Source: Flavobacterium yafengii (GTDB lineage: Bacteria; Bacteroidota; Bacteroidia; Flavobacteriales; Flavobacteriaceae). From it: DNA of 64,000 nucleotides. The stretch is from the NCBI RefSeq assembly GCF_030010375.1, contig NZ_JASCRY010000003.1, positions 496,001 to 560,000 of the forward strand, given 5' to 3'. Each line of letters begins with the position of its first letter. The first letter of the stretch is position 1. This document shows positions 1 through 64,000 of the stretch, in pieces. The position numbers and the translations under genes are program-made. Under the pieces are notes generated by a model. That model saw only the letters and a list, made by a program, of their open reading frames with translations. It was not told where the DNA came from and searched no databases.

Positions 1-777
1 ACAAATCTGAATAAAGAATACATTTGGGAAGGGAATCCTAATTTTTGGGGCAAGCACTCTCCTATTTTGTTTCCAATTGTTGGAACATTAAAAAACAATT
101 CCTTTCATCATAATGGAATGGAATATCATTTATCGCGACATGGATTTGCCAGAGACATGGAATTTGAATTAATCAATACAACAGAAAATAGTGCTACTTT
201 CTCCATACAATCTTCTGACGAGACCTTAAAAGTATATCCTTTTGAATTTGAATTACAGCTGATTTATACATTAGACAAAAATAATTTATCCATTGCATAT
301 AAAGTAATTAACAAAGGAAAATATACGATGCCCTTTGCTATTGGAGCACATCCTGCTTTTGCTTTGCCAAATCAATTCGAAAATTATTCTATTGCTTTTG
401 AAAAAGAAGAACCGTTGGAATATTATCTTTTGGAGGATGATTTAATTTCAAATAATACGAAGCAATTAGAAGTTCATAATAAACAGATTCCGCTAACGTA
501 TGAATTATTCGAAAATGATGCTTTAATTTTCAAAGCATTACAATCTAATTCCTTGACGATTTTAGAAAATGAAATTCCAATTTTGAGAGTACATTTTAAA
601 GATTTTCCAAGTTTAGGAATTTGGACCAAAATGAATGCGCCTTTTCTTTGTATTGAACCTTGGTTTGGTTATTCGGATACCAATGAAAACTCCGGAAATC
701 TATTGGAGAAAGAAAGTGTTCAAATTTTAAAAGCCGATGAAACTTTCCATTCAAAATTCAGTATCGAAATCCTTTAA
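1..777 (+). CDS. Aldose 1-epimerase (mutarotase-like) family protein, 5' truncated by window edge
   Basis: The open frame runs from the first base of the window, so the start codon and a few N-terminal residues lie outside. The visible part (258 residues) begins with a segment containing EYIWEGNP, SPILFPIVG and, further on, SRHGFARD, as in the LacX/galactose-mutarotase-like branch of aldose 1-epimerases. IGAHPAF and the C-terminal CIEPWFGYSD carry the expected His and Glu positions of the sugar site. Such enzymes interconvert alpha and beta anomers of hexoses in the cytoplasm; the true substrate is unknown here. A TTG at 67 could be mistaken for the start, but conserved sequence continues upstream of it. 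The gene ends 15 bp before the acetyltransferase gene and may be cotranscribed with it. Confidence 0.85.
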   Translation, partial: TNLNKEYIWEGNPNFWGKHSPILFPIVGTLKNNSFHHNGMEYHLSRHGFARDMEFELINTTENSATFSIQSSDETLKVYPFEFELQLIYTLDKNNLSIAYKVINKGKYTMPFAIGAHPAFALPNQFENYSIAFEKEEPLEYYLLEDDLISNNTKQLEVHNKQIPLTYELFENDALIFKALQSNSLTILENEIPILRVHFKDFPSLGIWTKMNAPFLCIEPWFGYSDTNENSGNLLEKESVQILKADETFHSKFSIEIL

Positions 778-792
778 TTAAAAAAATAAAAT

Positions 793-1341
793 ATGTTAAC
801 TATAAATTTCAGTCCATTTCCCAATTTAGAAACCGAACGCTTGCTTTTAAGAAGAGTAGATACTAATGATATAAAGGAGATTTTTGCATTGCGATCTAAT
901 CCGGAAACGATGAAATATATCCCAAGACCTTTAGTAAAAACGGATGAAGACGCCTTGGAACATATCGCAATGATAGATACCAAAATAGAAACTAATGAAG
1001 GCATCAATTGGGCGATTACGTTGAAAGATAATCCAAAATTAATTGGAGTAATTGGTCATTACAGAATAAAACCCGAACATTATCGTGCCGAAATTGGCTA
1101 TATGTTACTTCCAGAATATCACGGAAAAGGAATTGTTTCTGAAGCGGTGAACGAAGCTGTAAATTACGGTTTTAAAATAATGAAATTGCATTCCATTGAA
1201 GCAATCTTAGATCCTGAAAATCATGGATCTGCAAAAGTTTTAGAAAAAAACGGCTTTGTCAAAGAAGCACATTTAAAAGAAAATGAATTTTTTGAAGGCC
1301 GATTTTTGGATACGGTAATTTATTCTATTTTAAACAAATAG
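793..1341 (+). CDS. GNAT family N-acetyltransferase (RimJ/RimL type)
   Basis: This 182-residue protein is a single GNAT domain. It opens with LETERLLLRRVDTNDI, the typical beginning of RimJ/RimL-like acetyltransferases, and has the acetyl-CoA pyrophosphate-binding segment around LLPEYHGKGIVSEAV (Q/RxxGxG/A-like) near residues 107-121 and the late motif NHGSAKVLEKNGF. It should transfer acetyl from acetyl-CoA to an amine, either a protein N-terminus or a small molecule; the substrate cannot be read from sequence. It lies just after the epimerase gene on the same strand. The ATG start follows an A-rich spacer. Confidence is high for the family and low for the role. Confidence 0.88.
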   Translation: MLTINFSPFPNLETERLLLRRVDTNDIKEIFALRSNPETMKYIPRPLVKTDEDALEHIAMIDTKIETNEGINWAITLKDNPKLIGVIGHYRIKPEHYRAEIGYMLLPEYHGKGIVSEAVNEAVNYGFKIMKLHSIEAILDPENHGSAKVLEKNGFVKEAHLKENEFFEGRFLDTVIYSILNK

Positions 1342-1431
1342 TGTTTATTCCTGTCTTCCTTCATAATGTTAAAATACGTTTAAACTGACAATATTGACTT
1401 TAAACATAAAAGGCAATCAAACATTAATAGT

Positions 1432-1439
1432 TATATTTG
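1432..1439 (+). promoter_or_regulatory. Putative -7 element (TATATTTG) upstream of the outer-membrane protein gene
   Basis: TATATTTG matches the Bacteroidetes -7 consensus TAnnTTTG and lies 47 bp upstream of the ATG at 1487. No TTG is found at the ideal 19-nt spacing upstream, so the -33 half is weak. It argues against a start at the TTG at 1394, which would place the promoter inside the gene. Confidence 0.5.
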
Positions 1440-1486
1440 CGCCTGTTTTTAGTCAATATTTGACAAAAAAAGTAGAAACCTCCCTT

Positions 1487-2038
1487 ATGAAAAAATTATT
1501 TATCGCCTCTTTTCTGTTCTTTTCCTTTTTATCACAAAGTCAAACTTATATAAAAGCAAATGCTTTTACTACTTTATTGACAGTTCCAAATGTTGGGATT
1601 GAAACCAGTATTGGAGAAAAATCAACTTTACAATTTGATGTCTTAGCTTCTTTATGGAAATCAGTAGATGGCAACCCTAGAGAATTTTATACTTTCACAC
1701 CCGAATATAGATATCATTTTAAAGAGAAATACAATGGTTTTTATGCAGGTGCGCATATTGGTGCGAGTATTTTTAATTTTCAAAAATGGAATTATATAAA
1801 CACTGACAACTATGAAAAAGGTTTTGGATATTTCATAGGTTCAACTATTGGATATCAAGTAAAAATCAATGATAAATTTATACTGGATTGTTTCCTAGGT
1901 GGCGGTTGGCATCAAGGTTTTTACAAAGGCTATTTAATAAGTACAGGAGAACGTTATGACGGAGCCAAAGACTACAACAAAAGTGGTGAATGGTTGCCTT
2001 ATAGAGGTGGAATTATGGTTTCCTATAAGCTAAACTAA
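1487..2038 (+). CDS. DUF3575-like outer-membrane beta-barrel protein
   Basis: A 183-residue exported protein. The start at 1487 is chosen because it is followed by a clean Sec signal peptide (MKKLFIASFLFFSFLSQSQ), while the open frame extending back to a TTG at 1394 has no protein-like character and crosses a -7 promoter element. The mature part has alternating strands with aromatic girdles (FTPEYRYHF, GFYAGAHIGAS, GGGWHQGFYKG), as in small 8-stranded outer-membrane proteins, and resembles the DUF3575 family. The role is unknown. Its stop lies 3 bp from the stop of the convergent VF530-type gene, leaving no room for a terminator. Confidence 0.7.
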   Translation: MKKLFIASFLFFSFLSQSQTYIKANAFTTLLTVPNVGIETSIGEKSTLQFDVLASLWKSVDGNPREFYTFTPEYRYHFKEKYNGFYAGAHIGASIFNFQKWNYINTDNYEKGFGYFIGSTIGYQVKINDKFILDCFLGGGWHQGFYKGYLISTGERYDGAKDYNKSGEWLPYRGGIMVSYKLN

Positions 2039-2041
2039 AAT

Positions 2042-2272
2042 CTATTTGGGTAATTTAGCCACTGATTTTATATACAAATCTTCTACTTGCTTTCTTGCCC
2101 AATCCGTTTTTCTTAAAAAAGTCAAACTGGATTTTATACTTGGATTATCTGTAAAACATTTAATTTTTATTAATTCTCCAAGAGTATCAAACCCATAATA
2201 AGCAACTAATTGTTCAACGATTCTTTGAAGCGTAATTCCGTGAAGCGGATCTTTCGATTTTGAGTTTTCCAT
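2042..2272 (-). CDS. VF530 family (DUF2132) small DNA-binding-like protein
   Basis: A 76-residue protein whose core (DPLHGITLQRIVEQLV, then YYGFDTLGE, CFTDNPSIKSSLTFLRKTDWAR) is the signature of the VF530/DUF2132 family. Members are short, all-helical and known mainly from structural genomics; a nucleic-acid-binding role has been proposed from the fold but function is not established. It stands alone on the minus strand between two plus-strand genes, converging with the upstream outer-membrane gene and diverging from the histidine-phosphatase gene. Length matches the family. Confidence 0.85.
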   Translation of the reverse strand: MENSKSKDPLHGITLQRIVEQLVAYYGFDTLGELIKIKCFTDNPSIKSSLTFLRKTDWARKQVEDLYIKSVAKLPK

Positions 2273-2320
2273 TTTGCAAATATATTAAAATCGTAAATAC
2301 TAATTTTTAAATTTATTCAA

Positions 2321-2803
2321 ATGAAAAAGTATCTATTAATAATCGCTTTATTTGTTTTACAAATTAGTTTTGGACAAGAAAGTACAACTACATATTACTT
2401 CATACGCCATGCTGAAAAAGTAGATAATTCTCAAAATCCTGATTTATCAGAAATTGGCCTCGAAAGAGCTAATCTTTGGAGTAAAATATTCTCAGAAGTT
2501 GGTTTTGATGAAATCTACTCAACGGATTATAAAAGAACAACACAAACCGCAAGTCCTACCGCTACAGCTAAGAAGATTAAAATTAAACTGTACAATCCTA
2601 AAACTACAGCCATAGATTCATTCAAAAAAGAAACACTCGGTAAAAAAGTTTTGATTGTAGGTCATAGTAACACTACACCTAATTTTGTAAATCAAATTAT
2701 TAATCAAAAAAAATATGCAGATATTGAAGATACAACTTTTGGTAATCTTTATATTGTAACTATAGTTGATAAAACAATCTCATTCCAATTACTGAAATTA
2801 TAA
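2321..2803 (+). CDS. Exported histidine phosphatase superfamily protein (phosphoglycerate-mutase-like)
   Basis: 160 residues with a Sec signal peptide (about 1-18, ending at ISFGQ) followed by YYFIRHAEK, the RH(A/G)E active-site motif of the histidine-phosphatase (PGM/SixA) superfamily; His of RHAEK would be phosphorylated. A second conserved His appears in KVLIVGHSNTTP and an acidic SEIGLERA segment sits between them. The protein is probably periplasmic and not a glycolytic mutase; substrate unknown. A strong hairpin terminator follows about 40 bp downstream. Confidence 0.83.
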   Translation: MKKYLLIIALFVLQISFGQESTTTYYFIRHAEKVDNSQNPDLSEIGLERANLWSKIFSEVGFDEIYSTDYKRTTQTASPTATAKKIKIKLYNPKTTAIDSFKKETLGKKVLIVGHSNTTPNFVNQIINQKKYADIEDTTFGNLYIVTIVDKTISFQLLKL

Positions 2804-2842
2804 TAAAATATTCACGAGAAGTAAAAATGAAAACATGAAAAA

Positions 2843-2872
2843 AGTCACTATTGTATGATAGTGACTTTTTTT
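2843..2872. terminator. Bidirectional rho-independent terminator
   Basis: A perfect 9-bp stem (AGTCACTAT / ATAGTGACT, 2843-2851 with 2858-2866) has a 6-nt loop and is followed by a T run, with an A run on the other side. It separates the plus-strand phosphatase from the convergent OmpW-like gene and can serve both. Confidence 0.85.
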
Positions 2873-2900
2873 ATTAGTGACGATTGCTACTGATTTTTTT

Positions 2901-3584
2901 TTAAAATTTCATTCCCAATCCCATTCCTAAAATCAATGGATTAATCGTAACATCTGCAGGAATACTTAGTCCTGGCGATAAATTTGAAGCATCAACAGTT
3001 ACGTCAGTTTTTAGAAATAATTTTTTAGCATCAACATTGATAAAGAAAGTATCGTTCAACATTAAATCAAAACCTACTTGAAAAGCATAACCGACATTAT
3101 TTTTATAGCTTACATTTTTAACTGTATTTCCATCCTCTACATTATAGAAAATAGTATAATTGATTCCAGCACCAACATAAGGTTTAAATACTTTTTCTTC
3201 AAAAGGTGTAAAATGATATTGCAGCGTTAGTGTTGGAGGCAATAACCAAACATTTCCTAAATCTATGTTGACATTATTTGGTCCTCCAATTGCAGAAATA
3301 TCTGAACCAACCGTATTAACATCATGCTTGGTAGTTGCCAAAATTAATTCGGCTGCAAAATGCTTTGTGAAAAAATAAGTAAAGTCCAATTCAGGAACAA
3401 ATGTGTTTGAAAGAGAAACATCGCCACCAATAATTCCAATTTTAGCACTTTCGTCTGGAATAACCGCAATTCCTCTGACACGAGCCTGCCATTTTTTAAA
3501 ATCTTGAGTACTATTTTGTTCTTTGGTTTGTGCATTTAATGTCAAAAAAGACACTGCCATAAAGGCTAAGATAATTTTTTTCAT
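2901..3584 (-). CDS. OmpW family outer-membrane protein
   Basis: A 227-residue exported barrel. It has an N-terminal Sec signal peptide (MKKIILAFMAVSFLTLNAQ), then WQARVRGIAVIPDESA, the family's typical first strand, PELDFTYFFTKHFAAELILATT and FKPYVGAGINYTIFY, all characteristic of OmpW. The protein ends in Phe (GMGLGMKF), the usual C-terminal signal for barrel assembly. OmpW proteins form 8-stranded barrels thought to pass small hydrophobic molecules. It is a single gene: a terminator lies downstream, and it is divergent from smpB upstream, with 143 bp between them. Confidence 0.9.
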   Translation of the reverse strand: MKKIILAFMAVSFLTLNAQTKEQNSTQDFKKWQARVRGIAVIPDESAKIGIIGGDVSLSNTFVPELDFTYFFTKHFAAELILATTKHDVNTVGSDISAIGGPNNVNIDLGNVWLLPPTLTLQYHFTPFEEKVFKPYVGAGINYTIFYNVEDGNTVKNVSYKNNVGYAFQVGFDLMLNDTFFINVDAKKLFLKTDVTVDASNLSPGLSIPADVTINPLILGMGLGMKF

Positions 3585-3715
3585 TTTAACTTTGATTTAA
3601 ATTGTTAAACAAATTTAAGCTTGAGCCTTTCATTATTAACTGATATAAATCATAGTTTGAAAATTATTTACACTTATTTTAGGGCTTATTACTGGATAAA
3701 TTTTCAATTTTATTA

Positions 3716-3723
3716 TACATTTG
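3716..3723 (+). promoter_or_regulatory. -7 promoter element (TACATTTG) immediately before smpB
   Basis: TACATTTG fits TAnnTTTG and ends only 4 bp before the smpB ATG at 3728. With the usual distance from this element to +1, transcription would begin at or within a few bases of the start codon, so the mRNA would be leaderless or nearly so. No matching TTG is seen 19 nt upstream. Confidence 0.5.
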
Positions 3724-3727
3724 CACT

Positions 3728-4180
3728 ATGCTAAAAACAATAAACATATTAAACAAAAGAGCTCGATTTGACTATGAAATAATCGAGACTTTCACTGCTG
3801 GAATTGTTTTAGCCGGAACCGAAATCAAATCCATTCGATTAGGAAAAGCAAATATTACAGAGAGTTTTTGTGAATTTAGTAACAATGAACTTTTTGCAAT
3901 AAATACTTACATTGAAGAATACACTTTTGGTAATCAATTTAACCACAAGGCTAGAAGTGAGCGTAAATTACTTTTAAATAAAAGAGAGTTAAAAAGCTTA
4001 GCAAGAAGCGTTCAAGCGAAAGGATTGACAATAGTTCCATTGAAATTGTTTACCAATGAAAAAGGGATGGCTAAACTTCAAATTGGCCTTTGTAAAGGAA
4101 AGAAAACTTACGACAAGCGCGAATCTCTTAAAGAACAGGATACCAAACGCGATCTAGACAGAATCAAAAAATCATTTTAA
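3728..4180 (+). CDS. smpB: SsrA-binding protein SmpB
   Basis: A 150-residue protein with the SmpB order of motifs: NKRARFDYEI near the N-terminus, GIVLAGTEIKSIR (the tmRNA-binding barrel), YIEEYTFGNQFNH, RKLLLNKRE, and the basic C-terminal tail KKTYDKRESLKEQDTKRD. SmpB carries tmRNA to stalled ribosomes for trans-translation and tagging of unfinished proteins. Length is normal. The gene stands alone; its promoter element almost touches the start codon (see the separate entry). Confidence 0.97.
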   Translation: MLKTINILNKRARFDYEIIETFTAGIVLAGTEIKSIRLGKANITESFCEFSNNELFAINTYIEEYTFGNQFNHKARSERKLLLNKRELKSLARSVQAKGLTIVPLKLFTNEKGMAKLQIGLCKGKKTYDKRESLKEQDTKRDLDRIKKSF

Positions 4181-4226
4181 ATTAAAAGAAAATTGAAATA
4201 AATTATTTTTAACTTTAAAAAATGAC

Positions 4227-4234
4227 TAAATTTG
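4227..4234 (+). promoter_or_regulatory. -7 promoter element (TAAATTTG) of the XRE-Fic gene
   Basis: TAAATTTG agrees with TAnnTTTG and lies 28 bp before the ATG at 4262. It includes the TTG at 4232 that could be read as an upstream start, which supports choosing 4262 as the translation start. Confidence 0.5.
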
Positions 4235-4261
4235 TCAAGACAATTAAAAACATTTTTAAAA

Positions 4262-5311
4262 ATGAAAACACTACTCAAAAATGCAAGAGAACTAAAAGGG
4301 CTCAAAACTAGAGAAGTGGCTCAACTTTTAGGAATTGATCAAGCCTTAATAAGTAAATTTGAAAGCGGAACCAGAAAACCTACAAGGGAACAAGTCGTGA
4401 AACTAGCATCTTTGTTGGAAATCGATTTAGAAACAATAATGGTTGTTTGGCTTAAAGAAAAAATTCTTTATGAAATTGGCGAAGATGAATTTGCACTAAA
4501 AGCATTATTGGTTGCAGAAGAAGAAATAAGATATCAAAGCAAACCTTCCAAGAAAAAATTATCTACTACACTTCAGAAAATTTTAGATGAAATAGATACT
4601 TTGAAGACAAAACTGGATGGGTTTCTTCAATTTGACAGCTATCGCATTGCACAAGCTTTAGAGCTAGAATATACTTTTGAAAGTAACCGTATCGAAGGAA
4701 ACACCATGACGTTGCGTGAAACCGATTTAGTTATCAATGAAGGTCTAACTATCTCTGGAAAAAGTATGCGGGAACATCTTGAAGTGATTAATCATCAAGA
4801 AGCGATTGCCTACATAAAAGATTTAATGCAAAGAAATAGTTCCATAAATGAACGCGAAGTACTGTCTATTCATAATCTTATTTTGAGAGGGATTCATCCT
4901 GAAGATGCAGGTCGTTATAGAAAAGTTCAGGTGATGATTCAAGGAAGCAGCCATATGCCACCACAACCTTTTCTGGTTGCCAAAGAAATGGAAAATTTTT
5001 TCATTTGGTATGAAACCAATAAATCAATCCTTCATCCTATAGTTTTGGCTGCCGAAATACACGAACGATTAGTCACTATCCATCCATTTATTGATGGGAA
5101 TGGCAGGACTTCACGCTTGGTTATGAACTTGATTTTATTACAACACGGTTATATTATCGCTAACATAAAAGGGGATTATGATAGTAGAATGCAATATTAC
5201 CAAGCACTGGAAACAGCCCAAACTAAAAATAATAAAGAAGATTTTTTATTGTTCATCGCTCAAATGGAAAAAGAAAGCCTGGAACGGTATTTAAATATTA
5301 TTGGTCAATAA
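4262..5311 (+). CDS. Fic family protein with N-terminal XRE-type helix-turn-helix
   Basis: 349 residues. Residues 1-58 form an XRE/Cro HTH (LKGLKTREVAQLLGID, SKFESGTRKPT). A linker follows, then a Fic domain with the complete active-site motif HPFIDGNGRTSR (274-285), whose His starts AMP transfer from ATP to a target hydroxyl. Upstream, SNRIEG (141-146) fits the (S/T)xxxE(G/N) inhibitory helix of class II Fic proteins, so the enzyme is probably auto-inhibited. The DNA-binding domain suggests self-regulation or transcription-linked control. No antitoxin-like partner gene adjoins it. The start is set at 4262 because the upstream TTG lies inside a promoter element. Confidence 0.92.
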   Translation: MKTLLKNARELKGLKTREVAQLLGIDQALISKFESGTRKPTREQVVKLASLLEIDLETIMVVWLKEKILYEIGEDEFALKALLVAEEEIRYQSKPSKKKLSTTLQKILDEIDTLKTKLDGFLQFDSYRIAQALELEYTFESNRIEGNTMTLRETDLVINEGLTISGKSMREHLEVINHQEAIAYIKDLMQRNSSINEREVLSIHNLILRGIHPEDAGRYRKVQVMIQGSSHMPPQPFLVAKEMENFFIWYETNKSILHPIVLAAEIHERLVTIHPFIDGNGRTSRLVMNLILLQHGYIIANIKGDYDSRMQYYQALETAQTKNNKEDFLLFIAQMEKESLERYLNIIGQ

Positions 5312-5347
5312 AAAACCCGTCTCGCTTAAAATAACGAGACGGGTTTT
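5312..5347. terminator. Bidirectional terminator between fic and pcm
   Basis: A 13-bp perfect stem (5312-5324 with 5335-5347; core CCCGTCTCG / CGAGACGGG) with a 10-nt loop. A-rich and T-rich ends on the two sides make it suitable for both convergent genes. The fic stop codon overlaps its edge. Confidence 0.9.
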
Positions 5348-5349
5348 AT

Positions 5350-5991
5350 TTAATTTTTATCTTCTAATAAAGGAACGAATCGAAACTCACCAAATTCATG
5401 TTTTTCGAATTGAGTTTCATTTTTCCTGATTAGCAAAGTCATGATTTGTACCTCTTCGCCTAATGGAATGACTAACCTTCCTCCTATTTTTAGCTGCGCC
5501 ATCAATGGCTGTGGAATAAATGGAGCTCCTGCAGTTACGATAATACTATCAAAAGGAGCATAACTTGGTAATCCTTTATATCCATCTCCAAAAGAAAGAT
5601 GTTTAGGACGAATGTTCAGCTTTGGAAATAAAACAGAAGTTTGCTTAAACAATTCTTTTTGTCTTTCAATGCTAAATACTTTCGCTCCTAACAAACATAA
5701 AACAGCTGTTTGATATCCTGAACCTGTTCCTATTTCTAAAATTTTATGCTCTTTTTTTACTTCTAATAATTGAGATTGAAAAGCTACAGTGTACGGTTGC
5801 GATATCGTTTGGCCTGCACCAATAGGAAATGCTTTATCTTGATAAGCATAATCTTCAAAACTGGAATTCAAAAATAAATGTCTTGGAATCTTTTTTATCG
5901 CCTCCAAAACACTTTTATCAGTAATCCCTTTTTGTTCTAAAACGCTTACTAATTGATTCCGAAGTCCTTGATGCTTGGCTGTGTCTTTCAA
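5350..5991 (-). CDS. pcm: Protein-L-isoaspartate O-methyltransferase
   Basis: 213 residues, class I SAM methyltransferase. The motif series is typical of PCMT: IPRHLFL, then AYQDKAFPIGAGQTISQPY, motif I ILEIGTGSGYQTAVL, and FDSIIVTAGAPFIPQPL. The enzyme methylates isoaspartyl residues of damaged proteins using S-adenosylmethionine, a cytoplasmic repair step. The start codon is TTG: conserved sequence (KDTAKHQGLRNQL) begins straight after it and there is no other Met near the N-terminus. The gene is convergent with fic, sharing a terminator. Confidence 0.94.
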   Translation of the reverse strand: MKDTAKHQGLRNQLVSVLEQKGITDKSVLEAIKKIPRHLFLNSSFEDYAYQDKAFPIGAGQTISQPYTVAFQSQLLEVKKEHKILEIGTGSGYQTAVLCLLGAKVFSIERQKELFKQTSVLFPKLNIRPKHLSFGDGYKGLPSYAPFDSIIVTAGAPFIPQPLMAQLKIGGRLVIPLGEEVQIMTLLIRKNETQFEKHEFGEFRFVPLLEDKN

Positions 5992-6111
5992 AATTTACTA
6001 TTTTATTTTGGTAAAAATAGAAAAGAATTTCTGAATTCAAATGTTGGATTTTAAATTTTAAATTAACTGAATAATTGTTTCATATCAATAATAGATTAAT
6101 CATTTTATTGC

Positions 6112-6119
6112 TATTTTTG
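6112..6119 (+). promoter_or_regulatory. -7 promoter element (TATTTTTG)
   Basis: TATTTTTG fits TAnnTTTG and stands 16 bp before the ATG of the Gfo/Idh/MocA gene, implying a very short leader. No clear -33 TTG at the ideal spacing. Confidence 0.45.
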
Positions 6120-6135
6120 TAAAAATTACATCGTT

Positions 6136-7101
6136 ATGCTGAAAATTGGAGTATTAGGTGCTGGTCATCTAGGAAAAATACATTTGCGTTTATTACAACA
6201 ATCTGACAAATATGAATTAGTTGGTTTTTATGACCCAAATCAAGAGAATGCTGAAAAGGTTTCTAAAGAATTTGGCTATAAACATTTTAGCACAATTGCC
6301 ACTCTTATTCATGCAGTTGATGTAATTGACATTGTTACACCAACTCTTTCTCACTACAAATGTGCTAAAGTAGCCATCAAATCTGGCAAGCATGTTTTTA
6401 TCGAAAAACCCATTTCAAATACGGTTGAAGAAGCCGAAGAAATTATCGCTTTGGCAAAAGAGTACAATGTAAAAGGTCAAGTTGGACATGTGGAGCGTTT
6501 CAATCCAGCGTTCATTGCTACCAAAAACATGATTGAAAATCCCATGTTTATAGAAACGCATCGTCTTGCTGAATTCAATCCTCGTGGAACCGATGTTCCC
6601 GTAGTCTTGGATTTGATGATTCATGATATTGATGCTATTTTGAGCGTTGTAAAATCTAAAGTGAAAAATATAAATGCCAGTGGCGTCTCGGTTATCAGTG
6701 ACACACCGGATATTGCCAATGCAAGAATAGAGTTCGAAAACGGTTGTGTTGCCAATTTAACGGCGAGCAGAATTTCGATGAAAAACATGCGTAAATCTCG
6801 TTTTTTTCAAAAAGACGCTTACATCTCGGTTGATTTCTTAGAAAAAAAATGCGAAGTGGTAAAAATGAAAGATGCCCCGGAAGTTCCCGGCGATTTTGAT
6901 ATGATTTTACAAAATGCTGAAGGAGTAAAAAAACAAATCTATTTCTCCAATCCAGATGTAGAACAAAACAATGCCATTCTGGATGAACTGGAATCATTTG
7001 CAGATGCTATAATCAATGATACAGAACCTGTTGTAACATTGGAACAAGCGACCGAAGCATTAAGAGTAGCGTATCAAATTATTGATTGTTTTAAAAAGTA
7101 A
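6136..7101 (+). CDS. Gfo/Idh/MocA family NAD(P)-dependent oxidoreductase
   Basis: 321 residues. The N-terminal Rossmann fold is marked by LKIGVLGAGHLGKIHLRLL; EKPISNT near residue 95 carries the conserved catalytic Lys of the family; GHVERFNPA and VVLDLMIHDIDAI belong to the C-terminal alpha/beta sheet domain with the substrate-side His. Family members oxidise or reduce sugars, inositols and related compounds; the substrate is not evident. It is followed by a long AT-rich hairpin and then a 3-hydroxybutyryl-CoA dehydrogenase gene, an order I believe common in flavobacteria, although the metabolic link is not obvious. Confidence 0.88.
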   Translation: MLKIGVLGAGHLGKIHLRLLQQSDKYELVGFYDPNQENAEKVSKEFGYKHFSTIATLIHAVDVIDIVTPTLSHYKCAKVAIKSGKHVFIEKPISNTVEEAEEIIALAKEYNVKGQVGHVERFNPAFIATKNMIENPMFIETHRLAEFNPRGTDVPVVLDLMIHDIDAILSVVKSKVKNINASGVSVISDTPDIANARIEFENGCVANLTASRISMKNMRKSRFFQKDAYISVDFLEKKCEVVKMKDAPEVPGDFDMILQNAEGVKKQIYFSNPDVEQNNAILDELESFADAIINDTEPVVTLEQATEALRVAYQIIDCFKK

Positions 7102-7111
7102 ATAAAATTTG

Positions 7112-7167
7112 TTTAAAGTTTAAGGTTTAAAGTTGCTCGAGAGAACTTTAAACTTTAAACTTTTAAA
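7112..7167. repeat. Long AT-rich hairpin upstream of the hydroxybutyryl-CoA dehydrogenase gene
   Basis: The words TTTAAAGTTTAA and AACTTTAAACTTTAAAC form an almost continuous stem of about 20 bp (7115-7134 with 7044+100 to 7163, that is 7144-7163) with a 9-nt loop GCTCGAGAG; one G-T wobble is included. It fills the gap between the oxidoreductase stop and the next ATG at 7184. There is no clean T tract, so it is more a structural repeat than a simple terminator. A relative with other words lies on the far side of the next gene. Confidence 0.75.
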
Positions 7168-7183
7168 CTTTAAAATAAAAAAT

Positions 7184-8071
7184 ATGAAAACAATAGCCGT
7201 AATCGGAGCAGGAACAATGGGGAATGGAATCGCACATACCTTTGCACAAAGTGGTTTTACTGTAAAATTAATCGATGTTTCTGAGAAATCATTGGATAAA
7301 GGAATGGCAACTATCGCCGCAAATTTAGACCGAATGATTGCAAAAGGGAGCATTACCCAAGAAGATAAAGCCAAAACGATTACCAATATTATCACGTACA
7401 CAGATATCAAAGATGGTGTTGTAGGTGTAGATTTAGTGGTTGAAGCTGCAACTGAAAATGTTGAATTGAAATTAAATATCTTCAAACAATTAAACGAGGC
7501 TTGTTCTCATAATACGATTTTGGCAACCAACACTTCTTCGATTTCTATTACTCAAATTGGAGCAGTTGTGGCACATCCGGAACGCGTGATTGGTATGCAT
7601 TTTATGAATCCGGTGCCAATAATGAAACTGGTAGAAATTATTCGTGGTTATAACACTAGCGACGAAGTGACTAAAATCATCATGAATCTTTCTGAAAAAT
7701 TAGGAAAAACGCCAGTCGAAGTAAACGATTATCCTGGTTTTGTTGCCAATAGAATTTTGATGCCAATGATCAACGAAGCTATCGAAACATTATACAATAA
7801 AGTGGCGGGCGTTTATGAAATTGACACCGTGATGAAACTTGGAATGGGTCACCCAATGGGGCCTTTACAATTAGCCGATTTTATTGGTCTTGACGTATGT
7901 TTAGCCATTTTAAATGTAATGTACGACGGTTTCAAAAATCCAAAATATGCGCCTTGTCCATTACTGGTAAATATGGTTCGTGCAGGAAAAATGGGTGTAA
8001 AATCTGGTGAAGGTTTCTACGATTATTCTGAAAGCAAAAAAGCAGATAAAATTTCTAAACAATTTATATAG
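7184..8071 (+). CDS. 3-hydroxybutyryl-CoA dehydrogenase
   Basis: 295 residues, the standard length for short 3-hydroxyacyl-CoA dehydrogenases (Hbd/PaaH). NAD-binding motif TIAVIGAGTMGNGIAHTFA at the N-terminus; ATNTSSISIT and IGMHFMNPVPIMKLVE carry the catalytic His (GMHFMNP), with Glu in KLVEII; the C-terminal domain has NDYPGFVANRILMPM, GHPMGPLQLADFIG and MGVKSGEGFYDY. It reversibly oxidises 3-hydroxybutyryl-CoA to acetoacetyl-CoA with NAD(P), in beta-oxidation or short-chain metabolism. The start at 7184 is preferred over an upstream TTG because the hairpin repeat lies between them. The gene is flanked by long hairpins on both sides. Confidence 0.94.
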   Translation: MKTIAVIGAGTMGNGIAHTFAQSGFTVKLIDVSEKSLDKGMATIAANLDRMIAKGSITQEDKAKTITNIITYTDIKDGVVGVDLVVEAATENVELKLNIFKQLNEACSHNTILATNTSSISITQIGAVVAHPERVIGMHFMNPVPIMKLVEIIRGYNTSDEVTKIIMNLSEKLGKTPVEVNDYPGFVANRILMPMINEAIETLYNKVAGVYEIDTVMKLGMGHPMGPLQLADFIGLDVCLAILNVMYDGFKNPKYAPCPLLVNMVRAGKMGVKSGEGFYDYSESKKADKISKQFI

Positions 8072-8083
8072 TCTCAAATGTTT

Positions 8084-8128
8084 AAAAGTCGAGAGTCTAA
8101 AGTCAATTACTTTAAACTCTCGACTTTT
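8084..8128. repeat. Long hairpin downstream of the hydroxybutyryl-CoA dehydrogenase gene
   Basis: A 20-bp stem with one mismatch (AAAAGTCGAGAGTCTAAAGT, 8084-8103, against 8109-8128) and a 5-nt loop. It is followed by further degenerate copies of the same words (cttttgactttt, 8131-8142), so it looks like a repeat-derived element rather than a plain terminator. It ends 23 bp before the DUF1015 start. Confidence 0.8.
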
Positions 8129-8151
8129 GGCTTTTGACTTTTGACATAATT

Positions 8152-9372
8152 ATGGCTAAAATAGTTCCTTTCAAAGCAGTTCGTCCTACTCGTGATAAGG
8201 TTTGCCTTGTTACTTGCCGTTCTTATGAAGAATATGTAAATGCTGAATTAGCGGCGCAATTGGATTTCAATCCGTTGTCTTTTTTGCATATTCTAAAACC
8301 AGCTTACACCAATCAGGAAAGCGTTTCTTTTGAAAAAAGATACCGACAAGTACATCAAAAATACGAGGATTTCAAAAATGAAATCATTTTAGTAAAAGAT
8401 AAAAAACCTGCTATTTATATTCATAAGATTGTTACTAAAACGCATTCATTCACAGGGATTATTGCGGGGACAAGTGTAGCAGATTATTGTAATAATATCA
8501 TCAAAAAACATGAAGATATTATTGCTTTCAGAGTCCGATTACTCAAAGACTACATGAAATATTCAGAGTTCAATACTGAACCTGTTTTAATGACATATCC
8601 AGATAATAAAACAATCGAAAACTGGATTTTTAATTGTACCCAAAAATTAGCTGATTTTGAATTTTCAACCACAAAAAAAGAAATTCATTATCTGTGGAAA
8701 ATTGAAGATGCGTTAGAAATTAATTGGTTGCAAAATATATTTGAAAAGACAGATAATCTTTATATCGCTGACGGTCATCATCGTACCGAAGCACTAAGAT
8801 TATTATCCGAAGAAAATGATGATCCAAAAAACACAGCAAAAAATCATATTCTGAGTTATTTAATTTCTGAAAATAATGTCAAAATATATGAATTCAATCG
8901 TTTAGTAAAAGATTTAAACGGTTTTTCGAAAGAAGATTTCATAAAAGAATTAGAAAAGAATTTTATTCTTGAAAACAAATTCCAACAACCTTTTCAGCCT
9001 TCTCAAAAGCATCAGTTCGGAATGTATCTTGACAATGCCTTTTATAGCTTAATTTTACGAAAAGAAAATGAAGTTTTCAAAACAGCTTTGGATAGTTTAG
9101 ACACTCAAATTTTATACAAAAAAGTACTACTGCCTATTCTTGCCATTAAGGATTTACGCAATGATGAGCGAATAGAATACCTTTCAGGAAAACAATCTGT
9201 ATTGGAAGTAAAAAACAAAATTGATCAAGGAGAATTTGAAATTGGTTTTATACTATTCCCATCAAATATTGGAGAAATAAAAGCCTTGGCAGATGCCAAT
9301 TTAATAATGCCTCCAAAAAGTACATACATCGAACCCAAGTTTAGAAGCGGATTAATCGTTTATGAACTTTAG
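8152..9372 (+). CDS. DUF1015 family protein
   Basis: 406 residues. AKIVPFKAVRPTRDKV at the N-terminus, SFLHILKP, YIHKI, FTGIIAGTSVADY, and LYIADGHHRTEALRLL near the middle are typical of DUF1015, an uncharacterised family widespread in bacteria and archaea. The invariant ADGHHR segment looks like a catalytic or metal site but no reaction is established. The start at ATG 8152 is chosen over the TTG at 8134 because the latter lies in a repeat. It precedes the YggS gene by 31 bp, and the two probably share a transcript. Confidence 0.9.
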   Translation: MAKIVPFKAVRPTRDKVCLVTCRSYEEYVNAELAAQLDFNPLSFLHILKPAYTNQESVSFEKRYRQVHQKYEDFKNEIILVKDKKPAIYIHKIVTKTHSFTGIIAGTSVADYCNNIIKKHEDIIAFRVRLLKDYMKYSEFNTEPVLMTYPDNKTIENWIFNCTQKLADFEFSTTKKEIHYLWKIEDALEINWLQNIFEKTDNLYIADGHHRTEALRLLSEENDDPKNTAKNHILSYLISENNVKIYEFNRLVKDLNGFSKEDFIKELEKNFILENKFQQPFQPSQKHQFGMYLDNAFYSLILRKENEVFKTALDSLDTQILYKKVLLPILAIKDLRNDERIEYLSGKQSVLEVKNKIDQGEFEIGFILFPSNIGEIKALADANLIMPPKSTYIEPKFRSGLIVYEL

Positions 9373-9403
9373 GTTTCAATAACGATTTAAAATCAAAATA
9401 TAA

Positions 9404-10054
9404 ATGTCAATAAAAAATAATTTACTCCATATAAAAGCTACATTACCGGAACATGTAACCTTGGTTGCGGTTTCTAAAACCAAACCTGTTTCGGATTTAA
9501 TGGAAGGGTATGAAGCTGGTCAACGCATTTTTGGAGAAAACAAAATCCAGGAAATGGCCGAGAAATGGGAACAAATGCCGAAAGACATTCAATGGCACAT
9601 GATAGGTCATGTTCAAACAAATAAAGTCAAATTTATGGCACAATTTGTGAGCTTGATTCATGGCGTGGATAGTTTGAAATTACTACAGGAAATCAACAAA
9701 CAAGCACTAAAACACAATAGAATTATTGATTGTTTATTACAAATACACATTGCCGAAGAAGAAACTAAATTTGGTCTTGACGAGGAAGAACTTGCTTCAC
9801 TCCTATCCTCAAACGAATTCCAGGAAATGAAAAACATTCGAATTGCAGGACTAATGGGAATGGCTACTTTTACAGACAATAAAGATCAAATCAAGAAAGA
9901 ATTCCTGCATTTGAAATCAATTTTTGATCAACTCACAATTCATAATTCACAATTTACCATTATTTCCATGGGAATGTCCGGCGATTATCAACTTGCAATT
10001 GAATGCGGAAGCACAATGGTTCGGATTGGAAGTAGTATCTTTGGAGGAAGATAA
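9404..10054 (+). CDS. YggS family pyridoxal-phosphate homeostasis protein
   Basis: 216 residues with the PLPBP/YggS signatures: VAVSKTKPV with the Lys that binds pyridoxal phosphate, IFGENKIQE, WHMIGHVQTNKVK, and the C-terminal MGMSGDYQLAIECGSTMVRIG. The family has a TIM-barrel fold like alanine racemase but no racemase activity, and buffers PLP and amino-acid pools. Length is slightly below the E. coli protein. Odd point: residues around LTIHNSQFTI are encoded by a run of short quasi-repeats (actcacaattcataattcac) resembling intergenic repeat words of this genome, placed in a loop before the conserved MGMSGDY. Confidence 0.93.
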   Translation: MSIKNNLLHIKATLPEHVTLVAVSKTKPVSDLMEGYEAGQRIFGENKIQEMAEKWEQMPKDIQWHMIGHVQTNKVKFMAQFVSLIHGVDSLKLLQEINKQALKHNRIIDCLLQIHIAEEETKFGLDEEELASLLSSNEFQEMKNIRIAGLMGMATFTDNKDQIKKEFLHLKSIFDQLTIHNSQFTIISMGMSGDYQLAIECGSTMVRIGSSIFGGR

Positions 10055-10150
10055 TTTGATTTTTGATTGAGGATTAACGATTTTAATTTCAGATTTGAAA
10101 ATTACTATTAAAAAACTGATTACTAAAAACTGAACACTGAATACTGAAAT

Positions 10151-11512
10151 TTGTACGCAATACTAGACATAGAAACCACTGGAGGACAATTCAACGAAGA
10201 AGGAATCACTGAAATCGCTATCTATAAATTTGACGGTCATGAGGTGGTGGATCAATTCATCAGTTTGGTAAATCCTGAAATTCCAATTCAGCCATTTGTA
10301 GTGAAACTTACTGGTATAAATAATGCCATGTTGCAATCGGCACCCAAGTTTTTTGAAGTTGCAAAACGCATCATTGAAATGACAAATGATTGTGTTATTG
10401 TCGCTCATAATGCCTCTTTTGATTACAGAATACTACGAACTGAATTCAGACGATTAGGATATGATTTTGAGGCCCGAACGCTTTGTACGGTTGAATTATC
10501 AAAAAAACTATTGCCTGAGCAACCTTCTCATAGTTTAGGAAAATTGGTCCGTGCGCTTGGAATCCCAATGGCAGATAGACACAGAGCAAGTGGAGATGCT
10601 TTGGCGACAGTCAAATTATTTAAAATCCTTTTAGAAAAAGATTTAGAGAAAGAAATTGTAAAAGATTTTATAAAGCTAGAAATCGAAAAAGGGATTGCAC
10701 CAAAACTACTGGATATTGTGGCTGGACTACCTGCAAAAACAGGTATCTATTACATTCACAATGAAAAAGGAAACCTAATTTATATTGGCAAAAGCCGAAA
10801 CATAAAGAAACGTGTCAATCAGCATTTTACAGGAACTTCAACAAAATGCAAAAAGATTCAATCCGAAGTTTTCACAGTTACGTATGATGAAACCGGAAGT
10901 GAATTGATTGCATTATTGAAAGAAAGTGAAGAAATAAAAATCAACAAACCCATTCATAACAGAGCGCAGCGAAAAAGTATTTTCCAATTGGCTTTATATG
11001 CAGAAAAAGATAAAAATGGGTATCTCAACCTAAAACTTCAAAAGGCTGATGGTCGAAAAAAAGAAATCACCTCCTTTACTTCCTTACAAGAAGGTAAAAA
11101 TGCGTTATTCAAAATAACTTCTCATTATAATTTGTGCCAAAAACTTACCGGTTTATATGTTACCAAAACAAACTGTTTTCAATACAACATAAAAGAGTGT
11201 GATGGTGCTTGCATTGGCGAGGTTTCTCCTGAAGAATATAACGCAAGAGTACTAGGATTTATAGAAAAAAACAGTTTTGAAAATCAAAATATGGTGCTTG
11301 TTGACCGAGGAAGAACCATCAATGAACGCAGTGCTGTCTTGATTGAAAACGGAATATATAAAGGCTATGCTTTCTATGATTTAAACTATCAAATAAACAA
11401 CATCGAAATTCTTAAAAATATTATTATCCCCATGCAAAACAATAGGGATGTACGCAATATTATTCAAGGTCATGTTCGAAAAAGCAAAACGTTGAAAATC
11501 GTAAAATTCTAA
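10151..11512 (+). CDS. DEDDh exonuclease (PolIII epsilon-like) fused to a GIY-YIG nuclease
   Basis: 453 residues in two enzymatic parts. Residues 1-165 are a DnaQ-like 3'-5' exonuclease with D6/E8 (DIETTGG), D91 (HNASFDYR), H144 and D149 (HRASGDA). Residues about 196-275 are a UvrC/Cho-type GIY-YIG domain (GIYYIHN, LIYIGKS, R217 region). The rest resembles the Cho/UvrC-like tail with a Cys cluster (CFQYNIKECDGAC). Such fusions are linked to an alternative nucleotide-excision route, an inference from the architecture. The start is TTG: an in-frame stop (10145-10147) stands immediately upstream and conserved sequence starts at once. Confidence 0.88.
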   Translation: MYAILDIETTGGQFNEEGITEIAIYKFDGHEVVDQFISLVNPEIPIQPFVVKLTGINNAMLQSAPKFFEVAKRIIEMTNDCVIVAHNASFDYRILRTEFRRLGYDFEARTLCTVELSKKLLPEQPSHSLGKLVRALGIPMADRHRASGDALATVKLFKILLEKDLEKEIVKDFIKLEIEKGIAPKLLDIVAGLPAKTGIYYIHNEKGNLIYIGKSRNIKKRVNQHFTGTSTKCKKIQSEVFTVTYDETGSELIALLKESEEIKINKPIHNRAQRKSIFQLALYAEKDKNGYLNLKLQKADGRKKEITSFTSLQEGKNALFKITSHYNLCQKLTGLYVTKTNCFQYNIKECDGACIGEVSPEEYNARVLGFIEKNSFENQNMVLVDRGRTINERSAVLIENGIYKGYAFYDLNYQINNIEILKNIIIPMQNNRDVRNIIQGHVRKSKTLKIVKF

Positions 11513-11539
11513 TTGCATGCTAATAATTACAACATAATT

Positions 11540-12370
11540 ATGCAAAGATTAAAGTCAAAATTTGACTCTTTTAGACACAGAACTAATGTCGTAATTTACG
11601 GAACCAATACGGCTTCCGGCAGATTATTTGATCTTATTCTTTTAGGCGTTATTCTAGTTAGTGTTGTTATAGTTATGCTTGAAACTGTAAAAGGTTTTGA
11701 TATAAAGTACCATTATGAACTCATTGTATTGGAATGGATTATAACCATTTTCTTTACTTTAGAATACCTTCTTAGAATTATATCCATCAAAAAACCTTTG
11801 AAATACATCTTTAGTTTTTATGGAATAATTGATTTGATAGCAACGTTACCCATGTATTTCTCCTTATTTATTGTTGGAACAAGCGTTTTAACAGTTGTTA
11901 GGGCTTTACGCTTGTTGCGATTATTCAAGATCCTGAAACACCCAAAATTCTCCAGTCAATCCACTCACTTAAAAGAAGCCTTGATTGCCAGCAGAGGTAA
12001 AATACTTATTTTTATCTACTTCATGTTAATCAGCAGTGTAATAATTGGCTCCGTAATGTACGTCGTTGAGGGAGAAGAAGGCGGTTTTACCAGCATTCCC
12101 ATCAGTATTTATTGGACCATCGTAACGCTTACAACAGTAGGTTATGGCGATATTTCACCCATAACACCACTTGGTCAAGCAATTGCTTCGGTAGTAATGA
12201 TCATGGGATACGGTATTATTGCCGTCCCTACAGGAATAGTCTCTGCTGAATTCGCTAACAACAACCGTAAAAAACCAAGGGCCGAAAGAATCAATCCGTG
12301 CTCTGTTTGCGGAACCGAAGGACATGAACATAATGCAAAATACTGCTACCATTGTGGTGCAGATTTATAA
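11540..12370 (+). CDS. Voltage-gated K+ channel family protein with C-terminal zinc ribbon
   Basis: 276 residues. Transmembrane segments S1-S4 occupy about 30-133, with S4 arginines in RALRLLRLFKILKH (121-134); S5, a pore loop and S6 follow, with the filter TTVGYGD (198-204). It is therefore a six-segment Kv-like channel of the inner membrane. The C-terminal 25 residues carry two CxxC pairs (C254/C257 and C269/C272), a small zinc ribbon not typical of bacterial Kv channels, suggesting a regulatory cytoplasmic tail. The start at ATG 11540 is preferred over a TTG nine codons earlier. The 27-bp gap after the exonuclease stop suggests cotranscription. Confidence 0.9.
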   Translation: MQRLKSKFDSFRHRTNVVIYGTNTASGRLFDLILLGVILVSVVIVMLETVKGFDIKYHYELIVLEWIITIFFTLEYLLRIISIKKPLKYIFSFYGIIDLIATLPMYFSLFIVGTSVLTVVRALRLLRLFKILKHPKFSSQSTHLKEALIASRGKILIFIYFMLISSVIIGSVMYVVEGEEGGFTSIPISIYWTIVTLTTVGYGDISPITPLGQAIASVVMIMGYGIIAVPTGIVSAEFANNNRKKPRAERINPCSVCGTEGHEHNAKYCYHCGADL

Positions 12371-12381
12371 TACTAATAATT

Positions 12382-12525
12382 AGAAGCTAATTCCAGCTGT
12401 ACACTACAACTCCTCGTTATTACAGTTGTTTTTCTAAGGCATAAAAGGAGCTTCCTTTGGTCGCTCTTTTACACCAAGAAAAACTAACTTTCATAACTCC
12501 GGGGTTTTCGTTTCCATCTGGGCTA
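12382..12525 (+). repeat. Dispersed structured repeat, copy 1 (long form), upstream of miaA
   Basis: The ends are AGCTAATTCCAGCTGTAC near 12385-12402 and TTTCCATCTGGGCTA at 12511-12525. They match the ends of three other copies in the window (28003, 40658, 54291). CCAG pairs with CTGG here, where the other copies use CCCG/CGGG or CCTG/CAGG. The inside is longer than in other copies and has its own hairpins (ACAACT/AGTTGT at 12406-12429; AAAGG/CCTTT at 12444-12458). It lies on the same strand as, and just ahead of, miaA. Confidence 0.7.
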
Positions 12526-12531
12526 AAAAAC

Positions 12532-13452
12532 ATGAAATACTTAATCACCATTATCGGACCCACGGCTATAGGAAAAACTTCCTTGAGTATCGTATTAGCT
12601 AATTATTTTAAATGTGATATTATTTCCTGTGACAGCAGGCAGTTTTTCAAGGAAATGACCATTGGAACCGCTGTACCTAACAAAGCCGAGTTAGAAGCAG
12701 CTAAACATCATTTCATCCAAAACAAATCCGTATTCGAAAATTATACTGTTGGTGATTTCGAGAAAGAAGCTATTGCTAAACTTGACGAATTATTTTTGAC
12801 CAATGATTACGCCATTTTAGTTGGTGGTTCCGGATTGTATGTTGATGCTATTCTAAAAGGTTTTGATGAATTTCCAGAAATAGACGCTTCAGTTCGTACT
12901 GAAATAAATACAAATTATGAAAAACTAGGGATCGGATATTTACAACAAAAACTCGAAGTTTTAGATCCAGATTATTACAAAAGTTTGACCGCCGAAAATT
13001 CTCAAACGCTACAAAATCCGCAACGAATGATGCGTTTCGTAGAAGTTTGTATTGGTGCCGGAAAACCGTATTCTTCTTTTTTAAAGCAGAAAAAAAACAG
13101 CCGAAACTTCACTCCAATTTTAATAGGTCTGGAAGCTGACAGAAAAATCATTTACAACCGAATCAATCAACGCGTTGATATTATGATGAATGAAGGACTT
13201 CAGGCTGAAGCAAAAACGTTATTCCCAAATAAAGAGTTGAATGCACTGCAAACCGTGGGTTACAGAGAATTATTCAGCTATTTTGACAGAGAAATTTCAT
13301 TGGAATTTGCCATAGAAGAAATAAAGAAAAACACGCGACGATTTTCAAAACGTCAATTGACTTGGTTTAAAAGAAATGAAAACACCAAATGGTTTGATTT
13401 TGAAACTCCGTATGAAACTATTGTAGATTACATCCATTCGAAAAAAAAATAA
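12532..13452 (+). CDS. miaA: tRNA dimethylallyltransferase
   Basis: 306 residues. P-loop GPTAIGKTSLS close to the N-terminus; DSRQFFKEMTIGTA is the substrate and tRNA-binding signature; LVGGSGLYVDAILKG and QTVGYRELFSYF follow, then the C-terminal TRRFSKRQLTWFKR. The enzyme adds a dimethylallyl group to N6 of A37 in tRNAs that read UNN codons. Length fits MiaA. The start at ATG 12532 is chosen because the upstream extension to 12457 runs through the repeat element and has no family similarity. The acyl-ACP thioesterase gene follows after 40 bp. Confidence 0.96.
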   Translation: MKYLITIIGPTAIGKTSLSIVLANYFKCDIISCDSRQFFKEMTIGTAVPNKAELEAAKHHFIQNKSVFENYTVGDFEKEAIAKLDELFLTNDYAILVGGSGLYVDAILKGFDEFPEIDASVRTEINTNYEKLGIGYLQQKLEVLDPDYYKSLTAENSQTLQNPQRMMRFVEVCIGAGKPYSSFLKQKKNSRNFTPILIGLEADRKIIYNRINQRVDIMMNEGLQAEAKTLFPNKELNALQTVGYRELFSYFDREISLEFAIEEIKKNTRRFSKRQLTWFKRNENTKWFDFETPYETIVDYIHSKKK

Positions 13453-13492
13453 ACAATAAATCTTATATCTAAGAATACAAATTCATAATTAT

Positions 13493-14233
13493 ATGCCTAT
13501 CTCTCCAAATTTCACTTCCGTATTAAGTAAAGACTGCGAAATTAATTTTACACAGTGCGCACCAAATGGATTTTTAAAATACACTGATTTGTGTAATATC
13601 TTGCAGTTAACCGCTGCTGCTCATTCAGAAATTGGCGGCATTAGTTTTACTGATATGCAGGAGTTTGACCAAGCATGGGTTTTGAGCAGAATGCGTGTTG
13701 AAATCTCTAAATTACCAAAATGGGGAGATACTGTAACCGTAAAAACATGGATCAATTCCTTAGAAAACTCCCGTTCCGTTCGGGCACTGGAAATGCACGT
13801 AAATGGAGAAAAAATTGTGGGCTCAGAGACTTTTTGGGCGGTTTTTAACACTAAAAAGCGTCGGCCGGAAGGATTAGCATTACCCTTTGAACATTTTGAA
13901 TTATATCCCGAAAAAAGAGCTACGCTAGAAGGTTTTTCTAAAATCAACTTCAATCATGAGAAAGAAATAGTTTTTGAAAAAAGTGTATTTTTATCCGATT
14001 TAGACATTGTAAATCATGTCAATAATGTCAAATATCTGGAATGGTGTTTGGATTTGGTTGATGAAAAATTAATTCTCAATCAAAAAATTGAAAGTTTTGA
14101 GATGAATTTCTTAAAGGAATTATCACTAAAAGACAAAGTGATTATTCATGAAAGTATTTCTGAGAGTGAAACTGTTTTTAGCATTACAAAAGAAGACAAG
14201 ACGAATTTTGCCTTGCAATTGAACTGGAAATAA
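13493..14233 (+). CDS. Acyl-ACP thioesterase (FatA/B-like, double hotdog)
   Basis: 246 residues. Segments such as ILQLTAAAHSEIGG, WVLSRMRVEISKLPKWGDTV, SRSVRALEM and, in the second hotdog half, DLDIVNHVNNVKYLEWCLD mark a plant-like acyl-ACP thioesterase of the type common in Bacteroidetes and Firmicutes. It would hydrolyse acyl-ACP to release free fatty acids in the cytoplasm. A terminator follows within 20 bp. Chain-length specificity cannot be told. The gene is in the same region as fabI/fabV but on the other strand. Confidence 0.9.
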   Translation: MPISPNFTSVLSKDCEINFTQCAPNGFLKYTDLCNILQLTAAAHSEIGGISFTDMQEFDQAWVLSRMRVEISKLPKWGDTVTVKTWINSLENSRSVRALEMHVNGEKIVGSETFWAVFNTKKRRPEGLALPFEHFELYPEKRATLEGFSKINFNHEKEIVFEKSVFLSDLDIVNHVNNVKYLEWCLDLVDEKLILNQKIESFEMNFLKELSLKDKVIIHESISESETVFSITKEDKTNFALQLNWK

Positions 14234-14250
14234 TGTCTTTTAAATCCATA

Positions 14251-14280
14251 AAAAAAGCCTCAATTACTTGAGGCTTTTTT
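14251..14280. terminator. Bidirectional terminator
   Basis: A 13-bp stem (14251-14263 with 14268-14280; core GCCTCAA / TTGAGGC) with a 4-nt loop, A tract on the left and T tract on the right. It serves the thioesterase gene and the convergent response-regulator gene. Confidence 0.9.
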
Positions 14281-14284
14281 CTAT

Positions 14285-15001
14285 TTATTCTGCTGCTTTA
14301 TTCTTAACAACTAATCTGAATCCTTCTCCGTGGATGTTTAAAATTTCCACATCTTCATCCAGTTTCAAATACTTTCTCAACTTAGCGATGTAAACATCCA
14401 TACTTCTGGAAGTAAAATAGTTATCATCTCTCCAGATTTTCGTCAAGGCTAATTCTCTTGGCATCAAATCATTTTCGTGAAGAATTAACATTTTCAGTAA
14501 TTCATTCTCTTTTGGAGATAATTTTATTGGCTCATCATTATTAAAAGTCAAGAAACGAAGTTTTGAATTCAAATGAAATTTACCAATATTAAATTCAAAT
14601 TGTACTTGTTCTGCTTTAGTATCAGATGATTTTCTTTGGATAATTGCTTTGATTTTCATCAACAATACTTCAGAATCAAAAGGTTTATTCAAGTAATCAT
14701 CAGCACCTGCTTTATATCCTTTCAGCACATCTTCTTTCATAGATTTTGCTGTTAAAAATATAATTGGCACTTCATTATTTTTTTCTCTGATTTCTTTAGC
14801 CAAAGTATAACCATCTTTGTAAGGCATCATTACATCCAGAATACATAAATCATAAGTATCCTTTTTGAATTTTTCGAATCCTTCCATTCCGTTTTTGGCC
14901 AAAGTAACATCAAAATCATTTAGCATTAAATAATCTTTCAAAACTGCACCAAAATTAAGGTCATCTTCGACTAGAAGTATTTTTTTATTTACATTTTCCA
15001 T
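14285..15001 (-). CDS. OmpR/PhoB-family response regulator (RprY-like)
   Basis: 238 residues. The receiver domain (about 5-120) has the acidic pair VEDD, phosphoacceptor D56 in DLCILDVMMP, and the conserved Lys in IIFLTAKS. The C-terminal winged helix has LSPKENELLKMLILHEN and TSRSMDVYIAKLRKYL, as in OmpR/PhoB transcription factors. It is encoded 3 bp downstream of a sensor kinase, so the two form a system similar in make-up to Bacteroides RprXY. Targets are unknown. Confidence 0.92.
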   Translation of the reverse strand: MENVNKKILLVEDDLNFGAVLKDYLMLNDFDVTLAKNGMEGFEKFKKDTYDLCILDVMMPYKDGYTLAKEIREKNNEVPIIFLTAKSMKEDVLKGYKAGADDYLNKPFDSEVLLMKIKAIIQRKSSDTKAEQVQFEFNIGKFHLNSKLRFLTFNNDEPIKLSPKENELLKMLILHENDLMPRELALTKIWRDDNYFTSRSMDVYIAKLRKYLKLDEDVEILNIHGEGFRLVVKNKAAE

Positions 15002-15004
15002 ATT

Positions 15005-16588
15005 CTAATTTATTAATGGTAATTTTATTATGAAGGTACTCCCTTTTCCCTTTTCACTTTCTACATATACTTGACCGTTATGGTCGTCAACAATTCTTTT
15101 TACGTAGGCTAAACCTAAACCGTGTCCTTTAACATTATGAATGTCTCCGGTATGCTCTCTGTAGAATTTTTCAAAAATTCTTTTTTGAGCTATTTTACTC
15201 ATTCCCAAACCACTATCTTTTACTTTGATAATGACCATATCTTTGATATTTTCAGTAAAAATTTCAATTTCCGGAACATTAGGTGAGTATTTTATTGCGT
15301 TTTCTAAAATATTCACAATGACATTGGTAAAATGAACATCATTGATTAAAACTGTGGTTCTAATGGCTTTAAAATGGCAAGTAATTGTTCCTTGCCTGTC
15401 TTCTAAAATCAAATTCACATGATCTATTGCATCTTCAATAATTTCATGAATATTATTCGATTCTTTGGTAATATCTAATTCTCTCTTTTCTAATTTAGAG
15501 ATTCGCAACACATTTTCAACTTGTGCATGCATGCGTTTATTTTCATCCTTAATCATTTGAAGGTATCGCAAAACCTTCTCTTTATCATCTATTATTTTTG
15601 GATTTCTAATTGCATCCAAAGCTAAATTTATAGTTGCAATTGGAGTTTTAAACTCGTGCGTCATATTATTAATGAAATCGTTTTTGATTTCAGAAATTTG
15701 GCGTTGACGAATTAGTTGATTCAATGCACTTGTATACGCTATTAAAATAATCAGTGTAAAAACAATAGAAAGAATTGTTACACTAACGAGTTCTGACAAT
15801 AAAAATTTCTTTTTAAGTGGAAAAGTAACCAACAATTGGTATTTACTATTCCCTTCATTATCTGTAAAAATTGGAATTGAATAAGTGGCATCTTTATCAT
15901 ATTTAAAGGCATTTGATTTAATTTTGGTCGCTAAATTATTGCTGTAAATACCAAACTCAAACCTTGTTTCAATACCATATTCTCCTAATTCTTTTTTAAT
16001 TAGTTTCTGTAAGACATCACTGGAAACGCGTTCTTCAAGTGGCATTGCTGACAAAACATCCTTAGCTGAAATTTCAAAAAGAGCGTTATCTAAAATATCA
16101 AGATTTCCTGATTTTTCAATTCTAATATCAGGAATCAAACTTTGACTCACTCCTGATTTATCCATCGAATTATTATTATAAACTTCAGTTACCCGTTTGG
16201 AACTAAAGCTTTTAAATTTTTCACTATCAAATTTTTTATCAAAGAACGTTGGTGAAATATTATAATCTTCAGAAATTATACTATTAGAATATATGATGGT
16301 TTTATTTGTTCTTGGATTTTTTTGAACATAATAAAACTCTAAGATATCATCCTTTTCAGGCACTTTTCCTGTACTGTCTTTATAATGATTTATTTTATCA
16401 TAAAAACTATATGTTTCTTGCTTTTGAATCTTATCTGCTACATTACCAATTACTTGTTTCACATGAAATTTAAACTGCTCATCATTATTTTTGAACGAAG
16501 TATTAAACCAATACACTTGAACAAGAATTATCCCTATTAAGGACAGGCTCATCAATAAAACAAGTAATTTAAAAAAAAGTTTATTCAT
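15005..16588 (-). CDS. Membrane sensor histidine kinase (RprX-like)
   Basis: 527 residues. TM1 lies at about 8-28 and TM2 at about 268-290, enclosing a periplasmic sensor region of about 240 residues with no recognisable domain. The cytoplasmic part has an H-box MTHEFKTPIATINLALDAI with H311, and ATPase motifs NILENAIKYSP (N), VKDSGLGMS (G1) and GHGLGLAYVKRIV (G2). No HAMP domain is evident. It phosphorylates the response regulator encoded 3 bp downstream. A -7 element (CAAATTTA on the plus strand at 16594-16601) lies 5 bp upstream of its start. Confidence 0.92.
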   Translation of the reverse strand: MNKLFFKLLVLLMSLSLIGIILVQVYWFNTSFKNNDEQFKFHVKQVIGNVADKIQKQETYSFYDKINHYKDSTGKVPEKDDILEFYYVQKNPRTNKTIIYSNSIISEDYNISPTFFDKKFDSEKFKSFSSKRVTEVYNNNSMDKSGVSQSLIPDIRIEKSGNLDILDNALFEISAKDVLSAMPLEERVSSDVLQKLIKKELGEYGIETRFEFGIYSNNLATKIKSNAFKYDKDATYSIPIFTDNEGNSKYQLLVTFPLKKKFLLSELVSVTILSIVFTLIILIAYTSALNQLIRQRQISEIKNDFINNMTHEFKTPIATINLALDAIRNPKIIDDKEKVLRYLQMIKDENKRMHAQVENVLRISKLEKRELDITKESNNIHEIIEDAIDHVNLILEDRQGTITCHFKAIRTTVLINDVHFTNVIVNILENAIKYSPNVPEIEIFTENIKDMVIIKVKDSGLGMSKIAQKRIFEKFYREHTGDIHNVKGHGLGLAYVKRIVDDHNGQVYVESEKGKGSTFIIKLPLIN

Positions 16589-16593
16589 CGAAA

Positions 16594-16601
16594 CAAATTT
16601 A
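16594..16601 (-). promoter_or_regulatory. -7 element (TAAATTTG) of the sensor-kinase gene
   Basis: Reading on the minus strand, TAAATTTG ends 5 bp before the kinase ATG. As for smpB, this would give a nearly leaderless mRNA. No TTG at 19-nt spacing is present, so the call is tentative. Confidence 0.4.
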
Positions 16602-16647
16602 GTATTTTAACAATATATTAAATAATAGATTAACCAAACATTAACAC

Positions 16648-17244
16648 CTATAGGGCTTTTTGTCTAATCTTTAAAATTTTAAGAATTTTAACAACTTCTA
16701 ATTTTGTAGTTTCAATAGAAGTATTTTCTATGATGAAATCGCTTTTTGAGATGCGTTGTTCATCAGTCCATTGTGCATTTATTCTTTTTAAAACAAGTTC
16801 TCGTGTTGTTTTATCACGCTCAATAACTCTCTGAATCCTTGATTCTACTGGTGCTGTGACAGTTATAATCAAATCGCAATTTTTATAACTACCACTTTCA
16901 AATAAAATAGCAGCCTCATAAATAACATAAGGAGCTGCAGTATGTTGCAAAAGCCATTGTTCAAAATGTTTTTTTACTGCAGGATGAACAATTTTATTAA
17001 GTTTTTCTAATTTTTCAGGGTTATTAAAAACAATTTTGGCTAATTTTTCTCGGTTCAACTTCTCATTTTCAAAAACTGTATCACCAAATACATTTTTAAT
17101 AGCATCAGTAATTTCTGAAGATTGCATGATTTTTCTGGCTTCGTCATCAGCAATGTATACCGGAATACCAAATGATTTAAAATAATTTGCAATGGTGGTT
17201 TTCCCACTTCCAATACCGCCAGTTAAACCAATTATTTTTGTCAT
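16648..17244 (-). CDS. coaE: Dephospho-CoA kinase
   Basis: 198 residues beginning with TKIIGLTGGIGSGKTTIANYF, which holds the P-loop GGIGSGKT of CoaE. PVYIADDEARKIM, IVHPAVKKHFEQWL and YEAAILFESG are typical of the substrate side. The enzyme phosphorylates the 3' hydroxyl of dephospho-CoA, the last step of coenzyme A synthesis. It follows the glycosyltransferase gene with a 1-bp gap, indicating one transcript. The earlier CoA enzyme CoaBC is encoded about 6 kb away on the same strand. Confidence 0.95.
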   Translation of the reverse strand: MTKIIGLTGGIGSGKTTIANYFKSFGIPVYIADDEARKIMQSSEITDAIKNVFGDTVFENEKLNREKLAKIVFNNPEKLEKLNKIVHPAVKKHFEQWLLQHTAAPYVIYEAAILFESGSYKNCDLIITVTAPVESRIQRVIERDKTTRELVLKRINAQWTDEQRISKSDFIIENTSIETTKLEVVKILKILKIRQKAL

Positions 17245-17245
17245 A

Positions 17246-18247
17246 TTAAACTTTAAAAAATAATTCAGGGAAAGCTTCTTGAGGATTTTGTTTCAAAATG
17301 ATAATTTTATAAAAAGATATTATAAAACCCGTTCCGTAACCATAAAATTGTTTCCAAACGGCTATCAATGATAAATACCCAATTTTCAAGCTCTTATTTT
17401 GATAGGAAGACACCAAAAACAGTACCAAAAAGTAAACAAAATACAATTGAAGCAATAAATCAAAATTAAAAAACAGCATCAATAAAAATGAAATGAAAAA
17501 TCCAATTATGAATACCGAAGGAAAGAAAAAAGTAAGTTTGTTGTATTTTGGATACCAACTATTCAGAATTGGTCTTGCCTTTCCAAATTTATTTACCTGA
17601 ATAGAAAATTTACCCCAATCAATTCTTCTCTTGTGATACACAAATGCATTGGCGAAAAGTTTGGTTTCAAAACCTAGATTCCACAAACGAATTGACAAAT
17701 CCGGATCTTCACCGGGATGAATATTTCCAAAACCTTTTGATGCTTCAAAAGCTTTACGAGATAATCCCATGTTAAAACTTCTTGGCTGAAACTTATCTAT
17801 TTTTTCCGAACCGCCTCTAATTCCGCCAGTGGTCAGAAACGAAGTCATTGCAAAATTTATTGCTTTTTGTATATCCGAAAAACTATCTAAAGCCTTATCC
17901 GGTCCTCCAAAACAATCTACATAATTTTGTTTCAAAGCTTTATCAACCTCTGATAAATACTCTTTTGGAATAATACAATCCGAATCGAAAATGATAAAAT
18001 AATCTCCTTTGGCCTTTCTCATGCCATAATTTCTGGAATCTCCTGGACCTGAATTTTCCTTATAATGATAGGACATGTGTAATTTACCTTCATATTTACG
18101 CACTACATCATCACATCGTAAAGAAGATCCGTCTTCAATAATTACAACTTCAAACTGTTGATTATAATCCGATTGAGATAAGCTCTCTAAAAGTTCATCA
18201 ACTTCATCCGGACGATTGTAAACTGGTATAATTAGGGAAAATAACAT
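17246..18247 (-). CDS. Family 2 glycosyltransferase, membrane-anchored
   Basis: 333 residues. The N-terminal GT-A domain has FSLIIPVYNRPDEVDELL, VVIIEDGSS, GDSRNYGMRKAKGDYFIIFDSDC (DxD-like DSD) and GEDPDLSIRLW, the last marking the acceptor side (ED). Two or three hydrophobic segments lie between about 255 and 300 (FIIGFFISFLLMLFF, LYFVYFLVLFLV), so it is bound to the inner membrane by the C-terminal half. It probably acts in cell-surface glycan or lipid glycosylation; donor and acceptor are unknown. It is upstream of and adjacent to coaE. Confidence 0.9.
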   Translation of the reverse strand: MLFSLIIPVYNRPDEVDELLESLSQSDYNQQFEVVIIEDGSSLRCDDVVRKYEGKLHMSYHYKENSGPGDSRNYGMRKAKGDYFIIFDSDCIIPKEYLSEVDKALKQNYVDCFGGPDKALDSFSDIQKAINFAMTSFLTTGGIRGGSEKIDKFQPRSFNMGLSRKAFEASKGFGNIHPGEDPDLSIRLWNLGFETKLFANAFVYHKRRIDWGKFSIQVNKFGKARPILNSWYPKYNKLTFFFPSVFIIGFFISFLLMLFFNFDLLLQLYFVYFLVLFLVSSYQNKSLKIGYLSLIAVWKQFYGYGTGFIISFYKIIILKQNPQEAFPELFFKV

Positions 18248-18313
18248 AAGTTAAGAATGTGTATTAAAGATGTTTTTTAGACTCAAAAAATTTTAACAAA
18301 TATAATCTTTATC

Positions 18314-18348
18314 CATAAAAAAACCATGAACTATTAATTGATGGTTTT
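18314..18348 (-). terminator. Terminator of fabI
   Basis: On the minus strand the stem AAAACCAT/ATGGTTTT (18341-18348 with 18320-18327), a 13-nt loop and a following T tract (the A run at 18317-18323) stand about 20 bp after the fabI stop. Confidence 0.7.
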
Positions 18349-18367
18349 ATAAATAATTTGCTGCTTT

Positions 18368-19174
18368 TTATTCAAACATCTCCATCACTTCCTGACTTAC
18401 TCCCATGTTTGAGAAACCACCATCATGCAATAAGTTTTGCAAAGTTACTTTTCTGGTCAAATCAGAAAATAGTGTCAGGGTATAATTAGCACAATCTAAA
18501 GCAGATGCATTTCCTAAAGGAGACATTTTCTCGGCAAAATTTATAAATCCGCCAAATCCTTTTACACCTTGTCCAGCAGTTGTAGGCGTTGGAGATTGAG
18601 AAATAGTATTGACTCTTACTTTTTTATCTCTACCAAAGAAATAACCAAAACTTCGTGCAATAGATTCTAAAAACGCTTTATTATCTGCCATGTCGTTATA
18701 ATCTGGAAACACGCGTTGTGCTGCCATATAAGATAGCGCAACAATACTTCCCCATTCGTTCATGGCATCTTTTTTATACAAAACCTGCATTACTTTATGA
18801 AAAGAAACTGCCGAAACATTCCAGCCTTTCTCGGTATAATCGTAATTCTGATTGGCATAATGATTGCCTTTTCGAACATTTACTGACATTCCGATGGAGT
18901 GTAGAACAAAATCTATTTTACCGCCTAAAATTTCCATGGCTTGATCTACCAAATTTTCTAAATCAACCACAGATGTAGCATCTGCAGGTATGATTTGAGA
19001 GTTAGTTTTTTGCGCCAGCTCATCAATCGTTCCCATTCGTATAGAAGCCGGAGCATTCGTAAGTACAAAAGTTCCTCCTTCTTCAAACACTCTTTCTGCT
19101 GTTTTCCATGCAATTGAATTTTCATCCAAAGCGCCAAAAATGATTCCTCGTTTTCCTTTTAATAAGTTATACAT
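18368..19174 (-). CDS. fabI: Enoyl-ACP reductase, SDR type (FabI)
   Basis: 268 residues. KGKRGIIFGALDENSIAW is the FabI nucleotide-binding start; LHSIGMSVNV and LSYMAAQRVFPDYNDMADNK carry Y149 and the catalytic Y159-x6-K166 pair; QSPTPTTAGQGVKGF is the flexible substrate loop typical of Bacteroidetes FabI. It reduces trans-2-enoyl-ACP in the last step of each fatty-acid elongation round. A second, unrelated enoyl reductase gene (fabV) is directly upstream, 120 bp away, with its own terminator between them, so expression is probably separable. Confidence 0.94.
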   Translation of the reverse strand: MYNLLKGKRGIIFGALDENSIAWKTAERVFEEGGTFVLTNAPASIRMGTIDELAQKTNSQIIPADATSVVDLENLVDQAMEILGGKIDFVLHSIGMSVNVRKGNHYANQNYDYTEKGWNVSAVSFHKVMQVLYKKDAMNEWGSIVALSYMAAQRVFPDYNDMADNKAFLESIARSFGYFFGRDKKVRVNTISQSPTPTTAGQGVKGFGGFINFAEKMSPLGNASALDCANYTLTLFSDLTRKVTLQNLLHDGGFSNMGVSQEVMEMFE

Positions 19175-19200
19175 GATACAAGTAATTTAATTCTGTTCTT

Positions 19201-19264
19201 TAAAAAAAAATAATGCACCTTAATTTCTAAATGAATAAAACCATTGTGAAATTAAGATGCATTA
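19201..19264 (-). terminator. Terminator between fabV and fabI
   Basis: A 17-bp stem with one mismatch (TAATGCACCTTAATTTC at 19211-19227 with 19248-19264) has a 20-nt loop and, on the minus strand, a run of nine T at its end (A run at 19202-19210). It would end fabV transcripts before fabI. Confidence 0.85.
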
Positions 19265-19294
19265 CAGAAACTAAATATTTAATTTAGTATTAGA

Positions 19295-20485
19295 TTAAGC
19301 AATACTTTCGATGTTTACCACTTCGTTTGCATCTGCTTTATAATCAACTCCTTCTACGTCAAAGCCAAATAAATTGTAGAAATCTTTTCTGTATCCTTCT
19401 AAATCTCCTATTTCAGATAAATTTTCAGTTACAGCTTCAATCCACAATTTAGCTACTTTTTCTTGAACATCAGGACGCATTTCTAAATCGTCAATACGGA
19501 TTCTTCCTTTCTCATCAACTGGAACTTTATTTCCAGTATATAATCTTTCTTGGTACAAACGTTGAATTTGTTCGATACAACCTTCGTGAATTCCTTCTTC
19601 TTTCATTATTTTATACAATAAAGAAATATACAATGGAATAACAGGAATTGCAGAACTTGCTTGTGTTACCAATGCTTTATTAACAGAAACAAATGCTTTC
19701 CCATCTATGTTAGCTAAACTGTCAGTGATAGCAAATGCAGTCGCTTCAAGATGATCTTTTGCACGACCTATCGTTCCTTTTCTATAAACCGCTTCAGTCA
19801 ATGATGGTCCAATATAAGAATAAGCAACAGTTGTAGCGCCAGGAGCCAGTAGATTTTGAGCTTTTAAAGCATCAATCCACATCGCCCAATCTTCACCGCC
19901 CATTACGGCAACAGTATTTGCTATTTCTTCTTCATTACAAGGTTCAATTGAAATTTCTGAAACTTTACCAGAATGAAAATCAACTGTTTTATTGGTAAAA
20001 GTACTTCCGATAGGTTTCAATACAGAACGATGCAAAACACCGGTAACCGGATGCATACGAACAGGAGAAGCTAAACTATAGATTACTAGGTCCACTTGCC
20101 CTAAATCAGCTTTTATAAGATCTAATGTTTGTTGTTTTACTTCATTCGAAAAAGCATCTCCATTGATACTTTTTGCATATAAACCAGCAGCATGAGCTTC
20201 ATTTTCAAAAGCTGCAGAATTATACCAACCTGGTGAAGCTGTTTTACCTTCTGTTGGAGGTTTTTCAAAAAATACGCCAATAGTTCCTGCATTAGAACCA
20301 AAAGCACTTGTAATTCTGGAAGCTAAACCAAAACCAGTTGAAGCTCCAATTACTAATACTTTTTTAGCCCCATTTATAGGTCCTTTTGATTTAATATATT
20401 CTATTTGATTTTTAACATTTTGTTCGCATCCTTTTGGGTGAGATGTCGTACAAATAAATCCTCTCATTCTAGGTTCTATAATCAT
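19295..20485 (-). CDS. fabV: Trans-2-enoyl-CoA/ACP reductase FabV
   Basis: 396 residues, the normal FabV length, much longer than FabI. It begins IIEPRMRGFICTTSHPKGC, a family hallmark, then VLVIGASTGFGLASRI (NADH site), DLVIYSLASPVR, and catalytic Y234-x8-K243 in YRKGTIGRAK; SAIPVIPLYISLLYK and GRIRIDDLEMR follow. FabV reduces the enoyl double bond with NADH and in other bacteria is insensitive to triclosan. Its promoter fits TTG-N19-TATATTTG, and the -33 half lies inside the recN 3' end. It is adjacent to fabI. Confidence 0.95.
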   Translation of the reverse strand: MIIEPRMRGFICTTSHPKGCEQNVKNQIEYIKSKGPINGAKKVLVIGASTGFGLASRITSAFGSNAGTIGVFFEKPPTEGKTASPGWYNSAAFENEAHAAGLYAKSINGDAFSNEVKQQTLDLIKADLGQVDLVIYSLASPVRMHPVTGVLHRSVLKPIGSTFTNKTVDFHSGKVSEISIEPCNEEEIANTVAVMGGEDWAMWIDALKAQNLLAPGATTVAYSYIGPSLTEAVYRKGTIGRAKDHLEATAFAITDSLANIDGKAFVSVNKALVTQASSAIPVIPLYISLLYKIMKEEGIHEGCIEQIQRLYQERLYTGNKVPVDEKGRIRIDDLEMRPDVQEKVAKLWIEAVTENLSEIGDLEGYRKDFYNLFGFDVEGVDYKADANEVVNIESIA

Positions 20486-20562
20486 ACTCTTGGTTATTCG
20501 TTTTTTTATTTATTCGTGTAATCGTTTTATTGCCGATGCAAAAGTCTTATTTTTAAAGGAAA

Positions 20563-20592
20563 CAAATATAAAGTAAATAATTAGTTCAGCAA
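20563..20592 (-). promoter_or_regulatory. Promoter of fabV (TTG-N19-TATATTTG)
   Basis: On the minus strand TTG (20590-20592) is followed after exactly 19 nt by TATATTTG (20563-20570), a full match to the flavobacterial housekeeping promoter. The -33 triplet is within the last codons of recN. The leader to the fabV ATG is roughly 75 nt. Confidence 0.7.
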
Positions 20593-22233
20593 GGCTTTAG
20601 CGTGATTTAAGGCCGAATCAGAAACAACTGTTCCAGATAACATTTGGGCAATTTCGACAACTCTTTCTTCTCCATTTAATAACTTCAATTCAGATTGTGT
20701 GTCCTCACCAACAGTCGATTTAAATACTTTGAAATGTGCATTTCCTTTTGCTGCGATTTGAGGTAAATGGGTAATGGCAAAAATTTGCATTTCCTGGCTC
20801 ATTTCCTTCATAATTTCCCCCATTCTGATGGCAATTTCTCCGGAAACACCAGTGTCAATTTCATCAAAAATCAAGGTTGGCAATTTTGAATATTGTGCCA
20901 ATATCGCCTTAACAGCAAGCATAATCCTTGACATTTCTCCGCCGGAAGCCACTTTTTTCAATAAACCGAAATCTGTTCCTTTATTGGCAGAAAACAAAAA
21001 CTGAAGCTCATCTTTTCCATTTTGAAAATAGGTTTCAGTAGTATTAACATCAATATTGAAACGAACATTTGGCATTCCCAAAGTTTCTAAAATGGTAATC
21101 AATTTTTGAGATAAAACTGGAATCGAATCCAATCTATTAGTATGAATTGTGGTCGAAAAAGCATCTAATTCAATTGTTTTTTGTTCAATAGAAATCGTCA
21201 GTGCCGCAATTTCTTCTTCCATATTGCCTAATTCTAAAACTGAATTTTCCAGATTAGCTTGAATTTCCAATAATTCATCCACAGAGGAAACCTGATGTTT
21301 CTTTTGTAAATTAAAAATCACCTGAAGCTTTTGACTGATTAAATCCAATTGTTCCGGATCATTAATCAGTTTTTCGGAACAGCGATTCATTTCATCCGAA
21401 ATATCATCAAACTCAATCGTTACACTTGTAATCCTATCTAATAAAGATTGATATTCAGTCGAAAAAGAGGCGATTTTTTGTAATGAAACCTTGATTTCAT
21501 TCAAATTATGCATAACACCAATTTGTTCTTCATTGGTTATAGCCAAAGATCTATCGATAGATTCTTTTATAATCTCAACATTATTCAATTTTTCAAAATC
21601 AGCCTCAAGAGATTCTTGTTCACCAGCTTTTAATTGAGCCGCAACTAATTCATCCAATAAAAAAGTATTGTATTCCTGCTCTTTCTTAGATTCGCTTTGT
21701 CTTTTTAGCAGCGAATTCAATTTGGATTTATCCGATTTATAGCTTTTTAAAAGCGACTGATATTCCAGAATTGTTTCTTTATTATTGGCAATTGCATCAA
21801 TAATATCAAACTGTACATTTTCATCTGAAAGTTCTTGGGTTTGCTGTTGTGAATGAATATCTATCAAGAACAAGCTCAATTCCTGCAATTCCTGAAGATT
21901 TACAGGACTATCATTTATAAAAGCCCTGGATTTTCCCGAAGGAAGTATTTCACGCCTAATTATGGTATCATTTTCATAATCTAAATCATTTGCCTCAAAA
22001 AAAGGAAGTAAATTATACTTAGAAATTTCAAAATGAGCTTCAATGACACACTTTTCTTCCTTATTTTTTAAAGAAGTTAAATCGGCTCTTTTTCCTAAAA
22101 CCAGTCCTAATGCTCCTAGAATTATTGATTTTCCTGCACCCGTTTCTCCTGTGATTGTTGAGAAACCTTTTGAAAAATCGATAGACAATTTTTCTATTAA
22201 GGCATAGTTTTTTATCGAAAGTGACGTTATCAT
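20581..22233 (-). CDS. recN: DNA repair protein RecN
   Basis: 550 residues, an SMC-like ATPase. The N-terminal Walker A is FSTITGETGAGKSIILGAL; the middle region (about 150-370) is rich in heptads and predicted coiled coil; the C-terminal half has ASGGEMSRIMLA (ABC signature) and LPTLIFDEIDTGVSGE (Walker B and D-loop), followed by AITHLPQIAAKG. RecN holds DNA ends together in double-strand break repair in the cytoplasm. Size is typical. It is upstream of fabV and 54 bp downstream of the DUF4835 gene, and may be the last gene of the cluster beginning at bamD. Confidence 0.97.
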   Translation of the reverse strand: MITSLSIKNYALIEKLSIDFSKGFSTITGETGAGKSIILGALGLVLGKRADLTSLKNKEEKCVIEAHFEISKYNLLPFFEANDLDYENDTIIRREILPSGKSRAFINDSPVNLQELQELSLFLIDIHSQQQTQELSDENVQFDIIDAIANNKETILEYQSLLKSYKSDKSKLNSLLKRQSESKKEQEYNTFLLDELVAAQLKAGEQESLEADFEKLNNVEIIKESIDRSLAITNEEQIGVMHNLNEIKVSLQKIASFSTEYQSLLDRITSVTIEFDDISDEMNRCSEKLINDPEQLDLISQKLQVIFNLQKKHQVSSVDELLEIQANLENSVLELGNMEEEIAALTISIEQKTIELDAFSTTIHTNRLDSIPVLSQKLITILETLGMPNVRFNIDVNTTETYFQNGKDELQFLFSANKGTDFGLLKKVASGGEMSRIMLAVKAILAQYSKLPTLIFDEIDTGVSGEIAIRMGEIMKEMSQEMQIFAITHLPQIAAKGNAHFKVFKSTVGEDTQSELKLLNGEERVVEIAQMLSGTVVSDSALNHAKALLN

Positions 22234-22287
22234 TTACTATATTGTTTTGTGATGTGAAGCTGGATTAATCTAAAAATTGGAAATCAA

Positions 22288-23172
22288 TTAGTATTTTATC
22301 AGCATCCATTTACTTGAATTCAAAGGAGAAATTTTATTCAGATTATCTACTAAATCTGAGATTGTAATGCTGGGTCCACCAGAAAATACAGAAACGATTT
22401 CATCTGATTTAGCATCGAAAAAGACACGGGTTAAAAATGCGTTGGGTCTGGAAGCATTTAGTTTGGCCAAATCGATTAGTGATACTTTTATTTTTTCTTT
22501 AGACGCTTTTAAATCCTGATTCATTAAGTCTAAACCTACATGATAATCAAGCATGGTTTGTCGTACTTGTTTGAATGCTGGAGATAAAATATCGTTTATT
22601 AAAAAGTAACGATTTTGGTTTCCATCAGCTTGACTCCAACCTTTAGAACCTCCTTGTTGAGCGACATTTGAAATGTTTTGAGCTGTTTCAAAATAAGAAT
22701 TTCCCGATTCAGAAACAAAAGTATCTGCATCCATTCCTAAAATCATATAACTGTAAAAAGCCAGAACAGAAACTAAATTAGAATCGAATGTAGTTGGACT
22801 AAAAATTAAATTTTCAAACTCAGTATATCTAAAATTAAAGTCTTTATCATTATAATTTAATACTGGTGATGAATAAGAGGAATTAAAAATAGGTCTTGAA
22901 GATTGCACTTGAATAGTTGCCGTAAATTGATCTGAGTTATTCGAAGAAACGGTTATGTACATCGAACAATTAATTTTTTCGTTTTGCTTTACCGCTTGTC
23001 CCGTCCAATCCGTTTTATTTACAAACTCACTTATGGAAGTTTGCAAGGTTTTAAAAACTTGCTGATTTGTAACACTCAATTTTTGGGAATCAACCGTTAC
23101 CGTACAGTTTAATTGTTGCGCTTGCATAAGCCCAAAAGTAAAAAGCAGAAAAAAAATAATTATTTTATTCAT
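22288..23172 (-). CDS. DUF4835 family exported protein (possibly type IX secretion-associated PorD)
   Basis: 294 residues with a Sec signal peptide (about 1-18, FGLMQAQ). The mature part has LNCTVTVDSQKLS, FVNKTDWTGQ and INCSMYITVSS, the beginnings of DUF4835, a Bacteroidetes family always found near coaBC. I recall database naming of this family as PorD of the type IX secretion system, but nothing in the sequence proves it. The two early Cys residues may form a periplasmic disulfide. It lies in the conserved run bamD-rpoZ-coaBC-DUF4835-recN, a stable gene order in the phylum. Confidence 0.85.
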   Translation of the reverse strand: MNKIIIFFLLFTFGLMQAQQLNCTVTVDSQKLSVTNQQVFKTLQTSISEFVNKTDWTGQAVKQNEKINCSMYITVSSNNSDQFTATIQVQSSRPIFNSSYSSPVLNYNDKDFNFRYTEFENLIFSPTTFDSNLVSVLAFYSYMILGMDADTFVSESGNSYFETAQNISNVAQQGGSKGWSQADGNQNRYFLINDILSPAFKQVRQTMLDYHVGLDLMNQDLKASKEKIKVSLIDLAKLNASRPNAFLTRVFFDAKSDEIVSVFSGGPSITISDLVDNLNKISPLNSSKWMLIKY

Positions 23173-23250
23173 CTGTAGATCTGTATTATTTCTTAACGGT
23201 TATCTGTAATTCAAATACCAAACATTGCGTTTGTATTACAATCCGTTACC

Positions 23251-24462
23251 CTATTTCATAAAATGTACTTTCACCTTTTCCAGAATATCATCAGCAACAG
23301 CTTCTTTCGATTTCAATTCCATTGGCTCAATATTGAAATATTTATCAATAAAGGTAACTTTATTCGTTGCTTTACCAAAACCAGCACCCTGATCTTGAAG
23401 CGAATTTAAAACAATCAAATCTAAGTTTTTTTTCTGAATTTTCAAGGTCGCATTTTCAATTTCATTTTCTGTTTCTAAAGCAAAACCTATCAGAAACTGA
23501 TTTTTCTTTTGTTCCCCCAAAGAAGCTAATATATCCTTCGTTTTTTCGAGTTCTATTGTAAAATCATCAGCCGCTTTTTTTATTTTTTGATGTGCAACAT
23601 TCTTGGGTTTATAATCTGCAACGGCCGCAGCTGCAATCGCAACATCCACATCAGCATAAAACTGATGACAAGCCACATACATTTCTTCTGCAGACACAAC
23701 ATTAATCACATTTATCAATGGATTTGAAACTTTACAATTTGTAGGTCCCGAAACCAAAATCACCGAAGCACCCAGATTTGCAGCGCTTATCGCTATATCA
23801 AAACCCATTTTTCCCGAAGAATGATTTCCTATAAAACGCACAGGATCTATTGCTTCGTATGTGGGACCGGCAGTAATTAATATTTTTTTTCCTTTAAGAG
23901 GCAATTTACTGTTTAAATCTGCTTCCAGAAAAGCGATAATGTTTTCAGGTTCCGCCATTCTTCCTTCACCGGATAATCCGCTTGCCAATTCACCGCTTTC
24001 AGCAGGAATTATGACATTGCCAAACTGAGTCAGAGAAGAGAAATTAGCAATAGTAGAAGGATGTTTGTACATGTCTAAATCCATTGCAGGAGCAAAATAC
24101 ACTGGACATTTTGCTGATAAATAAGCCGCAATCAAAAGATTATCACAAGTACCGTTTGTCATTTTAGACAAAGTATTTGCAGTTGCTGGAGCAATAACCA
24201 TCAAATCAGCCCAAAGTGCTAATTCAACATGATTATTCCATTTTTCATTCTCGTCGTCTTGATTATAAAAACTGGAATGTACAGGATTTTTGGATAACGT
24301 AGATAACGTAAGAGGAGTTACAAAATCCTTAGAAGCAGGTGTCATTATCACTTGGACATGTGCACCTGCTTTTATGAAAAGTCGTACTAATGTGGCTGTT
24401 TTATAGGCTGCAATTCCACCTGAAACTCCAAGTAGAATTTTCTTACCGCTTAAAACTGACAT
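23251..24462 (-). CDS. coaBC: Bifunctional phosphopantothenoylcysteine decarboxylase/phosphopantothenate-cysteine ligase
   Basis: 403 residues in two domains. The flavoprotein CoaC half (about 1-180) has KILLGVSGGIAAYK, IAPATANTLSKM and FAPAMDLDMY; the CoaB half (about 185-403) has ILITAGPTYEAIDPVRFIGN, HSSGKMG, AAAVADYKP and the K-rich KIKK segment. Together they convert phosphopantothenate and cysteine, with CTP, to phosphopantetheine. It is 8 bp downstream of rpoZ, so the two are cotranscribed. No fusion break or missing motif is seen. Confidence 0.97.
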   Translation of the reverse strand: MSVLSGKKILLGVSGGIAAYKTATLVRLFIKAGAHVQVIMTPASKDFVTPLTLSTLSKNPVHSSFYNQDDENEKWNNHVELALWADLMVIAPATANTLSKMTNGTCDNLLIAAYLSAKCPVYFAPAMDLDMYKHPSTIANFSSLTQFGNVIIPAESGELASGLSGEGRMAEPENIIAFLEADLNSKLPLKGKKILITAGPTYEAIDPVRFIGNHSSGKMGFDIAISAANLGASVILVSGPTNCKVSNPLINVINVVSAEEMYVACHQFYADVDVAIAAAAVADYKPKNVAHQKIKKAADDFTIELEKTKDILASLGEQKKNQFLIGFALETENEIENATLKIQKKNLDLIVLNSLQDQGAGFGKATNKVTFIDKYFNIEPMELKSKEAVADDILEKVKVHFMK

Positions 24463-24470
24463 AGTAACTA

Positions 24471-24788
24471 TTATTTATTAGAATCTCTGTGGTAGATTTT
24501 ACCATCTAACCATTCTTGAACTGCTAAAGCGTGTGGCTTAGGTAATTTTTCGTAAAATTTTGAAACCTCAATTTGCTCTTTGTTTTCAAAAACTTCTTCA
24601 AGACTGTCATTATATGTAGCAAATTCTTCCAATTTCTCAGTCAATTCTTTTTTAATTTCAGAATTGATTTGGTTTGCTCTTTTAGCCATAATGGTTATCG
24701 CTTCATACACATTACCAGTAGGTTCTTCAATAACAGTTTTGTTGTATGTTATTGTATTTACTGGAGCATTCGTCTTTTTTAAATCCAT
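24471..24788 (-). CDS. rpoZ: DNA-directed RNA polymerase omega-like subunit (Bacteroidetes RpoZ/YloH type)
   Basis: 105 residues. The segment VYEAITIMAKRANQINSEIK is the omega-like core shared with RpoZ, and LPKPHALAVQEWLDGKIYHR is a C-terminal extension peculiar to Bacteroidetes. The subunit assists RNA polymerase assembly. Its place between bamD and coaBC, 8 bp from each, is the conserved arrangement in the phylum and resembles the rpoZ-coaBC link in other bacteria. Similarity to proteobacterial omega is low, so the assignment rests partly on context. Confidence 0.85.
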   Translation of the reverse strand: MDLKKTNAPVNTITYNKTVIEEPTGNVYEAITIMAKRANQINSEIKKELTEKLEEFATYNDSLEEVFENKEQIEVSKFYEKLPKPHALAVQEWLDGKIYHRDSNK

Positions 24789-24796
24789 GACTTTAT

Positions 24797-25591
24797 TTAT
24801 TTAGTAAATTTTTGTAAATCTTTATCTATTCGAGCTAACATTTCGTTTGCTACTTGCTTGTATTTGGTATCCGCTTTAAATTTAATCAAGTTTAATTGTG
24901 CCGCTTTTGCAACATTTAGTCTATCTTGCATTTTTGATGGAATACTATTAATAGCCAATTGATAGGCTGAATCTAACTTGTAATATAAAGCATCTTCTTT
25001 GAATGGAGTTCCCGGATAATCTGCTACAAAATTGTCTAAAGCAACAATTGCTGATTTATAATCAGAAATTGTATTATATCCTTTAGCATTTTCGAAAACC
25101 TTTTTCTCTATTTTCTCACTCAGTACTTTTACAGTTGCATTCGCTTCTGCCAAGTACGTTGAATTAGGATAATTATCAATAAATGTTTGTAATTTATCTA
25201 ATGCTTTAGTAGTATCCGTTTGATCTAAACTATAAACAGGAGACAACATAGAATAGCTTTTTGCTCCCAAATAGGCTGCTTCTTCCAGTTTTTCACTTTT
25301 TGGATATCCTGAAACAAAACTCTCAAATTGGTATCCTGCCAAGTAATATTGTTGCGTTTTGTAATACGATTGAGAAAACATATAAAACAATTTTTCAGCT
25401 TGAGGTTTCCCTCTGTACGCTGGAGCAATTTGTTCAAAAATACGAATCGCTTTAGAATATTTCCCTGCATCGTATAATTTAGTAGCCATTTCAAATTTAA
25501 CAGCGACATCTTCGGTTTTCAATGCTTTTTGATATTCGTTACAAGAACTGAATAAAGCTACAAGAAGCAATAGAGATATTATTTTTTTCAT
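24797..25591 (-). CDS. bamD: Outer-membrane assembly lipoprotein BamD
   Basis: 264 residues. The start at 25591 gives a lipoprotein signal MKKIISLLLLVALFSSCNEY with lipobox FSSC; twelve codons upstream of it lack signal character. TPR-like repeats follow: AVKFEMATKLYDAGKYSKAIRIFE, PQAEKLFYMFSQSYY, and the SFVSGYPKSEKLEEAAYL type repeats around 70-190. BamD works with BamA in inserting beta-barrels into the outer membrane. It heads the bamD-rpoZ-coaBC cluster, with a full promoter upstream. Confidence 0.93.
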   Translation of the reverse strand: MKKIISLLLLVALFSSCNEYQKALKTEDVAVKFEMATKLYDAGKYSKAIRIFEQIAPAYRGKPQAEKLFYMFSQSYYKTQQYYLAGYQFESFVSGYPKSEKLEEAAYLGAKSYSMLSPVYSLDQTDTTKALDKLQTFIDNYPNSTYLAEANATVKVLSEKIEKKVFENAKGYNTISDYKSAIVALDNFVADYPGTPFKEDALYYKLDSAYQLAINSIPSKMQDRLNVAKAAQLNLIKFKADTKYKQVANEMLARIDKDLQKFTK

Positions 25592-25640
25592 TTTTTTACT
25601 TTTTTTATGATTTCTTGGTTGAAACAACCCATAAAATCAT

Positions 25641-25654
25641 ACCGAAGTTTCGGT
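25641..25654. promoter_or_regulatory. Palindrome ACCGAAgtTTCGGT at the bamD transcription start
   Basis: The inverted repeat ACCGAA/TTCGGT begins 2 bp downstream (minus sense) of the bamD -7 element and would overlap +1 and the first bases of the mRNA. It could be an operator or a 5' stem that protects the transcript. Confidence 0.45.
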
Positions 25655-25656
25655 GG

Positions 25657-25686
25657 CAAATTTAGTTATTAATTTAGCGACTTCAA
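25657..25686 (-). promoter_or_regulatory. Promoter of the bamD-rpoZ-coaBC cluster (TTG-N19-TAAATTTG)
   Basis: On the minus strand TTG (25684-25686), exactly 19 nt, then TAAATTTG (25657-25664), a full match to the flavobacterial consensus. The leader to the bamD ATG at 25591 is about 60 nt. Confidence 0.72.
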
Positions 25687-25719
25687 AATATATTTTTTGT
25701 TTAAAAAAAGACTCTTTTT

Positions 25720-26607
25720 TTATCCTTGTTTATTGACTTTTTTGACAAATTGATCAATTCTCTCTGCTAGTGAATCGTCTACTTTTACCAGTGGTAAACG
25801 TACAGTGTTTTCTGAAATTCCCAGTGATAGAAACACTTGTTTGATTCCTGCTGGATTTCCTTGCTCAAAAATCATATCAATACAATCTGCTAAAAGGTAT
25901 TGTGATTTGAATGCTTCATCCACTTTACGATTCAAACCTAATCGGATCATTTCAGAAAATTCTTTAGGAAAACCTTGCCCAATTACAGATATAACGCCTG
26001 ATCCTCCAGCCAAAACCATCGGCAAAGCAATCATATCATCACCTGAAATTACCAGAAAATCTTTTGGTTTGTTTTTCAACAATTGCATGGCTTGAACAAT
26101 ATCTCCTGCTGCTTCTTTTATGGCTACGATATTTTCAAAATCATTAGCCAAACGTATAACCGTTGAAGGCAACATATTGCTTGCCGTTCTTCCCGGAACA
26201 TTGTATAAAATAACCGGAATTGGAGATGCTTCAGCAACTGCTTTAAAATGCTGGTAAATACCTTCTTGTGTAGGTTTATTGTAATATGGAGAAACCGATA
26301 ATATTGCTGCAAATGAAGACAAATCTCTTGTTCTCAACTCTTCTACAACTTTTAAAGTATTGTTTCCTCCTACTCCAAGCACTAATGGTAAAGCACCATT
26401 ATTAGCTTCGATTACGGTACTAATAACTAATTCTTTTTCGTCTTGAGACAATGTAGCATTTTCGGCAGTTGTACCCAAAACCACAAGATATTCAATTCCT
26501 CCGTCGATTGAAAAATTTACAATTCTTTTTAATGCTTCGGTGTCAATCGAAAAATCTTCTTTAAAAGGGGTTACAAGAGCAACACCAGTACCTATTAATG
26601 ATTGCAT
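25720..26607 (-). CDS. dapA: 4-hydroxy-tetrahydrodipicolinate synthase
   Basis: 295 residues, a class I aldolase TIM barrel. [13 protein letters not shown] at the N-terminus, [53 protein letters not shown] (catalytic Tyr) and [11 protein letters not shown] (Schiff-base Lys) are all in place. DapA condenses pyruvate and aspartate semialdehyde in lysine and diaminopimelate synthesis. It is 7 bp downstream of the hypothetical gene at 26615, probably a two-gene unit. Confidence 0.97.
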
Positions 26608-26614
26608 ATTAGAT

Positions 26615-27133
26615 TTATATTTTGTTTAATAATTTTAAATATTTGAATAGCTCACTTACAAAAAGCGTATAATTATCAACATCTGTTTTAATCATAAAAT
26701 GATTTAATCTTTTGTCTATTGATGAAAAACCAACTTTAAATTGCGCTTTTGAATTATGAGTGATTTTTAATAAAATTGCTTTTTCTATGTCGTAATAACT
26801 GATTAACAAATCAAATTTTTCATTGATAAAATCATTTACTTCCAGTGAAGAAATTTCTCCATTCCATTTTAAATCTCCTGAATTGAATACAGGATATGTT
26901 TTCTCTGCTGTTTTTTTAAATTTATCTCTGTAAACAATTGTTGTTATACTTTCTGGTGCGATTCCGTTTGCTATTAAAGCTGTCATCAATAATTCCGTTT
27001 CGGCAAAACGAGTGGCATCAACCAGTAAACCAATTGTTTTTACAACATTAACTGACTCAATATTTTTTAAATTTTGAAAGCTTTTTTTTAATGTTTTTTT
27101 TACAAAAAAATCCTTTATATAATTCAAAAACAT
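26615..27133 (-). CDS. Conserved flavobacterial hypothetical protein (DUF6913-like)
   Basis: 172 residues with no family I can prove. The N-terminal 30 residues are basic and hydrophobic ([19 protein letters not shown]), perhaps peripheral to the membrane. The core has an alpha/beta look ([50 protein letters not shown]). It always appears, as far as I remember, just upstream of dapA in Flavobacteriaceae, and the 7-bp gap here supports a shared transcript. A role near cell-wall or lysine synthesis is only a guess from position. It is divergent from the 5'-nucleotidase gene at 27181. Confidence 0.7.
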
Positions 27134-27180
27134 ATTACTTTTACTTGATTACAAAATTAATTAATTAAGTCGCATTTAAA

Positions 27181-27960
27181 ATGGTAAATCTAAAAAAGTA
27201 TAACGATGTTTCTAAACTTTTTGTTATATTCTTAACATTTTTTTTTGTTGCTTCCTGCAGCAAACAAAATTACTACGTTACTAAGATAGAAGGCAAACGA
27301 ATTCCAATCACCGAAAAGGAAATTCAAGTCCCTCAAATTGAAAATTTTATCAAACCTTACAGAGAACATATCAATAAAGATTTAGACAGCGTTCTTGCTT
27401 ATTGCCCGGAAACATTAGATAAAAGCACAGGCAAATGGCAAACTACAATTGGTAATTTGATGGCGGACGTTACTTTAATGAGAGGAAACACCGTGTTTCA
27501 AGCGAGAGAAAAAAAGAGTATTGATATTTGTTTGCTCAATAGCGGAGGGATTCGTTCTATACTTCCAAAGGGAAATGTAACTGCAAGAACGGCTTTTGAA
27601 ATTATGCCTTTTGAAAATAGTTTGGTTGTGATTGCTTTAAAAGGAGAGCAAATTCTTGAAATGGTCGATTATTTTATCGCCGAAAAAAAACCACATTCAC
27701 TGGCTGGACTAACTTTTACCATTGGCAAAAACAGCCTTCCTAAAAACATATTAGTACAAGGAAAACCTGTTGAAAAAGAGACCATTTATTATGTGGGAAC
27801 CAATGATTATTTATCTAATGGCGGTGACAACATGAATTTCTTAAAAAAAGGGGTTCAGAAATTTGATTTAGACTATAAACTACGAAATATTCTTATTGAT
27901 TATTTCAAAGCTGTAGATACAATTCCTGTGATAAATGATGTTAGAATTACTGTTGAATAA
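27181..27960 (+). CDS. 5'-nucleotidase C-terminal-domain lipoprotein
   Basis: 259 residues with a lipoprotein signal (lipobox VASC about residue 29). The mature part has only the substrate-binding C-terminal domain of 5'-nucleotidases: TTIGNLMADVTLMRG, ICLLNSGGIRSILPKG (the NxGGxR nucleoside site), FEIMPFENSLVVIALKG and VGTNDYLSNGGDNMNFL. The metallophosphatase half is in the next gene, so the enzyme is split and both parts must meet in the periplasm. Each gene has its own signal peptide, so this is no recent frameshift. A structured repeat lies between them. Confidence 0.9.
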   Translation: MVNLKKYNDVSKLFVIFLTFFFVASCSKQNYYVTKIEGKRIPITEKEIQVPQIENFIKPYREHINKDLDSVLAYCPETLDKSTGKWQTTIGNLMADVTLMRGNTVFQAREKKSIDICLLNSGGIRSILPKGNVTARTAFEIMPFENSLVVIALKGEQILEMVDYFIAEKKPHSLAGLTFTIGKNSLPKNILVQGKPVEKETIYYVGTNDYLSNGGDNMNFLKKGVQKFDLDYKLRNILIDYFKAVDTIPVINDVRITVE

Positions 27961-28002
27961 GAAATTCGAATTTAGATACCAAAATAGTTTTAGAAAACAT
28001 AA

Positions 28003-28088
28003 AGCCCTAGCCCCGATTGAAGTGAAAATCATTTTTTATCGTTTTTCACGATAAAAAATATTGCAACGAAAAGCGGGAAATAGCTCCA
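28003..28088 (-). repeat. Dispersed structured repeat, copy 2, between the split 5'-nucleotidase genes
   Basis: On the minus strand it starts GGAGCTATTTCCCGCT and ends TCAATCGGGGCTAG. CCCG near the 5' end pairs with CGGG near the 3' end. The middle is a long hairpin (TTTTTTATCGT/ACGATAAAAAA). The element occupies nearly the whole gap between the two plus-strand genes, just ahead of the metallophosphatase start. Confidence 0.75.
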
Positions 28089-28100
28089 AAAAAATATAAA

Positions 28101-29001
28101 ATGAAAAGAAGAGAATTTATAGAAAAAACAGCTGCGAGTTCAGCTTTACTGAGTTTAGGTTTATCATTAAGCAGCTTTGAATCTTCACAAAAAAGACATC
28201 TTACTATTTTACATACGAATGATGTACACAGTTACATAGATCCGTTTCCTGCTGATCATCCCAGAAATGCAAATATGGGTGGCGTGGCACGAAGAGCCGC
28301 TTTGATTGAAACCATTCGAAAAGAGAATCCAAATGTATTATTACTGGATGCGGGCGATATTTTTCAAGGAACACCTTATTTTAATTATTATGGTGGAGAA
28401 TTAGAATTCAAATTGATGAGCATGATGCAATATGATGCTTCTACGATAGGAAATCACGATTTTGATAACGGCGTTGAAGGTTTGCACGCACAAATGCCAC
28501 ATGCTAAATTTGAGTTCATATCTGCCAACTACGATTTTAAAAATACGGTGATGGATGGTTTTGTAAAACCGTATAAAATATTCAACAAAGATGGTATTAA
28601 AGTGGGTGTTTTTGGACTTGGAATAGAGCTTGATGGCTTAGTTGATAAAGGAATGTACAAAGAAACCGTTTACAATAATCCTGTTGAAACGGCTCAGGAT
28701 ATGGTTCGGATTTTAAAGAAAGAACAAAAGTGCGATTTAGTAGTTTGTTTGTCTCATTTAGGATATAAATACAGAGACGAACCAAATAAGATATGCGATT
28801 TGAAATTAGCGGAACTAACGCAAGACATCGATTTGATTATTGGCGGACATACACACACTTTTCTAGAAAAGCCTACCGTTGTAAAAAATCTTGCCGGTAA
28901 GGAAGTTCTAGTAAACCAAGTGGGTTGTTACGGTATAAATCTGGGAAGAATTGATTTTTATCTGGATAACGATAAAGCAAAAGCTTTTGAAGGGAAATCG
29001 A

Positions 29002-29012
<11 letters not shown>
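28101..29012 (+). CDS. 5'-nucleotidase metallophosphatase subunit, Tat-type signal
   Basis: 303 residues. The N-terminus MKRREFIEKTAASSALLSL has twin arginines and a hydrophobic stretch like a Tat signal. The metallophosphatase motifs are complete: LTILHTNDVHSYIDP (D and H), LLLDAGDIFQGT (GD), TIGNHDFDNGV (GNHD), VCLSHLG (H) and IIGGHTHTF (GHTH). It should dephosphorylate nucleotides in the periplasm with two metal ions, using the separately encoded nucleoside-binding domain just upstream. It overlaps the convergent minus-strand gene by 11 bp, and a terminator hairpin is folded around its stop codon. Confidence 0.93.
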
Positions 29013-31790
<2,778 letters not shown>

Positions 31791-31810
31791 AAAAATAATT
31801 AGCAATACAA

Positions 31811-32284
31811 TTATGATGCTATAATAGTATTTATTTGCTGGTATAAAAGACCATCGCTCAAAAACGAACCTTGTTGTATTAATTCAAAAATGGAAGTATT
31901 ACGCTCTTCTGTAAACTCTTTTTTTCCAACTTTCATTTCAATAGTATCCGTAAACATATTATCGCTAAGCCATTGCAATCCTTCTTTGGTTAAAAAATCA
32001 ACTTCAGGAACCAATGATTTCAAAACAATCGATTGAACATAGGTATCAAAACAATGAAAAAGGAAAATATGATTTTTAGAAAAATGTTCTAAATAGGTTG
32101 CTTTCGAAAGAACACCTTCCCAAATTAAATCAGAAAAAACATCTAATTCTTGTTCGGCAACTTCTGGTTTTTCAGCTTTTATTTTATCCCACTCGGCTTT
32201 ATCAATCGCTTGAGTTGCTAAAAAAGTACTGAATTCCTGATTCAATTCTTCAAATTGTTCTTTTGTCAATCTTGAGTATTTCAT
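31811..32284 (-). CDS. Conserved hypothetical protein (DUF6495-like)
   Basis: 157 residues, cytoplasmic, acidic. It begins KYSRLTKEQFEELNQEFSTF and has a middle segment QELDVFSDLIWEGVL and HIFLFHCFDTYVQSIVLK. No catalytic motif is seen. I associate this pattern with a small family restricted to Flavobacteriia (DUF6495), at modest confidence. It follows the TonB-receptor gene after 105 bp with a terminator in between and is cut off from ligA by another terminator, so it is transcribed alone. Confidence 0.6.
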   Translation of the reverse strand: MKYSRLTKEQFEELNQEFSTFLATQAIDKAEWDKIKAEKPEVAEQELDVFSDLIWEGVLSKATYLEHFSKNHIFLFHCFDTYVQSIVLKSLVPEVDFLTKEGLQWLSDNMFTDTIEMKVGKKEFTEERNTSIFELIQQGSFLSDGLLYQQINTIIAS

Positions 32285-32338
32285 TATTGTATTTTAGTAT
32301 TTAACGTATATTTTAATTCTCTTTTTAGATTTTGGATC

Positions 32339-32366
32339 AAAAAAAAGCCCTCTCAAACGAGAGGGC
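32339..32366 (-). terminator. Terminator of the TonB-dependent receptor gene
   Basis: Perfect 8-bp GC-rich stem GCCCTCTC/GAGAGGGC (32347-32354 with 32359-32366), tetraloop, and eight T on the minus strand. It begins 23 bp after the receptor stop codon. Confidence 0.88.
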
Positions 32367-32389
32367 AAATTTAATATATTTTAGCTGTT

Positions 32390-35300
32390 TTAGAAAATAT
32401 ATCTTACTCCAAACTGCGCTTGCCATCTTGACAATAAACTTGCATCATAGTTGAACGTTTTAGTTTGAGTTCCATTAAAAGTGTATGTTGGTATTTTTGT
32501 AGTTTGATCTACAGATACACCAATTGGTTGTACACTTGTTGGCACTTGCACCAATCCCCAATCAGAATTAATCAGATTACCTAAATTCAACACATCAATA
32601 CTAAATTGAATTGTATTCGTTTTAGTAGAAGCAGAAGAAACTTTAAAATTATAATCTTGCATTACTTTAAAATCCCATTTTCCTCTCCATGGAGATAAAG
32701 CTCCGTAACGCTCTGCATACTGACCTCTTCTTTCATTCAAATAATCATCTTGACTGATAAATGCATCAAAAGCTGCCCCTTGTCCTACACCAGAAAAAGC
32801 CATAGAACTAATCTCTGCAGTTGTTGGAATATAAATTAAATCATTTGTTCCAGATCCGTCATTATTGATGTCACCACCATAAATATAGTTAAAACGCCCC
32901 CCTTGAGCATATTCAAAGAAAGTAGAAACAGTAGTCGCCCATTTGTCATTACCATATTTCCATTTTTTTGAAGCTACACCAATAAAACGATGTGTATCTC
33001 CATATTTAGAATTAGATAAAACGGCATTATTTACGTTTCCTAAAGCAGGGTTAAATGCAAAAGCATCCCCTGTAATTTCTGCTTCAATTGAATTCACATC
33101 TTGAGATTTCAAATAGTTATAGGCTAAACTAGCAAACAACCCATTATCAAAATTCTTTTGCACTTTGATAGAAGAGTTAAACGCACTTCCTTTATCGGAA
33201 TTTGTCATTACGTAAGCATTATTACTTTGCTTATCAGTAGCATTATCATAAATTAACCTGTTATCAACACCAGCGAGAGTTCCTGATGGCGTTCTTAAAC
33301 CCCAGTTTTGCACGTGAACTCCATTGATATCTTTGTTATATGACATGTCAATAGTTACAATATAATCGTTTTCAAATTTATGGTCAACACCTAAACTTGT
33401 TCTCCATACTTGCGGCCATTTATAATCTGGATCCATAATTTGAAAAAAACCATCATCGGCACCGCTCACTTGGTTTCCTAACCAAACAAAAGGAATTCTT
33501 CCTGTAAAAATCCCTGTTCCTCCACGAATTTGTGTTGTTTTGCTTCCATTTACATCCCAGTTAAATCCAAGTCTTGGAGACCAAAGCAATTTATCACTTG
33601 GTAATTTTGTTGATATTAAAGGAACTTGATTACCTGTTTCCGGGTCATAATACTGAGTCGCATTATTTCTGGTAGAACCATTTTCTGTATCTATATACTT
33701 TTGAATCAAATCAGCTGTATTAAAATACAATGGTTTATCAGCTCTTAATCCAAATGACAATTTAAAATTATCATTTACACTCCAGTCATCCTGCATGTAG
33801 AATGCAACTTGACCTACGTTCAACTCTGATAATTTCCATCCATTATCTTCTCCCACTCCAAAAGAGTTTTTAGCATCAAATTGATTTTGTGCATAAAGTA
33901 AATTCTGAGCAATTATACTTGTTGCAAAAGGCTTAGCCGCATCAGCTAAAAATGCCGCTACATTTGAATAAGGTGTATAAAAAGTTCCAGCATAACCATT
34001 CGGATTACCAAAATTATCGTAACCAGCCAAGTTAAATGAATTTTGAAATTGGAATTTTTCAAATGACGCACCAAAAGTAAAAGAGTGATTCCCTACAGTA
34101 TAATTTAAGTTATCTGTAATTTGAAAAACTTTTTGATCTAATGTATTATTGATAGAAAATGGCTCATGACCTGCAATAATATAATTTGATCCTGCTCCGT
34201 CTTGAATGTTAATTACTGGAGCCGGTGTAGAAAATGGATTTCTAAAGTCATCAAAATGCGTGTAACCAGCCTGTAACTTATTAGATACTTTTTCATTAAC
34301 CTTAGAGTTCAACTCTAACAAAAAAGAACTCAATTTATTATTGATTTGATATCCTGAATTTTGAAATTGCAAAGTAGAAGCATTTGGACCTCTAAATCCT
34401 AAAGCTGATGGGTGAGCCGGTTTGTCTTTGGAAGCATCCAAAAAGTTATAAATAACTGCTAATTTATTATTATCATCGATATTCCAATCTAATTTTACAA
34501 TCCCTTTTCTTGAGTTTGAATTATGAGAGAAACCTTGATAAGCACCTGTATTATATCCTAATGAAGACAAAGCATTTGAAACATTAATCAAATCTGTCTC
34601 TAAAACTCTTGATTCGTTAACACCTGTAACAGCATCTCCGTTATTAGCCACAAAGTTTGACCCTAAATCACTTCTTTCGTCAATTTCAAAATTGGTGAAG
34701 AAGAATAATTTATTTTTAATAATTGGTCCTCCAACACTAAAACCAGCTTGTGTTTGCTCTAATGAAGGTACAAATATCTTTTCTCCTTTTATTTTACTGC
34801 CCGTCATGTCTTGATTTCTATAGAACGCATAAGCTGTACCATGAAATTCATTTGAACCGGATTTAGTAACTGCATTCACAGAAGCTCCTGTAAAACCCGA
34901 TAAAGTAACATCATAAGGAGCAGTCGCCACTTGAATTTGGTCGATTGCATCTAATGAAATTGGCTGAGAACCAGTTTGTCCACCAGGAGTTGCAGCATCC
35001 AATCCGAAAGGATTATTGAATATTGCACCATTTAATGAATAATTATTGTACTGATCATTTCTTCCTCCAAAAGAACCTCCACTTGCAGTTGGTTCTAAAC
35101 GGGTGAAGTCATCTGCTGATCTGGAAATAGAAGGCAATGCCGATAATTCTCTGCGTCCAATAGTTGTTTCAGCACCAGTTCTTCCACTTTGAAAAACTTT
35201 ATTTTTAGTCCCAACAACTTTTACTTCTTCTAATTTCTGACTTTCATCTTTTAAAAGAACATCCAGACTGAATACTTTACCTAAATCAAGGTAAACATCA

Positions 35301-35569
35301 TTGAACTCTTCACTTTGATATCCTACAAAAGTTACTACAATTTTATAAGGACCACCAATTCTCATATTCAACATACTGAACCTTCCATCAGCATTAGATA
35401 ACGCTGAATACTTAGAACCTGTTGGAATATGAATTGCTTGTACCGTTGCTCCTGGAAGCGTCTCATTATTGGAACTTTTTACAAGTCCTTTAATACTAGA
35501 AGTAGTCGTTTGCCCAATAACTGAGTAAAAACTACCAAAGATTAGTAATAATGTAATAATTTTTTTCAT
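32390..35569 (-). CDS. TonB-dependent receptor with carboxypeptidase-regulatory-like domain (Oar-like)
   Basis: 1059 residues. Signal peptide 1-19 (ending SVIGQ), then a carboxypeptidase-regulatory-like fold (TSSIKGLVKSSNNETLPGATV, about 22-110), a plug domain (DFTRLEPTASGGSFGGRNDQ, INGAI-like LNGAIFNNPFG, TAPYDVTLSGFTGASVNAVT) and a long beta-barrel ending in FGVRYIF with the terminal Phe. The plug has the form seen in Oar-type adventurous-adhesion receptors, lacking a SusD partner. The substrate is unknown; it may import a peptide or polymer, or have an adhesion role. A -7 element TAATTTTG lies upstream. Confidence 0.92.
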   Translation of the reverse strand: MKKIITLLLIFGSFYSVIGQTTTSSIKGLVKSSNNETLPGATVQAIHIPTGSKYSALSNADGRFSMLNMRIGGPYKIVVTFVGYQSEEFNDVYLDLGKVFSLDVLLKDESQKLEEVKVVGTKNKVFQSGRTGAETTIGRRELSALPSISRSADDFTRLEPTASGGSFGGRNDQYNNYSLNGAIFNNPFGLDAATPGGQTGSQPISLDAIDQIQVATAPYDVTLSGFTGASVNAVTKSGSNEFHGTAYAFYRNQDMTGSKIKGEKIFVPSLEQTQAGFSVGGPIIKNKLFFFTNFEIDERSDLGSNFVANNGDAVTGVNESRVLETDLINVSNALSSLGYNTGAYQGFSHNSNSRKGIVKLDWNIDDNNKLAVIYNFLDASKDKPAHPSALGFRGPNASTLQFQNSGYQINNKLSSFLLELNSKVNEKVSNKLQAGYTHFDDFRNPFSTPAPVINIQDGAGSNYIIAGHEPFSINNTLDQKVFQITDNLNYTVGNHSFTFGASFEKFQFQNSFNLAGYDNFGNPNGYAGTFYTPYSNVAAFLADAAKPFATSIIAQNLLYAQNQFDAKNSFGVGEDNGWKLSELNVGQVAFYMQDDWSVNDNFKLSFGLRADKPLYFNTADLIQKYIDTENGSTRNNATQYYDPETGNQVPLISTKLPSDKLLWSPRLGFNWDVNGSKTTQIRGGTGIFTGRIPFVWLGNQVSGADDGFFQIMDPDYKWPQVWRTSLGVDHKFENDYIVTIDMSYNKDINGVHVQNWGLRTPSGTLAGVDNRLIYDNATDKQSNNAYVMTNSDKGSAFNSSIKVQKNFDNGLFASLAYNYLKSQDVNSIEAEITGDAFAFNPALGNVNNAVLSNSKYGDTHRFIGVASKKWKYGNDKWATTVSTFFEYAQGGRFNYIYGGDINNDGSGTNDLIYIPTTAEISSMAFSGVGQGAAFDAFISQDDYLNERRGQYAERYGALSPWRGKWDFKVMQDYNFKVSSASTKTNTIQFSIDVLNLGNLINSDWGLVQVPTSVQPIGVSVDQTTKIPTYTFNGTQTKTFNYDASLLSRWQAQFGVRYIF

Positions 35570-35596
35570 TTGTTTGAATATGTGTTATTTGTGGGT

Positions 35597-35604
35597 CAAA
35601 ATTA
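35597..35604 (-). promoter_or_regulatory. -7 element (TAATTTTG) of the TonB-receptor gene
   Basis: On the minus strand TAATTTTG ends 27 bp before the ATG at 35569, giving a short leader. The terminator of the ribosomal operon occupies the -33 region, and no TTG is present at the ideal spacing. Confidence 0.4.
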
Positions 35605-35610
35605 GGCAAA

Positions 35611-35637
35611 AAAAAATCACTCCTAAGAGTGATTTTT
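35611..35637. terminator. Terminator after rplI
   Basis: A 10-bp stem with tetraloop (AAAATCACTC/GAGTGATTTT, 35613-35622 with 35627-35636), A-rich and T-rich sides. It ends the rpsF-rpsR-rplI unit and insulates it from the receptor gene. Confidence 0.85.
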
Positions 35638-35667
35638 ATATTTTATTAACAAAATGTTAACTAAATG

Positions 35668-36108
35668 TTATTTTTCAGCAACAATTTCGTAATCTAATTC
35701 AACGATAACATCTCTGTGTAAACGAACGCTAGCAGTATATTTACCAGTACGTTTAACGATTCCGCTAGTGATGAATTTTCTTTCGATTTGTTGTCCACCT
35801 TTAGCTAAAGATTCAGCGATATCAATATTCGTGATTGAACCGAATAATTTTTCACCACCTGCTTTTGCAAAGATTTTAATTTCGATAGCTTTTAAAGCTT
35901 CAGCTAATGCTTTTGCATCTGCTACAACTTTAGCTTCTTTGTGCGCTCTTTGTTTTAGGTTTTCAGCTAACACTTTCTTTGCAGAAGAAGTTGCTAAATG
36001 AGCGTGACCTTGTGGGATCAAAAAGTTACGACCGTAACCATTTTTTACCGTTACAATATCATCTTTAAATCCTAAATTTTGAACGTCTTGTCTTAATATA
36101 AGTTCCAT
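35668..36108 (-). CDS. rplI: 50S ribosomal protein L9
   Basis: 146 residues. MELILRQDVQNLGFKDDIVTVK and GYGRNFLIPQGHAHLAT are the L9 signature; the long central helix and C-terminal domain (KLFGSITNIDIAE, IVELDYEIVAEK) complete it. L9 binds 23S rRNA near the L1 stalk. It is the third gene of the rpsF-rpsR-rplI operon, an order conserved in most bacteria. The 65-bp gap from rpsR is rather wide, but I see no terminator in it. Confidence 0.98.
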   Translation of the reverse strand: MELILRQDVQNLGFKDDIVTVKNGYGRNFLIPQGHAHLATSSAKKVLAENLKQRAHKEAKVVADAKALAEALKAIEIKIFAKAGGEKLFGSITNIDIAESLAKGGQQIERKFITSGIVKRTGKYTASVRLHRDVIVELDYEIVAEK

Positions 36109-36173
36109 GTTGTTGTCCTTTGTTATAGAAGTTAGGTTTCATGTTTCAGAAAACCAACAACTGAGTTAAATTA

Positions 36174-36470
36174 TTATTTTAGTAAATCCGCCACATATGG
36201 CATTAAAGCTAAGTGACGTGCTCTTTTCACAGCAACTGAAACTTTTCTTTGGTATTTCAATGAAGTTCCTGTTAAACGACGAGGAAGAATTTTTCCTTGC
36301 TCATTAACGAATTTCAATAAGAAATCAGCATCTTTATAGTCAATATATTTGATACCTGATTTTTTGAAACGACAATACTTTTTAGTCTTGTTTGTTTCTA
36401 TGTTTAAAGGAGTAAGATATCTGATATCTCCGTCTTTTTTTCCTGAAGCCGATTGTTGTAATGTTGCCAT
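36174..36470 (-). CDS. rpsR: 30S ribosomal protein S18
   Basis: 98 residues, slightly longer than the usual 75 because of an N-terminal extension ([21 protein letters not shown]), which is common in Bacteroidetes. Core: [58 protein letters not shown]18 pairs with S6 on the platform of the small subunit. It starts 5 bp after the rpsF stop, in the middle of the operon. Confidence 0.98.
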
Positions 36471-36475
36471 GATAA

Positions 36476-36817
36476 TTAAGCTTTTGTAGATTTTAATTTA
36501 GTTCTTCTTCTTTCAGCCCAAGAAATAGCGTGTTTGTCAAGACTTACAGTCAAGAAACGCATTACTCTTTCGTCACGTCTAAATTCAGTTTCAAAAGCAA
36601 TAAGAACTTCTCCAGCTACTTTGAATTCGAATAAATGGTAAAAACCACTTTTTTTGTTTTGAATTTCGTAAGCCATTTTTTTAAGGCCCCAGTCTTCTTT
36701 CGACACCATTTCTGCTCCTCTACTAGTAAGAAAATCTTCAAATTTGCTTACTGTTTCCTTTACCTGAACTTCAGATAAAACGGGATTTAAAATGAAAACA
36801 GTTTCATAATGATTCAT
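36476..36817 (-). CDS. rpsF: 30S ribosomal protein S6
   Basis: 113 residues. [20 protein letters not shown] at the start, [26 protein letters not shown] and [17 protein letters not shown] are typical of S6. It heads the operon and has a full promoter TTG-N19-TACTTTTG about 30 bp upstream. S6 binds S18 and 16S rRNA; in many bacteria an S6:S18-binding RNA leader controls this operon, but the leader here is too short (about 30 nt) to hold that structure. Confidence 0.98.
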
Positions 36818-36846
36818 AAATATATATTTATTTGTTATTTTGGGTG

Positions 36847-36876
36847 CAAAAGTAATTAATTAATCTGATTAAACAA
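36847..36876 (-). promoter_or_regulatory. Promoter of the rpsF operon (TTG-N19-TACTTTTG)
   Basis: On the minus strand TTG (36874-36876), exactly 19 nt, then TACTTTTG (36847-36854). This is a full match to the flavobacterial promoter consensus, close to the start of rpsF. Confidence 0.75.
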
Positions 36877-36981
36877 GTCTTATTTCATTTTATTCGACGT
36901 ATGGTAAAAAAATCCGCTCAATTAGTTTTTTTTAAATAAAAAAGTAATACATTTACTCTGCCAAATCTAAAATACTAAATT

Positions 36982-37677
36982 ATGAAACTAAACTGTGTTG
37001 TAGTAGATGATAGTTCTATTCAAAGAATGATTATCGCAAAGTTAGTTAATAATCATCAAAATTTACATTTAATCGGTGATTTTTCTAATGCAATCGAAGC
37101 TAGAAGTTGTATGTCAATACACAATGTAGACCTTATATTTTTAGACATCGAAATGCCGGTAATTAGCGGCTTTGATTTTTTGGATGGTTTAAAAGTAAAA
37201 CCTCAAATTATCTTCATAACCTCAAAAGCTGAGTATGCTATGAAAGCCTTTGATTATGATGCTACGGACTATCTTCAAAAACCAATTGCAATCGACAGAT
37301 TCAACGCTTCGGTTAAAAGAGCCATTGATTTACATCTACTTAAAAAAGAAAATAAAGAAGAAGAAGGAGAACATATTTTCATTAAAAGTAATTTGAAAAA
37401 ATTGAAAATATTCACTTCAAAAATAAAATGGATTGAAGCTTTTGGTGATTACGTAAGAGTAGTTACCGAAGAAGACAGCAATCTGGTACTCTCTACCATG
37501 AAATCTTTTGAAAATGATTTGTCAAAAGAAAAATTTGTACGCGTACACAAGTCCTATATTATCAACATTGATAAAGTAGAACGTTTCAACAGTAAATTTG
37601 CTGAAATTGGAGTTACAAAAATTCCTTTGAGCAGACACAAAAAAGAAGATTTAGTAAAAGCACTTGCCTTTTCATAG
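36982..37677 (+). CDS. LytTR-type response regulator
   Basis: 231 residues. The receiver domain has VVVDDSS, phosphoacceptor D55 in DLIFLDIEMPV, and the Lys in FITSKAEYAMKAFDYDATDYLQKP. The C-terminal half is a LytTR DNA-binding domain (KIKWIEAFGDYVRVVTEE, SFENDLSKEKFVRVHKSYIINIDKV). No kinase gene is adjacent, so its partner must be elsewhere (the PAS kinase at 56386 is not linked). It is convergent with priA, the stops being 11 bp apart. Confidence 0.93.
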   Translation: MKLNCVVVDDSSIQRMIIAKLVNNHQNLHLIGDFSNAIEARSCMSIHNVDLIFLDIEMPVISGFDFLDGLKVKPQIIFITSKAEYAMKAFDYDATDYLQKPIAIDRFNASVKRAIDLHLLKKENKEEEGEHIFIKSNLKKLKIFTSKIKWIEAFGDYVRVVTEEDSNLVLSTMKSFENDLSKEKFVRVHKSYIINIDKVERFNSKFAEIGVTKIPLSRHKKEDLVKALAFS

Positions 37678-37688
37678 ACAACTGAATT

Positions 37689-40139
37689 TTAGTAAAAATC
37701 GACGTTTGACGTAACTTTTATAGCTCTGTATTGAGCAACAGCTTCAAAACTATTCAACATTTTTTGGATAGTTTTTTTTGTGTTTACAATTGATGCATTC
37801 TGAGGGATTTTAATTATAATCGTACGAATGTATTCATTCCTTATTCTGCTGATTGCAGGCTCTTCAGGTCCCAGCACCGGCATATTCAGATTTTGGCTCA
37901 TCACTTGATACAACCACATCGAACCTTCTTTTAATTTATCAAAATCACGCTGTTTCAAAGTAAGCTTTATAATTCTGAAATACGGCGGGTATTTATATAT
38001 CTGGCGGTCATACAATTGTTCTTTGTACATACCCAAATAATCATTATTAGTGACTTGCTGTATTGTATTATGATTCGGATTATATGTCTGGATAACAACT
38101 TTTCCTTGTTTTTCAGAACGTCCAGCCCTTCCTGCAACTTGAGTCATCATTTGAAAACTTCTTTCGAAAGCCCTAAAATCAGGATGATACAACATATTAT
38201 CCGCATTCATAATTCCCACTAAACTCACATTATCAAAATCCAAACCCTTGGCCAGCATCTGAGTTCCTACTAAAATATCCATTTCTCTATTCTTAAAGCT
38301 ATCGATAATTTTTTCGAATCCAAATTTTCCTCGAGTCGTATCCTGATCCATTCTTCCAATTTTAGAATTTGGAAAAACAGACACTAATTCTTGTTCGATT
38401 TGTTCCGTTCCAAAGCCTTTTGTAGTCAAATCAACACTGGAACAGGAATGACAATGTGTAGGTTTTGCCATTGTATATCCACAATAATGACAGCGTAACT
38501 GGTTTTTATGCTTATGATACGTCAAGCTCACATCACACTGCTGACATTGTGGTACGTGACCACAAGTCATACATTCAATTACAGGAGAATATCCGCGTCT
38601 GTTTTGAAATAAAATAACTTGTTCTCCCAATGACAAAGCGATATTGATTTCCTCAATTAAAACATCACTAAAATGTCCTGTCATTTTTTTACGAAAGTAT
38701 TTATCTTTCAAATCCACCAATTCAATATTCGGCATCATGACATTTCCAAATCGCTCCGAAATTTCGACTAAACCAAATTTATCTGATTTAGCATTGAAAT
38801 ACGTTTCAATACTTGGCGTAGCCGAACCCAAAAGCACTTTTGCTTTATGCGAATGAGCCAAAACTATAGCCGCATCGCGAGCATGGTAACGCGGTGCCGG
38901 ATCTACTTGCTTAAAAGTTTGTTCGTGTTCTTCATCAACAATTATGAATCCAAGATTATAAAATGGTAAAAACAAAGATGACCTCGCACCTATTACCACT
39001 TGCGCTTTTTCTGAATTCACTAAAACTTGATTCCAAACTTCGATGCGTTCATTATTATTATATTTCGAATGAAAAACAGCTACTTTATTGCCAAAATAAG
39101 TTCGTAATCTACCAACCAATTGAGTAGTCAAAGCAATTTCCGGCAATAAATACAAGATTTGTTTTCCGGTTTCTAAATATTCTTCGATGAGCTTAATATA
39201 GATTTCTGTTTTCCCGCTAGAAGTGACACCATGCAACAAACACACTTCTTTTTGAGTAAAACTTTCTTTGATTTCCTCAAAAGCTTTTTGCTGAGCTGAA
39301 CTCAACTGCAATTGATCCTCGCGTATTTTTCCTGTGAAATTTACTCGATCTTCCTGAAGAAAATAATCTTCGAATATTTCTTTTTCTATTAATACCTTAA
39401 CAATTGCCGAAGAAGAATTAGCCGCTTCTACCAGTTTTTTTACGGTAATAGGTTTTTTCTCCACAGCACTCAATTGAAAATAATTCAATACGATTTCTTT
39501 CTGTTTATTGGCACTTTTAAGCGTTTCGAGTAATTCGCTTAATCCCTCTTTTGATTCATATTTAGGATGCAAACGAACATAGCGAACTAACTTAGGTTTG
39601 TAGGTTTCCTGTATTTCTTCCTGAAGCACTAATATGTTTTTGTCAATCAATTTTTGAATAACAGGAAAAATATTTTTCTTGCTCAAAATAGCCATTATAT
39701 CCAGGACTTTCAAGGAATTTTGCTGTTGCAAGGCTTCGTAAACCAAAAATTCATCATCCGAAAGCAGACTTGTATCAACAACTAAATCTGTTTTTTGAGA
39801 AATTATGGTTTCGCTTTCCAGTAAAAGTGCACTTGGCATGGCACCACGATACACATCACCAATGGCGCACATATAATAGGAAGCAATCCATTGCCAGTGT
39901 GCAATTTGGATTTCAGTTACAATGGGTTTTTCATCCAGAATTTGATGAATTTCCTTTGCTTCGTATAAAGTGGGTTTGTTTTGATGAATTTCAATTACTA
40001 ATGCCGTGTAAATTTTACTTTTTCCAAAAGGAACCGCCAAACGCATCCCAATTTTTATATAATGGAACTCCGCTTCAGAGACGCTATAGGTAAAGGTTTT
40101 GGCTAAAGAAAGCGGTAAAATTACTTCGACGAAATGCAT
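37689..40139 (-). CDS. priA: Primosomal replication helicase PriA
   Basis: 816 residues. The N-terminal DNA-binding domain begins FVEVILPLSLAKTFTYSV; the helicase core has LLHGVTSSGKTEIYIKL (Walker A), IIVDEEHEQTF (DEEH box), RYHARDAAIV and LLGSATPS; zinc-binding Cys pairs follow (CMTCGHVPQCQQCDVSL, CHYCGY, CHSC); motifs V and VI are GTQMLAKGLDFD and QVAGRAGRSEKQG. PriA restarts stalled replication forks. Length is normal for Bacteroidetes. It is convergent with the LytTR gene; a degenerate repeat lies upstream. Confidence 0.97.
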   Translation of the reverse strand: MHFVEVILPLSLAKTFTYSVSEAEFHYIKIGMRLAVPFGKSKIYTALVIEIHQNKPTLYEAKEIHQILDEKPIVTEIQIAHWQWIASYYMCAIGDVYRGAMPSALLLESETIISQKTDLVVDTSLLSDDEFLVYEALQQQNSLKVLDIMAILSKKNIFPVIQKLIDKNILVLQEEIQETYKPKLVRYVRLHPKYESKEGLSELLETLKSANKQKEIVLNYFQLSAVEKKPITVKKLVEAANSSSAIVKVLIEKEIFEDYFLQEDRVNFTGKIREDQLQLSSAQQKAFEEIKESFTQKEVCLLHGVTSSGKTEIYIKLIEEYLETGKQILYLLPEIALTTQLVGRLRTYFGNKVAVFHSKYNNNERIEVWNQVLVNSEKAQVVIGARSSLFLPFYNLGFIIVDEEHEQTFKQVDPAPRYHARDAAIVLAHSHKAKVLLGSATPSIETYFNAKSDKFGLVEISERFGNVMMPNIELVDLKDKYFRKKMTGHFSDVLIEEINIALSLGEQVILFQNRRGYSPVIECMTCGHVPQCQQCDVSLTYHKHKNQLRCHYCGYTMAKPTHCHSCSSVDLTTKGFGTEQIEQELVSVFPNSKIGRMDQDTTRGKFGFEKIIDSFKNREMDILVGTQMLAKGLDFDNVSLVGIMNADNMLYHPDFRAFERSFQMMTQVAGRAGRSEKQGKVVIQTYNPNHNTIQQVTNNDYLGMYKEQLYDRQIYKYPPYFRIIKLTLKQRDFDKLKEGSMWLYQVMSQNLNMPVLGPEEPAISRIRNEYIRTIIIKIPQNASIVNTKKTIQKMLNSFEAVAQYRAIKVTSNVDFY

Positions 40140-40214
40140 TTGTATTTAATTATGAGTTATGAATTTTGAGTTATGCTGATTCTTTATTTTGAACTCATAA
40201 CTTACAATTTATAA
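40140..40214. repeat. Degenerate AT-rich repeat between priA and the DUF2147 gene
   Basis: A 75-bp gap made of words such as attatgagttatga, ttttgagttatg and, inverted, aactcataacttac. The two ends form an imperfect hairpin. It resembles repeat words inside the yggS gene (9931-9960) and before kdsA (54391-54422), and looks like a member of a low-complexity intergenic repeat class. Confidence 0.6.
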
Positions 40215-40643
40215 TTATTTTACTCTGTTCCAGGTTTGTGTTCTTCCAAATAATGCTACGCCGACATATCCGCGTACTTTTAATTTGTCGTTTCCTTCGA
40301 GAGCCAAAAAGCATTTATATAATTTTCCTGATGTTGGGTCAAGAATCTTTCCAGAGTTGTATTCATTGCCATCTTTTGTAAGTCCTTTAATAATAACAAG
40401 GCCTAGAACTGGTTTATTTTTTTCATCACCGGGACAATTTACACACAAGTTTTTTTTCTTTTCAGCATCTAAAATGTCGATGATTTTTCCATAAATTTTT
40501 CCGGAACGCTCATAGATTTCCACAATTGATTTGGCTTTTCCAGTTTGATCATCAATAGTCTTCCATTTCCCGATAACGGTATGATTTTGACCATAGAAAA
40601 CTATCGAAATAAATAATGCGAGTATTGTTATGCTTTTTTTCAT
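40215..40643 (-). CDS. DUF2147 family exported protein
   Basis: 142 residues with a Sec signal peptide (about 1-18, IVFYGQ). The mature part has VIGKWKTIDDQTGKAKSIVEIY and GNEYNSGKILDPTSGKLYKC, the DUF2147 core, and the C-terminal KVRGYVGVALFGRTQTWNRV. The family is a small calycin-like periplasmic fold of unknown function. Two Cys in KNLCVNCPGD may form a disulfide. A copy of the structured repeat stands just upstream of it in the same direction of reading. Confidence 0.88.
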   Translation of the reverse strand: MKKSITILALFISIVFYGQNHTVIGKWKTIDDQTGKAKSIVEIYERSGKIYGKIIDILDAEKKKNLCVNCPGDEKNKPVLGLVIIKGLTKDGNEYNSGKILDPTSGKLYKCFLALEGNDKLKVRGYVGVALFGRTQTWNRVK

Positions 40644-40657
40644 TGTAGTATTTTTTT

Positions 40658-40706
40658 TAGCCCTGATAGCAATGGCAGATTGTAACCAATAACAGGAAAT
40701 AGCTCC
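40658..40706 (-). repeat. Dispersed structured repeat, copy 3 (short form), upstream of the DUF2147 gene
   Basis: On the minus strand it reads from GGAGCTATTTCCTGTTATTG to GCTATCAGGGCTA. It keeps both conserved ends, with CCTG paired with CAGG, but has lost most of the inner hairpin, so it shows the minimal element. It lies 15 bp upstream of the DUF2147 start. Confidence 0.7.
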
Positions 40707-40735
40707 TAATTTTGAAACTGTTTTAATTTAAAAAA

Positions 40736-41644
40736 TTATTCTTTTTTTGCTTTTAATTTATTTACCGTAGCATTCAATTCGAAACCCAACAGCAATATCA
40801 TGCAGTTAATCCAAATGTAAAACATCAAAATTAATAATGTTCCTATTGACCCGTATAATTCATTGTATTTAGAAAACTTTATGACCCATATACCAAAAGC
40901 ATACGAATCCAAAAGAATCAATATGGTAGTGAATACGGATCCTATCGATATAAATGCTCTGTTTTTATCGTGTTTTGTACCAAACTTGAAAAGTATAGAC
41001 GTTGTTCCTAAAATCATTAAAATTACAAATGCATATCTTCCTAAAACAATTAACGCAATTTGATCACTCAGTATTGTTTTTTGAATAAAAACTTCAAAAA
41101 CGACTATTGTTGCCACGGTCACAATCAACAAAAAGGACAATAATAGAGACATTCCCAAAGCAACTAAATATTGCCTGATAAACCCTCTTTTTATAAGAAC
41201 ATGACGGGAAGTTTCAAACCCTCCAAGGATTCCATTTAAACCGTTTGCCATCAACAAAATAGACAATAAAAACCCATAAGACACTAATCCAGAGTGACTA
41301 TTATTAAGAATATCATTGATGATTTTATAAATAGCATCATACGTATTGGGCGGTACACCTTCTTTTACAAACAGTAAAAAATCATCCTGAAAACCTTCAA
41401 TAGGAATGTATGGAATAAGGTTTAAAATGAACAGCGCAAAAGGAAATAAAGCCATGAAAAAACTAAATGCAATCGCACTGGCATGATACGTTAATGCGCT
41501 TTCGACAATTCCTAATCCGTATAATTCCAACAAATCATATAACGACAATCCTTGTAACCAAGGAAGCTCGATCTTTTTTAGCACATTAACCAGATTCCGT
41601 ACTATTGGAATTCTTTGTAATTTTACTTCTATTTCTTTACTCAT
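40736..41644 (-). CDS. YihY/BrkB family inner-membrane protein
   Basis: 302 residues with six membrane helices. ALTYHASAIAFSFFMALFPFALFIL is the family hallmark in helix 1; GLNGILGGFETSRHVLIKRGFIRQYLVALGMSL and SIGTLLILMFYIWINCMILLLGFELNA follow. The family was once taken for RNase BN, which is wrong; its function in the membrane is uncertain. It overlaps the nadC stop by the ATGA arrangement (4 bp), so it is translated with nadC. Confidence 0.92.
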   Translation of the reverse strand: MSKEIEVKLQRIPIVRNLVNVLKKIELPWLQGLSLYDLLELYGLGIVESALTYHASAIAFSFFMALFPFALFILNLIPYIPIEGFQDDFLLFVKEGVPPNTYDAIYKIINDILNNSHSGLVSYGFLLSILLMANGLNGILGGFETSRHVLIKRGFIRQYLVALGMSLLLSFLLIVTVATIVVFEVFIQKTILSDQIALIVLGRYAFVILMILGTTSILFKFGTKHDKNRAFISIGSVFTTILILLDSYAFGIWVIKFSKYNELYGSIGTLLILMFYIWINCMILLLGFELNATVNKLKAKKE

Positions 41645-42498
41645 ATCGCTTTTAAGCTCAAATCCATGTTATAAATAGAATGTGTCAAAGCTCCTGATGA
41701 AATATAATCTACTCCACATTCTGCATAATGGCGAATGGTATTTTCGTTTATATTTCCCGAAGATTCTGTTTGGCATTTATCACCAATCAAAGCTACTGCT
41801 TTTTTAGTATCGTCATAATTAAAATTATCTATTAAAATTCTAAAAACACCTTCACTTTCCAGTATCTCTTTGATTTCATCTAAATTTCTGGCTTCGACAA
41901 TGATTTTTAAATCCAGATTATTTTCTTTTAAAAAGACTTTGGTTTTGGCTACAGCCAAAGTAATTCCGCCAGCAAAATCATTATGATTGTCCTTGAGCAT
42001 AATCATGTCATACAAGGCAAACCGATGGTTCTCGCCTCCGCCAATTTTCACCGCCCATTTCTCACAAACTCTGAATCCTGGTGTCGTTTTACGCGTATCG
42101 AGAATTTTAGTATTTGTTCCTTCTAATAAACGAACGTATTCTTTGGTTTTAGTGGCAATCGCTGACATTCTTTGCATTGAATTCAAAACTACACGTTCCG
42201 ATTTCAAAATGGATTGTGAACTTCCCGAAACATGAAAAACAACATCTCCTTTTTTTACCGGAGTTCCATCCTCGATAAAAGTTACTATTTGTAAATTAGG
42301 GTCTACATACTCAAAAATCATTTTGGCGAAAGCCACACCTGCAATAATTCCGTCTTCTTTTACAAGCAACTTCGCTTTTCCATTTGCAGCAGCTGGAATA
42401 CAAGCCAAAGAACTATAGTCGCCCGGACCTACATCTTCCCGAATGGCATTTTGTATCAGTATGTCTAACTCATTTTTAAACTGTATATCGCTAATCAT
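41641..42498 (-). CDS. nadC: Carboxylating nicotinate-nucleotide diphosphorylase
   Basis: 285 residues. EDVGPGDYSSLACIPA at the N-terminus, LNSMQRMSAIATKTKEYV, ILDTRKTTPGFRVCEKWAVKIGGGENHRF (PRPP/quinolinate-binding Arg, Lys and His), MLKDNHNDF and IIVEARNLDEIKE are the NadC motifs. It turns quinolinate and PRPP into nicotinate mononucleotide in NAD synthesis. It is translationally coupled to yihY downstream, a pairing I believe common in the phylum. Confidence 0.97.
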   Translation of the reverse strand: MISDIQFKNELDILIQNAIREDVGPGDYSSLACIPAAANGKAKLLVKEDGIIAGVAFAKMIFEYVDPNLQIVTFIEDGTPVKKGDVVFHVSGSSQSILKSERVVLNSMQRMSAIATKTKEYVRLLEGTNTKILDTRKTTPGFRVCEKWAVKIGGGENHRFALYDMIMLKDNHNDFAGGITLAVAKTKVFLKENNLDLKIIVEARNLDEIKEILESEGVFRILIDNFNYDDTKKAVALIGDKCQTESSGNINENTIRHYAECGVDYISSGALTHSIYNMDLSLKAI

Positions 42499-42612
42499 TT
42501 TATAGAAAATTTATGGAATGCTAAAGTAAGATTTATTTTGTGGATTTGAAAATATGTACACTCTGTTCTTTAAAAAAAAGAGATAAACCAATGTGTTTTA
42601 ACAAAGTATTAC

Positions 42613-42626
42613 ATCTTAATTAAGAT
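42613..42626. promoter_or_regulatory. 14-bp perfect palindrome ATCTTAATTAAGAT
   Basis: Inside the 251-bp gap between nadC and the lipoprotein gene, which otherwise shows only AT-rich sequence and a -7 element. The palindrome is a possible operator, but AT-rich palindromes also arise by chance. Confidence 0.3.
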
Positions 42627-42718
42627 ATGAATATTAGTGTCATTACTCTAGCATCTATTCTGTCATTTTCATCCAATAAAATCAATTATTTTATATGGTG
42701 CTGTGTTGTTTAAAATCT

Positions 42719-42726
42719 TATATTTG
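42719..42726 (+). promoter_or_regulatory. -7 element (TATATTTG) of the duplicated-motif lipoprotein gene
   Basis: TATATTTG fits TAnnTTTG and lies 23 bp before the ATG at 42750. The -33 half is unclear. Confidence 0.5.
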
Positions 42727-42749
42727 AACTAGTAACTAAAAAACTGATT

Positions 42750-43226
42750 ATGAAATCTTTTTTAAGCCTTCTTTTTGTATCCTCGATACTATTGACTTCT
42801 TGCAAAAAAGAAGTTGAATCGCAAAACAACGCAACTCCAACAAATGTAGTTCCCTTTACTGAGGTTGGTAAACAAATGAAGACCGAAGCTTCAACAGCAA
42901 CTCAGGTTCAACAAACCACAGCCACGGTAAATCCAAATAATGCTGTAGCAACTTCTGGTCCTGTAGCTACCGGAATGAATCCTGCTCACGGTCAACCATC
43001 ACACCGTTGTGATATTCCCGTAGGTGCTCCATTGAATTCTCCACCAGCCTCAACTGCAAGCAAACCTGTGGTGCAACAACAAAATCAGCCCGTTCCTACA
43101 TCTGCTGTTACAACAACATCAACACCTGTTGCTACAACACCAACTTCTGAAGGAATGAACCCGCCACATGGTCAAACCAATCACCGCTGTGATATTGCTG
43201 TTGGTGCTCCATTGCCTAAATCATAA
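42750..43226 (+). CDS. Small lipoprotein with two copies of an MNPxHGQxxHRCDIxVGAP motif
   Basis: 158 residues. A lipoprotein signal ends at C18 (lipobox LLTSC). Most of the chain is low-complexity (T, A, V, P, Q, S) and probably disordered. Two 21-residue motifs stand out, at 75-95 and 135-155, each with MNP, HGQ, HRCDI and VGAPL; 17 of 21 positions agree. Each has one Cys and two His, so metal or haem-like binding or a redox use is possible but unproven. The codons of the two copies differ at many synonymous sites, so the motif is kept by selection. Motifs like this occur, I believe, in other Bacteroidetes lipoproteins with no known function. Confidence 0.8.
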   Translation: MKSFLSLLFVSSILLTSCKKEVESQNNATPTNVVPFTEVGKQMKTEASTATQVQQTTATVNPNNAVATSGPVATGMNPAHGQPSHRCDIPVGAPLNSPPASTASKPVVQQQNQPVPTSAVTTTSTPVATTPTSEGMNPPHGQTNHRCDIAVGAPLPKS

Positions 43227-43245
43227 TTGAATTAATTATCAAAAT

Positions 43246-43290
43246 AAAACTGGTGTAAATTCTAAAGAGTTTACACCAGTTTTGTTTTTT
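43246..43290 (+). terminator. Terminator of the lipoprotein gene
   Basis: A perfect 14-bp stem (AAAACTGGTGTAAA/TTTACACCAGTTTT, 43246-43259 with 43270-43283) with a 10-nt loop, followed by GTTTTTT. Begins about 20 bp after the stop. Confidence 0.9.
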
Positions 43291-43360
43291 AAATCAATAC
43301 TATTTTACAAAGTAAAACAAGAACTTTTCTAGAAAAAAATAATTTACAAACTCAATAACA

Positions 43361-43852
43361 GTGAATGCCATAAAAATTTTTGATTTTAATTTAGAAAGCG
43401 ACCTTGAAAATTGGAAAGTTGTAAATGACGCTGTAATGGGCGGAGTATCCGAAAGTAAATTCTATCTGAATACAAATGGAATTGGGACTTTTGAAGGTAA
43501 AGTTTCTTTAGAAAATAATGGCGGATTTTGTGCTGTAAAATATGTTTTTGAGCCATTATTTTTAAAAAGCGCTACACATTTTTGCATTCGGCTTAAAGGA
43601 GACGGTAAACAATATCAATTTAGAGTAAAGACCAATCGAACTGATTCACATTCGTATGTATTTCCTTTTCAAACTACCACAGATTGGCAAACGATTGAAA
43701 TTCCAATCACGGAATTGTATCCTGCATTCAGAGGACAAAAATTAAATTTGCCTAATTATGACGGTTCTAATTTAGAAGAAATCACTTTCCTGATAGGTAA
43801 TAAAAAAGAAGAGTCATTTCAATTGCTAATTGATAGCATTGAGGTAAAATAA
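43361..43852 (+). CDS. CIA30 family protein
   Basis: 163 residues. FDFNLESDLENWKVVNDAVMGGVSES matches the beginning of the CIA30 (complex I intermediate-associated 30) jelly-roll domain, which is common in bacteria as a single-domain protein; CIRLKGDGKQYQFRVKTN and WQTIEIPITELYP are also typical. The bacterial role is unknown; it does not imply complex I assembly. The start is GTG, since the first in-frame Met (VMGG) would cut into the domain. The short gap to rlmH and the -7 element there suggest separate transcription. Confidence 0.85.
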   Translation: MNAIKIFDFNLESDLENWKVVNDAVMGGVSESKFYLNTNGIGTFEGKVSLENNGGFCAVKYVFEPLFLKSATHFCIRLKGDGKQYQFRVKTNRTDSHSYVFPFQTTTDWQTIEIPITELYPAFRGQKLNLPNYDGSNLEEITFLIGNKKEESFQLLIDSIEVK

Positions 43853-43942
43853 ATATCATCTTAGCTTTCGTAATTTTATGGATTTAAAGTCAGAATATTA
43901 ATTTCCATTAAAGAGAATGCACTTTAAAACTGTTAATTTTTC

Positions 43943-43950
43943 TATCTTTG
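43943..43950 (+). promoter_or_regulatory. -7 element (TATCTTTG) of rlmH
   Basis: TATCTTTG fits TAnnTTTG, 20 bp ahead of the rlmH ATG at 43971. It supports that start over the ATG at 43917, which lies upstream of the promoter element. Confidence 0.5.
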
Positions 43951-43970
43951 CGCCTCTGAAATCCAACAAA

Positions 43971-44444
43971 ATGAACATCAAATTGATTGCTATCGGTAAA
44001 ACTGATAACAAAGCCTTACAATCTTTAATAGACGATTATACCAAGCGATTGTCTTTTTATATCAAGTTCGATTTAGATATCATTCCTGATATCAAGAACG
44101 TAAAAAACTTATCCGAAAGTCAGCAGAAAGAAAAAGAAGGAGAATTAATTTTGGCAAAAATTACACCAACAGACCAACTTATTTTATTGGACGAAAACGG
44201 AAAAAATTTCTCCAGTGTAGGTTTTTCAGAAGAATTACAAAAGAAAATGAACTCTGGAGTAAAGACTTTAGTTTTCGTTATCGGCGGTCCTTATGGATTT
44301 TCAGATACCGTTTATGCCAAAGCACAAGGAAAAATATCACTGTCTTTAATGACGTTCTCCCATCAAATGGTACGGTTGTTTTTTATCGAACAATTGTATC
44401 GCGGCTTCACGATTTTAAGAAATGAACCGTATCATCATCAGTAA
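43971..44444 (+). CDS. rlmH: 23S rRNA (pseudouridine1915-N3)-methyltransferase RlmH
   Basis: 157 residues, SPOUT-class. NIKLIAIGKTDNKALQSLIDDY at the start, LILLDENGKNFSS, FVIGGPYGFSD (SAM-binding knot) and LSLMTFSHQMVRLFFIEQLYRGFTI, with C-terminal NEPYHHQ, match RlmH throughout. It methylates pseudouridine 1915 in helix 69 of 23S rRNA in the assembled ribosome. The start at 43971 gives the regular length; an upstream ATG adds 18 residues of no family similarity. Confidence 0.97.
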   Translation: MNIKLIAIGKTDNKALQSLIDDYTKRLSFYIKFDLDIIPDIKNVKNLSESQQKEKEGELILAKITPTDQLILLDENGKNFSSVGFSEELQKKMNSGVKTLVFVIGGPYGFSDTVYAKAQGKISLSLMTFSHQMVRLFFIEQLYRGFTILRNEPYHHQ

Positions 44445-44458
44445 TTATTTTGTGAAGT

Positions 44459-45091
44459 TTAGTAAACAAACTCTTCATATTTCATATTAAATTCTAACGA
44501 TGGCAGTTTCAAACTATTTATGAAAATTTTATTTTGAATATAACTACCAAAAGTTGTGTTTTTGTCAAAGCAAAAAACATATTGGACAGCTTTATTATTT
44601 GGTAACTTATTCAAATAGGCTTGCAATTCTCCTTGTTTTACCGCAATAGTATTTACTAAAATTTCATTGTTTTTGGTAAAAAAAATCACGAATTCTGATT
44701 TTGGTTTTTCCAGTTTGTAATACACATTAGTAAAAGCAATAAAGGCTAGGTTTTTACCGATCGTATCGGCGTAGGAATAATAATTTTCAGCCTTTTCATT
44801 CTTATGTGCTTTTTCCTCTCGCTTTTTTTGTTGCAATTTCATGATTTCCGGAATGGCAAGTCTTAGTGGCAAACGTTTGTCTACATTTAGAATCCAATTA
44901 GTTGAAATAATACTGTTTTTACGGTTTACTTCTGCTAATGTATCTTTTCCTTTTGTTCTAAAAAAAATATAGATTGGAGAAAGATCATCTATATTTTTGA
45001 CAATTGAAGTATTTGCTTTTGGCAACAAAATATCTTCTTTGTTCCCACAAGAAAACAAAGTAAAAAGAACAATCAGAGTAAAATATTTCAT
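44459..45091 (-). CDS. Hypothetical lipoprotein
   Basis: 210 residues with a lipoprotein signal MKYFTLIVLFTLFSCGNK (lipobox LFSC). The rest has no motif I recognise; there is a basic stretch MKLQQKKREEKAHKNEKAENYYS about the middle and an aromatic, beta-rich C-terminal part (KAVQYVFCFDKNTTFG). It starts 2 bp downstream of the folP stop and so is probably cotranscribed with folP, though no functional link is apparent. It converges with rlmH. Confidence 0.7.
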   Translation of the reverse strand: MKYFTLIVLFTLFSCGNKEDILLPKANTSIVKNIDDLSPIYIFFRTKGKDTLAEVNRKNSIISTNWILNVDKRLPLRLAIPEIMKLQQKKREEKAHKNEKAENYYSYADTIGKNLAFIAFTNVYYKLEKPKSEFVIFFTKNNEILVNTIAVKQGELQAYLNKLPNNKAVQYVFCFDKNTTFGSYIQNKIFINSLKLPSLEFNMKYEEFVY

Positions 45092-45093
45092 TT

Positions 45094-45918
45094 TTATAAA
45101 TTAATTTTATTGAATAAAGTAACGCATTCCATGGCTTCTTTTACATCGTGAACACGAAGGATTTTTGCTCCTTTGGTCAATGCCAAAGCATTCAAAACCG
45201 TCGTTCCATTTAACGCATTTTCTATTGTAGTACCAAGGGTTTTATAGATCATTGATTTTCTGGAAATCCCAACAAGAAGTGGGAGTTCCAATATATTTAA
45301 CAATTCCATTTTTTGAAAAACTTCATAATTTTGATCTGTTGTTTTGGCAAAGCCAAAGCCCGGATCGATAATCAAATCATTGATACCAAAACTTCTGGCC
45401 TTGGCAACTTTTTCAGAAAAATAGAACAACATTTCTTTTACAATATCATCGTAATCCGTTAGTGTTTGCATCGTTTGAGGATTTCCTCGCATGTGCATCA
45501 TAATATACGGAACATTATATTTTGCAATTATCTCAAACATTTTTTCGTCCAGATTTCCTGCTGCAATATCGTTGATGATTGCTGCACCACTTTCTATGGA
45601 AGCTTTTGCCACTTCACTTCTAAAGGTGTCAATCGAAATTATCGTTTCTGGAAAATGTTTTAGAATCAAATTTACAACAGGAACAATTCTCGCAATTTCT
45701 TCTTGTTCCGAGACAAATTCTGCACTTGGTTTACTGGAATAAGCGCCAATATCTATAAAAGTAGCTCCTTCAAGTACCATTTTTTCGACTTGCGAAAGTA
45801 TTTCGGTTTCATTCTTATACTTTCCACCATCAAAAAAAGAGTTGGGCGTCACATTCAAAATCCCCATAACTTTGGGAGTTGATAAGTCAACAAGTATTCC
45901 TTTGCAGTTAATAGTCAT
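45094..45918 (-). CDS. folP: Dihydropteroate synthase
   Basis: 274 residues, TIM barrel. VMGILNVTPNSFFDGGKY, GATFIDIGAYSSKP, IISIDTFRSEVAKASIESG, IINDIAAGN, YIMMHMRGNPQTMQ, LIIDPGFGFAKT and LPLLVGISRKSMIYK cover the pterin and pABA sites, including the Asp, Asn, Lys and Arg contacts. It joins para-aminobenzoate to a hydroxymethylpterin diphosphate in folate synthesis and is the sulfonamide target. The small lipoprotein gene follows directly; the DUF1599 gene is divergent. Confidence 0.97.
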   Translation of the reverse strand: MTINCKGILVDLSTPKVMGILNVTPNSFFDGGKYKNETEILSQVEKMVLEGATFIDIGAYSSKPSAEFVSEQEEIARIVPVVNLILKHFPETIISIDTFRSEVAKASIESGAAIINDIAAGNLDEKMFEIIAKYNVPYIMMHMRGNPQTMQTLTDYDDIVKEMLFYFSEKVAKARSFGINDLIIDPGFGFAKTTDQNYEVFQKMELLNILELPLLVGISRKSMIYKTLGTTIENALNGTTVLNALALTKGAKILRVHDVKEAMECVTLFNKINL

Positions 45919-46006
45919 TCGTTTACAGTTTTAAAGACTTCAAAATTCTACATTCAAAAAAATTATCTTATTTTTGAAAAAATTTGAATACAAATATACA
46001 CCAATA

Positions 46007-46555
46007 ATGAAGAATACTTCAAAAGAATACGATACTGTGGTTGCGACTTGTCGTACGCTGTTTATCAACAAAATGAAAGATTACGGATGTGCTTGGCGAA
46101 TTTTAAGACTGCCTTCGTTGACAGATCAAATCTATATAAAAGCCCAAAGAATTAGAAGCTTACAAGAAAATGAAGTCCGCAAAATTGATGAAGATGAAAC
46201 AGGTGAATTCATCGGAATTATCAATTATTCTATTATGGCGTTGATTCAATTGGAATTAGGCGTTGCAGACCAACCTGATTTAAGTGTTGAAAAAGCAACC
46301 GAATTATACGATGCCAAAGTTAAACTGACCAAAGATTTAATGGAAGACAAAAATCATGATTACGGTGAAGCTTGGCGCGACATGCGCGTGAGTTCATTGA
46401 CGGATTTGATTTTGCAAAAACTACTTCGTGTCAAACAAATTGAAGACAATAAAGGAAAAACATTAGTTTCTGAAGGAATCGATGCGAATTATCAGGATAT
46501 GATTAATTATTCGGTTTTCGCCTTGATTTTAATGGGTTTTGGAAATAAACAATAA
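46007..46555 (+). CDS. DUF1599 (Nmad1-like) protein with two tandem repeats
   Basis: 182 residues made of two similar halves. The first has YDTVVATCRTLFINKMKDYG, AWRILRLPSLTDQIYIKAQR; the second YDAKVKLTKDLMEDKNHDYG, AWRDMRVSSLTDLILQKLLR. The doubled DYGxAWR-xxR-xSLTDxI pattern shows an internal duplication. The family is called nucleotide-modification-associated domain 1, though its role in a normal chromosome is unknown. It is followed 16 bp later by the BT_3928-type gene, as in Bacteroides. The ATG at 46007 is chosen over a TTG at 45974, whose added residues have no family similarity. Confidence 0.88.
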   Translation: MKNTSKEYDTVVATCRTLFINKMKDYGCAWRILRLPSLTDQIYIKAQRIRSLQENEVRKIDEDETGEFIGIINYSIMALIQLELGVADQPDLSVEKATELYDAKVKLTKDLMEDKNHDYGEAWRDMRVSSLTDLILQKLLRVKQIEDNKGKTLVSEGIDANYQDMINYSVFALILMGFGNKQ

Positions 46556-46571
46556 AAAGCAATAACTAAAC

Positions 46572-47672
46572 ATGAAAAATATAATTACTCAATTTTCTAG
46601 AATTTTCGTTGGAATCCTATTCATTATCTCCGGATTAATTAAACTGAATGACCCAATCGGGTTTTCATACAAACTGGCTGAATATTTCAGTGAACCCGTT
46701 TTCAACATGCCATTTTTTGTTCCGTTTGCATTGGGAATCGCTTTGTTTTTAGTAATTCTTGAAGTGGTTCTAGGGATTATGTTGCTCATAGGTTACAAAA
46801 CCAAATTCACTATCTGGAGTTTATTAATCTTGATTGTACTGTTTACTTTCCTGACTTTTTATTCGGCTTATTTTAATGTGGTAAAAGACTGTGGTTGTTT
46901 TGGAGATGCTTTAAAACTGACGCCTTGGCAATCTTTTACAAAGGATATTGTTTTACTTTTCTTTATTCTGATATTATTTTTTAATCAAAAATTGGTAAAA
47001 CCGTTGTTTAGCAATAACGTACAAAACATAGTCATTTATACCAGTATTGTTTTATCATCACTTATGGGAGTTTGGGTTTTAAACCATTTGCCATTGATCG
47101 ATTTCAGACCTTATAAAGTAGGAAACAATATTCAAAAAGGAATGCGAATCCCTGATGGAGCTGAAAAATCAGTAGTAGAAATGGTCTTTATTTACAAAGT
47201 TGGCGGTGTCGATAAAGAGTTTACCGAAAAAGATTTGATGTCGATTCCTGAAGGTGCCGTATTTGTAGACCGAAAAGACAAAGTTATCACAGAAGGTTAC
47301 GTTCCTCCTATTCATGATTTTACAATGGAAAAAGATGGTTCAGATTACAAAGATGAGTTTTTAGAAGAACCAAAATTGATGTTGATTACAGCTTATGATT
47401 TAGTCAATGCAGATCACAGTGGAATGGCAAAATTGGAAAAACTGAGTCAGGATGCTAAAGCAAAAGGATATAAAGTAGTTGCAATGACGGCCTCTTCACC
47501 AGAAGAAATAGCTGCTGCAAAAAAACAATTCGGATTAACATTTGACTTCTATTTTTGCGATGCCATAACCGTAAAAACCATCGAAAGAGCGAACCCAAGT
47601 ATTGTACTAATTGAAAAAGGAACAATAAAACAAAAGGTTCATCACAACGATATTGCAGATTTGAAATTCTAA
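46572..47672 (+). CDS. BT_3928 family membrane protein (DoxX-like plus thioredoxin-like domain)
   Basis: 366 residues. The N-terminal half has four hydrophobic helices of DoxX/MauE type (GILFIISGLIKLNDPIGFSYKL; VKDCGCFGDALKLTPWQSF with its Cys pair). The C-terminal half, about 220-366, is a periplasmic thioredoxin-like domain without CxxC (LMLITAYDLVNADHSGMAKL, VAMTASSPEEI, FYFCDAITVKTIERANPSIVLI). The family is kept beside tpiA across Bacteroidetes; a redox or membrane-stress role is guessed. It is followed by a 19-bp perfect hairpin and then the TlpA gene. Confidence 0.9.
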   Translation: MKNIITQFSRIFVGILFIISGLIKLNDPIGFSYKLAEYFSEPVFNMPFFVPFALGIALFLVILEVVLGIMLLIGYKTKFTIWSLLILIVLFTFLTFYSAYFNVVKDCGCFGDALKLTPWQSFTKDIVLLFFILILFFNQKLVKPLFSNNVQNIVIYTSIVLSSLMGVWVLNHLPLIDFRPYKVGNNIQKGMRIPDGAEKSVVEMVFIYKVGGVDKEFTEKDLMSIPEGAVFVDRKDKVITEGYVPPIHDFTMEKDGSDYKDEFLEEPKLMLITAYDLVNADHSGMAKLEKLSQDAKAKGYKVVAMTASSPEEIAAAKKQFGLTFDFYFCDAITVKTIERANPSIVLIEKGTIKQKVHHNDIADLKF

Positions 47673-47683
47673 ATAAACTATAA

Positions 47684-47733
47684 AAGTATAAAGTCGTAAA
47701 GTCCAAAAGAGGAAACTTTACGACTTTATACTT
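47684..47733. repeat. Long perfect hairpin after the BT_3928-type gene
   Basis: A 19-bp perfect inverted repeat (AAGTATAAAGTCGTAAAGT, 47684-47702, against 47715-47733) with a 12-nt loop. The words resemble those of the hairpins at 7112 and 8084. No T tract follows, so it may slow or protect the transcript more than end it. Confidence 0.8.
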
Positions 47734-47876
47734 AAAAAGAATGACAAATGCTTTCTAAATAAACCGGTAAATCAAAATCATTCCATTATTTTTAAACTAT
47801 AACGATATTGCTTTGTCATTTTCGAATAATGCTTTCAAAATTTCTTATTCTGTATAACGCATTCAAATTGTTTGTT

Positions 47877-47884
47877 TAACTTTG
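47877..47884 (+). promoter_or_regulatory. -7 element (TAACTTTG) of the TlpA-like gene
   Basis: TAACTTTG fits TAnnTTTG and ends 18 bp before the ATG at 47903. It overlaps the TTG at 47882 that could be mistaken for a start. The -33 half is not clear. Confidence 0.45.
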
Positions 47885-47902
47885 TTTAAAAACAATACTA
47901 TA

Positions 47903-48400
47903 ATGAAAAGAATAATAGCTCTATTAATTGCGTTTGTCACCTTCTCTTGCACATCTACTGCGCAAAAAACTAAATTCTCCAAAGAAGCTTTATCTGAAAC
48001 CCTTTTAGCCACTGATGGAAGTCAAGTTGCTTTTAAGGATATTTTAAAAAAACACAAAGGAAAAACCTTGGTAATCGAAGTTTGGGCTTCCTGGTGTGGT
48101 GATTGCGTAAAAGCAATGCCTAAACTAAAGGAGTTACAAGCTAATAATCCTGATGTCGCTTACCTATTTCTTTCGATGGATAAAACTGCCGATAAATGGA
48201 AAGCTGGAATCGAAAAACACCAATTGAAAGGGGATCATTTCATGGCAAATGACCAAATGAAAGGGGTATTTGCAAAAGCTATGGATATTGATTGGATTCC
48301 AAGATACATCATTGTAGACAAAAACGGAAAAATTGTTTTATACCGTGCCATAGAAACTGATTTTGATAAAATCAATGAAACGCTTAAAAATTTAAAATAA
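47903..48400 (+). CDS. TlpA-family thioredoxin-like lipoprotein
   Basis: 165 residues. The signal region MKRIIALLIAFVTFSCTST has a lipobox (TFSC). Then comes one thioredoxin fold with the active site ASWCGDCVKAMPKL (CGDC) and a typical cis-Pro region in WIPRYIIVDKNG. It probably reduces disulfides or helps cytochrome maturation in the periplasm, tethered to a membrane. It lies between the BT_3928-type gene and tpiA. The start at 47903 leaves the promoter element outside the gene. Confidence 0.9.
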   Translation: MKRIIALLIAFVTFSCTSTAQKTKFSKEALSETLLATDGSQVAFKDILKKHKGKTLVIEVWASWCGDCVKAMPKLKELQANNPDVAYLFLSMDKTADKWKAGIEKHQLKGDHFMANDQMKGVFAKAMDIDWIPRYIIVDKNGKIVLYRAIETDFDKINETLKNLK

Positions 48401-48452
48401 TTCATTGCAATATTGAAAAACATAACCAAAAACTAAATATAATACGACTAAA

Positions 48453-49205
48453 ATGAGAAAGAAGATTGTTGCCGGAAACTGGAAAATGCATAAAAATGCA
48501 GAGCAAACTGAAGATTTATTGAATGAATTAATAGCAAAAATACCAACTGATACAAAAGCACAAGTAATTGTAGCTCCAACATTTGTAAACTTAGCTTCTG
48601 CTGTTGATCATTTAGAATTCACAAATATTGATGTTGCAGCACAAAACGTACATCAAGCGGAAAGTGGCGCTTTTACAGGCGAAATTTCAGCTGATATGTT
48701 AAAAAGTGTTGGTGTAGATATTGTAATTCTGGGACACTCAGAACGCAGAGCTATTTTCCATGAAACGGATGCTTTGATTGCTAATAAAGTAAATACAGCT
48801 TTAGAGCATGATATGATGGTCATTTTTTGCTTCGGCGAAGAATTAAAAGACCGTCAATCAAAAAATCATTTTAATGTTGTAGAAAACCAATTGCGAGATG
48901 GTTTATTCCATATTGAATCCAAAGACTGGGAAAGTATTGTTTTGGCCTACGAGCCAGTTTGGGCAATAGGAACTGGAGAAACAGCTTCTCCGGAACAAGC
49001 ACAAGAAATGCATGAATTCATCAGAGAAACAGTTCGTAAAGCTTTTGGAAGTGATATCGCTGAAAACGTATCCATCCTTTATGGCGGAAGTGTAAAACCT
49101 GAAAATGCAAAAGAAATATTCTCAAAACCAGATGTAGATGGTGGTCTTATTGGTGGTGCTGCCCTAAAAGCAGATGATTTTGTAGCAATTGTAAATGCTA
49201 TCTAA
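48453..49205 (+). CDS. tpiA: Triosephosphate isomerase
   Basis: 250 residues. RKKIVAGNWKMHK (active-site Asn and Lys), DVAAQNVHQAESGAFTGEIS, VILGHSERRAIF (catalytic His), LAYEPVWAIGTGETAS (catalytic Glu) and VSILYGGSVKPENAK (phosphate loop), with GGLIGGAALKADDF. It interconverts dihydroxyacetone phosphate and glyceraldehyde 3-phosphate. The neighbours BT_3928-type and DUF1599 genes are a phylum-wide arrangement. A strong terminator follows about 20 bp after the stop. Confidence 0.98.
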   Translation: MRKKIVAGNWKMHKNAEQTEDLLNELIAKIPTDTKAQVIVAPTFVNLASAVDHLEFTNIDVAAQNVHQAESGAFTGEISADMLKSVGVDIVILGHSERRAIFHETDALIANKVNTALEHDMMVIFCFGEELKDRQSKNHFNVVENQLRDGLFHIESKDWESIVLAYEPVWAIGTGETASPEQAQEMHEFIRETVRKAFGSDIAENVSILYGGSVKPENAKEIFSKPDVDGGLIGGAALKADDFVAIVNAI

Positions 49206-49223
49206 ATTTCATTTTTAGATTAT

Positions 49224-49257
49224 AAAAAAAGCGGTGAAATGAATCACCGCTTTTTTT
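49224..49257. terminator. Terminator after tpiA
   Basis: Seven A, a 7-bp stem GCGGTGA/TCACCGC (49231-49237 with 49244-49250), a 6-nt loop and seven T. It separates tpiA from prmA and would work in both directions. Confidence 0.9.
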
Positions 49258-49293
49258 ATAGTTTAAATTATTCATGAGAATAAAGAGAAATAG

Positions 49294-49301
49294 TACCTTT
49301 G
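49294..49301 (+). promoter_or_regulatory. -7 element (TACCTTTG) of prmA
   Basis: TACCTTTG fits TAnnTTTG, ending 14 bp before the prmA ATG at 49316. It favours that start over the ATG at 49274, which lies upstream of the element. Confidence 0.55.
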
Positions 49302-49315
49302 TAAAAAAAAGAAGC

Positions 49316-50176
49316 ATGTCAAACATTTATATTGGGTATCATTTTACTATTGAACCTAAAGACTCGAGCAGTAGCGAACAGGCGAAGCAATTAGGGTCTG
49401 AAATATTAATTGCAGAATTAGGAGAAAAAGCATTCGAGAGTTTTACAGAAACTGAAACCGGTATTTCTGCTTTTGTTCAAAAGGATTTGTGGGACGAAAC
49501 TATTTTGGAGGATATTCATATTTTACAATCGGAGGAATTTACAATCGATTATACTTTTGAAGAAATCGAACAAGTCAACTGGAATGAGGAATGGGAAAAG
49601 AATTTTGAAGCGATAGATGTCAATGGAAATTGTCATGTACGTGCACCTTTTCATCCCAAAACAGATGCCGAATTTGACATTGTAATTGAACCAAAAATGA
49701 GTTTCGGAACAGGTCACCATGAGACTACTCACATGATGATTCAGCATCTATTAGAAATAGACGTTACTGGAATGAAAACCCTTGATATGGGCTGTGGAAC
49801 TGCCATTTTAGCAATACTTGCCGAGATGAAAGGTGCGCAACCAATTGATGCTATTGACATTGACAACTGGTGTTATTTGAATTCTATAGAAAATGCACAA
49901 CGCAATAATTGCAAGCACATTACAGTTTATGAAGGTGAAGCTGCATTACTAGAAGGCAAAAAATACGATTTGATTATAGCTAACATTAACAGGAATATTT
50001 TGTTGAACGATATGCAAAGTTATGTTGATAGTTTAAATCCTAATGGAACACTACTTTTAAGTGGTTTCTACCAAGAAGACATTCCATTTATTGATGCTTC
50101 ATGTACTGAAAAAGGATTAACTTATGTTAAAAAATTTGAAAGAAACAATTGGGTATCTTTAAAATATGTAAATTAG
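49316..50176 (+). CDS. prmA: Ribosomal protein L11 methyltransferase
   Basis: 286 residues. SNIYIGYHFTIEPKDSSS is the substrate-binding N-terminal domain; NEEWEKNFEAIDV, IEPKMSFGTGHHETTHMM, LDMGCGTAILAILAEMKG (SAM site) and YDLIIANINRNILL (N-P-like catalytic loop) follow. PrmA trimethylates L11 on the 50S subunit. The start at 49316 gives the usual beginning of Bacteroidetes PrmA and lies after the promoter element. clpS follows after 45 bp. Confidence 0.95.
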   Translation: MSNIYIGYHFTIEPKDSSSSEQAKQLGSEILIAELGEKAFESFTETETGISAFVQKDLWDETILEDIHILQSEEFTIDYTFEEIEQVNWNEEWEKNFEAIDVNGNCHVRAPFHPKTDAEFDIVIEPKMSFGTGHHETTHMMIQHLLEIDVTGMKTLDMGCGTAILAILAEMKGAQPIDAIDIDNWCYLNSIENAQRNNCKHITVYEGEAALLEGKKYDLIIANINRNILLNDMQSYVDSLNPNGTLLLSGFYQEDIPFIDASCTEKGLTYVKKFERNNWVSLKYVN

Positions 50177-50221
50177 TGGTACTATTTTTTTATTAATTAC
50201 GAAAGTACAAAAACCTACAAA

Positions 50222-50497
50222 ATGAGTACTAAAGAAAAAGTAAGAGAAAGAGTTAGCGTCAAGGAAGCTATAAGTCTGGACAATGAAATAGTAGTTTACA
50301 ATGATGATGTAAATACTTTTGACCATGTTATTGAAACTTTGATTCGCGTTTGTAATCACACTCCGGAACAAGCCGAACAATGTTCATTAATTGTGCATTA
50401 TAATGGGAAGTGTACCGTGAAAACGGGTCCTTACGAAAAATTAAAACCACAATGCACCCAATTATTAGAAGCAGGATTAAATGCGGAGATAATTTAA
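50222..50497 (+). CDS. clpS: ATP-dependent Clp protease adaptor ClpS
   Basis: 91 residues. EIVVYNDDVNTFDHVIETLI has the conserved N-degron pocket residues (NDDxNTFD), HTPEQAEQCSLIVHYNGKC and VKTGPYEKLKPQCTQLLEAGL complete the family. ClpS hands N-degron proteins to ClpAP or, where ClpA is lacking, to ClpC. Its coupling with prmA is common in Bacteroidetes. Length is typical. Confidence 0.95.
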   Translation: MSTKEKVRERVSVKEAISLDNEIVVYNDDVNTFDHVIETLIRVCNHTPEQAEQCSLIVHYNGKCTVKTGPYEKLKPQCTQLLEAGLNAEII

Positions 50498-50563
50498 GAC
50501 TAATAAAACTTCCCTTTAAAAAATAAATTACTGTGAATAATTCAAAAACATTCTCTTTTATTC

Positions 50564-50571
50564 TATATTTG
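50564..50571 (+). promoter_or_regulatory. -7 element (TATATTTG) of the sterol-desaturase-like gene
   Basis: TATATTTG fits TAnnTTTG and lies 19 bp before the ATG at 50591. No -33 TTG at ideal spacing. Confidence 0.5.
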
Positions 50572-50590
50572 AATAAAAAAAAGTGTTTTT

Positions 50591-51862
50591 ATGGAAGAAT
50601 ATGGTAAAATTTTAGTTTTTGTAATGCCCATTTTCTTAATATTAATTATTATCGAAAAAATTTACGGGCATTATAAAGGGGAAGACACCGCACCAAATAT
50701 GGATTCTGTTTCGAGCGTAAGCTCTGGAATGGTTAACTCCCTAAAAGATGTTTTGGGGCTCAGCATTACGCTAGTTTCCTATGATTGGATTGTCTCTAAA
50801 ATAGCTTTATTCGATCTTGAAGCGACCTTTTTTACTTATCTCATAGGATTTATCGCTATTGATTTTTATGGCTATTGGAGTCATCGTTTGTCTCATCAAA
50901 TTAATTTTTTATGGAACAAACATGCCATTCATCACAGTAGTGAGGAATTCAATCTGGCCTGTGCCCTTCGCCAACCCGTTTCCAGTTTTGTCAATCTGTT
51001 TACCTTTTTATTGATTCCAGCCGCTCTTTTAGGAGTTCCCTCCAAAGTGATTGCGATAACCTTACCGATTCATTTATTCCTGCAATTCTGGTATCACACT
51101 AAGCACATAAAAAAAATTGGTTTTCTGGAAAACATACTGGTTTCTCCATCACATCATAGGGTTCATCATGCTATTAACCCAGAATATATGGATAAAAATC
51201 ATTCACAGATATTCATCATTTGGGATAAATTGTTTGGTACTTTTCAAGCAGAATTAGAAACTGTTCCACCCGTTTTTGGAATAACAAGACCAGCGAGAAC
51301 CTGGAATCCTATTCGGATTAATTTTCAACATTTATGGTTACTCATTACAGATGCTTGGCGCGCCGAAAACTGGAAAGACAAGTTTACCATTTGGTTTAAA
51401 CCAACTGGCTGGCGTCCAGAAAATTTTGAAGAAAAATATCCCGTTACTAAAATCACCGATGTCTATAATTTTGAAAAATACGGCGTTCAACATTCTAAAA
51501 AACTGATGTACTGGTCCTTATTTCAAGCTATTATTACGTTGTTACTTATTAGTTATATGTATAATTCCATTGCGATAATAGGTTTGCCAAATGTATTTAT
51601 TTACGGCGCATTCATTTTTCTGACCGTTTACAGTTACACGGAATTAATGGATACCCGCAAAATTTCTGTATTCTGGGAAAGTATCCGTTTTGCATTTGGG
51701 ATTGGACTAATTTTCTATTTTGGAGATTGGTTTGGAATGAATCAATTTTTTCCTTTTGCGAGTTACGTTATTGTAAGCTATCTTGTTTTGTCATTGATAG
51801 TAACCATTTATTTTGTCAACAGTAATTTTGAAAAAGAAACTATGATTGTAGCTCAATCTTAA
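50591..51862 (+). CDS. Sterol desaturase/fatty acid hydroxylase superfamily membrane protein
   Basis: 423 residues. The N-terminal two thirds hold the membrane-bound di-iron hydroxylase fold with histidine clusters HRLSH, HAIHHSSEEFN, HTKH and HRVHHA; FGTFQAELETVPPVFGITRP follows the core, as in bacterial enzymes near alkylglycerol monooxygenase. The last 120 residues add about four membrane helices. It would hydroxylate or desaturate a lipid with O2; the lipid is unknown. The YhhN gene follows at 9 bp. As both alkylglycerol monooxygenase and YhhN lysoplasmalogenase act on ether or vinyl-ether lipids, the pair may work together, an inference. Confidence 0.9.
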   Translation: MEEYGKILVFVMPIFLILIIIEKIYGHYKGEDTAPNMDSVSSVSSGMVNSLKDVLGLSITLVSYDWIVSKIALFDLEATFFTYLIGFIAIDFYGYWSHRLSHQINFLWNKHAIHHSSEEFNLACALRQPVSSFVNLFTFLLIPAALLGVPSKVIAITLPIHLFLQFWYHTKHIKKIGFLENILVSPSHHRVHHAINPEYMDKNHSQIFIIWDKLFGTFQAELETVPPVFGITRPARTWNPIRINFQHLWLLITDAWRAENWKDKFTIWFKPTGWRPENFEEKYPVTKITDVYNFEKYGVQHSKKLMYWSLFQAIITLLLISYMYNSIAIIGLPNVFIYGAFIFLTVYSYTELMDTRKISVFWESIRFAFGIGLIFYFGDWFGMNQFFPFASYVIVSYLVLSLIVTIYFVNSNFEKETMIVAQS

Positions 51863-51871
51863 AAAGAATAT

Positions 51872-52543
51872 ATGAAAAACAACATAATATTAAAGAGTTT
51901 TATAGGGTTTAGTCTTGTTTATCTTTTGATAATTCTTTTTGGAAGAGAAGATATTGTTTGGTTTTTAAAACCATTTTTATTGCCGTTTCTAATTCTGGCA
52001 GTTTATTTACACGAAAGATTTACTACTAAGAAAATTCTTTTAACTGCCTTGACTTTGTCATGGATAGGTGATATTATTTTGATGTTTGCTGACAAAGGAG
52101 AATTATATTTTATTGCAGGGCTGATTGCCTTTCTACTTTCGCATATTTCTTATATTATACTGTTCAGCAAACAATTAAAGATTTATTTAAAGAAAAGTAA
52201 AATCATTTTCTGGGTAGGAGTTACAGCAATTGCCTTTTATTTAATCGTAATGATGCTGATTTTATTACCAAGTTTGGGAGACTTAAAAATTCCTGTTTTT
52301 CTATATGCACTCACAATTTCCATTATGTTGTTATTTGCGCTCAAAGGCTTTTTAAATTGGCAAAAGCCTGCCAGTATATATATTTTAATTGGTGCTACCA
52401 TTTTTGTAGCTTCAGATAGTATTTTGGCATTTGATAAATTTTATGCACCGCTGCAATACAGTTCCTTCTTGATTATGTCAACCTACTTACTTGCACAATA
52501 CTTGATTGTTACCGGCATTTTGAAATTAAACAAAAAAAAGTAG
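51872..52543 (+). CDS. YhhN/TMEM86-family lysoplasmalogenase-like protein
   Basis: 223 residues with about eight membrane helices. FLKPFLLPFLILAVYLH, LSWIGDIILMFADKG and AGLIAFLLSHISYIILF, with the final SSFLIMSTYLLAQYLIVTG, are family motifs (the GD in helix 3 and the H in helix 4 being conserved). In mammals TMEM86B cleaves the vinyl-ether bond of lysoplasmalogen; the bacterial role is less clear. It is 9 bp from the sterol-desaturase-like gene, and its stop codon lies in the stem of a terminator. Confidence 0.9.
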   Translation: MKNNIILKSFIGFSLVYLLIILFGREDIVWFLKPFLLPFLILAVYLHERFTTKKILLTALTLSWIGDIILMFADKGELYFIAGLIAFLLSHISYIILFSKQLKIYLKKSKIIFWVGVTAIAFYLIVMMLILLPSLGDLKIPVFLYALTISIMLLFALKGFLNWQKPASIYILIGATIFVASDSILAFDKFYAPLQYSSFLIMSTYLLAQYLIVTGILKLNKKK

Positions 52544-52568
52544 CATTTTCATACGAGAATGCTACTTT
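52532..52568 (-). terminator. Terminator between the YhhN and YeeE-family genes
   Basis: The 11-bp stem AAAGTAGCATT/AATGCTACTTT (52537-52547 with 52558-52568) has a 10-nt loop and an A run of eight on the plus strand (52532-52539), so it works best for the minus-strand gene. It contains the TAG stop of the YhhN gene. Confidence 0.8.
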
Positions 52569-52587
52569 GATACAAGCTATTTATCGA

Positions 52588-53004
52588 TTAATGAGGTAAT
52601 TTATTTTTCAATAATCCATATAAATAAGTTCCCAAAAGAGCTCCGAAAAGTACTATAGAAACGGTCCAAAAACCAGCGCCAAGCAATATAAATATTGGTC
52701 CCGGGCAAGAACCTACCAAAGCCCAACCCAATCCAAAAAACAATCCGCCAATCCAGTAGCGAGCAGAACCTTTTTCTTTATCTGGAATTTCAATCGATTC
52801 TCCTTTGATGTCTTTTATGTTGTTTCTTTTTATGATTTGAATACCAATAATTCCCGTGAAGATAGCCACAGAAATAATTCCGTACATGTGAAACGACTGA
52901 AATTGAAACATTTCATAAATGCGATACCAAGAAACGGCTTCAGATTTAGTCAGTACGATTCCAAAAACAAATCCAACTAATACATATTTTATTATATTTT
53001 TCAT
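52588..53004 (-). CDS. YeeE/YedE family, DUF6691-type small membrane subunit
   Basis: 138 residues with about four helices. It begins IIKYVLVGFVFGIVLTKSEAVSWYRIYEMF, a family feature, and carries the conserved Cys in WALVGSCPGPIFILLGAG. Together with the larger gene upstream it is one of the two halves of YeeE/YedE-like sulfur-compound (thiosulfate-type) carriers, which have an internal repeat in other organisms. The pair was also called pmpAB. It is 45 bp downstream of its partner, and a terminator follows its stop. Confidence 0.88.
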   Translation of the reverse strand: MKNIIKYVLVGFVFGIVLTKSEAVSWYRIYEMFQFQSFHMYGIISVAIFTGIIGIQIIKRNNIKDIKGESIEIPDKEKGSARYWIGGLFFGLGWALVGSCPGPIFILLGAGFWTVSIVLFGALLGTYLYGLLKNKLPH

Positions 53005-53049
53005 GATTTTTATTTTAATATTAAGGTCATTATGATTGCTTAGTAATTC

Positions 53050-53610
53050 TTATTTTAAAATCAATGGCAATAAAAAATGCGCCATTATCAATCCGCCGAT
53101 GAAAAATCCAATAACCGCTTTCAAAGAAGGGATTTGTAAATTACTCAAGCCTGAAATGGCATGTCCTGAAGTACAACCACCGGCATAACGAGAACCAAAA
53201 CCAATCAAAACGCCACCTATAAGCAGTATAAAAATACTTTTTGGAGATTCTAAAATGGAGATTCCAAAAAGTGCATCCGGCATTAATTTTCCGTTTGGAG
53301 CTTCAATACCAAGTTGTGCTAATTGTGCAATTGTTTTAGGATTAATGTCCACATTTGAAGTATCGCTCAAAAAATGAACGGCAACAAAACCACCTAACAT
53401 AGCTCCAAGAACGACTACTAAATTCCAGCGTTGTGCTCTCCAATCAAAATCAAAAAAAGCGACTCGTTTTCCTAAACCAGCCATAGAGCACAGCGAACGC
53501 AAATTAGAAGACATCCCGAAAGACTTTCCGAAATAAATCAAAGAAAGCATAATCATACCAATCAAAAATCCAGAAATATACCAGGACCATGTTTGAAAAA
53601 TAATATCCAT
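53050..53610 (-). CDS. YeeE/YedE family transporter subunit
   Basis: 186 residues, four or five helices. ISGFLIGMIMLSLIYFGKSFGMSSNLRSLC at the start and GSRYAGGCTSGHAISGLSNLQ near the C-terminus (conserved Cys of the thiosulfate path) mark the family. The start at 53610 (MDIIFQTWSWYIS) is chosen because the open frame going back to 53712 adds sequence not like a transporter. The partner gene follows. No metallo-beta-lactamase or rhodanese gene adjoins it, as is common elsewhere. Confidence 0.9.
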   Translation of the reverse strand: MDIIFQTWSWYISGFLIGMIMLSLIYFGKSFGMSSNLRSLCSMAGLGKRVAFFDFDWRAQRWNLVVVLGAMLGGFVAVHFLSDTSNVDINPKTIAQLAQLGIEAPNGKLMPDALFGISILESPKSIFILLIGGVLIGFGSRYAGGCTSGHAISGLSNLQIPSLKAVIGFFIGGLIMAHFLLPLILK

Positions 53611-53803
53611 GTTGTTTTTTTGTGCAAAGATAAGAAGCATTTTACGAGATTTTGGAAGAAATGCTACATTCGGTAAAAAAGTGTGTATCCAAATTATTAC
53701 GGGAACACGCACTAAGGTCTAAAGTTCTGTTTATATTTGTATTATTTAAATTACATGGTATTGTAATTGCTAATTAATTTTACCTAATAAATTTACACTG
53801 AAC

Positions 53804-54253
53804 ATGAACAAATCAATCTTTTTTATTGCGTTACTAATTAGTATAGCTTCTTGCACCAGTACACAATCTACTTTGAAAAATACGGATGATAATGCACCAA
53901 ACCTTACTCTTTCTAAAGACAATACTTTTGTAATTACGGAATACAGTAACGACAAAAAATATGGTTATGATAAAGATTATCCCATCAATATTTTCTTTAA
54001 TAACACTAAAAACGAAACAATCAATCAAGGTCGGTTTTTGAACGCATTAGCAGGGCCTAATGGTGAAAAAATTACGTTTACTAAATTAGAAAGCTGCTGT
54101 CCCTTTCCAACAAAAAGAAGTGAAATGGGTGCCGGATTTCTGGATGTTTATGAATTAAAATGGGTTGGCCAAAAAAAACCAATACTACTCTATTTGAACA
54201 TCTATGAAAAAGGAATTTTGATGGTTCCAACGGGACTTTCATTGAAAAAATAA
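53804..54253 (+). CDS. Hypothetical lipoprotein upstream of kdsA
   Basis: 149 residues with a lipoprotein signal (lipobox IASC, about residue 17). The mature part begins with a Ser/Thr-rich stretch, then NTFVITEYSNDKKYGYDKDYPI and a vicinal Cys pair in ESCCPFPTKRSEMGAGFLDVYE. The same kind of gene stands before kdsA in related flavobacteria and is sometimes named after KdsA in error; there is no aldolase domain. Function is unknown. A copy of the structured repeat lies between it and kdsA. Confidence 0.75.
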   Translation: MNKSIFFIALLISIASCTSTQSTLKNTDDNAPNLTLSKDNTFVITEYSNDKKYGYDKDYPINIFFNNTKNETINQGRFLNALAGPNGEKITFTKLESCCPFPTKRSEMGAGFLDVYELKWVGQKKPILLYLNIYEKGILMVPTGLSLKK

Positions 54254-54290
54254 TAGACTTCAAATCCCAAAATATCCTTATAAACCAATT

Positions 54291-54362
54291 CCCTAGCCCT
54301 GATGGCAGTGGAAATCCTCCCGTTTTTCAGGGAGATTGCAACGTACAGCAGGAAAAAGCTCC
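54291..54362 (-). repeat. Dispersed structured repeat, copy 4, upstream of kdsA
   Basis: On the minus strand it begins GGAGCTTTTTCCTGCTGTAC and ends CTGCCATCAGGGCTAGGG. CCTG pairs with CAGG, and the middle has the hairpin CTCCC/GGGAG. It lies in the 200-bp gap between the lipoprotein gene and kdsA, followed by AT-rich quasi-repeats (54391-54422). Confidence 0.75.
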
Positions 54363-54423
54363 TAATAAAAAGTTAATCAATAAATTATTTGCAAATCATA
54401 AATCGGAAATCGCAAATCATAAC

Positions 54424-54431
54424 TACCTTTG
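54424..54431 (+). promoter_or_regulatory. -7 element (TACCTTTG) of kdsA
   Basis: TACCTTTG fits TAnnTTTG and ends 22 bp before the kdsA ATG. The upstream half is made of quasi-repeats (aaatcataaatcggaaatc) with no TTG at 19 nt. Confidence 0.5.
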
Positions 54432-54453
54432 CACTTTCTAAAAAATTCATATT

Positions 54454-55272
54454 ATGAACCTACAACATATTCCACAAATTAAATATACTGACAGTGGTAA
54501 TTTCTTCCTACTTGCTGGTCCTTGTGCCATTGAAGGTGAAGAAATGGCGATGCGAATTGCCGAAAAACTAGTCGGTATTACTGATAATTTACAAATCCCT
54601 TTCGTTTTTAAGGGTTCTTTCAAGAAAGCAAACCGCTCTAGAATTGACAGTTTTTCAGGAATTGGAGATGAAAAAGCATTGAAAATCCTTAGAAAAATTT
54701 CGGAAACCTTTAAAGTTCCTACTGTTACGGATATTCATACGAATGAAGATGCGGATATGGCTGCTCAATATGTTGATGTATTGCAAATCCCTGCTTTTTT
54801 AGTGCGTCAAACCGATTTAGTAGTGGCTGCTGCCAATACCGGAAAAGTGGTCAACTTGAAAAAAGGACAATTTATGAGTCCGGAAAGTATGAAACATGCA
54901 GTTCAAAAAGTATTGGATTGTCACAATGAAAACGTGATGGTTACGGATAGAGGAACGATGTTTGGCTACCAAGATATGATTGTTGATTTTAGAGGAATTC
55001 CTACGATGCAACAATATGCTACTACTGTTCTTGATGTTACACACTCACTGCAACAACCCAACCAAACGGCTGGTGTAACTGGCGGAAGACCAGATATGAT
55101 TGAAACCATTGCCAAAGCTGGTATAGCTGTAGGTGTGGATGGAATTTTTATTGAAACTCATTTTGATCCTGCTAATGCAAAAAGCGATGGAGCAAATATG
55201 TTGCATTTAGATTACTTTGAATCCTTAATGACCAAGTTAGTTGCCATTAGAAAAACAATAAATACATTTTAA
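54454..55272 (+). CDS. kdsA: 3-deoxy-8-phosphooctulonate synthase
   Basis: 272 residues, TIM barrel. FFLLAGPCAIEGEEMAMRI, VFKGSFKKANRSRIDSFSG, GIGDEKALKIL, TVTDIHTNEDADMAAQYVD, LQIPAFLVRQTDL, NLKKGQFMSPE and VMVTDRGTMFGYQDMIVDFR are all KdsA sites, as is the late HFDPANAKSDGANM. It makes KDO-8-phosphate from arabinose 5-phosphate and phosphoenolpyruvate, for the inner core of lipopolysaccharide. The outer-membrane-protein gene follows after 17 bp. Confidence 0.97.
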   Translation: MNLQHIPQIKYTDSGNFFLLAGPCAIEGEEMAMRIAEKLVGITDNLQIPFVFKGSFKKANRSRIDSFSGIGDEKALKILRKISETFKVPTVTDIHTNEDADMAAQYVDVLQIPAFLVRQTDLVVAAANTGKVVNLKKGQFMSPESMKHAVQKVLDCHNENVMVTDRGTMFGYQDMIVDFRGIPTMQQYATTVLDVTHSLQQPNQTAGVTGGRPDMIETIAKAGIAVGVDGIFIETHFDPANAKSDGANMLHLDYFESLMTKLVAIRKTINTF

Positions 55273-55289
55273 CTTTAGGCCCAAATTCA

Positions 55290-56135
55290 TTGAAGCATTT
55301 TTTTTTATTTTCAGCATTCCTAATTATACTATTTACTAATACTACAATTGCACAGGAAAAAACAATAATACAAGATCGATACACCAGTCATAACAAAGGG
55401 AAATTTTTTGTTTCATGGGGTGGAAATAGAGACAGCTATTCTAAATCTGACGTGACTTTTCGCGGTAAAGACTACAACTTTACTTTGGAGAACATTCAAG
55501 CGCATGACAAACCAAAAGGATGGCATGTTGACTACCTCAATCCAGCCAGAATGACCATTCCTCAAACTAATTTTAGATTGGGATACTTTATAAATGATCA
55601 TTATAGTGTTGCTATAGGAGTGGATCACATGAAATATGTGATGACACAAGATAAAGCCGTAAATATTGATGGTTACTATCCTAATCCAGGATCGTATAAT
55701 GAGTTATTGCCAAACAATCAGGTGCTTTTGACCGAAGAGTTTCTAATGTATGAACACACCGATGGTTTAAATTATGTAAATACAGAATTTTCAAGACACG
55801 ATGATATTTCTTCTGTTTTCAAAATTAAAAATACAGACAAAATTCAAGTTAATCTAACTGAAGGAGTAGGTTTTGGTCTTTTGTATCCAAAAACTAATAC
55901 AACATTATTAGGAAAAGAACGTCATGACGATTTTCATGTTTCAGGGTATGGAACTTCTTTGAAAGCAGGATTGAATGTTACTTTTTTCAAGCACTTTTAT
56001 ATTCAAGGAGAACTTAAAGGCGGTTATATCAACATGCAAGATATACGAACTACAAAAAGCTCAGAGGATACTGCCTCACAAGATTTTTTCTTTTTTCAGA
56101 GAATCATTGCTGTGGGAGGAATTTTCAGAATATAA
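55290..56135 (+). CDS. Hypothetical exported outer-membrane-barrel-like protein
   Basis: 281 residues with a signal peptide (about 1-22, FTNTTIAQ) and a beta-rich mature part, for example GKFFVSWGGNRDSYSKSDVTF, TNFRLGYFINDHYSVAIGVDHMKYVM and YIQGELKGGYINM, ending in Phe-Arg-Ile. It looks like a flavobacterial outer-membrane barrel. The start is TTG: no ATG precedes the signal peptide and the frame has no other start. It begins 17 bp after kdsA and may be carried on the same transcript. A terminator follows. Confidence 0.75.
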   Translation: MKHFFLFSAFLIILFTNTTIAQEKTIIQDRYTSHNKGKFFVSWGGNRDSYSKSDVTFRGKDYNFTLENIQAHDKPKGWHVDYLNPARMTIPQTNFRLGYFINDHYSVAIGVDHMKYVMTQDKAVNIDGYYPNPGSYNELLPNNQVLLTEEFLMYEHTDGLNYVNTEFSRHDDISSVFKIKNTDKIQVNLTEGVGFGLLYPKTNTTLLGKERHDDFHVSGYGTSLKAGLNVTFFKHFYIQGELKGGYINMQDIRTTKSSEDTASQDFFFFQRIIAVGGIFRI

Positions 56136-56153
56136 ACACTATCTAAACTATAA

Positions 56154-56191
56154 CAAAACGAGGCTGTCTGTAAAATGACAGCCTTGTTTTG
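56154..56191. terminator. Terminator after the kdsA-linked outer-membrane protein gene
   Basis: A 15-bp stem with one wobble (CAAAACGAGGCTGTC, 56154-56168, with 56177-56191), an 8-nt loop, and T-rich sequence after it. It lies about 20 bp past the stop. Confidence 0.88.
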
Positions 56192-56219
56192 TTTAATCTA
56201 TTTTTTTTATTTTAATGGA

Positions 56220-56249
56220 TTGGATACGCATATTTTAATTATAAATTTG
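56220..56249 (+). promoter_or_regulatory. Promoter of the PAS-kinase gene (TTG-N19-TAAATTTG)
   Basis: TTG (56220-56222), exactly 19 nt, TAAATTTG (56242-56249), a full match to consensus. A second TAAATTTG at 56286-56293 lacks a -33 partner. The leader to the ATG at 56386 would be about 130 nt, unusually long here. Confidence 0.65.
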
Positions 56250-56385
56250 TTTGCAGCATCGCTTTTATTATAAATAATTATTAGCTAAATTTGGATATTA
56301 GGTTTTTTTTCAAAAGAACAAAATTAAACAACTCATAAAATTTGTATTTGCCCAAAATCCGAATAATAAGTAACTTTTAAAATCA

Positions 56386-57477
56386 ATGACTGTAAAAAAA
56401 AGTAATCCTGATTCAGAAGGGATCTATCACTTTGATAATTTTTTTAATATCTCAGCTGATTTTATTTGTATCGCAGGATTTGATGGCTTTTTCAAGAGAA
56501 TAAATCCCGCTGTTTCAAAATTATTAGGCTTTTCAGAAGAAGAATTATATGAGAGACCTATCAGCAGTTTTGTTTATACTCCAGACCTTAAAATCACTAT
56601 AGAAACCAGAGAGCAAGTATATAAAAACAAGCCTCTTTTAAATTTCGAAAATAGATATTTAACTAAAAGCGGAGCCATTGTATGGCTATCTTGGACATCT
56701 ATGCCTGTCGAGTCCGAAAAATTAGTATATGCAATAGCCAAGAACATCACTCACAAAAAAAAAGTAGAAGAGGAACGCAATTTACTTTTGGCAAATCTTA
56801 CACAAATCAATAAGGAACTTACCGTTTTATCACACAAAACATCCCATGATTTAAAGTCACCTATTAATAACATGCTTTCGGTTTTTAGTCTTATCGATGT
56901 CTCTAAAATCAATGATCCAGAAACGTTGGAGTTAGTAGAAATTCTTAAATTAACCAGTGAAAATTTAAAACAAACTTTAAATGATTCTATTGATCAATTA
57001 GTAGAAAACGAGAGTATCAACACTCAAATTGAAGAAATAAATTTAACTGAATCACTTGCTGAAGTTCTTGCATCCATAAATTCTTTGGTATGTGATTCAA
57101 AAGCAATTATTAATGTTGACTTTTCAGCTTTTGAAAATGTTACTTTTAACAAGGCATATATCAAAAGTATTTTTTTGAATTTACTAACCAATTCAATTAA
57201 ATATGCAAAACCTCATCAAGCACCTATTATTACCATTCAATCTAGAAAAGTTAATGGCGTAAACCAATTAATTTTTTCTGATAATGGACTAGGTTTTGAT
57301 ATGGATAAAGTGAAAGATAAGATTTTTGGTTTATATGAAAAATTCCATAATAACGTTGACAGTAATGGTATAGGATTATATCTGGTCTACAATCACATCA
57401 CGAGTTTAGGTGGCCGAATAGCCGTGGAGAGTAAAATAAATGAAGGTGCTACATTCATTATTTCCTTCAAATATTGA
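56386..57477 (+). CDS. PAS-domain sensor histidine kinase, soluble
   Basis: 363 residues without a membrane segment. A PAS domain covers about 15-125 (NISADFICIAGFDGFFKRINPAVSKLLGFSEEEL, with the VWLSWTSMPV and IAKNITHKKK end). The kinase core has H154 in SHDLKSPINNML, NLLTNSIKYAKP (N-box), IFSDNGLGFDMD (G1) and NGIGLYLVYNHI (G2). A response regulator is not adjacent. Its 3' coding end forms part of a 13-bp inverted repeat with the sequence just past the stop. It is transcribed alone and converges with the M28 peptidase gene. Confidence 0.92.
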   Translation: MTVKKSNPDSEGIYHFDNFFNISADFICIAGFDGFFKRINPAVSKLLGFSEEELYERPISSFVYTPDLKITIETREQVYKNKPLLNFENRYLTKSGAIVWLSWTSMPVESEKLVYAIAKNITHKKKVEEERNLLLANLTQINKELTVLSHKTSHDLKSPINNMLSVFSLIDVSKINDPETLELVEILKLTSENLKQTLNDSIDQLVENESINTQIEEINLTESLAEVLASINSLVCDSKAIINVDFSAFENVTFNKAYIKSIFLNLLTNSIKYAKPHQAPIITIQSRKVNGVNQLIFSDNGLGFDMDKVKDKIFGLYEKFHNNVDSNGIGLYLVYNHITSLGGRIAVESKINEGATFIISFKY

Positions 57478-57502
57478 AAAAAAACATATTGTAGCACCTT
57501 CA
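57441..57502. repeat. 13-bp perfect inverted repeat spanning the PAS-kinase stop codon
   Basis: TGAAGGTGCTACA (57441-57453, inside the coding end) is exactly repeated inverted at 57490-57502, 36 nt apart. A smaller hairpin (CACC/GGTG) then a T-rich stretch follow. Folding of the long arm would put the stop codon in a large loop and compete with the smaller one. Confidence 0.6.
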
Positions 57503-57516
57503 CAAATTTGGTGTTT

Positions 57517-58896
57517 TTATTTTACAATTCCATTCTGATCTATCAGATACAGCAATGAAGCCATAGTAGCCGCTCCTAATTCTAATTCTCTTTTATTGAT
57601 AGCATCAAAAGTGTCATTTGCAGCATGATGATAATCAAAATAACGTTGTGAATCTGGTTGTAATCCAGCTTTTACGATGTGATTTGATTTCAATGGACCA
57701 ATGTCAACACCAGAATGTCCTTTTACAAATTTATGAACTAAATACGGTTCGAATAAAGTTGCCCAACTACTGATTTTATTGAAATTTGCTTCATCAGCAT
57801 CAATTGAAAAACCTCTTGGTGAAAATCCTCCTGAATCACTTTCTAAAGCAAAAATATGGTTCTCTTTATTTTTATTGGATTGATCTTCGTACTCTTTTCC
57901 GCCGCGAACACCGTTTTCTTCATTCATGAACAATACCACACGAAGCGTATTTTTAGGTTTATATCCTATATTCTTAAAGATATTCAATACTTCCATACTT
58001 TGCACACATCCAGCGCCATCGTCATGAGATCCGTCCCCTAAATCCCAAGAATCAAGATGTCCTCCAACGACCATTATTCTTTCTGGATGTTCTGAACCCG
58101 TCATTTCACCAACAACATTATAAGACAAAACATCATCAAATGTCTGACACGATTGTTTTAAATAGAATAGTGCGTTGGGTTTTTCTTTTAAACTTTTACT
58201 TAAAAGTTCGGCTCCATTTGTACTAATCGCAGCAGCAGGAATTCGTTGTTCTTTTGAAATTTCTCCATAATTGGTTGCACCGGTATGTGGAAAATCATCC
58301 AATCGCAAATTCATTGATCTTACGATAACGGCCAATGCACCCAGTTTCCCCGCTTCTTTTGCGCCTGAGGATCTTTGGTCCACACAACTACCATACGCTT
58401 TGAAAGTTTCTATGAATTCAGGATTCATAGGCCTGTTAAAGAAAATAATTTTCCCTTTTACTTTTGATTCCCCTAATGCTATTAATTCTTCTAAACTGTT
58501 TACTTCAATTATTGTCGCTTGTAATCCTTTTTTTGGAGTGGCAACAGAGCCGCCAAGCGCACATATTGGAAAAGTGATTTTTTGATTTCCAAATTGTAAA
58601 TAAGCGATTTCTTTTTCGCCCCTAACCCATTTTGGAACCATCACTTCCTGAAGGTATACTTTATCTAATCCAAGTGTTTCCAATTGCGCTTTGGTATACA
58701 AAACTGCTTTTTCTGCTCCAGTTGAGCCCGATAATCGAGAGCCAATTTTATTAGACAAATGGTCTAGCCATGGATAACATTTAGCATTCGTTAAGGAAGA
58801 TTTATAAATTTCCTTCATCGTTTGTTCTTCTTTAGTTTGAGCAAAAAGAACAATTCCGTTAAGGAATAGTGCAACACATAAAATTGATTTTCTCAT
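57517..58896 (-). CDS. M28 family metallopeptidase (carboxypeptidase-Q-like), exported
   Basis: 459 residues with a Sec signal peptide (about 1-19, GIVLFAQ). A PA-domain-like insertion stands at about 120-260 (GKIIFFNRPM, RSSGAKEAGKLGALAVIV). The zinc sites are VVGGHLDSWDLGDGSHDDGAG (H and D), MNEENGVRGG (Glu pair), ALESDSGGF (D) and YHHAANDTFDA (H). It probably cleaves peptides in the periplasm. The Gly- and Asp-rich motif order equals that of human carboxypeptidase Q. It is the first gene downstream of the utilisation locus but is separated by 235 bp with a terminator. Confidence 0.92.
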   Translation of the reverse strand: MRKSILCVALFLNGIVLFAQTKEEQTMKEIYKSSLTNAKCYPWLDHLSNKIGSRLSGSTGAEKAVLYTKAQLETLGLDKVYLQEVMVPKWVRGEKEIAYLQFGNQKITFPICALGGSVATPKKGLQATIIEVNSLEELIALGESKVKGKIIFFNRPMNPEFIETFKAYGSCVDQRSSGAKEAGKLGALAVIVRSMNLRLDDFPHTGATNYGEISKEQRIPAAAISTNGAELLSKSLKEKPNALFYLKQSCQTFDDVLSYNVVGEMTGSEHPERIMVVGGHLDSWDLGDGSHDDGAGCVQSMEVLNIFKNIGYKPKNTLRVVLFMNEENGVRGGKEYEDQSNKNKENHIFALESDSGGFSPRGFSIDADEANFNKISSWATLFEPYLVHKFVKGHSGVDIGPLKSNHIVKAGLQPDSQRYFDYHHAANDTFDAINKRELELGAATMASLLYLIDQNGIVK

Positions 58897-59073
58897 AATT
58901 TAATACAATGATGGTTTTAATTTTTCGGTTTCAATAGGAACGGCAATTTCGTGATTCTTAATGAATATTTGATAGCAGATTAAAAAAAAACTAATAAATT
59001 ATTTTTCTAGATTTATAAAAAAACAAACAAAAGCCATTGATCTTCTTGGCGCTTTTAAAAGCATTTTTTTCAT

Positions 59074-59104
59074 AAAAAAACCCTTCGATATAAATACCGA
59101 AGGG
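59074..59104 (-). terminator. Terminator of the GH3 gene
   Basis: Stem CCCTTCG/CGAAGGG (59081-59087 with 59098-59104), a 10-nt loop, seven T on the minus strand. The stop of the GH3 gene is at 59132. The rest of the gap (58897-59073) is AT-rich with nothing else recognised. Confidence 0.85.
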
Positions 59105-59131
59105 CTGATCATAAATAAACAAACCAAACAT

Positions 59132-61432
59132 TTACTTAATCAACACAAAATCAACTTTATTATCAGTGCTGGAATCCGTACCTACAAAAACTTGAAAAGC
59201 ACCCGGTTCAGCAATAAATTGTAAATCAGAATTATAGAATTTTAGTTCTTCAACAGAAATTTCGAAAGTTACTGTTCTTTTTTCTCCTTTTTTAAGGACT
59301 ACTTTTTGGAATCCTTTCAATTCTTTTAGAGGTCTTGTAACCGATCCTACTAAATCTCTTATGTACAATTGAACTACTTCTTTCCCATCAAAATTTCCAG
59401 TATTTGTAACATCAACGCTAACCATTACTTTTTCGATGAAATTTATTTTATCAGATGAAATTTTCAAGTTTGAATAGCCAAAAGTGGTATAACTCAATCC
59501 AAAACCAAAAGGATATAAAGGCTCATTTCTTTCGTCAATATAATTCGATCTGAATTTTTCAAACTTCCCTTCTTTATTCGCAAGTGGTCTTCCGGTATTT
59601 TTTTGATTGTAATAAATAGGCACCTGACCTACGCTTCTTGGAAATGTAGCTGTTAATTTTCCGGAAGGATTTTCATTTCCAAACAAAACGTCAGCGATAG
59701 AAGCTCCAGCTTCGCTTCCTGCAAACCAAGTATTCAATATTGCCGGAACAGTTTCATGTTCCTGAACCAATACCAATGGACGTCCTGTAAACAAAACCAA
59801 AACAACTGGTTTTCCTGTTTTCAATAATGCTTGTAATAAGTCTTTTTGAGCTTGTGGTATTTCCAAATTAGTTCGGCTGCTGCTTTCTCCGGACATTTCT
59901 GCTGATTCCCCTAAAGCGGCCACAATAACATCAGATTGATTGGCTATTTTCAAGGCTTCCGCCAATAATTCTTCGGTAGTTCTGCTATCGCGGTGCAACG
60001 TTTTTCCGAACATAGTTGCTTTTTCTTCGAAAGCTGCATCATAATCCAAATTGCTTCCTTTGGCGTAAAGCACTTTTGTAGCATCACCGGCAACTTCTTT
60101 GATTCCGGCTATTAATGAAATGGATTTATCCATATTAGTAGCCACACTCCAAGTACCCGCCATATTTTCTTTGGCATCAGCCAATGGGCCTATAACTGCA
60201 ACTGTTCCTGATTTTTTTAAAGGAAGCAATTGATTGTTGTTTTTTAATAAAACTAAAGATTGTGCTGAAATAGCTCTAGCTTCTGATCTGTGGCTTTTTG
60301 TAAAGACTTCAGTTTTTGCTCTATTTTCATCACAATACTTGTAAGGATCATGAAATAATCCCAAATCATATTTGGCATTCAAAATAAGGCGAGCCGCATT
60401 ATCAATTTGTTCGATACTCACTTTTCCTTCTTCCAATGATTTCTTCAAAGTAGTAAGGAAACCTTCACCCACCATATCCATTTCAATTCCGGCATTTAAT
60501 GCCAAAGCTGATACAGTTTGTAAATCCCCCATTCCGTGTTCTATCATTTCAGGAATTCCTGTAAAATCAGTCACCACAAAACCATTAAAACCCCATTGTT
60601 TTCTCAACACATCAGTCATTAACCATTTGTTTCCGGTAGCGGGAATCCCATCAATTTCATTGAAAGACGCCATAACCGAACCAACTCCGGCATCAATAGC
60701 AGCTTTGTATGGAGGAAAATAATCGTTGTACATTTTTATTCGGCTCATATCAACCGTGTTGTAATCACGTCCTGCATCTGGCGCGCCATACAAAGCAAAA
60801 TGTTTCACACATGATAAAATGGTATTGTTCTTTGACAAATCATTTTGTTGGTACCCGTTGACCATTGCTTTCGCAATTTGGCTTCCCAAAAACGGATCTT
60901 CACCCGAACCTTCTGAAACTCTTCCCCAGCGTGGATCACGAGAAATATCAACCATAGGAGAAAAAGTCCAGTTGATTCCATCGGCACTGGCTTCCTGTGC
61001 TGCAATTTGAGCACTTCTTTCAATTAATTTCATATCCCAAGTACAAGACAATCCAAGCGGAATTGGAAAGGTTGTTTCATACCCGTGAATAACATCCATT
61101 CCAAAAAGCAACGGAATCTTCAATCGGCTTTTTTCGACAGCAATTTTCTGTACTTCTTTTATTTTCTGAACTGATTTGATGTTGAATAATCCGCCAACTT
61201 TACCTTCTTCGATATTTTTAGCTACATTAGAACTACTGGCAGCACCAGTTGTAATATCACCAGAAGTTGGTAAATTCAATTGGCCAATTTTCTCTTCCAA
61301 AGTCATTTTCGAAAGTAATTCAGCTACGAATTCTGTTTTGGGTTTGATTGTAACTGCCTTTTTAGTTGTCTTTTTTTGGCTGTAGCCAAAAAGTGAAAAG
61401 CCAATAAGGAATATAATAAGTTTAATTTTCAT
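59132..61432 (-). CDS. bglX: GH3 beta-glucosidase (BglX-like), exported
   Basis: 766 residues. The start at 61432 (MKIKLIIFLIGFSLFGYSQ) gives a proper signal peptide; longer readings cover the previous gene's end. Domain order: GH3 TIM barrel (MTLEEKIGQLNLPTSG; GMDVIHGYETTFPIPLGLSC; WGRVSEGSGEDPFLGS; nucleophile D289 in FVVTDFTGIPEM), GH3 C-terminal domain (ALGESAEMSGESSSR with the likely acid/base Glu) and a fibronectin-III-like end (VSVDVTNTGNFDGKEVVQLYI). It removes glucose from the non-reducing end of oligosaccharides. GH3 enzymes beside GH144 act on beta-1,2-glucan in other Bacteroidetes. Confidence 0.94.
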   Translation of the reverse strand: MKIKLIIFLIGFSLFGYSQKKTTKKAVTIKPKTEFVAELLSKMTLEEKIGQLNLPTSGDITTGAASSSNVAKNIEEGKVGGLFNIKSVQKIKEVQKIAVEKSRLKIPLLFGMDVIHGYETTFPIPLGLSCTWDMKLIERSAQIAAQEASADGINWTFSPMVDISRDPRWGRVSEGSGEDPFLGSQIAKAMVNGYQQNDLSKNNTILSCVKHFALYGAPDAGRDYNTVDMSRIKMYNDYFPPYKAAIDAGVGSVMASFNEIDGIPATGNKWLMTDVLRKQWGFNGFVVTDFTGIPEMIEHGMGDLQTVSALALNAGIEMDMVGEGFLTTLKKSLEEGKVSIEQIDNAARLILNAKYDLGLFHDPYKYCDENRAKTEVFTKSHRSEARAISAQSLVLLKNNNQLLPLKKSGTVAVIGPLADAKENMAGTWSVATNMDKSISLIAGIKEVAGDATKVLYAKGSNLDYDAAFEEKATMFGKTLHRDSRTTEELLAEALKIANQSDVIVAALGESAEMSGESSSRTNLEIPQAQKDLLQALLKTGKPVVLVLFTGRPLVLVQEHETVPAILNTWFAGSEAGASIADVLFGNENPSGKLTATFPRSVGQVPIYYNQKNTGRPLANKEGKFEKFRSNYIDERNEPLYPFGFGLSYTTFGYSNLKISSDKINFIEKVMVSVDVTNTGNFDGKEVVQLYIRDLVGSVTRPLKELKGFQKVVLKKGEKRTVTFEISVEELKFYNSDLQFIAEPGAFQVFVGTDSSTDNKVDFVLIK

Positions 61433-61433
61433 T

Positions 61434-62135
61434 TTATCTGTTTTTTGTTTGTTTGAACATCCAATCATAAATTTCTTGGTTGTCATATACTCTTGTCCAA
61501 CTATCGTGATTTGCATCATCAAAAATCGTTAGTGCCACATTCATATTACAGGTTTTCAATTTTTTATACATCGCAATCGAATACTCTACATTCACGACAT
61601 CATCCAGTAAACCATGGAAAATCCGAGTTGGAATGGCTGCGATTTTACAGTTTTCTATCATCGGAATTCTATCCACATATCCGGCAATAGGAACTAATGC
61701 GGCAAAGGTTTCAGGATGTGCAAAAACTAGATTCCAAGCGCCCCAAGCACCCATACTAAGACCTGTAAGATAAATTCTGTTGCTATCGATATTGTTCTCT
61801 TTTTGAATTTTTAAAATCAAACGATATACAACTTCTTCATTCCAATATTCATTCTCCGGACATTGCGGTGCCAGAACATACGCATCTAATTCCTGACTTT
61901 TCAAATACTTGAATGGTCCATGCGCTTTTACTTTTTCGATATCGGTTCCTTTTTCACCAGAACCATGAAGAAAAACAATCAGCGGCTTTTTTTCTTTAGT
62001 ATTCTTTGGAATATGCAAAGCAAAAGTTAATTCGCGTTCTTGTACGATTTCGGTTTTTATAGTACCAATTACATCACTTTGTGAAAAGGAATTCCACGAT
62101 ACTAAAAAGGCTGTTGCTATAATTAGATGCTTCAT
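61434..62135 (-). CDS. Exported alpha/beta-hydrolase (dienelactone-hydrolase/PHB-depolymerase-like esterase)
   Basis: 233 residues with a Sec signal peptide (about 1-18, SWNSFSQ). LIVFLHGSGEKGTDIEKV carries the oxyanion HGxG, YLTGLSMGAWGAWNL holds the nucleophile Ser (GxSMG), IFHGLLDDVVNVEYS the Asp and ANHDSWTRVY the His. It probably removes acyl or ester groups from a glycan. It lies between the GH144-like and GH3 genes, with gaps of 6 bp and 1 bp, so all three share a transcript. Beta-1,2-glucans can carry succinyl and other ester groups in nature, which would fit but is only inference. Confidence 0.9.
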   Translation of the reverse strand: MKHLIIATAFLVSWNSFSQSDVIGTIKTEIVQERELTFALHIPKNTKEKKPLIVFLHGSGEKGTDIEKVKAHGPFKYLKSQELDAYVLAPQCPENEYWNEEVVYRLILKIQKENNIDSNRIYLTGLSMGAWGAWNLVFAHPETFAALVPIAGYVDRIPMIENCKIAAIPTRIFHGLLDDVVNVEYSIAMYKKLKTCNMNVALTIFDDANHDSWTRVYDNQEIYDWMFKQTKNR

Positions 62136-62141
62136 ATGCAA

Positions 62142-63515
62142 TTAGAAATTATACTTCCCAGAATGAAAGCCAAGGTTAATTAAACCTTGTTTTACCTCTG
62201 GTGCATTCATGAATAAATTCCATATTAAACCAGTACGATAATTTTCTAACATAACCATTTCCGGTCCTTGATCAATAGCTAAATACCGTTTTGTTGTCCA
62301 TTGATACTGTAAACTGTGAGCGTCATAAAATCCAGCAACACCAAAGGTTTCCGCTTTATGATTTTCATATAAATTTCTTATAAATATTTTTGATTCTGTA
62401 GGAGTATAAACGATTGAACTTATTCCCGCTGTAGGAGAAACAACCCCTTTATCATTGCTTGGCATATGTGCATCATAGCCTACTGAGCCATCCATATTTC
62501 TAGAATAGGAAGCTGTTAAACCCCAATAATCAGCACCATATCCTTTATAATTCTTAGGATTAGCAATTGCGTATAAATAATTGATTTTAGTATGATTCGA
62601 ATTTAAATCCCAATAATTAGCATATTTATCGGTTAACTGATTTGGGTCTAATCCTAAATAAGAATAATGAGCCCAGAATAAAGGTCCTCCAAATTCTTCA
62701 GCTCCATTGTGTTTTAAAATCAATGGCAAATTGTATTTGGTTTTGGTTGAAACTATGCCTCCATTTCTTGCCCATCCTTCATGATAAACTGCAGGAGTTA
62801 TAGGGTGTGATGGCGAAGATGCTGCCATGACATACGTAATCAAACATTCATTATAACCTTCTAAGGCAAAATTCATATCCCAGTTGTAATTAGGAGACCA
62901 ATGCCAGTATAATTTATTCTGATTGTTCGTGTACCATTTCCAATCAATTCCTTTCCAAAGTTCATCAAATTTTTGGCTGACGGCCTTTTCATCGGCTGTT
63001 CCGTTTTTGAGGTATTCCCTGACAACTATAAAACCGGCTGCCAAAAAAGAAGTTTCTACTAAATCACCTCCATTATCTTTTATCCCAAAAGGTTTTACTT
63101 TACCAGTATTTCCATCAATCCAATGTGACCAAGCTCCATGAAAACGATCTGCATTAGCAAGGAAATTGGCGATTTTATTCAATCTTTTGATACCTTCCTC
63201 TTTCGTGACATAGCCTCTAGACATACCTGAAACTATTGCCATCAATCCGAACCCGGAACCTCCGGTGGTAACCACATGAGCATCATTTTCAGGATAAATA
63301 CCGTCAGGATGGTAGCGTTCCCGTGCCAAACCAGAATTTGGCTCTACATATTCCCAAAAATAAGCAAAAGTTTGCTTCTGTACGAGATCTATAAGTTCCT
63401 CATCTGTTACTTGCACAATAGGAGTTTTTGCTTTTTCACTTTCATTTGATTTATCACTATAGGAGCTGCAACCGAGAAAAGTAAAAGCTATAAATAAAAC
63501 GGAGATTTTAATCAT
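62142..63515 (-). CDS. GH144-like endo-beta-1,2-glucanase family protein (glucoamylase-like, PF10091 type)
   Basis: 457 residues with lipoprotein signal (lipobox FLGC, C16). TFAYFWEYVEPNSGLARERYHP, VVTTGGSGFGLMAIVSGMSRGYVTKEEG, WSHWIDGNTGKV, DLVETSFLAAGFIVVREYL, the YNECLITYVMAASSPSHPI segment and QGPEMVMLENYRTGLIWNLFM are hallmarks of the 'glucoamylase-like' domain now placed in GH144. The characterised Chitinophaga pinensis enzyme is an endo-beta-1,2-glucanase. As a lipoprotein it would sit on the cell envelope, cutting glucan before import. It is just downstream of susD. Confidence 0.9.
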   Translation of the reverse strand: MIKISVLFIAFTFLGCSSYSDKSNESEKAKTPIVQVTDEELIDLVQKQTFAYFWEYVEPNSGLARERYHPDGIYPENDAHVVTTGGSGFGLMAIVSGMSRGYVTKEEGIKRLNKIANFLANADRFHGAWSHWIDGNTGKVKPFGIKDNGGDLVETSFLAAGFIVVREYLKNGTADEKAVSQKFDELWKGIDWKWYTNNQNKLYWHWSPNYNWDMNFALEGYNECLITYVMAASSPSHPITPAVYHEGWARNGGIVSTKTKYNLPLILKHNGAEEFGGPLFWAHYSYLGLDPNQLTDKYANYWDLNSNHTKINYLYAIANPKNYKGYGADYWGLTASYSRNMDGSVGYDAHMPSNDKGVVSPTAGISSIVYTPTESKIFIRNLYENHKAETFGVAGFYDAHSLQYQWTTKRYLAIDQGPEMVMLENYRTGLIWNLFMNAPEVKQGLINLGFHSGKYNF

Positions 63516-63550
63516 CTTTGGATTTTAAACAATTTATGTTATTTGAAATA

Positions 63551-63589
63551 AATCTCCCTTCTGCTCTTTTTTTTTGCAGAAGGGAGATT
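63551..63589. repeat. Hairpin between susD and the GH144-like gene
   Basis: A perfect 14-bp stem (AATCTCCCTTCTGC, 63551-63564, against 63576-63589) with an 11-nt loop. No T tract follows on the minus strand, so it is more likely an mRNA-protecting or partial-attenuation structure, as found after susD-type genes, than a full stop. Confidence 0.75.
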
Positions 63590-63597
63590 ATTATCTT

Positions 63598-64000
63598 TTA
63601 ATTATACCCCGAGTTTTGACTTGACAAACCAGCAGCTTGTCTAATAAAAGAATCCGGTATAGGAAATAACTCGTTTTTACCTACAGTAAATGTTTTACCA
63701 TCAACAGCAAATGCAGCTGCCGCTTGTCCTGTTCTTACTAAATCAAAGAATCTGTCGTGCTCAAAAGCCATTTCTACTCTTCTTTCTTTCCAGATTGCAG
63801 TTTTTACATCGCCTTGAGATACCGCAGTTGTATTTGCTAATCCTGCTCTGTTTCTGATTTGGTTCAACAAAAGAATAGCCGCCGGAGTTTGGTTCAATTC
63901 GTTTAACGCTTCAGCTTTCATTAAAAGTACTTCAGCATATCTCAAATATTTAATATTTACATCTGTTTCCCAACCATCTGTAAAAGCAGAAGAATATGCT
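63598..64000 (-). CDS. RagB/SusD family nutrient-uptake outer-membrane lipoprotein (C-terminal part)
   Basis: Only the last 134 residues are in the window; the frame is open through position 64000. AFTDGWETDVNIKYLRYAEV, LLMKAEALNELNQTPAAILLL and LNQIRNRAGLAN are the C-terminal SusD signature; IWKERRVEMAFEHDRFFDLVRTG is the next conserved block, and PIPDSFIRQ the end. SusD binds glycan at the surface with a SusC TonB channel, whose gene should lie just beyond the right edge. A TTG at 63945 is not the start. It heads the part of the utilisation locus seen here. Confidence 0.95.
   Translation of the reverse strand, partial: AYSSAFTDGWETDVNIKYLRYAEVLLMKAEALNELNQTPAAILLLNQIRNRAGLANTTAVSQGDVKTAIWKERRVEMAFEHDRFFDLVRTGQAAAAFAVDGKTFTVGKNELFPIPDSFIRQAAGLSSQNSGYN

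Follow-up and report, generated by a model that had tools for sequence, protein, structure and literature searches.

Four dispersed copies of a structured element in the genome of Flavobacterium yafengii are members of Flavo-1 (RF01705), a known Rfam family without an explained function, and their match to it is beyond chance. They lie in a window of 64,000 nucleotides, the whole stretch of DNA that was analyzed (contig NZ_JASCRY010000003.1, positions 496,001 to 560,000). The reading that best accounts for our results, and that we consider somewhat more probable than its competitors taken together, is an ERIC/REP-like structured repeat whose copies spread, are mostly old, and include one that was domesticated beside miaA. 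The Flavobacteriia would then have a dispersed structured repeat of the ERIC/REP kind, of which Flavo-1 is one form. The unit of this repeat would be an imperfect hairpin, with a base that holds conserved non-Watson-Crick steps and one extrahelical C, and with an apex of two kinds: a conserved domain in the long form (~143 nt), and in the short form of Rfam a simple hairpin that can be interchanged. The long form as the fuller unit, with an Rfam model that seems to cover part of the family, is new here.

Flavo-1 copies in the window and in the genome

The first-pass annotation of the window described four copies of a dispersed element, at positions that were borne out to within a few bases, and suggested that they might be Flavo-1; cmscan agreed, three of the four reaching the RF01705 gathering score of 42 bits. 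Copy 1, a long form of ~143 nt, lies at 12386-12528 on the minus strand (43.6 bits, E = 4.8e-6). It scores 167.6 bits with R2, our model of the long form, copy 1 being one of the founding sequences of that model. Copies 2 and 4 are short Flavo-1 elements on the plus strand, the former with an AT-rich inner hairpin (28005-28087; 73 bits and E = 3.8e-14 at 28005-28084) and the latter with a GC-rich one (54291-54359; 63.9 bits, E = 1.2e-11). Copy 3 (40655-40703, plus strand) is a minimal element of 49 nt and misses the gathering score, with 31.1 bits and E = 1.8e-4 in the genome-wide RF01705 search.

The sense of the Rfam model is the reverse complement of that in which the element was first described (GGAGCT...GGGCTA). 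The outer stem pairs given in that description hold: CCCG/CGGG at 28003-28088, CCTG/CAGG at 40658-40706 and 54291-54362, and CCAG/CTGG in copy 1. Its conserved ends needed one correction, as copy 1 begins with GAAGCTAATTCC and not with GGAGCTnTTTCC and spans 12386-12528; the inner hairpin, said to vary freely in length, is by eye lacking in copy 3. All copies had been called intergenic, which is true of the four in the window, since these lie between ORFs, but 7 of 102 copies genome-wide lie mostly within a called ORF. An R2 match within a gene (23299-23426, 27.6 bits) and a match at 61341-61406 (18.8 bits) to R1, a model of the short core, were taken as chance.

A search of the whole genome with RF01705 scored 150 of 1185 candidates and, at E ≤ 0.001, gave at least 103 matches, copy 1 not among them; this is a density of 103 matches per 3.92 Mb. 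We analyzed 102 of the 104 copies formed by these matches and copy 1, the other two lying on small contigs. In the Rfam sense, the short-form core reads [outer stem]-GAT-N-GNA-RY-G-GnA(A)ATC-C-[variable perfect hairpin]-GAT-nnA-RY-G-nAN-AGC-[outer stem]. When the copies were sorted crudely by outer sequence, which failed for four, 72 of the remaining 98 fell in the Rfam type TAGCCC...AGCTCC and 26 in a second type, GCGTGAGGGAT...AGCCCGACC, often closing with TCACGC. R1 matches 25 of 198 genomes of the phylum, of which 10 are in the genus, including this one.

Covariation of the stem, first claimed from the four copies, is now found at scale within this genome, in long copies and in orthologs at miaA. 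Four copies alone would be thin evidence. In 53 copies from this genome, 188 double-change cells were counted against 52.7 in shuffles and 93.3% of the cells are paired (71.5% when shuffled). The outer column pair 5-74 occurs in all four Watson-Crick forms (U-A 18, G-C 16, C-G 11, A-U 8). Since these copies are paralogs, the double-change cells cannot be counted as independent events. Of 93 parsed copies (9 unparsed), 72 have Watson-Crick pairs in a 2-bp helix that lies between the purine-rich internal loops, where shuffles gave 29 on average and 43 at most, and the extrahelical C is present in 64 of 64 copies with a parsable inner stem (29 unparsable).

Two further features were noticed by eye. 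In genus g34 (G033; L210-L219) the copies have a third outer sequence and in many of them a second variable hairpin follows, which suggests a putative three-way junction form. A second element of ~45 bp (ACTTCAC...GGAGTTCAGTGAA), whole or partial, is located within Flavo-1 copies or directly at them, and in those preserved best its position is ATT^GnA (G000 C1:781117-781241, C10:512192-512315, C15:576936-577019, C10:205400 and C18:99786; G148 at window site 2). This nested repeat seems to take Flavo-1 as its target.

The long form

R2 was built from 14 long-form sequences, the element upstream of miaA and its counterparts in relatives. It identifies 16 long copies in this genome with scores of 80.9-167.6 bits, followed by a drop to 67.9 bits and shorter matches; none of the 16 is among the 103 listed RF01705 matches. 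The length is near-constant, 60 of 61 copies from several genomes measuring 140-146 nt and one 154 nt by the model boundaries. The base domain is common to the long form and the Rfam short form. To this the long form adds a conserved upper domain of ~60 nt, absent from Rfam's 76-position model, with a conserved stem and cap GAGC-GA-CC-nnn-GG-AA-GCTC. Short copies fit the architecture of that model (base, inner stem, apical loop), whereas the long form does not, and among 16 loci with the long form in other species 2 attain the Rfam gathering score. This suggests that the Rfam model sees part of the family and that annotation counts would be too low.

In an alignment of 62 long rows, which represent 61 copies because one is included on both strands, two-sided changes occur at 40 of 45 pairs, and 636 double-change cells were counted against 184.9 in shuffles. 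This alignment was fitted to the model, and therefore leans towards it, and it mixes orthologs and paralogs. The row present on both strands belongs to L303:1501-1645 (G000:C1:1571618-1571762), a copy whose apical domain is, by eye, reverse-complemented relative to its base and which R2 scores at 89.6 and 58.7 bits on the two strands; as judged from the sequence, the inversion is a rearrangement at the DNA level.

The long form is largely confined to the genus. At E ≤ 0.001, R2 matches 34 of its 41 genomes, counts that include short copies, and 23 of these 34 have a listed match of 141-154 nt; at E ≤ 1e-12, with stricter filters, its matches in the family come from 3 of 120 genera, one of them this genus. 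The long form had no match in the plasmids or phages searched. Weak matches of a short copy to four Paraclostridium plasmids (E 1e-3 to 4e-3) were taken as chance.

The miaA locus and the likely folded strand

Copy 1 nearly fills the gap between an ion-channel gene (11513-12370, plus strand; Pfam PF00520, E = 1.4e-29, and PF07885, E = 2.8e-13) and miaA, which lies directly downstream and encodes tRNA dimethylallyltransferase (12532-13452, plus strand; TIGR00174 equivalog, 240.4 bits with a cut-off of 148.65). The ATG of miaA is at 12532; the TTG at 12457, given as the start in the ORF list, belongs to an extension. The Rfam-sense strand of copy 1, likely the folded one, is antisense to miaA. 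Its predicted RNA fold has -47.3 kcal/mol (z -6.2), compared with -37.0 (z -3.6) for the other strand, copy 1 being the reference of the ortholog set.

This copy is kept in place across most close relatives. Among the closest miaA loci, the best 80 of 440 found (Flavobacterium and one Flavobacteriaceae record), 70 have the long form beside miaA, in all cases antisense to it. The distance from the model end to the miaA ATG is 3-8 nt in the 70 loci and exactly 3 nt in 45 of them, and the preceding gene ends like the ion-channel protein, with its cysteine motif, in 65 (3 unreadable, 2 misfits). Three of the ten loci without the long form hold remnants, as seen by eye. In an even sample of the genus with 30 miaA loci (40 genomes matched), 12 have the long form at the site, in one orientation, while L038, L055, L056 and L057 have a shorter or weaker element and 14 have none. 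L038 retains the base and has lost the apex, indicating that this change happened in place. Conservation of the miaA long form at its site across most close relatives appears to be a new observation.

The evidence for constraint on the element at this locus is strong. Its identity across 66 species pairs is 0.78-0.81, compared with 0.40 at miaA 4-fold sites. Two other gaps of the same species have identities of 0.466 and 0.497 (36 pairs each), where the element has 0.805, and shuffled elements give 0.579. Between orthologs, simple parsimony on the miaA tree yields 42 compensatory changes, i.e. double changes from one Watson-Crick pair to another. Only the deep comparison shows this conservation: at short distance the gaps with elements are not better conserved (0.76 vs 0.81 in G126, 3 vs 17 gaps; 0.72 vs 0.81 in G148, 4 vs 28 gaps). 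At L298, one of the long sites in common with relatives, identity is 0.77-0.78, below the 0.92-0.95 of its flanks.

The copy between the ion-channel gene and miaA may have been taken over for a local role; most likely it would shape miaA expression, and it would be selected as a folded single strand. A more specific and novel proposal, which we consider rather unlikely, is that the long form is an unmodelled structured nucleic acid, copied from place to place in Flavobacterium genomes and later fixed before miaA, whose folded antisense strand there controls the synthesis of MiaA, the i6A37 enzyme. If this were true, the remaining long copies would be scattered instances of that control element.

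The strand of the element had been called ambiguous, a stem covarying in the same way on either strand. An argument for the Rfam strand can nevertheless be made from the excess of G-T pairs over A-C mismatches. On that strand, the copies of this genome have 27 G-T and 9 A-C (one mis-registered pair removed; the dropped pair 22-155, with 54 A-C and 4 G-T, is a register effect), and the long copies have 79 and 27, a count that leaves out the reverse-strand row of L303 and two positions at which the founding sequence itself has a G-U pair. At the miaA locus, 33 G-T and 22 A-C events were counted with all pairs and 33 and 8 without the three doubtful outermost ones (5-157, 6-156, 7-155), which hold 14 of the 22 A-C events and are absent from the fold of L031. 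With all pairs, the per-cell counts at miaA are 45 G-T and 36 A-C, so the strand result at this locus depends on dropping the three outermost pairs. Results were also mixed for the inner stems of the short copies of this genome (23 G-T, 15 A-C and 90 other mismatches). The Rfam-sense strand folds better in 71 of 93 of the genome's own copies, and the predicted folds contain 72 G-U pairs on the Rfam strand and 160 on the other. With these caveats, the G-T and A-C counts favour the Rfam strand, which is usually antisense to the neighbouring genes.

These strand data would also fit a multi-copy non-coding RNA family, whose copies are transcribed in the Rfam sense and act as folded RNA, with an antisense RNA at miaA. 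Better folding of that strand, both genome-wide and at miaA, the excess of G-T, and the purine-rich internal loops with a covarying 2-bp helix between them all agree with such a family, which we nonetheless judge unlikely. The promoter consensus is TAnnTTTG. Within 25-100 nt upstream, this motif is found 17 times in the Rfam sense and 9 times in the other (~7 expected), in spread bins and not at a fixed distance, and independent RNA genes were rejected on this ground; at miaA, a promoter would lie in the start of the gene. The accessible part of Rochat 2021 (PMC9723704) mentions Flavo-1 matches in several 5' transcribed regions without drawing a function; it has them sense and antisense indistinctly, with many outside transcribed regions, which argues against consistent transcription.

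According to simple ORF calls, 71 of the 102 copies lie between co-directional genes, 46 with the Rfam sense antisense to them and 25 sense (p = 0.017), 23 between divergent genes and 8 between convergent genes; the corresponding shares of intergenic length are 65, 23 and 12%. The long copies of this genome comprise 8 antisense, 1 sense, 6 divergent and 1 convergent, and those of other genomes 29, 7, 6 and 3, miaA orthologs included. Intrinsic terminators were rejected, the few copies between convergent genes (8 of 102, for 12% of intergenic length) making plain terminators unlikely. TTTT is found in the 15 nt that follow the element in 10 of 102 copies read in the Rfam sense and in 28 of 102 read in the sense first described. 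No replication-strand bias was seen in G216 (11 vs 14, hand-counted from sampled GC skew), and the skew of G327 was too noisy.

Another reading is a cis-acting mRNA element in the sense opposite to Rfam's: a hairpin between cistrons or at a 3' end by which the message upstream would be processed or stabilised, or the translation of the gene that follows would be tuned. This sense is on the mRNA strand in 46 of 71 co-directional copies and in 8 of 9 long ones of this genome, it starts within 20 nt of a stop codon in 17 of 52 copies (5 of 29 for the other sense), and the element takes up almost the whole gap at miaA. If the limit is set at 40 nt from the stop codon, however, the two senses are alike (26 of 52 and 15 of 29), the G-T and A-C counts point to the other strand, 25 co-directional copies are reversed and 23 lie between divergent genes; we regard this explanation as unlikely.

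Copying, RAYT genes and known systems

Window sites 1-3 are common to at least one of the relatives G126 and G148. Copy 2 is orthologous in G126 (94% identical over aligned bases) and in G148, where it carries a nested insert; the copy 3 site holds a full hairpin copy in G148 and a 24-bp gap in G126; site 4 has no model match in G148, its sequence being decayed by eye. Of the 15 long copies away from miaA, at least 7 have a counterpart with matching flanks and the same orientation among 15 loci of G126 and G148: 6 of them match on both flanks, and L296 on a single flank in place. This is a lower bound because only the listed top copies of each relative were compared. These shared sites indicate that many sites are old and have been kept vertically.

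Copying of the element was observed in relative G132, in which 20 long copies were compared. Two of them, L423 and L426, share 95% identity along 146 bp, and the rest of the 2.1 kb compared for each gives no match at E ≤ 0.01; as their flanks are unrelated, a discrete unit was copied. No target-site duplication was seen by eye in this single pair, which has no clean empty site. Recent mobility in G243, proposed from equal scores, was dropped, since the equal copies, near contig ends, adjoin a longer shared stretch. The earlier suspicion of a REP-like dispersed element is sustained in that Flavo-1 behaves as a REP/ERIC-type repeat in its copy number and in being copied as a unit in a relative. 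In our preferred reading, of an ERIC/REP-like repeat, an enzyme reading one folded strand, as single-stranded DNA or RNA, would have recognised the unit and copied it, and most copies would now merely sit between genes.

A lone Pfam Y1_Tnp match near a Flavo-1 copy made mobilisation by a RAYT (TnpA-REP) transposase, with Flavo-1 as its cognate REP, the first hypothesis. The gene (L001:860-1920; G000:C1:151457-152517; NF047646, 80.1 bits) ends ~0.4 kb from a Flavo-1 match, and across 120 genera Y1_Tnp and Flavo-1 are associated (39 with both, 9 with Y1 only, 38 with Flavo-1 only, 34 with neither; Fisher p = 0.002, uncorrected for genome size). Yet of 30 Y1 loci from the family 1 carries the Flavo-1 core, and of 30 RAYT loci from the genus 4 do, this genome's own locus counting in both sets; ~2.5 of the latter are expected from the Flavo-1 density of this genome. 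RAYT genes are found in 31 of 41 genomes of the genus at E ≤ 0.001 (16 above the cut-off), and their number does not correlate with that of long-model matches (Spearman 0.18, p = 0.26); G149 and G123, with 53 and 42 long-model matches, have no RAYT match. Moreover, 12 of 24 genera with at least 10 Flavo-1 matches have no Y1_Tnp match, although Pfam may miss RAYTs that NF047646 finds. With no linkage beyond chance and no copy-number correlation, the hypothesis was dropped and we consider it highly improbable; no mobilising enzyme was found in these searches. A different hairpin repeat, CCACACGAAAGGATTCGTGCGGTAG, flanks the RAYT gene in several copies and both orientations (by eye) and is, to judge by its sequence, a separate REP-like family. 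A second, weak RAYT-like match (C17:221237-221398, 27.1 bits) is below the family cut-off, so that the count of one RAYT is that of Pfam alone.

Flavo-1 has no known function in the parts of the literature available to us. It is listed in a table in the accessible part of Weinberg 2010 (PMC2864571), the portion of PMC9029176 at hand gives it no function, and those of PMC3733652 and PMC12306157 do not name it. The available main text of PMC9723704 does not mention miaA. Quentin 2018 (PMC6006769), in the portion seen, describes atypical structures beside Bacteroidetes TnpA genes. Open-licence texts on Flavo-1, RF01705, Bacteroidetes RAYT/REP and Flavobacterium repeats, as far as they were accessible, contained no description of the long form or of a Flavo-1 mechanism. 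The long form offers a full-length unit for further work, together with an event of copying that is well defined, a strand that is likely the folded one and, at miaA, a locus accessible to studies of function.

Short copies are members of RF01705 by score, and the base domain of the long form is alike; the difference lies in the 76-position model, which has no counterpart of the conserved upper domain and is filed by Rfam as an sRNA gene. Flavo-1 resembles REP/REPIN elements with RAYT in being a high-copy intergenic hairpin with conserved mismatches, but it is longer, its linkage to RAYT does not exceed chance, and it has no GTAG-type foot tetranucleotide, the feet seen by eye being mostly TAGCCC/AGCTCC or GCGTGAGGG/CCCGACC. 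Integron attC sites combine a conserved base, in which some nucleotides are extrahelical, with a terminal structure that varies. Flavo-1 likewise joins a conserved base to a variable apex, although the box sequences differ and no cassette arrays were noticed. ERIC (IRU) and NEMIS/Correia elements are dispersed intergenic imperfect palindromes of ~100-150 bp, present in dozens per genome and without a gene of their own. Flavo-1 is similarly an imperfect palindrome that is dispersed, lies for the most part between genes and is copied as a unit, a likeness and not a sign of shared descent. Those elements occur in other phyla, and Flavo-1 is set apart by its conserved non-Watson-Crick base, its interchangeable apex and one site kept across most close relatives.
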